From contig SDNN01000026.1 in assembly GCA_004524425.1 (NCBI GenBank), positions 1-21,760 of the forward strand: a stretch of DNA of 21,760 nucleotides, in the 5' to 3' direction. Of this stretch, positions 1-21,760 are shown piece after piece. Both the position numbers and the translations under genes were made by a program. Source of the stretch: Promethearchaeota archaeon. Lineage in GTDB: Archaea > Asgardarchaeota > Lokiarchaeia > Sigynarchaeales > SOKP01. Positions within the stretch are counted from its first letter, which is position 1. Each line of letters begins with the position of its first letter. Under the pieces are notes generated by a model. The model did no database searches, was not told the DNA's origin, and saw only the letters and a program-made list of their open reading frames with translations.

Positions 1-1
1 C

Positions 2-472
2 CGAAATGTAGAGAATTTCCAACAATTAGATGATGAATACTATAATGCCTTGATTAAATTCATCCAACAAAAAGAGATGCTCATTTCAGGGAAATATAAA
101 CAAATCTGTACCAATGAGCTCACTGCTTTTTATGATAAAAAATCTAGAGCCAATTTAGAGAAGATTATAGCCGAAAAGTTTGATAAAAAGAGCCGAGAAT
201 TCTTCACGGTGGGCCCCCTAGAGGAGGAAATAAAGAAAATCGCAAAAACAGCTGGGGCGGGTGAAGTAATAATTAAGAGAGCGGACGCTACTAATTTTTC
301 AAGCATTTCTGATAAGGCAAGATCGATAATTCAGGTCGGATTCAAATCAGATCAAGCTAAAACAATGGGAATAATTGAGGAATTAAAAAAATACATAGAA
401 TCAAAGGGCCATCAAGTGTGGGTAAATGAAAACATGGTGATTACAGATTTAAAATTACTCCCAGACAGTTGA
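2..472 (+). CDS. 3' part of an unrecognised protein (cut by window edge)
   Basis: The frame is open from base 2 with no stop before the TGA at 470-472, so the gene begins outside the window and 156 C-terminal residues are visible. The TTG at 50 is probably an internal codon, because the residues before it read as ordinary protein. The visible part is lysine- and glutamate-rich and mostly helical in its first two thirds. It is followed by a strand-helix-strand stretch (IIQVGF, then a helix ending in IESKGHQVWVNENMVITDLKL) that looks like a small alpha/beta domain. There are no cysteines apart from one near the start, no membrane segments and no motif that I recognise. It converges on the OsmC-family gene with a 15-base gap. 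Its function cannot be assigned from what is here. Confidence 0.75.
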   Translation, partial: RNVENFQQLDDEYYNALIKFIQQKEMLISGKYKQICTNELTAFYDKKSRANLEKIIAEKFDKKSREFFTVGPLEEEIKKIAKTAGAGEVIIKRADATNFSSISDKARSIIQVGFKSDQAKTMGIIEELKKYIESKGHQVWVNENMVITDLKLLPDS

Positions 473-487
473 TATTTTATATAATCT

Positions 488-1030
488 TTAGATTGTATTA
501 TAAACGATTTTACTTTTGAATTCATGAGATCTCAGTAAAGTGCCTCCTACGGGACATATTTCTTCTACTCGTTTTAAAACTTCCTCGATTTTTTCTGGTT
601 TTTCGCTTGAGTTAACATACCAAGTATGACTCATGTTAAAAAATCCCGGTGAAGGAGCTTCTTTAGTGGATAAGGCAGATCTCTTATCTAGTGTGGCTTC
701 TACTTTGACTTTTATTGAATCCACGTTTACTTCCGAGAAAGATAAATAAAGAAGTGCCGTGATTTCAAGGCAATTTGCATGAGTTGCTAATAATGATTGC
801 ATGGGAGATGGACATCCACTTTTTCCACCTAAATCTAACGGAGCATCGTTATGGATTGTTAGGTCGTTGATTGTGGATTTCACGTGCAGATTCTCAACTT
901 GTTCAGACTCGGCAACTAATCTTGATAAAAATAATTCGTCTCCCTTTTTAGTAAAGCCGAACTTTTCCATTTGCTTGAATCTTTCGATGTATGCGGTTAT
1001 GGATTCGTCATTTACTAATTTTTTGCTCAT
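488..1030 (-). CDS. OsmC/Ohr-family peroxiredoxin-like protein
   Basis: This 180-residue protein matches the OsmC/Ohr family, cytoplasmic thiol peroxidases that reduce organic hydroperoxides using two cysteines. The first reactive cysteine is Cys87 in the helix after PSPMQSLLATHANCLEI. The second is Cys159 in CPVGGTLL, the usual CPV motif. The strand-rich N-terminal half and the GGKSGCPSPMQ loop before the first helix are also typical. Cys73 is an additional cysteine in that loop. Family members are usually about 140-180 residues, so this one is full length. The ATG at 1030 lies in a 60-base divergent spacer shared with proS. The family is clear. Whether the substrate is an organic peroxide or another thiol reaction, as in some uncharacterised OsmC subfamilies, is not visible. 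Confidence 0.88.
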   Translation of the reverse strand: MSKKLVNDESITAYIERFKQMEKFGFTKKGDELFLSRLVAESEQVENLHVKSTINDLTIHNDAPLDLGGKSGCPSPMQSLLATHANCLEITALLYLSFSEVNVDSIKVKVEATLDKRSALSTKEAPSPGFFNMSHTWYVNSSEKPEKIEEVLKRVEEICPVGGTLLRSHEFKSKIVYNTI

Positions 1031-1090
1031 GAACGAATGAATTAAGAAAAAAATTAATAATTTTTGAAATATTCTATAAGATGAATTATC
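1031..1090. promoter_or_regulatory. Short divergent promoter region, OsmC-like gene / proS
   Basis: Sixty bases separate two divergent starts. The stretch is almost pure A/T, with an AATTAATAATTT segment at its centre that could serve as a TATA box in either direction. Leaders on both sides must be very short. No operator-like palindrome was seen. Confidence 0.35.
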
Positions 1091-2569
1091 ATGGCAAAAA
1101 AGAAGAAAAAAGAAGTACCTCTGACTGGAATTACGGTATCCAAGGAAAAAGATTTTTCTGCATGGTATACTGAGATAATAGAAAAAGCTGATCTTGCCGA
1201 TATTAGATATAATGTAAAAGGATTTGTGTGTTATAGACCTTGGGCCACCATAACCATTAGAAAAATGTATCGAAAATACGAGGATTTACTCGAAAAAAAT
1301 GATCATTTACCAGTTACAATGCCTTCCTTAATTCCTGAAAGTAATTTAATGTTGGAAGCGGAACACGTTGAGGGTTTTGCCCCAGAGGTATTCTGGGTCA
1401 CGGAAGCTGGAAGCTCTGGATCCTTTAATGAACGACTAGCTCTACGCCCAACCAGTGAGACTGCTTTATATCCCATGTATAGTTATTGGATTAGAAGCTA
1501 TAAAGATTTACCATTCAAGAGATATCAATCTTGTCAAGTTTGGCGATATGAAGGAAAGATGACCCGTCCATTCTTTAGAGGCAGAGAATTTCATTGGATT
1601 GAAGCCCATGATGTTTTTTCTTCAGAAGAAAATGCCATGAAGCAAGTACAGGAAGACATGGAAATGACTTATCAGATGCTTCAAGATGAGTTTGCCATTC
1701 CCATCATCTTTTTTGAAAGACCACAATGGGATAAATTTAGTGGAGCGATCAACACGTATGCAGCGGATGCCCTCATGGGCTCAGGTAAAGTGCTTCAATT
1801 GCCATCTACCCACTATCTTGGACAAAATTTCTCAAAACCATTTGATGTTAAATTTGTTGACGCTGATGGCGAGGAGAAATACGGATATCAAACGTGTTAT
1901 GGTCCTGCAATTAGCAGGATTTATGGAGCAATGATTGCATATTTGGGCGATGATAAAGGATTAATTCTTCCTTTCGATTTAGCTCCAGTTCAAATCGCAA
2001 TTGTACCCATAATCGTAAAAGGCAAGGAGAAACAAGTTTTAGATAAATGTAAGCAAATATATGAAAAAATTACAGGGAGATATTCCGTTAAATTAGATGA
2101 TTCTGAAGATACTCCAGGGAGCAAGTTCTATTATTGGGAAATGAAAGGAGTGCCCATTAGAATTGAAATCGGGCCAAGAGATATTCAAAAGAAGCAAGTA
2201 GTCATGGTAAAACGACATGATGGACAAAAATACTTCGTACCCGAAACTGAATTAGAAGAAAAAATTGATGAAATAGCGAACAATTACACTAAGGAGATCA
2301 AAAAGAAAAAATTGTTAGATTTTGAAGATCAAATCGAGCTTTGTTATGAACGAGATGCTGCCAAAGAAGCGATTGAAAACGGAAAAATTGTTTGTTGCGG
2401 TTTTTGCTCAATTGACATGAAAGCATACAGATGTGCTGAGGTAGTTGAAAAAGAAATTGGTGGATTCGTTAGAGGGAAACGAGTAGATGAGGAGAAACAT
2501 GAGTTTGCAAGTTGTATTGTCTGCGGTGAGCCTGCCACTTGTACCGTTTACATCGCAAAAAGTTATTAA
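1091..2569 (+). CDS. proS: Prolyl-tRNA synthetase, archaeal/eukaryotic type
   Basis: This class II synthetase charges tRNA-Pro with proline using ATP. The 492-residue length, absence of a bacterial editing insertion and presence of a C-terminal zinc-binding domain mark it as the archaeal/eukaryotic type. The proline/ATP site is visible as RPTSETALY (119-127), the motif 2 region around RYEGKMTRPFFRGREFHWIEAHD (in pieces from 152 to 174), HYLGQNFSKPFDVKF (241-255) and the GPRDIQKKQVVMVKRHDG anticodon-domain segment (361-378). The zinc domain has two CxxC pairs, CGFC (436-439) and CIVC (475-478). The chain ends in the conserved ...YIAKSY with a terminal tyrosine. The lysine-rich N-terminus MAKKKKKE and the ATG at 1091 fit the family. 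It is a single housekeeping gene with its own promoter. Confidence 0.97.
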   Translation: MAKKKKKEVPLTGITVSKEKDFSAWYTEIIEKADLADIRYNVKGFVCYRPWATITIRKMYRKYEDLLEKNDHLPVTMPSLIPESNLMLEAEHVEGFAPEVFWVTEAGSSGSFNERLALRPTSETALYPMYSYWIRSYKDLPFKRYQSCQVWRYEGKMTRPFFRGREFHWIEAHDVFSSEENAMKQVQEDMEMTYQMLQDEFAIPIIFFERPQWDKFSGAINTYAADALMGSGKVLQLPSTHYLGQNFSKPFDVKFVDADGEEKYGYQTCYGPAISRIYGAMIAYLGDDKGLILPFDLAPVQIAIVPIIVKGKEKQVLDKCKQIYEKITGRYSVKLDDSEDTPGSKFYYWEMKGVPIRIEIGPRDIQKKQVVMVKRHDGQKYFVPETELEEKIDEIANNYTKEIKKKKLLDFEDQIELCYERDAAKEAIENGKIVCCGFCSIDMKAYRCAEVVEKEIGGFVRGKRVDEEKHEFASCIVCGEPATCTVYIAKSY

Positions 2570-2580
2570 ATATATATTTT

Positions 2581-2700
2581 TTGGACGAGGAGAAATTTGA
2601 AATTTATCGAGAAGTGGAATATTCTAATGAAATCATTGAAGTTCGCTTTATTTCAAAAAATTTATTGAAAATCACTTTAAATCTCCAATTTTTGAGTTAA
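2581..2700 (+). CDS. Possible 39-codon ORF or coding remnant
   Basis: Directly after proS a frame beginning with TTG at 2581 runs 39 codons to TAA at 2698-2700. The peptide reads like alternating beta strands (KFEIYREVEYSN, then EIIEVRFISKNLLKITLNL) and not like random A/T translation. A TATA-like ATATATTTT lies only a few bases before it. There is no clear ribosome-binding site. It could be a small gene, the remnant of a lost gene, or chance. This is the first part of a 357-base gene-poor stretch (2570-2926), the remainder of which is repeat copy 1. Confidence 0.2.
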   Translation: MDEEKFEIYREVEYSNEIIEVRFISKNLLKITLNLQFLS

Positions 2701-2740
2701 ATTTAGACTTTTAAAGGTACTAAAAGAAAGGATTCAATTG

Positions 2741-2900
2741 GAATATATAAATGCATTAGGACCAAAATTCTACAAGTACTTTTAGTTTTAAAGAAATTCA
2801 ATAAGTAGAATCTACCTAAATCAAGTAATAAGAATGGAAACTAAATTTTTTTATAGTAAATAATTAAAACAAATACTTATTTAACTTAAAAATAAAAAAA
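2741..2900. repeat. Long direct repeat, copy 1
   Basis: The first 34 bases (2741-2774) match 4631-4664 exactly. The similarity then continues at a constant 1,890-base offset, roughly 80% identical by eye, with a single one-base gap near the end. The repeat opens with a TATA-like box (ATATATAA at 2743-2750). It ends just before the 3' end of the surface repeat gene. Copy 2 lies on the other side of that gene, in the same orientation. No third copy was noticed in the window. Confidence 0.85.
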
Positions 2901-2926
2901 TAGAGGTATAAAAAAAGTAAGATTAA

Positions 2927-4570
2927 TTAATTTCTTTTTAGTTTAGTAAATAACTTTTTCTTCCATGCGATTATTACCATAACGCAACCAGCAACAATAG
3001 AAATTCCGAGCATGACGAGAAGGATCGTGGGATCATCCGGAGGTTTCTTTCCATTACCATTACCGTCATCACCGCCACCGCCACCAATATTGCCATCTGG
3101 AATATAAATTGACCATTGCCTTGTACCCGTTGAATTTATTCTTTGAGCGTAAATGTCGGTATACGGTTCATTTCTACTATCCGTCCAAGTTATTATCGCT
3201 CCTTCAGCACCATCGCTACAGATTTCAGGATCGAATGAATTAATACTCTCTGTGCAAACTACTGCACCATTAGAATCCCATTTTGTTTCTCCAGTGGAAT
3301 TAATTCTTTGAGCATAAATATCTGAAAGGGGATACTCATCAGTTCTAAAATCAGTCCAAGTAATGATCGCACCTCCAGCCCCATCACTGCACATTTCCAA
3401 ATAATTGCGGTGATAACATCCCGTGCAAATGGCTACACCATCAGTATTCCATTCTAAATCTCCAGTAGAATTTATTCTTTGAATAAAAATATCAGAATAG
3501 GGACTTCCCATATTTCTATAATCTATCCAAGTAATGATTGCGCCTTCGTTTCCATCACTACAAATTTTTGGCTCTATTTGTGCTTCAGAATGGCTACATA
3601 TACTTGAGCCATTATCACCCCATAAACATGCTCCAGCAGCATTTATTCTTTGAGCATAGATATCAGAATTATCTCTTTCATCTTTCCATGCTATTATTGC
3701 ACCCCCAGCCCCATCACAGCAGATCTGAAGCTCTTCTTGATTATTACTGGCGTTACAAACTGTAATCCCATCAGGAGTCCATAAAACATTTCCACTGGAG
3801 TCAATTCTTTGCGCATAAATGTCCGATCCAGAGATTCCAGAAGTTCTCTGATCAATCCAAGCAATGACCGCACCTCCTGCATTATCACTACAAATTAATG
3901 GTGTGCTCTGAGAACCAGAATAAGTGCATATGGGAATACCATTAATTTCTGTACCCCACCGAAGAACGCCATTAGAATCAATTCTTTGCGCATAAATATC
4001 CCCATCCGAAGTAGCAATTATTGCTCCTTCAGCACCATCACTGCAGAGTTTATAACTATCTTGAATCGCAAGTCCTATTAACTCACCATTAATTGTCCAT
4101 TTTAATTGTCCTGATCGGTTCACTCGTTGAGCATATTTTCCTGAGCCTATTATATCATCATCTTCCCAATATATAATCGCGCCTCCAGCCTCATCGCTGA
4201 TCATTTGAATACCAAATTGATTTTCATCCTTCTCGGTTATTGATTCTCCATCAGAATTCCATTTAATTCCTCCAGTACCATTAATTTTTTGAGCGTATAT
4301 GTCAAGCTCGCTAACTTCATAATTTCTTTGATCTGACCAAGTGATTATCGCACCTCCATCTCCATCACTGCAGATCCTAGGCCAATTTTGATGTCTTGTA
4401 GCTTTACATATAGGTATGCCACTATGATCTAATAATGAACCTCTTAAGCTGGGATTACTATTCTCATTAGTATCAGTAGCCACAATTGCATTCTTTTCAA
4501 TAAATACTGAACATGTCAGAAGAAAACCTATTAGAATCATAAACAATCTCAATTTAGAATAATTCTTCAC
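2927..4570 (-). CDS. Cell-surface protein of eight propeller-like repeats with C-terminal anchor
   Basis: This 547-residue protein starts with a signal peptide-like segment (basic start, hydrophobic residues about 8-23). Eight repeats of about 47-58 residues follow, from residue 51 to about 490. Each has the pattern CSDGxGGAIITWxDxR, then DIYAQRINSTG, then W, then GxxIC. A glycine/aspartate-rich linker (496-513) leads to a transmembrane helix (about 515-536) and a basic tail KKKLFTKLKRN, so the repeats should face outside. Many NST/NGT sequons and paired cysteines at repeat junctions suit an exported, possibly glycosylated and disulfide-bonded protein. Eight repeats of this size suggest an eight-bladed beta-propeller, which is inference. 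Repeats 2 and 3 are the most degenerate and lack some cysteines. The ligand is unknown. The gene sits alone between two copies of a direct repeat and is divergent from the calmodulin-like gene. Confidence 0.85.
   Translation of the reverse strand: MKNYSKLRLFMILIGFLLTCSVFIEKNAIVATDTNENSNPSLRGSLLDHSGIPICKATRHQNWPRICSDGDGGAIITWSDQRNYEVSELDIYAQKINGTGGIKWNSDGESITEKDENQFGIQMISDEAGGAIIYWEDDDIIGSGKYAQRVNRSGQLKWTINGELIGLAIQDSYKLCSDGAEGAIIATSDGDIYAQRIDSNGVLRWGTEINGIPICTYSGSQSTPLICSDNAGGAVIAWIDQRTSGISGSDIYAQRIDSSGNVLWTPDGITVCNASNNQEELQICCDGAGGAIIAWKDERDNSDIYAQRINAAGACLWGDNGSSICSHSEAQIEPKICSDGNEGAIITWIDYRNMGSPYSDIFIQRINSTGDLEWNTDGVAICTGCYHRNYLEMCSDGAGGAIITWTDFRTDEYPLSDIYAQRINSTGETKWDSNGAVVCTESINSFDPEICSDGAEGAIITWTDSRNEPYTDIYAQRINSTGTRQWSIYIPDGNIGGGGGDDGNGNGKKPPDDPTILLVMLGISIVAGCVMVIIAWKKKLFTKLKRN
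3101..4420 (-). repeat. Eight internal coding repeats, spacing about 141-177 bases
   Basis: The DNA encoding each DIYAQRI motif recurs as a variant of the plus-strand sequence ATTCTTTGAGCATAAATATC near 3139, 3304, 3475, 3646, 3805, 3982, 4123 and 4285. The spacings differ by multiples of three, consistent with in-frame growth by duplication followed by loop length change. The best preserved units are the last three before the membrane anchor. Confidence 0.8.
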
Positions 4571-4630
4571 AATTTTTCACTACATGATTTTTAATTTATT
4601 ATTAGATTTCTATGAGAATCTATTTCAAAT

Positions 4631-4791
4631 GAATATATAAATGCATTAGGACCAAAATTCTACACGAACTTTTGTTTTTACAGAAGTACAAGATTTAGAA
4701 TCTATCTAAAACAAGTAGTAAAAATTGATACTCGATTTTTTTTAGTCTAAATAATTAAAATAAATATTTATTTACTATAAAAATAAAAAAA
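4631..4791. repeat. Long direct repeat, copy 2, upstream of the calmodulin-like gene
   Basis: This is the second copy of the element at 2741-2900, beginning with the same exact 34 bases (4631-4664), which contain a TATA-like ATATATAA. It ends 35 bases before the GTG of the four-EF-hand gene and lies in the spacer between that gene and the divergent surface protein. Here it could act as promoter and leader for the EF-hand gene. Alternatively it could be a small transcribed element with its own promoter. Confidence 0.85.
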
Positions 4792-4826
4792 AATTAACTT
4801 GATTTTATCTAAATAGTATAAATAGT

Positions 4827-5297
4827 GTGCAAAAAATGCCTTTAGATATTGAAGATAATGAATTACACCAAATAAGAGATGCTTTCAAAACGTTTGATAA
4901 AGATGGAAATTCAAGGATAGAGATAGATGAGTTAGAAAATGTTTATCATGCTCTTGGCAGAGATTTTACACAAGAAGATCTTAAGGAAATGATAAATGCA
5001 GTCGATTTAAACAATGATGGATATATCACTTTTCATGAGTTCTTAAATTTATATAAGAAAAAAGTAATTTTTGATGCTAACGAAGAAAAACTGAGGCAAG
5101 CTTTCAAAATTTGTGATTGTGATGATAATGGATATGTTACCATAGATGAGTTAAGACGCATCATGATAGAAGTGGGAGAAAATCTTACTCATGAGCAGAT
5201 TAAATCAATAGTAAAGGAGGTGGATTTAGACGGTGATGATAAAATAAACTTTGAAGAATTCATAAGACTAATGAAAAATCAGCACTTTAATACATGA
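4827..5297 (+). CDS. Calmodulin-like protein with four EF-hands
   Basis: This 156-residue protein is built almost entirely of two EF-hand pairs. Twelve-residue calcium loops occupy 24-35 (DKDGNSRIEIDE), 60-71 (DLNNDGYITFHE), 97-108 (DCDDNGYVTIDE) and 133-144 (DLDGDDKINFEE). All have Asp/Asn/Asp at loop positions 1, 3 and 5 and Glu at 12, so all four should bind calcium. Loop starts are 36, 37 and 36 residues apart, exactly as in eukaryotic calmodulin. The protein aligns to human calmodulin, recalled from memory, without gaps at about 40% identity. There is no signal peptide, so it is probably cytosolic. The annotated start is GTG at 4827; an in-frame ATG three codons later (4836) is an equally good start. 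The repeat copy just upstream probably carries the promoter. The target protein is unknown. Confidence 0.93.
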   Translation: MQKMPLDIEDNELHQIRDAFKTFDKDGNSRIEIDELENVYHALGRDFTQEDLKEMINAVDLNNDGYITFHEFLNLYKKKVIFDANEEKLRQAFKICDCDDNGYVTIDELRRIMIEVGENLTHEQIKSIVKEVDLDGDDKINFEEFIRLMKNQHFNT

Positions 5298-5335
5298 AAT
5301 TATTTTAATAATTTAGGATTTGATAAAATGAATAA

Positions 5336-5512
5336 TCATGAGGGAAATTTGGGAGGAGGTGTGAATTTCGGTTTTTTTTCTTCTTTTTTTATGAAATCTT
5401 TTAAATTTCCTCTATGATTACAAGATAAACATTGATAAATTTCGGGAGGAAACCGACTTATGATTTTAGGCTCTTCTTGACTGCCACATTCGGGACATGC
5501 ATAGTCTGGAAT
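5336..5512 (-). CDS. Small zinc-ribbon protein, non-standard or frameshifted start
   Basis: On the minus strand 58 codons read through to the TGA at 5336-5338. The peptide has two CxxC knuckles: YACPECGSQEEPK (Cys6, Cys9) and YQCLSCNHRGN (Cys28, Cys31). This is a classic zinc ribbon of about 35 residues with a lysine- and proline-rich tail. No ATG, GTG or TTG lies in frame. The frame opens at ATT (5512-5510), preceded at eight bases by a strong ribosome-binding sequence GAGGTG (5526-5521). Alternatively a GTG at 5523-5521 would give MVKKIPDYACPEC if one extra A were present in the A6 run just after it, which suggests a homopolymer frameshift. Its 3' end overlaps the T-rich zone after the EF-hand gene. 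The function is unknown; nucleic-acid or protein binding is typical of such ribbons. Confidence 0.6.
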   Translation of the reverse strand: MPDYACPECGSQEEPKIISRFPPEIYQCLSCNHRGNLKDFIKKEEKKPKFTPPPKFPS

Positions 5513-5567
5513 TTTTTAACCACCTCTTTTTAATCAAATTATATCATAACTATTCCAAGAAAATTAC

Positions 5568-5583
5568 TAAGTACTAGTACTTA
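5568..5583. promoter_or_regulatory. Perfect 16-bp palindrome, possible operator
   Basis: TAAGTACTAGTACTTA is a perfect inverted repeat in the divergent spacer between the zinc-ribbon gene (start about 5512, minus) and the longin-like gene (start 5781, plus). It lies about 55 bases upstream of the zinc-ribbon start and behind a TATA-like ATATAATTT on the minus strand. This fits a dimeric repressor site, but no regulator can be named. Confidence 0.35.
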
Positions 5584-5780
5584 TTATTTGGTTTTCTTTT
5601 AATTAAAATCATTCTTATTCATTTGTATCTTATAAAATTGAGTAAACTGAGAGAATTTAAATAGGCATAACTTAGAGAAACATGTGAGTTATATCGCAAC
5701 AGATTGACAAAAAAATCACTGATCATTTTAAACATGAATTATTTTATCAGTTAAAAAAGAATGACGGTGAATCGACAAGC

Positions 5781-6353
5781 ATGACTACTCCATCTTCAAA
5801 ATTTGTAAAATCAATGAGACGAGGAGAATTAATCGACAAAGATAATTTTGAAAATTCACTTAAAATAGAAAATTCACCTTTCTTAGGTTGTTTCATTGCT
5901 GATAGAGATGGGAAGACCTTAGTAAAGTTTGAAATTTTTCCAGGAGCCCTTGAGTCCTTTTTAAAAATTGGATGCTCCGAACAAAGAAAAAAGTATTTTG
6001 ATATTGAATTAATCCCCATGTTTATTAGTGCTTTAGAAAAATTTTCGCAAGAAATCAATATCAAGGAATTATCGAAATTCAAGTTAGAAGGCATGAACAT
6101 TAAATTGCACGTCATTTTTGAATTTGATAACTTTTCGATTATATTTTTTCTAAAACCTGAAGTAAATATTAAATTAGTCGAAGAGAAAATTAAAAATTAT
6201 TTCACTTATTTATTCAAGGTGTATAAGGAAGACTTCAATAGTTCTCTGAAAATCTATTCTTTAGCTTTTATTTCTCATTTAGAACTCCTTGGTCAATTAT
6301 GGTTAGAGGAATTAAACGAGACTTATACAAGTTTAATTTCTAAAAAATCATAA
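5781..6353 (+). CDS. Probable longin/roadblock-like domain protein
   Basis: This 190-residue protein has no membrane segment or catalytic motif. The pattern from residue 33 is strand-turn-strand (FLGCFIADRDGKTLVKFEIF), a helix (77-92), two strands (105-125, ending HVIFEFDNFSIIFFLKPE) and a long helix (129-150). It resembles the longin/roadblock-type small alpha/beta folds that are abundant in Asgard archaea, where they are often linked to small GTPases. This is a fold-level guess from pattern. The ATG at 5781 is supported by GGTGA ten bases upstream (5766-5770). The frame stays open for a further 31 codons upstream without a normal start. A TATA-like TTTAAATA lies at 5656-5663, giving a leader of roughly 100 bases. 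The last 30 residues form an amphipathic helix. Confidence 0.75.
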   Translation: MTTPSSKFVKSMRRGELIDKDNFENSLKIENSPFLGCFIADRDGKTLVKFEIFPGALESFLKIGCSEQRKKYFDIELIPMFISALEKFSQEINIKELSKFKLEGMNIKLHVIFEFDNFSIIFFLKPEVNIKLVEEKIKNYFTYLFKVYKEDFNSSLKIYSLAFISHLELLGQLWLEELNETYTSLISKKS

Positions 6354-6451
6354 TCTGGAAAATCGAAACAAAACGAGTTTTTCTAACCACTTATATCTCA
6401 AGCAGAAAAAATTTAAGAATAGAGAAGCTTTATGTAATTTTAATTCCTAAA

Positions 6452-7366
6452 ATGGATGTTAAATTAATGTCTGAATTCATTATTCCTATTTCAAATCAAC
6501 ATGATAATATTTATTTCATAGAAGGAGAGAGAAAAGGAAGATATCCATATTCTAATTCCTTATTAATTGAAGATTATCTCATCGATACAGGAATATCAAG
6601 TAGATATCTTAGAAGATTAAAGAGGCAATTCAAGATTAATAAAGTACTTTTAAGTCATTGGCACGAAGATCATGTTTCGGGCAATAGGTTATTGAAAGAT
6701 GTTGAATTTTCATGTCATTCAAAAGACAAACATATTATAGAAGATATTGAGAAAATGAGTACTTATTACGGTCTTGATAATACCATAGCGAATGACATGT
6801 TAGATCCCATTATTGAGGGTTTTAGAATGGAAAATACTAAAATTAGTAGTCCATTTGAAGGTGGAGATACAATAAGAACTCCTAATTATGAAATAACTGT
6901 AATTCATACTCCAGGTCATACAGCTGGACATTGCTCCTTTTATATAAAAAATTTGAAATTGGCATTTTTAGCGGATATTGATCTTGCTAAATTTATTTAT
7001 TATGGTTGTTTAGATTCAGATTTAATAAAATATGAGATGTCCATTGATAAATTAGCTAATTTAGATATTGAGATTGCTATTTCAGGTCATAAAGGTATTT
7101 TTAGAGGTTCAGAACTGATAAAAAAAGAATTAGGCGAATATAAATCAATATTGAAAAAAAATGATGAGAGAGTGCTTTCTCATCTGCCCGAAAATGAAAT
7201 ATTTAATCCGAATGATCTGATTAGGAAAAATATCATTTATAAGAAGTATAGTGAATGGAAAGACTTTGAAATTATTGGCGAGAGACTCATGATTGAAAAG
7301 CACTTTGAGAAATTTCTCAAGAATGGATTGATAGAAAAACAAGATAACGGATATATATTGAAGTAA
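6452..7366 (+). CDS. Metallo-beta-lactamase-fold hydrolase (GloB/LACTB2-like)
   Basis: This 304-residue protein carries the metal site of the family: HWHEDH (His69, His71, Asp73, His74), His156 in TPGHTAGH, Asp175 in FLADIDL and His213 in SGHKG. All ligands for two metals are present. Residues about 225-304 look like a C-terminal winged-helix-type domain, ending ...FLKNGLIEKQDNGYILK. This is the layout of LACTB2 and related hydrolases, which include glyoxalase II-like thioesterases and endoribonucleases. The substrate cannot be chosen from sequence. Two in-frame ATGs exist, 6452 and 6467; the first gives a leader of about 15 bases after an AAATTTAAG box near 6407. There is no signal peptide, so it is cytosolic. 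It converges on the permease gene with a 27-base gap. Confidence 0.88.
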   Translation: MDVKLMSEFIIPISNQHDNIYFIEGERKGRYPYSNSLLIEDYLIDTGISSRYLRRLKRQFKINKVLLSHWHEDHVSGNRLLKDVEFSCHSKDKHIIEDIEKMSTYYGLDNTIANDMLDPIIEGFRMENTKISSPFEGGDTIRTPNYEITVIHTPGHTAGHCSFYIKNLKLAFLADIDLAKFIYYGCLDSDLIKYEMSIDKLANLDIEIAISGHKGIFRGSELIKKELGEYKSILKKNDERVLSHLPENEIFNPNDLIRKNIIYKKYSEWKDFEIIGERLMIEKHFEKFLKNGLIEKQDNGYILK

Positions 7367-7384
7367 AATAAAAAAGAAAAAAGG
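7367..7384 (-). terminator. T-rich terminator of the permease gene
   Basis: Read on the minus strand, the bases just after the permease stop form T runs (CCTTTTTTCTTTTTTATTTT). This is the usual form of an archaeal terminator, with no hairpin. Confidence 0.45.
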
Positions 7385-7393
7385 AATTTAAAT

Positions 7394-8869
7394 TTAATCT
7401 GATTTTTTATGTGCTAATCTCTCTACCTTGCTAGGTACTTCTTCGTCAAAAGTTATTTGTTTGGGCCAGGATTTGACGATTTCATTCATGTCAATCCCCC
7501 TATTTTTAAGAGTTCTTTTCCTTATAAGGTATAAAATTACTCCTATTCCTAAATAGGGAAATACTATTAGTGATATAATTAATCCTGCATCTGGATCAGC
7601 GAATAAAAATAGTACGAATATGATTGATGATACGGCACCTAGTATAGCCATGATTTTTAGAGTCTTGATGTTTGGTTTAAATCCAGAGTTTTCGTGTAAT
7701 GCTGGATATTTCTTTGGAATACGCATTGCTGCGATGCACAATGGAACTTGAAGCAAAAGGACGGTAACCGCAGTAACTGCGCTCAATAAGACTGAGGTTG
7801 TAGCAATTCCATATTCAGGACCTAAAAGTGGTATGAATGTAAAGAGGAATATAAGACTCACAATTAGAAGCAAAGTCAAACCAGGAACGGGAGTCTTGAA
7901 TTTTGAATGAAGTTTTGCAAACTTTCTTGGAAAGAATTCATCTCTTCCAGCCATGAGAAAATCTCTAGAGTATGCTAAAAAAATTGGATGTATTGTAGAA
8001 GCTATAGCTACAGCGATAAGTATAGTAATGAAAATCAAGAGTGCAGGGGGCAAAATACCACTTAAGAGTATAATTTCCGTCACAGTTCCTACTTCGTCTC
8101 TCCAGGGATGGATTCCAGCAACCATCAATGCCTGGATCGCATAAAGGATGGTAAGTAGGATTATACTTACCAAAATTGCCCGAGGAATGTTTTTTTTAGG
8201 ATTTTTAACTTCTCCAGCTACATCTATTATCATTGTAAATCCGGTATATGAATAAAAAAAGATTAGAGTTGCAAATAATATAGGTGTAATTCCTAAAGGA
8301 AAAAGGGGTACAAAGTTTCCCGTATTGAAATGAGGTGCCGCTGCCACGATAAAAATGATCATCACTAAAATGTCTCCTACCAATACAATTATTATTTCAA
8401 CTAATCCTGAAATCTCAACGTGTAAAATATTAAGCAAGTAGAATCCAACTAAAATGAGTGTACTAAGAACTAATACAAATAATAACCGGCTTCCTTCTGG
8501 AATTAGAAATAGTTCAGCAATGAATACACTAAATAATGCTGCCATGCTTGCAAGGGCCGCACATACACCTAATATAATCATCCAAACTGATATAAATCCA
8601 AGAAACTTACCTGTTAACCTACTACTTACCATGTATGAACCGCCTCCGACAGGAAGGGCTGAACCTATATATGCACAACAGTAAGCTACAAATATGGCTG
8701 GAACCACTGCTAAGATATAAGCTAAAAATATTGCTGGTCCCGTCCTTGAAAGATAAGCTGCTGGAGACACCCAAATCGAAGAACCAATCACTAGGCCAAC
8801 GATGATAAAAATAGCCATCGGTAAGGTAAGACCACGTTTTAATTCTGTATCTTCTGCCATTTTTTTCAC
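7394..8869 (-). CDS. APC-superfamily amino-acid permease
   Basis: This 491-residue integral membrane protein has about 12 hydrophobic helices. The first begins GLTLPMAIFIIVGLVIGSSI, the family signature in which the unwound GxGS-like turn of TM1 binds the amino-acid backbone. TM2/TM3 contain ALPVGGGSYMVSSRL. TM6 carries FYSYTGFTMIIDVAGEVKNP, the FxxxGFE-like segment seen in amino acid-polyamine-organocation transporters, with Asp and Glu nearby. The short cytosolic tail is charged. The annotated start is GTG at 8869, followed three codons later by an ATG at 8860 that may be the real start. The transporter probably imports amino acids by cation symport or exchange; the substrate is not deducible. 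It is divergent from the acyl-CoA ligase gene, and amino-acid catabolic genes follow nearby. Confidence 0.93.
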   Translation of the reverse strand: MKKMAEDTELKRGLTLPMAIFIIVGLVIGSSIWVSPAAYLSRTGPAIFLAYILAVVPAIFVAYCCAYIGSALPVGGGSYMVSSRLTGKFLGFISVWMIILGVCAALASMAALFSVFIAELFLIPEGSRLLFVLVLSTLILVGFYLLNILHVEISGLVEIIIVLVGDILVMIIFIVAAAPHFNTGNFVPLFPLGITPILFATLIFFYSYTGFTMIIDVAGEVKNPKKNIPRAILVSIILLTILYAIQALMVAGIHPWRDEVGTVTEIILLSGILPPALLIFITILIAVAIASTIHPIFLAYSRDFLMAGRDEFFPRKFAKLHSKFKTPVPGLTLLLIVSLIFLFTFIPLLGPEYGIATTSVLLSAVTAVTVLLLQVPLCIAAMRIPKKYPALHENSGFKPNIKTLKIMAILGAVSSIIFVLFLFADPDAGLIISLIVFPYLGIGVILYLIRKRTLKNRGIDMNEIVKSWPKQITFDEEVPSKVERLAHKKSD

Positions 8870-8907
8870 TATTCTTTAAATTCTATAATAGTTTAATGGA
8901 ACTTTTT

Positions 8908-8933
8908 TTTAAAATAAAATATCCTATTTTAAA
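8908..8933. promoter_or_regulatory. A/T inverted repeat in the permease/ligase spacer
   Basis: TTTAAAATA (8908-8916) and TATTTTAAA (8925-8933) form a nine-base inverted repeat around AAATATCC, about 40-65 bases upstream of the permease start. It could be an operator or part of the core promoter. The arms are A/T only, so chance is a real possibility. The remainder of the 267-base spacer (8870-9136) shows TATA-like boxes but nothing else. Confidence 0.25.
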
Positions 8934-9136
8934 GATTTAACAATTAAATATTTAAAAATTCAACTTTGCTCTTTAAGATCATTATTTATTCCATGAGATG
9001 TGAAGGATATAATTCTTGGAAAGATTTTATTAAATTATAAAATCATGTATAATATGACTAAAAATATCACTTAAATGAACTTCTTCATTCTACTAATATG
9101 ATAGATTAAAAGATTAAAAATGAGTGAGATCTTATC

Positions 9137-10768
9137 GTGAATATACCCGAATTAAAACTTTTATGGAAATATGTTGAATATTGGGCAGAGCAAGAACCTG
9201 ATTTTCCGGTTATTCGGTACAAGAAAAAAATGATTACAGCGAAGGAATTGAATGAAAAAACTGATAAACTTGCCATGGCATTCTTAGATTTGGGGCTCCA
9301 AAAAGGAGATCCAATAGTGACAATTCTTCCCACTATCCCCGAATTCGTCATAAGTTTTATCGCTGCTAGTAAAATGGGTGCGCTCACCATTCCATTTGAT
9401 AAGGAATATAAAATGGCAGATTTCAAATCGCTAATTCCTCATTCCAATCCAAAAATAATCATAAGTATAAATAAATGGCAGAAAAACAAGATTGCAGATA
9501 ATCTGCAAGAATTGAGTAGTGAATTCAAGGATATTCAATATCTAATGGTTGGGAAGCATGAGCTTGGTTCTCAATTTGAAGAGGTTTTAGAAAAAGATTA
9601 CGATCTTGCAGATGAACTAAAAAGAGCAAAATTAAATCAAACTGAAGAAGATTGTACGCTCATCATTTGGACAGGTGGAACGACTGGAGCTCCAAAAGCA
9701 GTTGAGATTTCTCACCTGAATTTTGTTCAGATGTGTCTAATTGAATACAATTTTGTTTTTGGCAATTTAAAAAAATATGGTTATAAGATGGGGAATAATC
9801 GAATTAAACATTTAGTTAATTTACCCGTGAGCCATGTGGGGGGAACTATAGAAATTCTAGGTACTGGAATCATTGGTGGTCTTGAAATGATTTTACAAGC
9901 TTCATGGTCTCCTTGGGATGCTTTAAAAGCAATGAAAGAGCATGGATTACCTTTTATGGGAGGCGTGCCAACGATGTTCAAGATTTTTTTATCATTGCCA
10001 GATCTCGATACTTATACTCCTAAAGAATTTCTAAAATTAGTGGTTCTTTCTGGTGAGAAAGTATCTTATGAACTGATCAAAGGCATAAATAAAAGAATTT
10101 GCGAAAACATCGCAATTGGATATGGAAGTACTGAGGCTGGAGCAGAAGTAACGTTTACGGAAGTCATAAACACGGAAGATGGTTTTAAAAAAATTGCTGA
10201 AGGGTATGTTGGAAAAGCACTACCCGGAATGAAAATCAAAATCGTTGATGAGAATCATCAAGAATTATCTCAAGGAGAAATTGGAGAAATAATAACTACT
10301 GGGCCTTTAACGAGCAAGTCATATTATAAAATGCCTGAGGAGAATAAAAAAGGATTCACGGAGGATGGTTGGTGTAAAACTGGAGATTTGGGATACCTTA
10401 ATGAAAATGATGAACTATTCATAACTGGTAGGATAAAAGAGATCATTAGAGTTGGAGCTTATACCGTATTACCAGCGGAGATTGAAGAGCTCGTGCTTAG
10501 CCATCCTAAAGTGGCCATTGCAGCAGCTATAGGCGCTCCAGATGACATAAAAGGTGAGGTGGTATGGCTCGTCATAGGGCCAGAATTAGGTGTAAAATTT
10601 AATGAAGAAGATAAAAACGAGCTTCTTCGGAAATGTGAAGAAAATTTGGCGAAATTTAAGGTTCCCCAGAAGATAATTATTTATCCTTTAGATCCCAATG
10701 ATCTCCCCATAACGAGGATAGGAAAAGTAGATAAAGTAAGACTGAAAAAAGAATTATTACCAAAATAA
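9137..10768 (+). CDS. AMP-forming acyl-CoA synthetase/ligase
   Basis: This 543-residue enzyme belongs to the ANL adenylating family, which activates a carboxylic acid with ATP and transfers it to CoA. The phosphate-binding loop is WTGGTTGAPKAVE (178-190). The adenine/substrate motif is YGSTEAG (329-335). The hinge and core signature is KTGDLGYLNENDELFITGR (414-432). The catalytic lysine is Lys530 in TRIGKVDK. The first loop residues WTGG replace the more common YTSG, so this is a divergent member. The GTG at 9137 is the only start consistent with the frame, since an in-frame stop lies 12 bases upstream at 9125-9127. The acid substrate is not obvious. With two enoyl-CoA hydratases close by, a fatty, branched-chain or aromatic acid from amino-acid breakdown is plausible. 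Confidence 0.93.
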   Translation: MNIPELKLLWKYVEYWAEQEPDFPVIRYKKKMITAKELNEKTDKLAMAFLDLGLQKGDPIVTILPTIPEFVISFIAASKMGALTIPFDKEYKMADFKSLIPHSNPKIIISINKWQKNKIADNLQELSSEFKDIQYLMVGKHELGSQFEEVLEKDYDLADELKRAKLNQTEEDCTLIIWTGGTTGAPKAVEISHLNFVQMCLIEYNFVFGNLKKYGYKMGNNRIKHLVNLPVSHVGGTIEILGTGIIGGLEMILQASWSPWDALKAMKEHGLPFMGGVPTMFKIFLSLPDLDTYTPKEFLKLVVLSGEKVSYELIKGINKRICENIAIGYGSTEAGAEVTFTEVINTEDGFKKIAEGYVGKALPGMKIKIVDENHQELSQGEIGEIITTGPLTSKSYYKMPEENKKGFTEDGWCKTGDLGYLNENDELFITGRIKEIIRVGAYTVLPAEIEELVLSHPKVAIAAAIGAPDDIKGEVVWLVIGPELGVKFNEEDKNELLRKCEENLAKFKVPQKIIIYPLDPNDLPITRIGKVDKVRLKKELLPK

Positions 10769-10828
10769 GGAACACTCTTTTCTTTATTTCTAATATTTTT
10801 ATAAGGTTTCTAGCTGATTCAGTATTAT

Positions 10829-11806
10829 TTAGTTTAATTTTTCTTTTATAGTTTCGAAAAACTGTGTCAAGTCAATATTCCCACCGCTTATGATTACGCC
10901 AATTTTTGCTCCCTTGGTAATCGGACGGATCTTGTCGCTATACATTAATCCCGCTAACGAAACTGCTCCAGAGGGTTCAACTACTAATTTCATTCGTTCC
11001 CAATAGAATTGCATTGCGTCAACTATTTGCTCTTCAGAAACAGTAATGATTTGATCAACATTTTTAAGGATTACTTTAAAGGTATTTTTTCCTAAGGATG
11101 TTCGAAGTCCGTCAGCAATAGTATTAGGATTGATTGAAGGATATAATTTCTTGTCGTAGAAGGATCTGAACGCATCGTCGGCATTTTTTGGTTCTACTGC
11201 TATGACCTTGATAGTAGGATATAAACCCTTCGCGGCAATAGAGCTACCACTCAATAACCCACCACCACCCACCGGTACAAATAACAAATCTAATGGCCCA
11301 ACCTCTTCGATTAATTCATAGGCAGCGGTCCCTGCCCCTAAAAACACGTTTTTATTATCATGAGGATGGACTAAAGTATATCCTTTTTCCCTTACTAATT
11401 CGTCTGCTACTTTTTCACGATCAGTTGGATCATTTCCACTTATAACTATCTCGGCTCCATAACCACCAGTTGCCTCTTTTTTGACTTGGGGCGCATTTTT
11501 TGGCATTACTATTACGGCTTTTATTCCTAGTAATTTAGCTGCTAATGCCACGGCTTGAGCATGATTTCCTGAAGAATGAGCAACCACTCCTCTTTCTTTC
11601 TCTTCGTCCGAAAGACAACTTAGTGCGTTCCAGGCACCTCTGAACTTGAATGACCCGGTTTTTTGAAAATTCTCACATTTTATAAAAACTTGAGCTTCGT
11701 TATCTATTAAAGAATTCAAGGTTCTACTTGTCATTACCGGCGTTTTATTTGCCCCCAATTTAACTTTTTGAGCAACAATCTTCAATTCATCAAAAATGGT
11801 AATCAA
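10829..11806 (-). CDS. PLP-dependent threonine/serine dehydratase or serine racemase
   Basis: This 325-residue fold-type II PLP enzyme matches threonine dehydratase (catabolic, without ACT domain) and serine racemase. The PLP lysine is Lys54 in KTGSFKFRGA. HSSGNHAQ (77-84) binds the substrate carboxylate, with Ser79 at the position of the racemase second base. The phosphate loop is GGGGLLSG (180-187), and SGGN (308-311) contacts the pyridine ring. The absence of a C-terminal ACT domain argues against the isoleucine-feedback biosynthetic enzyme and fits catabolic deamination to 2-oxobutyrate or pyruvate. Racemase and dehydratase cannot be separated by eye. The start is TTG at 11806; no ATG is available near it. 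It converges on the ligase gene and is divergent from the first enoyl-CoA hydratase gene. Confidence 0.92.
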   Translation of the reverse strand: MITIFDELKIVAQKVKLGANKTPVMTSRTLNSLIDNEAQVFIKCENFQKTGSFKFRGAWNALSCLSDEEKERGVVAHSSGNHAQAVALAAKLLGIKAVIVMPKNAPQVKKEATGGYGAEIVISGNDPTDREKVADELVREKGYTLVHPHDNKNVFLGAGTAAYELIEEVGPLDLLFVPVGGGGLLSGSSIAAKGLYPTIKVIAVEPKNADDAFRSFYDKKLYPSINPNTIADGLRTSLGKNTFKVILKNVDQIITVSEEQIVDAMQFYWERMKLVVEPSGAVSLAGLMYSDKIRPITKGAKIGVIISGGNIDLTQFFETIKEKLN

Positions 11807-11989
11807 CTTTTTCTATCATTAATTATTGAATGCTTCTCTTAAAAGTGTGAGAAAACATCATCAATTAATTATTATATAAAATTCGAGATAGGTTAAGAAT
11901 GTAATTTAAGGTTCTTAGACACTTTATATTATTAAGAAAAAAATTCATTTTAATAAATAATGTTTAAAATTTCATAAAAGGTGAAGAAT

Positions 11990-12754
11990 ATGGAGGATGT
12001 AGTGTTATATCAAAAAGAAGGTGATGTTGGGAAGATTATCATAAATAAGCCAGAGACTCATAATTCATTAGATTTACACACCATGGGTAAATTAATCCAA
12101 GCATTTGAGGAAAGTACGAAAAATGGAGATTTGTGTGTAATCTTCACTGCTGAAGGTTCAAATTTTACAGTTGGAGATGATCTTAAATACACACATGATT
12201 TACTTAACCATGTTGAGAAACTTCCAGAGGCATTTAAATTTGTGAATACTTTTCAAGATTTAACTCGTTCCATGTTAAACCATCCAGGAATAATTATTGC
12301 GGGGTTACACGGATGGGTGATTGGAGGAGGATTTGAAATGACCCTTTGTTGCGATTTGAGGATAGCTGCATCAAATACAAGAATCATGATGCCCGAATTG
12401 GGTGTTGGGTTGTTTTTTTCTAACGGATCAACCAAATTGCTGCCTAAGTTAATTGGTCAGAGTCGAGCAAAAGAATTAATGCTACTTGGAAAAGAGATTA
12501 GTGCGGAAATGGCTCTCAACTACGGACTCATTAATGAAATTTGTAAGCCCGAGGGTTTGAATCGGATTCTTAAACGTACGGCAAACTCAATTCTACAAAA
12601 ATCACCGATATCACTGCGATTTTTCAAAAAGTTACTTAACGAAAATGACGAGAAAGACATTGAAGGAGTTTTAGACAGTGAAGTAATAGCTATTATAGCT
12701 GCTGGTCAATCTGAAGAAGGTAAAAAAAGAATAGAGAAATTCATTAAAAAATGA
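11990..12754 (+). CDS. Enoyl-CoA hydratase/isomerase family protein, paralogue 1
   Basis: This crotonase-fold protein hydrates 2-enoyl-CoA or carries out a related reaction. Oxyanion-hole segments are TVGDDLK (60-66) and HGWVIGGGFE (107-116). Both glutamates that act in classical hydratases appear kept: Glu136 in PELGVG and Glu162 in RAKELM. I chose the ATG at 11990 over an upstream GTG at 11981. It has GGTGA five bases before it, gives exactly 254 residues like the neighbouring paralogue, and the two then align from the first residue. The two proteins are about 62% identical over 254 ungapped positions by hand count. The W and V before GGG are unusual where small residues are common. A TATA-like TTTAATAAATAAT lies near 11949-11961. 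Confidence 0.92.
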   Translation: MEDVVLYQKEGDVGKIIINKPETHNSLDLHTMGKLIQAFEESTKNGDLCVIFTAEGSNFTVGDDLKYTHDLLNHVEKLPEAFKFVNTFQDLTRSMLNHPGIIIAGLHGWVIGGGFEMTLCCDLRIAASNTRIMMPELGVGLFFSNGSTKLLPKLIGQSRAKELMLLGKEISAEMALNYGLINEICKPEGLNRILKRTANSILQKSPISLRFFKKLLNENDEKDIEGVLDSEVIAIIAAGQSEEGKKRIEKFIKK

Positions 12755-12860
12755 AAGCAATTACGCATTTGCATTACATTACGATAAAGTTTATATTCAG
12801 AAATGAATTGAACAAATAGTATTAAAATTTAATTGTAAATAGCAAGGAGAAATAAATCTC

Positions 12861-13625
12861 ATGGAAGAAATGGTATTATATGAAAAAAAAGGAGATATTG
12901 GAAAAATTACGCTCAATAAACCCGAGCAAAGAAATACCTTAAATTTAGCCGTTCTTCAAAAATTAATTGAACTTTTTAAACAAAGTGCGGACAATGGTGA
13001 CGTGTGCGTGATATATGCCGCAAATGGGAAACATTTTACAGTGGGTGCAGATCTTAAGTATGGGTATGATCTATTGACAAATCCGGGAAAATTACCAGAA
13101 GCGATTGAATTCTTAGAATCTTGGCAGATTTTAACAAGGACGATGTATGCTCATCCGGGAGTGATTATTGTTGGGTATCATGGCTGGGTCATAGGAGGAG
13201 GTTTTGAGCATACGCTCATGTGTGATTTAAGAATTGCCGCTTCAGATACCAGAATCATGCTTCCTGAATTGGGTGTAGGACTTTTCTTTTCTAATGCATC
13301 TACGAAAATTTTACCCAGAATCATTGGGGAAGGTCGCGCAAAAGAGCTCATGTTTTTGGGAAAAGAAATTTCAGCGGAAGAAGCTCTCAGCATTGGATTA
13401 GTAAATAAAGTCTGTAAACCTGAGTCGCTCTCTCGGATTCTTAAAAAAACAGCGAATAGCATAGTACAAAAAGATCATCTTGCTCTTCGTATTGCGAAAA
13501 AATTTATTAATGAAAATCAGGATATCGATGTTGAGGGTGTTTTAGGAAGGGAATCAGTTGCCATGATCACAACTGGGCAATCTGAGGGACTAAAAGAAAA
13601 ATTAAAGAAATTTGTTGAACACTAA
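12861..13625 (+). CDS. Enoyl-CoA hydratase/isomerase family protein, paralogue 2
   Basis: This is the tandem paralogue of the preceding gene, the same length (254 residues) and about 62% identical. TVGADLK (60-66) has the more usual alanine where paralogue 1 has aspartate. HGWVIGGGFE, Glu136 and Glu162 are conserved. The ribosome-binding site AAGGAG (12844-12849) lies 11 bases before the ATG. The 106-base spacer contains a TATA-like TTTATATT near 12789, so it may be transcribed separately. The differences at the active-site loop (D63 against A63) and around residues 67-90 suggest the pair handle different acyl chains, or form a heteromer; both are inference. It converges on the dehydrogenase gene. 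Confidence 0.92.
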   Translation: MEEMVLYEKKGDIGKITLNKPEQRNTLNLAVLQKLIELFKQSADNGDVCVIYAANGKHFTVGADLKYGYDLLTNPGKLPEAIEFLESWQILTRTMYAHPGVIIVGYHGWVIGGGFEHTLMCDLRIAASDTRIMLPELGVGLFFSNASTKILPRIIGEGRAKELMFLGKEISAEEALSIGLVNKVCKPESLSRILKKTANSIVQKDHLALRIAKKFINENQDIDVEGVLGRESVAMITTGQSEGLKEKLKKFVEH

Positions 13626-13628
13626 TAC

Positions 13629-13651
13629 TAAAAATAAAAAATAAAAATAAA
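13629..13651 (-). terminator. T-rich terminator of the dehydrogenase gene
   Basis: Just after the dehydrogenase stop, the minus strand reads as a series of T4-T6 tracts separated by single A. This is typical of an archaeal terminator. Confidence 0.45.
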
Positions 13652-13652
13652 A

Positions 13653-14846
13653 TTATTGATATCTTTTATTTAATTTCTCTGTTCTTTTTGCTTTTCTATT
13701 GAGGTATTTTTTAACGTAGCTGAGAGCATCTTTGATTGCAAAATCATATGCAGAAAGGTTGTTCTCAATAGCTCCTGTAATAATTTCCATCGCTTTTTCA
13801 TATATTCTCGATCTAACAAAATCGAATATTTCTTCAGGACTTTCTGCGATTTTATTTACACCTATGGCTAGTACTTCACCTGCATTTGCTACGAAATCAG
13901 GGAAATCGATTATTCCTTTTTCTTTGAGAGTTTTAGTAATTCCTTTTTCGTAAGGAATATTAGATGCTGGAACTATGGCTTTAACCTCTATCTTATCAAT
14001 GATATCAGAATTTATAACATCTGGTCTTGCTCCTGGCACTAGAAAATCAGTGGGATAATCAGAAGATAATTCAAACAATTTTTCTTTTTTAACTCTGATA
14101 AGATTCTTACTTTGATATTGATTTATTAAATCATCACCATACTGGTGTTTTAATTCAATTAAATCATCCAAGTTAAGACCATCCTCATCGAAAATGGCAC
14201 CCTTAATAGTTGAAACTCCAGTCAATTTATAGCCTAATTCTTTTAAGCTCATGGCGACTCCTATACCAACTTTACCAAATCCCTCTAATATAATTTTAGG
14301 TTTATAATCTTCTTCAAATACTCCCCGTTTTTTCAGATGATTGAATACCGCCTCAATACAATAGCATACACCATATCCCGTATAGAGAATTTCAACGGGA
14401 AATCCATTCATTTCCATGCCTAATGGTTTGGGAGCTAATCCCGGTTTTCCAATGATGTTAAAAATTCTTTCAATGTCCCTGTCGTACGTGCCCATATCTG
14501 GTCCACATACATAATGGTCTTCTAAGATGAAAGTTTTAATTGCTTCAGCAAAACTCGTGATTAATAAATCTTTTTTATCAGAAAGTGGATTTGCCATTAT
14601 TCCTGCTTTAGCACCACCCACTTTTAAGCGATAAGAAGCAAACTTGTAAGTCATGGCCCTTGCTAACCTAATCATTTCATCGACGGTTATATCTGGTGCC
14701 ATTCTAATTCCTCCAGCTGGCCATCCTATGGCAGTATTATCTATTACCAAGATGCCTGTCATACCCACATTCGGATCCTTCAATGTAATTATTTTTTCGG
14801 GACCTAATTCATCTAACAATGAATGATCTTTAATATTTAGACTCAT
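13653..14846 (-). CDS. Glu/Leu/Phe/Val dehydrogenase family
   Basis: This 397-residue NAD(P)-dependent amino-acid dehydrogenase would catalyse reversible oxidative deamination to a 2-oxo acid and ammonia. The N-terminal domain holds AGGIRMAP (44-51), Lys68 in MTYKFA, the catalytic Lys80 in KVGGAKAGI and the catalytic Asp117 in CGPDMGT. The dinucleotide fold follows, with EGFGKVG (188-194), then GARPDVIN and PASNIPYE near the substrate cleft. The loop TGYGV (156-160) replaces the TGRGV usual in glutamate dehydrogenase and resembles the aYGV form of leucine/phenylalanine dehydrogenases, so the substrate may be a hydrophobic amino acid. The length is slightly short for glutamate dehydrogenase. 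The basic C-terminal tail (RKAKRTEKLNKRYQ) is unusual. The start is ATG at 14846. Confidence 0.93.
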   Translation of the reverse strand: MSLNIKDHSLLDELGPEKIITLKDPNVGMTGILVIDNTAIGWPAGGIRMAPDITVDEMIRLARAMTYKFASYRLKVGGAKAGIMANPLSDKKDLLITSFAEAIKTFILEDHYVCGPDMGTYDRDIERIFNIIGKPGLAPKPLGMEMNGFPVEILYTGYGVCYCIEAVFNHLKKRGVFEEDYKPKIILEGFGKVGIGVAMSLKELGYKLTGVSTIKGAIFDEDGLNLDDLIELKHQYGDDLINQYQSKNLIRVKKEKLFELSSDYPTDFLVPGARPDVINSDIIDKIEVKAIVPASNIPYEKGITKTLKEKGIIDFPDFVANAGEVLAIGVNKIAESPEEIFDFVRSRIYEKAMEIITGAIENNLSAYDFAIKDALSYVKKYLNRKAKRTEKLNKRYQ

Positions 14847-14998
14847 TTTTTATTCACACTAAACATTTCTTTAGTTCTTGTTGATTAATAAAAAGGTGCA
14901 CCCTAAAAAATTATTATTATTACCAATTTTTTACACTTTATTCCATGATTTTATTTATCGTTCAACAAATTTTTTAATTAGACAAAATTTTACTACTC

Positions 14999-16288
14999 AT
15001 GGAAATGAAGGGGCCAATTTTATTTGAAAAATACCCAAATCTTAAAGGAAAAGTACCCTGGATTTCGATTCTCAATAATGTTCCCACACCCGTGGAAAGG
15101 CTCATTGATTTAGAAAAGGAGTTAGGCTTAGACGGTGCAGAAATTTATATAAAAAGGGATGATAAAGATCATGATGTCTATGGGGGAAATAAATTAAGAA
15201 AATTTGAATTTATTTTTGGAGAAGCCATTAAAAAAAAGAAAAAAGGAATAATCACGTTAGGAGGAATAGGCACCAATCACGGAATAGCGTGTGCTATTGT
15301 AACAAAGCAATTAGGATTAAAATGCACTTTATTTTTGTCTCATCAACCATTAACCTGGCACGTGCAACGCTCCTTACTACTTTATGATCATTTTGGTGCA
15401 GAACTCCATCTTAGTAAAAGCTTTGAAGCATCTATTCTTAAAAGCTTGATATACAGGCTTTTTCATCCTAAATACTATCTCATGGGAATTGGAGGAACTC
15501 CGCTCTTTGGCATCGGTACATCTTTAGGAACAGTGGGTTTTATTAATGCGATGATTGAATTAAAGGACCAGATTGATCAAGAAATTTTGCCCGAACCAGA
15601 TGCAATATTCGTGGCAGGCGGATCGACTGGTACTGGAGCAGGATTATTAGCAGGATGCAAGCTTCTTGGATTAAAAACAGAAGTCAAAATAGTTAATGTC
15701 TCTAGAAATATTGTGGTGAATGATACTGCTGCGATTAGGAATGCAAATAAAGCGATAGCACTTTTGAGAAAACAAGATAACTCAATACCAAATGTTAAAA
15801 TTGTAGAAAATGATTTTGAAATAATTGAAGGTTATTTGGGATCTAATTATGGATTCAAAACTAAGAAAGGTCAGGCTGCTGTTGACCTCGTCATGGAAAC
15901 AGAAGGGAAAAAAAGAGGTTTTAAATTAGAAACAACCTATACAGGAAAAGCCATGGCCGCAATGTTGGATTATCTTAGAGATCCGAAAAACAAATCTAAG
16001 AAAGTCCTATTCTGGAATACCTACAACTCTAATGATCTGGATAAATATCTAAAAGAGACTGGGTTTGACTACAAGAAGTTGCCGAAAAAATTTCACCAAT
16101 TTTATGAAGCGAAACTATTTCAATGCTGGCAAGTGGTAGATTGCCCCAAAGAACTTCGGCAAAGTTGTCCTGCTTATCTTAATCATGAATATAGGTTTTG
16201 GAAAGTGGCAAAATGTAAGCTTAGTGAGGATAAGAAAAACTTAGCTAAAAAAACAATAACAGATGTTATTGAGTTAGAGGAAGCTTGA
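14999..16288 (+). CDS. D-cysteine desulfhydrase/ACC deaminase-like PLP enzyme with C-terminal Cys4 extension
   Basis: Residues 1 to about 360 form a fold-type II PLP enzyme of the D-cysteine desulfhydrase/ACC deaminase group. IKRDDKDHDVYGGNKLRKFE carries the PLP lysine (Lys65). LGGIGTNHG (about 82-90) binds the substrate, and VAGGSTGTGAGLLAG forms the phosphate loop. Such enzymes open amino acids to a 2-oxo acid, ammonia and sometimes sulfide. The family is normally about 330-350 residues. Here an extra tail has four cysteines: CWQVVDC (376, 382), SCPAY (390) and AKC (406), followed by an acidic helix. The CW...C...CPAY...C spacing resembles the two-CW metal or redox motif found in sensor kinases. 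A TATA-like TTTTTAATTA lies about 25 bases before the ATG, so the mRNA may be leaderless. Confidence 0.87.
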   Translation: MEMKGPILFEKYPNLKGKVPWISILNNVPTPVERLIDLEKELGLDGAEIYIKRDDKDHDVYGGNKLRKFEFIFGEAIKKKKKGIITLGGIGTNHGIACAIVTKQLGLKCTLFLSHQPLTWHVQRSLLLYDHFGAELHLSKSFEASILKSLIYRLFHPKYYLMGIGGTPLFGIGTSLGTVGFINAMIELKDQIDQEILPEPDAIFVAGGSTGTGAGLLAGCKLLGLKTEVKIVNVSRNIVVNDTAAIRNANKAIALLRKQDNSIPNVKIVENDFEIIEGYLGSNYGFKTKKGQAAVDLVMETEGKKRGFKLETTYTGKAMAAMLDYLRDPKNKSKKVLFWNTYNSNDLDKYLKETGFDYKKLPKKFHQFYEAKLFQCWQVVDCPKELRQSCPAYLNHEYRFWKVAKCKLSEDKKNLAKKTITDVIELEEA

Positions 16289-16351
16289 AATAAGATTCCA
16301 AAATTCTTCATTTTTATCGTAATTTTTAACACTTATTAATTAGAACTAATG

Positions 16352-16359
16352 TTTATATA
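16352..16359 (+). promoter_or_regulatory. TATA box of the 7-TM protein gene
   Basis: TTTATATA, preceded by a purine-containing AACTAATG, predicts a transcript start near 16380. The leader includes AGGGG (16398-16402), seven bases before the ATG at 16410. This is one of the clearest promoter/ribosome-site pairs in the window. Confidence 0.5.
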
Positions 16360-16409
16360 CCATTAACCGATCTTTTAATTATCTCTAATTTGTTTACAGG
16401 GGATATAGC

Positions 16410-17138
16410 ATGAGCACCACATTAACTCAATATGATTTACTTAATGGGATATTTGCCTTAATTTTTGTAATTATTTCCTTGTTAGTGGGTTTTAGAATAC
16501 TAATTAAATATTTTACTTTAAAGAAGAGGGAATTAATAACAGTTGGTTTAACTTGGATATTTTTATCTAGTGGATGGTGGGGAGCAGGATTTTCATTTTT
16601 CTTATTAACGATATTCAATTATTCAATGAATCCGATTTTATACATGTTTTTAGGAAACATATTTGTTCCGATTGCCATCATGTGTTGGATATATTCCTTT
16701 GCGAGCATGGTTTACACTAATATGAAAAATAGGATAATTATCATATTTTTAGTCATTTGTGTGAGCTACGAGGTTTATCTAATATCTATTCTCATCTTTG
16801 ATCCAAATGCGATTGGTAAATTCTTAGGTGTTTTCTATTATCAACCAAACATATATGTACTAGCATTTCAGATATTTGCAATTTTAGTATCATTTATTAC
16901 TGGAATTCTGTTTAGTAGAAAATCTCTTCAATCTGATGATCCTAAAATACGATTAAAAGGAAAATTTTTACTCATTGCTTTTACCGCATTTACTTTAGGA
17001 GCTATCATTGACTCTGCTTTTGCTGAAAATCCAATTACATTGGTAATAGCAAGGATTATCTTAGCCCTAAGTGCATTTGCATATTACTTAGGTTTTTTAC
17101 TCCCAGAAAAACTAGCAGAAAGCTTAATAAGAACGTAA
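16410..17138 (+). CDS. Seven-transmembrane protein of unknown function
   Basis: This 242-residue protein has seven hydrophobic segments, at about 12-34, 42-68, 75-103, 108-131, 147-169, 184-203 and 209-231, with short loops. Basic residues cluster after segment 1 (KYFTLKKREL) and before segment 6 (RLKGK), which suggests those loops are cytosolic and the N-terminus is outside. TM2/3 contain SSGWWGAGFSFF. There is no retinal-binding lysine in the last helix, so it is not a rhodopsin. No enzyme motif is visible. It resembles stand-alone forms of the 7-TM sensor modules that are linked to histidine kinases in other archaea, but no kinase gene is adjacent. The gene has a strong TATA box and ribosome-binding site and is followed by a clear T-rich terminator. 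Confidence 0.85.
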   Translation: MSTTLTQYDLLNGIFALIFVIISLLVGFRILIKYFTLKKRELITVGLTWIFLSSGWWGAGFSFFLLTIFNYSMNPILYMFLGNIFVPIAIMCWIYSFASMVYTNMKNRIIIIFLVICVSYEVYLISILIFDPNAIGKFLGVFYYQPNIYVLAFQIFAILVSFITGILFSRKSLQSDDPKIRLKGKFLLIAFTAFTLGAIIDSAFAENPITLVIARIILALSAFAYYLGFLLPEKLAESLIRT

Positions 17139-17167
17139 TTTTTTCTTTTTTCTTTTTCTTTTTTTTT
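17139..17167 (+). terminator. T-rich terminator after the 7-TM gene
   Basis: Four consecutive T tracts interrupted by single C bases start directly after the stop codon. No hairpin is present, which fits archaeal termination. Confidence 0.6.
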
Positions 17168-17283
17168 AAACATGGTTATAAGATAATATCAACGAGAAAA
17201 TTTATTTTAGTTTTTGAAATTTTATAATTATAATTTGATAAATAAAAAGTGAGAAACTATTGATAAGCATTTTTGTCCAGATC

Positions 17284-17853
17284 ATGGAAAATCAAATTTT
17301 TGCCCTGATAATACTTCCTTCGTTAATATTTATTTCTCGAGTAGCAGACGTGTCATTTGGTACTTTAAGAATCGTTTTTATATCACAAGGCAAGAAAAAA
17401 TTAGCACCATTCGTCGGGTTTTTTGAATCATTAATTTGGCTTCTCGCTTTGGGTCAAATTTTCAGCAATCTAACGAATGTTTTATATTACATCGTTTATG
17501 CATTAGGATTTGCAGCGGGAAATTATGTGGGTTTAGTAATTGAAAACAAAATTTCCTTAGGTTTATTGAGTTTACGTTTAATTTTTGAGGAGGATCCCGC
17601 TAATTTGGTAAAAACTTTAAAACATCAAGGGTATGGATTAACTATATTGACAGCAGAGGGGTTAAAAGGAAATGTTAAATTAATGATAATGATAATTAAA
17701 AGAAAAGATCAGCGGCAGGTGCTTGAATTAATTAAACAATATACTCCAAATGCGTTTGTTTCGGTTGAGCAGGTACAATCGGTTAAAGGGGGAATATTTC
17801 CAGGCGCTGAAAAAACGAGATGGAATTTATTAGCCCGTTTGAAAAAGAAATAA
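17284..17853 (+). CDS. UPF0316 family membrane protein (DUF5698-DUF2179)
   Basis: This protein has three hydrophobic helices (about 5-19, 43-60, 66-86) and a soluble C-terminal domain (about 95-165). The N-terminal motif SRVADVSFGTLRIVFISQGKK and the following FFESLIWL...YALGFAAGNYVG are the hallmark of UPF0316 proteins such as bacterial YebE. The C-terminal half (SLRLIFEE...GYGLTILTAEGLKG...LMIMIIKRKD) matches the DUF2179 ferredoxin-like fold, thought to be regulatory. The biochemical role is unknown. An upstream in-frame TTG at 17260 would add eight residues. I prefer the ATG at 17284 because family members begin close to the first helix. It sits between the 7-TM gene and ppcA in the same direction, with spacers that suggest separate promoters. 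Confidence 0.87.
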   Translation: MENQIFALIILPSLIFISRVADVSFGTLRIVFISQGKKKLAPFVGFFESLIWLLALGQIFSNLTNVLYYIVYALGFAAGNYVGLVIENKISLGLLSLRLIFEEDPANLVKTLKHQGYGLTILTAEGLKGNVKLMIMIIKRKDQRQVLELIKQYTPNAFVSVEQVQSVKGGIFPGAEKTRWNLLARLKKK

Positions 17854-17900
17854 ATATTTTTTTCTATTAAATTAATCAAGAATCCTCTTGTAAAAAAGAA

Positions 17901-17910
17901 TTTATAAATA
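17901..17910 (+). promoter_or_regulatory. TATA box of ppcA
   Basis: TTTATAAATA lies about 26-35 bases before the ATG at 17936, the distance expected for a leaderless or nearly leaderless archaeal mRNA. It is among the better TATA matches in the window. Confidence 0.5.
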
Positions 17911-17935
17911 AAGTAAAATATAACCTAATGGGACA

Positions 17936-19396
17936 ATGAAAATACCTAAATGCATGAGCACACAGCATCCTGACAACGTAAACTCCCCATTTTTTACTGA
18001 TAGCTCTGAAATTGGGGGCGAAGACGAAATTATTGAAGCTTACTATGCTTTCTCACATTTGGGATGTGATGAACAAATGTGGGATTGTGAAGGAAAAGAA
18101 ATCGATAACTATGTAATTAAAAAACTTTTAACAAAATATCCGACATACTTTAATGAAAATAGGTTGGGAAAAGACGTTTTTATTACCTTGAGAGTTCCCA
18201 ATCCTACTGTTGAAAAAGCAGAAGCGAAAATATTAATTGAAACATTAGAGAGCATCCCAAGATCCTTTGATGCTTCAAACCTCATTTATAAGGATGAACT
18301 TCCACCGATTTTTGAAGTGATTTTACCCATGACTACATCGAGTACGTGCATTAATAGAGTATACAAATATTATCGAGATTACGTGGTAGGGAAGCAAAAT
18401 GATACCTTTCAAGGAGGAGACATAAGCATTGCCGAATGGATTGGTAAATTTGCCCCCGAAACTATTGATGTAATCCCATTGGTAGAAGATAGGGAAAGCA
18501 TGCTTAATGCACATAACATTCTAGAAGCATACTTGCAAAATAAGACAGTAGATTATCAGCGAGTCTTTTTAGCTCGTTCCGATCCTGCCTTAAACTATGG
18601 ACTGGTTTCTGCTGTATTAATTAATAAAATTGCTCTACAAAGGATATTTAGGCTGTCTGAGCGATTGGATTTACCACTATATCCCATAATTGGAGTAGGT
18701 TCTGCTCCTTTTAGAGGAAATCTTAGGCCTAATAGCGTAGAAAGAGTATTAAAAGAATATCCGAGCGTTCAGACTTTTACGATTCAATCTGCTTTCAAAT
18801 ATGATAATTCTTCAGAGGAAGTGGTTAACGCCGTTAAAAAGATAAAAGAGAGAACAAGAAAACGCCCTTATTTAATTGATGAAGAGAAATGCTTAGAAGT
18901 GATTAATAAATATTCTCAAGAATATTCAAAACAAATAATAACATTATCCCCCATCGTGAATAAGGTCGCAAAATACGTCCCGCGCAGGAGAAAACGGAAA
19001 TTGCATATAGGATTATTTGGATATTCACGTGGTATAGGAGATGATATAGTTTTACCAAGAGCCATCACCTTTACGGCTGCCTTGTATTCCATTGGAATTC
19101 CTCCAGAAGTCATTGCATTAAATGCAATTTCTGATGAAGATTTTGATATTATTAGAAATTATTATATAAATTTTGAAGATGATATAAAGGATGCTCTCCA
19201 ATATTTCAATCCGGAATCTGGATTCCTAACTAAAGATATAGAATTAAAAATCAAGCAATTTGATTTTGATTATGAACAAGATGAAGAACACAAGAAAATT
19301 ACCGATTATATCATCGACTCGGTAAAGAAAGTTAAATCGGTTGATTTAAATGATCAAATATTAATCGCAGCGACTTTAAGAAAATTCCTTGGATAA
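17936..19396 (+). CDS. ppcA: Archaeal-type phosphoenolpyruvate carboxylase
   Basis: This 486-residue enzyme is the short archaeal PEPC, about half the size of bacterial and plant enzymes. It carboxylates PEP with bicarbonate to oxaloacetate to refill central metabolism and feed amino-acid synthesis. Visible markers are MSTQHPDN (7-14), LRVPNP (85-90), FLARSDPALNYG (211-222), GVGSAPFRGNL (253-263), QSAFKYD (284-290) and GYSRGIGDD further on, all typical of the PpcA family. The length is normal. The ATG at 17936 puts MKIPKCMSTQHPDN at the N-terminus as in homologues. An ATG at 17928 opens only a three-codon frame ending in a TGA that overlaps the real start. It is cytosolic and converges on the roadblock/coiled-coil gene with a 45-base gap. 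Confidence 0.96.
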   Translation: MKIPKCMSTQHPDNVNSPFFTDSSEIGGEDEIIEAYYAFSHLGCDEQMWDCEGKEIDNYVIKKLLTKYPTYFNENRLGKDVFITLRVPNPTVEKAEAKILIETLESIPRSFDASNLIYKDELPPIFEVILPMTTSSTCINRVYKYYRDYVVGKQNDTFQGGDISIAEWIGKFAPETIDVIPLVEDRESMLNAHNILEAYLQNKTVDYQRVFLARSDPALNYGLVSAVLINKIALQRIFRLSERLDLPLYPIIGVGSAPFRGNLRPNSVERVLKEYPSVQTFTIQSAFKYDNSSEEVVNAVKKIKERTRKRPYLIDEEKCLEVINKYSQEYSKQIITLSPIVNKVAKYVPRRRKRKLHIGLFGYSRGIGDDIVLPRAITFTAALYSIGIPPEVIALNAISDEDFDIIRNYYINFEDDIKDALQYFNPESGFLTKDIELKIKQFDFDYEQDEEHKKITDYIIDSVKKVKSVDLNDQILIAATLRKFLG

Positions 19397-19441
19397 GTTT
19401 TATCATTTCTATTCATTCCTCTTAAAATAGAAAATCATTTG

Positions 19442-20080
19442 TTATTCTTTTTTTCTCTCCTTTTCTATTTCTTCTTGTATTCTTGCGATTTCATTCTCTT
19501 TAAATTCGATTTGTTCCTTCAATTTGGCACATTCTCCTTCAATGACTTCAATATTTTGCGAAATTTTATCAATTTCTTGTTGGTTTAAATCAATTTTGTT
19601 TTCTTCTAATTCCTTTTCAAGGTCTTGAATTTCTTGTTCTTTATGTTTCAAGAGAGTTTGCAGATATTTTAACTCCTCCTCTTTAATTATTAATTCCTGA
19701 AGCTTCAATTCAGATTTGTCCATATCAATTAGTTCTTCTATTCTGGTTATATAGCGCTTGATTGATTGTAGTTTTAATTCTTGATCTTCTTCCTTTCTAA
19801 AAAATAATGCAAGGTTACTTTCCTCACCTAGTTTCAAAACGATAACTGAGATATCATCGGTCTCAACGATTAATTTTTTATAAACTTCTAATTTTAAATT
19901 ACTGACCTCATAAATCCTGCGAACGTGATTTAAAAGTTCTGCAAGATTCTCACCTAGCTTGGGGATGTTTATGGTTTGTTCAAATGTGGTTTGAAAAATT
20001 GTTCCATTATCATAAAACATGGCCACATGGATTACTTCTGGTAATGCATTTTTTATTCTTTGAATATTTTTAAAAACCAT
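19442..20080 (-). CDS. Roadblock/LC7 domain fused to a long coiled coil
   Basis: Residues 1 to about 115 fit a roadblock/LC7 fold: helix (FKNIQRIKNALPEV), hairpin (IHVAMFYDNGTIFQTTF), a long helix (40-60) and paired strands (KLIVETDDISVIVLKLGEESNLALFF). This domain forms dimeric platforms that bind small GTPases and regulators of Ras-like or MglA-type switches. Residues about 118-212 are one continuous charged helix of Glu/Lys/Gln with Leu/Ile heptads, surely a coiled coil and ending ...EIEKERKKE. Roadblock with a C-terminal coiled coil suggests a scaffold; that is inference. The gene lies six bases after the transporter, whose final GGGTGA provides both the stop and a ribosome-binding site for this ATG. 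The two are therefore very likely co-transcribed and translationally coupled. Confidence 0.85.
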   Translation of the reverse strand: MVFKNIQRIKNALPEVIHVAMFYDNGTIFQTTFEQTINIPKLGENLAELLNHVRRIYEVSNLKLEVYKKLIVETDDISVIVLKLGEESNLALFFRKEEDQELKLQSIKRYITRIEELIDMDKSELKLQELIIKEEELKYLQTLLKHKEQEIQDLEKELEENKIDLNQQEIDKISQNIEVIEGECAKLKEQIEFKENEIARIQEEIEKERKKE

Positions 20081-20086
20081 TTTTTT

Positions 20087-21532
20087 TCACCCGATTATTT
20101 TATTTCTAAATTTTGTTATAATTTTATCAAGGATTTTCCTAATTCTTTCTGGTCCTTTTTGAGATAATAAAGAAAGAGAGGTGATTACTAAGAAAATAAT
20201 TATCCAAATCAAAATTCCATTCATTAAATGAAATATAGTAATTAAAATAATCGATACTATCAGAAGTTGATACAATGTCGTTATAAATCCTAGTTTGAAA
20301 AATTGTTTAAAACTTATCGGACGTTTATTCTGTTCAGCTATGTTCATTACTAAAATATTATCGCCCATGGGGGTGAGGTTGTCACCCCAGTTAGCCCCAA
20401 TTGCAAGGCTATAGAATAACGTTTTGTCAGTATTTGCACTATTTCCCTGGGACATGCTTCCAACTACGGGAATTAGGACTTTTGTAATGGGAATATTATC
20501 AATTGAGCTACTTAAAAACGCAGAGACCCATAATATAAGAATGATCTGAGTTAATTGATCACTTCCAGAAATTTGTAATAAAAAATTACCTAACATTTCA
20601 GTTAATCCAATCAATTCGAGAGCCCCCGTTATTACAAAGATCCCAAGAAGATAAAAAATTAATTCAAAATCAATTTTCGAGATTAATTCTTTTGGATCTA
20701 GTCGACTTATTACCACCAATACCAATGAGATAATCAAGGCGATGATATCCGGAGTAATAAAAGAAGGTGGGATTAAAATAAATAATATAATTAAAATTAT
20801 TAGAGCAAATATGGATTCAAATAACAATTCTTTATTTTGAACAAAATTCCAAACATTAAATTCTTTTAAGATTCTTGAATTTTCTTCTGGTATGTTTAAT
20901 TCATTCTTATATATAAATATGAAAAATATTACGGTAAACGCGAAAACTATAATTGAGATAAAACCGACATTCATAAAAAATTCTATGAATGAAATCTTAG
21001 CATAAGTAGTTATTAATATATTAGGAATGGATGATATTGAAAAGATAGTACCTCCGATATTTACCAGAATTGCTTGAGTCAAGATATAGGGTGCGGGATT
21101 AGTATTTAATATTCGTGAAATAGTAATTGTCAGAGGAATGAGGATTATTACGGTTAATATATTATTAAGGACCGATGAAATCATGACGGTTATAGTACAA
21201 TTTATGATCAAAAGACGGATTGGTTTTCCTTTTGAAAAAATGATTAATTTAATTGCTAAAAATTGAAAGACTCCAGCTTCATGACAAATCAAAACAATTA
21301 TCATCATTGAGATTATTAATATTAAAGAATGTAAGTTTACATAATCATCCTCGCTAGAACCAAATAAAAGAATAACTATAGAATTAAATTCTTCCCCTTC
21401 GAGAAATATTAGAACAAAGTAAGAAATTACCGCGCCAATCAGAGCGGCAATTGCCCTATTTAATTTTTCCGTCACTATAAGGATAATTACGCCTATGAAA
21501 CAACTCAGCAAAATAATTGAACTTACGAGCAT
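20087..21532 (-). CDS. ArsB/NhaD-type permease of the ion transporter (IT) superfamily
   Basis: This 481-residue membrane protein has about 11-12 helices arranged as two similar halves. The first half carries SSVLNNILTVIILIPLTI (119-136) and NIGGTIFSISSIPNILI (158-174). The second carries SSSIDNIPITKVLIPV (341-356) and GANWGDNLTPMGDNILV (379-395). These paired N-N/D-N helical hairpins are the substrate and ion sites of the ArsB/NhaD/CitM/P-protein group. Candidates are sodium/proton exchange, arsenite or an organic anion; no arsenic gene is nearby and the D-N-I-P and G-D-N-L-T-P motifs look more NhaD/P-protein-like than ArsB-like. The C-terminal tail is basic (GPERIRKILDKIITKFRNK) and cytosolic. 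It is the first gene of a two-gene unit with the roadblock/coiled-coil gene. The start is ATG at 21532. Confidence 0.92.
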   Translation of the reverse strand: MLVSSIILLSCFIGVIILIVTEKLNRAIAALIGAVISYFVLIFLEGEEFNSIVILLFGSSEDDYVNLHSLILIISMMIIVLICHEAGVFQFLAIKLIIFSKGKPIRLLIINCTITVMISSVLNNILTVIILIPLTITISRILNTNPAPYILTQAILVNIGGTIFSISSIPNILITTYAKISFIEFFMNVGFISIIVFAFTVIFFIFIYKNELNIPEENSRILKEFNVWNFVQNKELLFESIFALIILIILFILIPPSFITPDIIALIISLVLVVISRLDPKELISKIDFELIFYLLGIFVITGALELIGLTEMLGNFLLQISGSDQLTQIILILWVSAFLSSSIDNIPITKVLIPVVGSMSQGNSANTDKTLFYSLAIGANWGDNLTPMGDNILVMNIAEQNKRPISFKQFFKLGFITTLYQLLIVSIILITIFHLMNGILIWIIIFLVITSLSLLSQKGPERIRKILDKIITKFRNKIIG

Positions 21533-21760
21533 TGTTAAACCAATATTTTCCTATTTTAATAATCAGACTTTAATTGGATTTAAAATTTATTGATTTTCTT
21601 ATAAGTTAAATCAAAGTATACATCCTTAAAACAGTTTTTTGAATGTTACATGTTGAACCATTTTTACACAATTTTGAATGCCATAATCCTTGATCTTGAA
21701 GAAAAACACACAAATATTCCACCAAAAAATAATGATTTATCCTTTTTACTAATTGTTTAA

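Follow-up and report, generated by a model that had tools for sequence, protein, structure and literature searches.

A lineage-restricted calmodulin-type protein with four EF-hands in Lokiarchaeia

Introduction

Calmodulin is central to eukaryotic Ca2+ signalling. A 21,760-nucleotide stretch of contig SDNN01000026.1 from a Promethearchaeota archaeon, the whole of which we call the window, encodes a small protein with four EF-hands, which a sequence-only reading had described as having exact calmodulin geometry and as either a true homologue of calmodulin in archaea or a gene taken over from a eukaryote. Our question was what kind of protein this is and where its gene came from. We find it to be a genuine archaeal, lineage-restricted protein of the calmodulin type. 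Such a protein, held under selection in Asgard archaea, gives archaeal Ca2+ sensing a concrete object, and its archaeal family is an outgroup candidate for the calmodulin/centrin family.

Among the papers listed from the open-access literature (preprints and most subscription papers lay outside the search), we found no report of a calmodulin-like protein from Asgard archaea. The main text of PMC9433394 does not use the word calmodulin, and the main texts of PMC12872458, PMC12993045 and PMC12872463 use none of calmodulin, EF-hand or calcium. Passages of PMC9433394 describe Ca2+-controlled gelsolins (2DGel) as regulators in Loki- and Heimdallarchaeota. Gelsolins differ in fold from the window protein, and their calcium sites are of the gelsolin type, partly at the actin interface, rather than EF-hands. 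Since Asgard gelsolins are already Ca2+-controlled, a soluble Ca2+ sensor among the Lokiarchaeia would add to this picture.

Gene and protein

The open reading frame at 4827-5297 (+) proved to be real. When the translated frame was aligned with 15 homologues, its fourth residue, M4, encoded by ATG 4836, was invariant in all 16 rows. Because all 15 homologues begin at the equivalent methionine, ATG 4836 is most likely the start and GTG 4827 is improbable; the latter would give three extra residues that are absent from all 15. The protein encoded at 4836..5297 (+) probably has 153 residues. Start variants occur elsewhere in the family, with a longer N-terminus in P0026 and shorter ones in P0035 and P0039.

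Pfam, PDB matches and the homologue alignment all identify this as a calmodulin-like protein with four EF-hands. PF13499 matches in two stretches (EF-hand pairs, E 1.6e-36), and PF00036 in four (single hands). The top phmmer matches in the PDB were calmodulins, the first being a calmodulin-calcineurin chimera; calmodulin chain 2l1w, which we take to be soybean calmodulin-4, aligned ungapped over residues 10-150 with an E-value far beyond chance (1.2e-36). The window protein and human calmodulin are 39% identical over 142 residues with no gap, close to the ungapped 40% or so estimated by hand in the sequence-only reading. The protein is 44% identical to 2l1w, 35% to centrin-2, 33% to troponin C, 29% to Cdc31, 30% to a calcineurin B fragment and 28-31% to two CDPK domains. 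It is acidic, with a net charge of -17 vs. -24 for calmodulin, and no signal or membrane segment was seen in it by eye. The family is under purifying selection, with dN/dS (NG86) between 0.19 and 0.51 in the four unsaturated pairs out of 21, the remaining pairs having dS above 1.

EF-hand loops and hydrophobic pockets

The four loops lie at 4896..4931 (DKDGNSRIEIDE), 5004..5039 (DLNNDGYITFHE, strongly conserved in the family alignment), 5115..5150 (DCDDNGYVTIDE) and 5223..5258 (DLDGDDKINFEE), all on the + strand. By sequence, every one of them is ligand-competent at positions 1, 3, 5, 9 and 12, so the claim that all four keep their ligand positions stands. The loop starts previously given as 24, 60, 97 and 133 are correct in the 156-aa numbering; in the 153-aa numbering they become 21, 57, 94 and 130, the same numbers as in human calmodulin with its Met counted. 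The spacing of 36/37/36 is therefore exact, although it is not specific to calmodulin: the loops of human centrin-2 begin at 41, 77, 114 and 150, with the same spacing, and we therefore speak of calmodulin/centrin geometry rather than of calmodulin's alone.

This geometry is a property of the family. All 32 members have four loops, and 31 have the 36/37/36 spacing, the exception being P0046, whose linker is three residues shorter. The 29 members that align in exact register have 580 ligand cells, of which 579 match permissive residue sets. The usual Gly at loop position 6 is replaced in the window protein by Ser in loop 1 and by Asp in loop 4; across the family it is usual in loops 1 and 2 and mostly replaced in loops 3 and 4. 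Judged from sequence, the Ca2+ sites that miss this Gly may be weaker.

At the 25 calmodulin pocket positions the window protein is hydrophobic throughout (25/25), and 22 of the 25 are hydrophobic in all 29 members. Only three of calmodulin's nine internal Met positions carry Met in the window protein, and such a paucity of pocket Met may make for a less promiscuous grip on targets.

Predicted structure

The alignment used for a first AlphaFold model contained ten calmodulin-type rows, and the prediction was for this reason repeated with archaeal-family rows only. The structure prediction that the sequence-only reading had proposed gave lobes of calmodulin/centrin type in both models, including the archaeal-only one, and each lobe has the calmodulin-type fold. 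Both models also contain a long central helix at residues 66-93 (5031..5114, +). In the archaeal-only model the structural scores for calmodulin and centrin were tied. The best whole-chain Z went from 17.6 (rmsd 2.8) in the first model to 15.8 (rmsd 5.7) in the archaeal-only model, and on account of this lower value we do not regard the arrangement of the lobes as secure.

Comparison with known EF-hand proteins

The features that define the calmodulin/centrin-type four-EF-hand superfamily are all present: two EF-hand pairs, the 36/37/36 spacing with a continuous central helix, and the predicted fold of the lobes. With calmodulin the protein shares four EF-hands with all ligand positions, an alignment that is ungapped from the first residues, the long central helix, the hydrophobic pocket positions, an acidic character and, by eye, freedom from signal and membrane segments. 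It differs in being only 39% identical to the human protein, where four calmodulin or calmodulin-like rows that we compared reach 59-79%, in having Met at 3/9 internal positions and no Gly at the sixth position of loops 1 and 4, and in belonging to a monophyletic archaeal clade of its own. Thus, of the features expected of calmodulin proper, it has ligand-competent loops, as read from sequence, and hydrophobic pockets, but not Met-rich ones. Given its few pocket Met, its low identity and its lack of a supported place in the eukaryotic clade, we classify the predicted protein as not calmodulin proper. A conserved Cys occupies residue 93, where calmodulin has Phe92, in 28 of the 29 archaeal members in register.

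Centrin and Cdc31 share the overall fold, and centrin-2 shares the loop spacing. However, identity is lower (35% to centrin-2, 29% to Cdc31), and the window protein has four intact loops, whereas in human centrin-2 the last residue is Asp in loop 2 and Asn in loop 3. In centrins, about 20 additional N-terminal residues stand ahead of EF1. The window protein has no such extension, and its EF1 loop starts at residue 21 vs. 41 in centrin-2. Proteins of the calerythrin/SCP (sarcoplasmic calcium-binding protein) type also bind calcium through EF-hands, with inserted segments and a longer loop spacing; the window protein, being ungapped with calmodulin, has no such insertions. One Asgard genome (G041) encodes two EF-hand proteins with long spacing (L060 and L071), which by likeness we take to be of this type; by eye the stretches between their EF-hands are longer. 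The same genome has a further PF13499 match, L072.

Proposed function

We propose that the protein represents a distinct archaeal family in one Lokiarchaeia lineage and serves as a Ca2+ sensor of the calmodulin/centrin type that is free-standing and probably cytosolic, and we put the probability of this sequence-based reading at roughly 0.7. Four ligand-competent loops, conserved pockets, the central helix, the acidic charge and the lack of a conserved operon partner all point to a soluble sensor acting in trans. Ca2+ would bind the four loops, each Ca2+-bound lobe would open and expose its hydrophobic pocket, and the two lobes, linked by the long central helix, would clamp onto a helical stretch in one or several target proteins; the complex would then alter the activity of the target.

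The same protein could instead be a Ca2+ buffer or storage protein, which soaks up Ca2+ and has no target. Several loops without Gly at position 6 are compatible with this, as are the absence of a conserved gene partner and of a known target. However, a pure buffer is unlikely to need hydrophobic pockets and a kept spacing, and here the window protein is hydrophobic at each of the 25 pocket positions, 22 of which are so in all 29 members, and the spacing is kept family-wide; we therefore consider a buffer improbable. IQ-motif proteins were found in none of 12 genomes, a search made uninformative by control genomes that also gave none. A Ca2+/cation exchanger family occurs in 11 of 12 related genomes whether or not they carry the calmodulin-like gene, and was thus rejected as a carrier-specific link.

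Distribution of the family

Homologues were sought among 5.8 billion proteins, and two of the searches used the best 120 matches, of 765 and of 340. Among the best 120 of 765, full-length archaeal-type relatives end at E 4.6e-45 (P0048) and ordinary calmodulins start at 3.7e-38. Between these blocks lies P0049 (E 1.6e-44), a 225-aa protein of the alga Tetrabaena that is named calmodulin, has more than four EF-hands and is only 32% identical. Eukaryote-named proteins in this set are at most 49% identical to the window protein. Among the best 120 of 340, full-length archaeal-type relatives end at 2.8e-51 and calmodulin-type proteins begin at 7.1e-40. Most family members are metagenome proteins called archaeal by likeness; those with names are assigned to Lokiarchaeota, Promethearchaeota, Hermodarchaeota or simply 'archaeon' (P0029, P0012, P0002, P0042). 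Their source annotations, like those of the other archaeal-type relatives, say merely EF-hand domain or superfamily protein.

A pattern scan of genome_contigs (84,980 species, one genome each), which detects only sequences carrying its two patterns, returned 210 stretches. Relatives are encoded in nine of these, six being Lokiarchaeota loci and the other three bacterial and weak (24-38% identity). The A1 profile gave a full-strength family match, always single-copy, in 6 of 227 Asgard-phylum genomes, and a weak, partial match in a seventh (G098). For Asgard archaea, the earlier statement that EF-hand proteins are uncommon in archaea is borne out, with PF13499 matching in 11 of the 227 genomes and exceeding the cut-off in nine (the six carriers, G098, G041 and G048). 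Asgard homologues with the same loop spacing, whose absence would have spoken against the sequence-only reading, do exist. Viral or mobile carriage was considered and rejected: a scan of viral contigs yielded 182 matches to the patterns, none of which was confirmed as a relative.

All six carriers fall within one GTDB family of 65 genomes. In a prolyl-tRNA synthetase (ProRS) tree of 32 rows (30 loci of that family, the partial G109 and the window, with 34 genomes of the family outside the tree), the window and the six carriers lie in one clade of 12 (100/99) together with five non-carriers. Profile searches at E up to 10 found no copy in these five, whose MAGs may be incomplete. Since relatives in the same clade show no copy, the role of the protein looks dispensable.

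Genomic setting

Upstream of the calmodulin-like gene lies proS (1091..2569, +), a conserved anchor that encodes an archaeal-type prolyl-tRNA synthetase. In three of the carrier loci (L001, L002 and L005), the calmodulin-like gene lies directly behind proS in the same orientation, at a distance of 40-41 bases, whereas in the window an opposite-strand gene (2927..4570, -) intervenes. Its product is a 547-aa repeat protein with, by eye, an N-terminal signal-like and a C-terminal membrane segment; the repeats are of the type ICSDGAGGAIITWxDxR...DIYAQRINSTG, and Pfam gave only a marginal match to DUF4367. No counterpart was found in the examined stretches downstream of proS in L001, L002, L005 and L048. 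Downstream follow a 190-aa protein of unknown function (5781..6353, +) and a metallo-beta-lactamase-fold protein (6452..7366, +). In two further loci (L003 and L004), the calmodulin-like gene lies between what we take to be NikR-like regulator and DUF4139-like genes, and in L006 (10004-10453) between presumed trpB-like and trpA-like genes of an apparent trp operon. Neighbourhoods thus differ between subgroups, and no conserved functional gene partner was found in them.

The row nearest to the window by ProRS path is G108, in which profile searches gave no family match. Its locus (L048), on a 700-kb contig, keeps the window's order: proS, the 190-aa protein (58% identity), the metallo-beta-lactamase (60% identity) and, beyond one extra gene, the permease. 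Just behind its proS, in frame, is FKEFIQLMKKQ*FNT*, matching the C-terminus of the window protein, FEEFIRLMKNQHFNT*, including the final stop. So short a remnant is below the reach of a profile search at E up to 10, and tblastn alone gave it E 0.034. The case is built on position, frame and controls: the nucleotide match scores 36, above 500 of 500 dinucleotide shuffles (maximum 34; 30 for the first 120 bases), and the peptide scores 56 vs. at most 32 in nine other strand scans (five loci, 42 kb). Given this in-frame C-terminal remnant, the common ancestor very probably had the gene behind proS, and G108 probably lost it by deletion.

These data also bear on whether the gene entered the assembly as a eukaryotic contaminant or resembles EF-hand genes by chance. 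Its close resemblance to calmodulin might suggest contamination, which may occur in MAGs: P0204, a calmodulin that bears the label 'Chloroflexota bacterium', groups with eukaryotic-type calmodulins in our broadest tree and likely reflects eukaryotic contamination of a MAG. The window gene, however, has archaeal neighbours on both sides and the same proS neighbourhood in other assemblies, its GC3 of 0.242 lies within the 0.217-0.307 of ten neighbours, and it is at most 49% identical to eukaryote-named proteins among the best 120 of 765. With this synteny and composition, relatives in six other Lokiarchaeota MAG records and the syntenic remnant in G108, contamination, which the earlier reading had named as a way in which it could fail, is ruled out, and we give this explanation practically no weight.

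On the opposite strand at 5336-5515, the window also encodes an in-frame small zinc-ribbon protein with two CxxC motifs (IPDYACPECGSQEEPKIISRFPPEIYQCLSCNHRG...). None of the start codons ATG, GTG and TTG occurs after the stop that precedes this frame and ahead of the first CPEC. The frame may be either a degraded gene or one with a rare start codon. Behind proS in G108 there are three zinc-ribbon copies, each with a Met just before the CPEC motif.

Phylogeny and origin

For the trees we picked 32 archaeal-type rows out of 45 such proteins among the matches listed (the window and fragments counted) plus six loci. The second tree left out seven of 57 rows (G098_L016, P0021, P0022, P0018, P0125, troponin C and Cdc31), and the broadest, with Cdc31 back, held 18 archaeal-type rows (17 of the earlier ones and P0127) and 22 calmodulin-type rows. 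Only some of the latter, such as P0051, P0128, P0136, P0145 and P0196, come from a named eukaryote; unnamed rows, such as P0052, P0053, P0065, P0096-P0098, P0110 and P0111, are eukaryotic-type by likeness only. The archaeal family was monophyletic in the first, second and broadest trees (96/82, 96/99 and 100/99), on a long stem of 0.26, 0.67 and 0.87 changes per site, respectively. In the best trees it is not nested in the eukaryotic calmodulin clade, and in the broadest it lies outside calmodulin plus centrin, at forks with supports of 94/67 and 93/65, neither of them starred.

Eight AU tests, four each on the second and broadest trees, kept every placement tested, with p-AU from 0.29 to 0.66. 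Archaea held with calmodulin gave 0.448 in the second tree and 0.659, with a likelihood above that of the free tree, in the broadest. Calmodulin, centrin and CDPK as one clade without archaea gave 0.414, archaea with centrin 0.443, archaea with the calmodulin core 0.291, archaea with divergent calmodulin-like rows 0.368 and 0.375, and calmodulin alone as a clade 0.659. The phylogeny proposed in the sequence-only reading therefore establishes the family as monophyletic but does not fix its place relative to the eukaryotic families. What the two possibilities left by that reading have in common, namely that the gene is truly archaeal and homologous to calmodulin, is confirmed; between ancestry and acquisition the trees do not decide, and the distribution favours acquisition.

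Because the family is restricted to one lineage, we lean, with moderate confidence, toward an ancient transfer from a eukaryote or stem eukaryote into the ancestor of that lineage, after which the gene would have been inherited, moved and sometimes lost within it. No donor group among eukaryotes has support in the trees. A bacterial donor may also be considered, although the pattern scan gave only weak matches from bacteria. If the gene came from eukaryotes, a part of eukaryotic signalling would have been retained in an Asgard lineage.

Alternatively, the family could be of Asgard ancestry, descended vertically from the archaeal host of eukaryotes (or transferred from archaea into the stem eukaryote), so that it forms an outgroup to eukaryotic calmodulin, centrin and CDPK and most Asgard lineages lost the gene. 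Its monophyly and its position outside calmodulin plus centrin in the broadest tree fit this account, no eukaryotic group stands between the family and ordinary calmodulin among the matches listed (best 120 of 765 and of 340), and loss does happen, as the deletion remnant in G108 illustrates. However, with full-strength matches confined to a single GTDB family (6 of 227 Asgard genomes), the gene would have to have been lost a great many times, support for the separating branches is not firm (SH-aLRT 65-67), and the AU tests keep archaea with calmodulin. Passages of PMC7016017, moreover, argue that eukaryotic calmodulin derived from bacteria. We regard Asgard ancestry as unlikely, and its specific form, in which an Asgard branch of the calmodulin/centrin lineage diverged before the duplication that gave eukaryotes calmodulin and centrin and survives as this family, as quite unlikely. 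Were that form true, the eukaryotic Ca2+ switch would have an archaeal rather than a bacterial root, and Lokiarchaeia would possess Ca2+/EF-hand signalling, which might act beside their Ca2+-controlled actin regulators.

Within the family, the second tree places L001, L002 and L005 closer to L003 and L004 (90/88) than to the window, unlike the ProRS tree. Since the AU test keeps a grouping of the window clade with the L001 clade (p-AU 0.146), we do not claim that the gene was transferred within the clade. In the first tree, the archaeal clade was joined by L016 of G098 (2-529), a different ORF of 175 aa with four EF-hand-like loops, lying near a contig start and of uncertain source organism; its end branch measures 2.67, and we treated the placement as a long-branch effect rather than as membership of the family.
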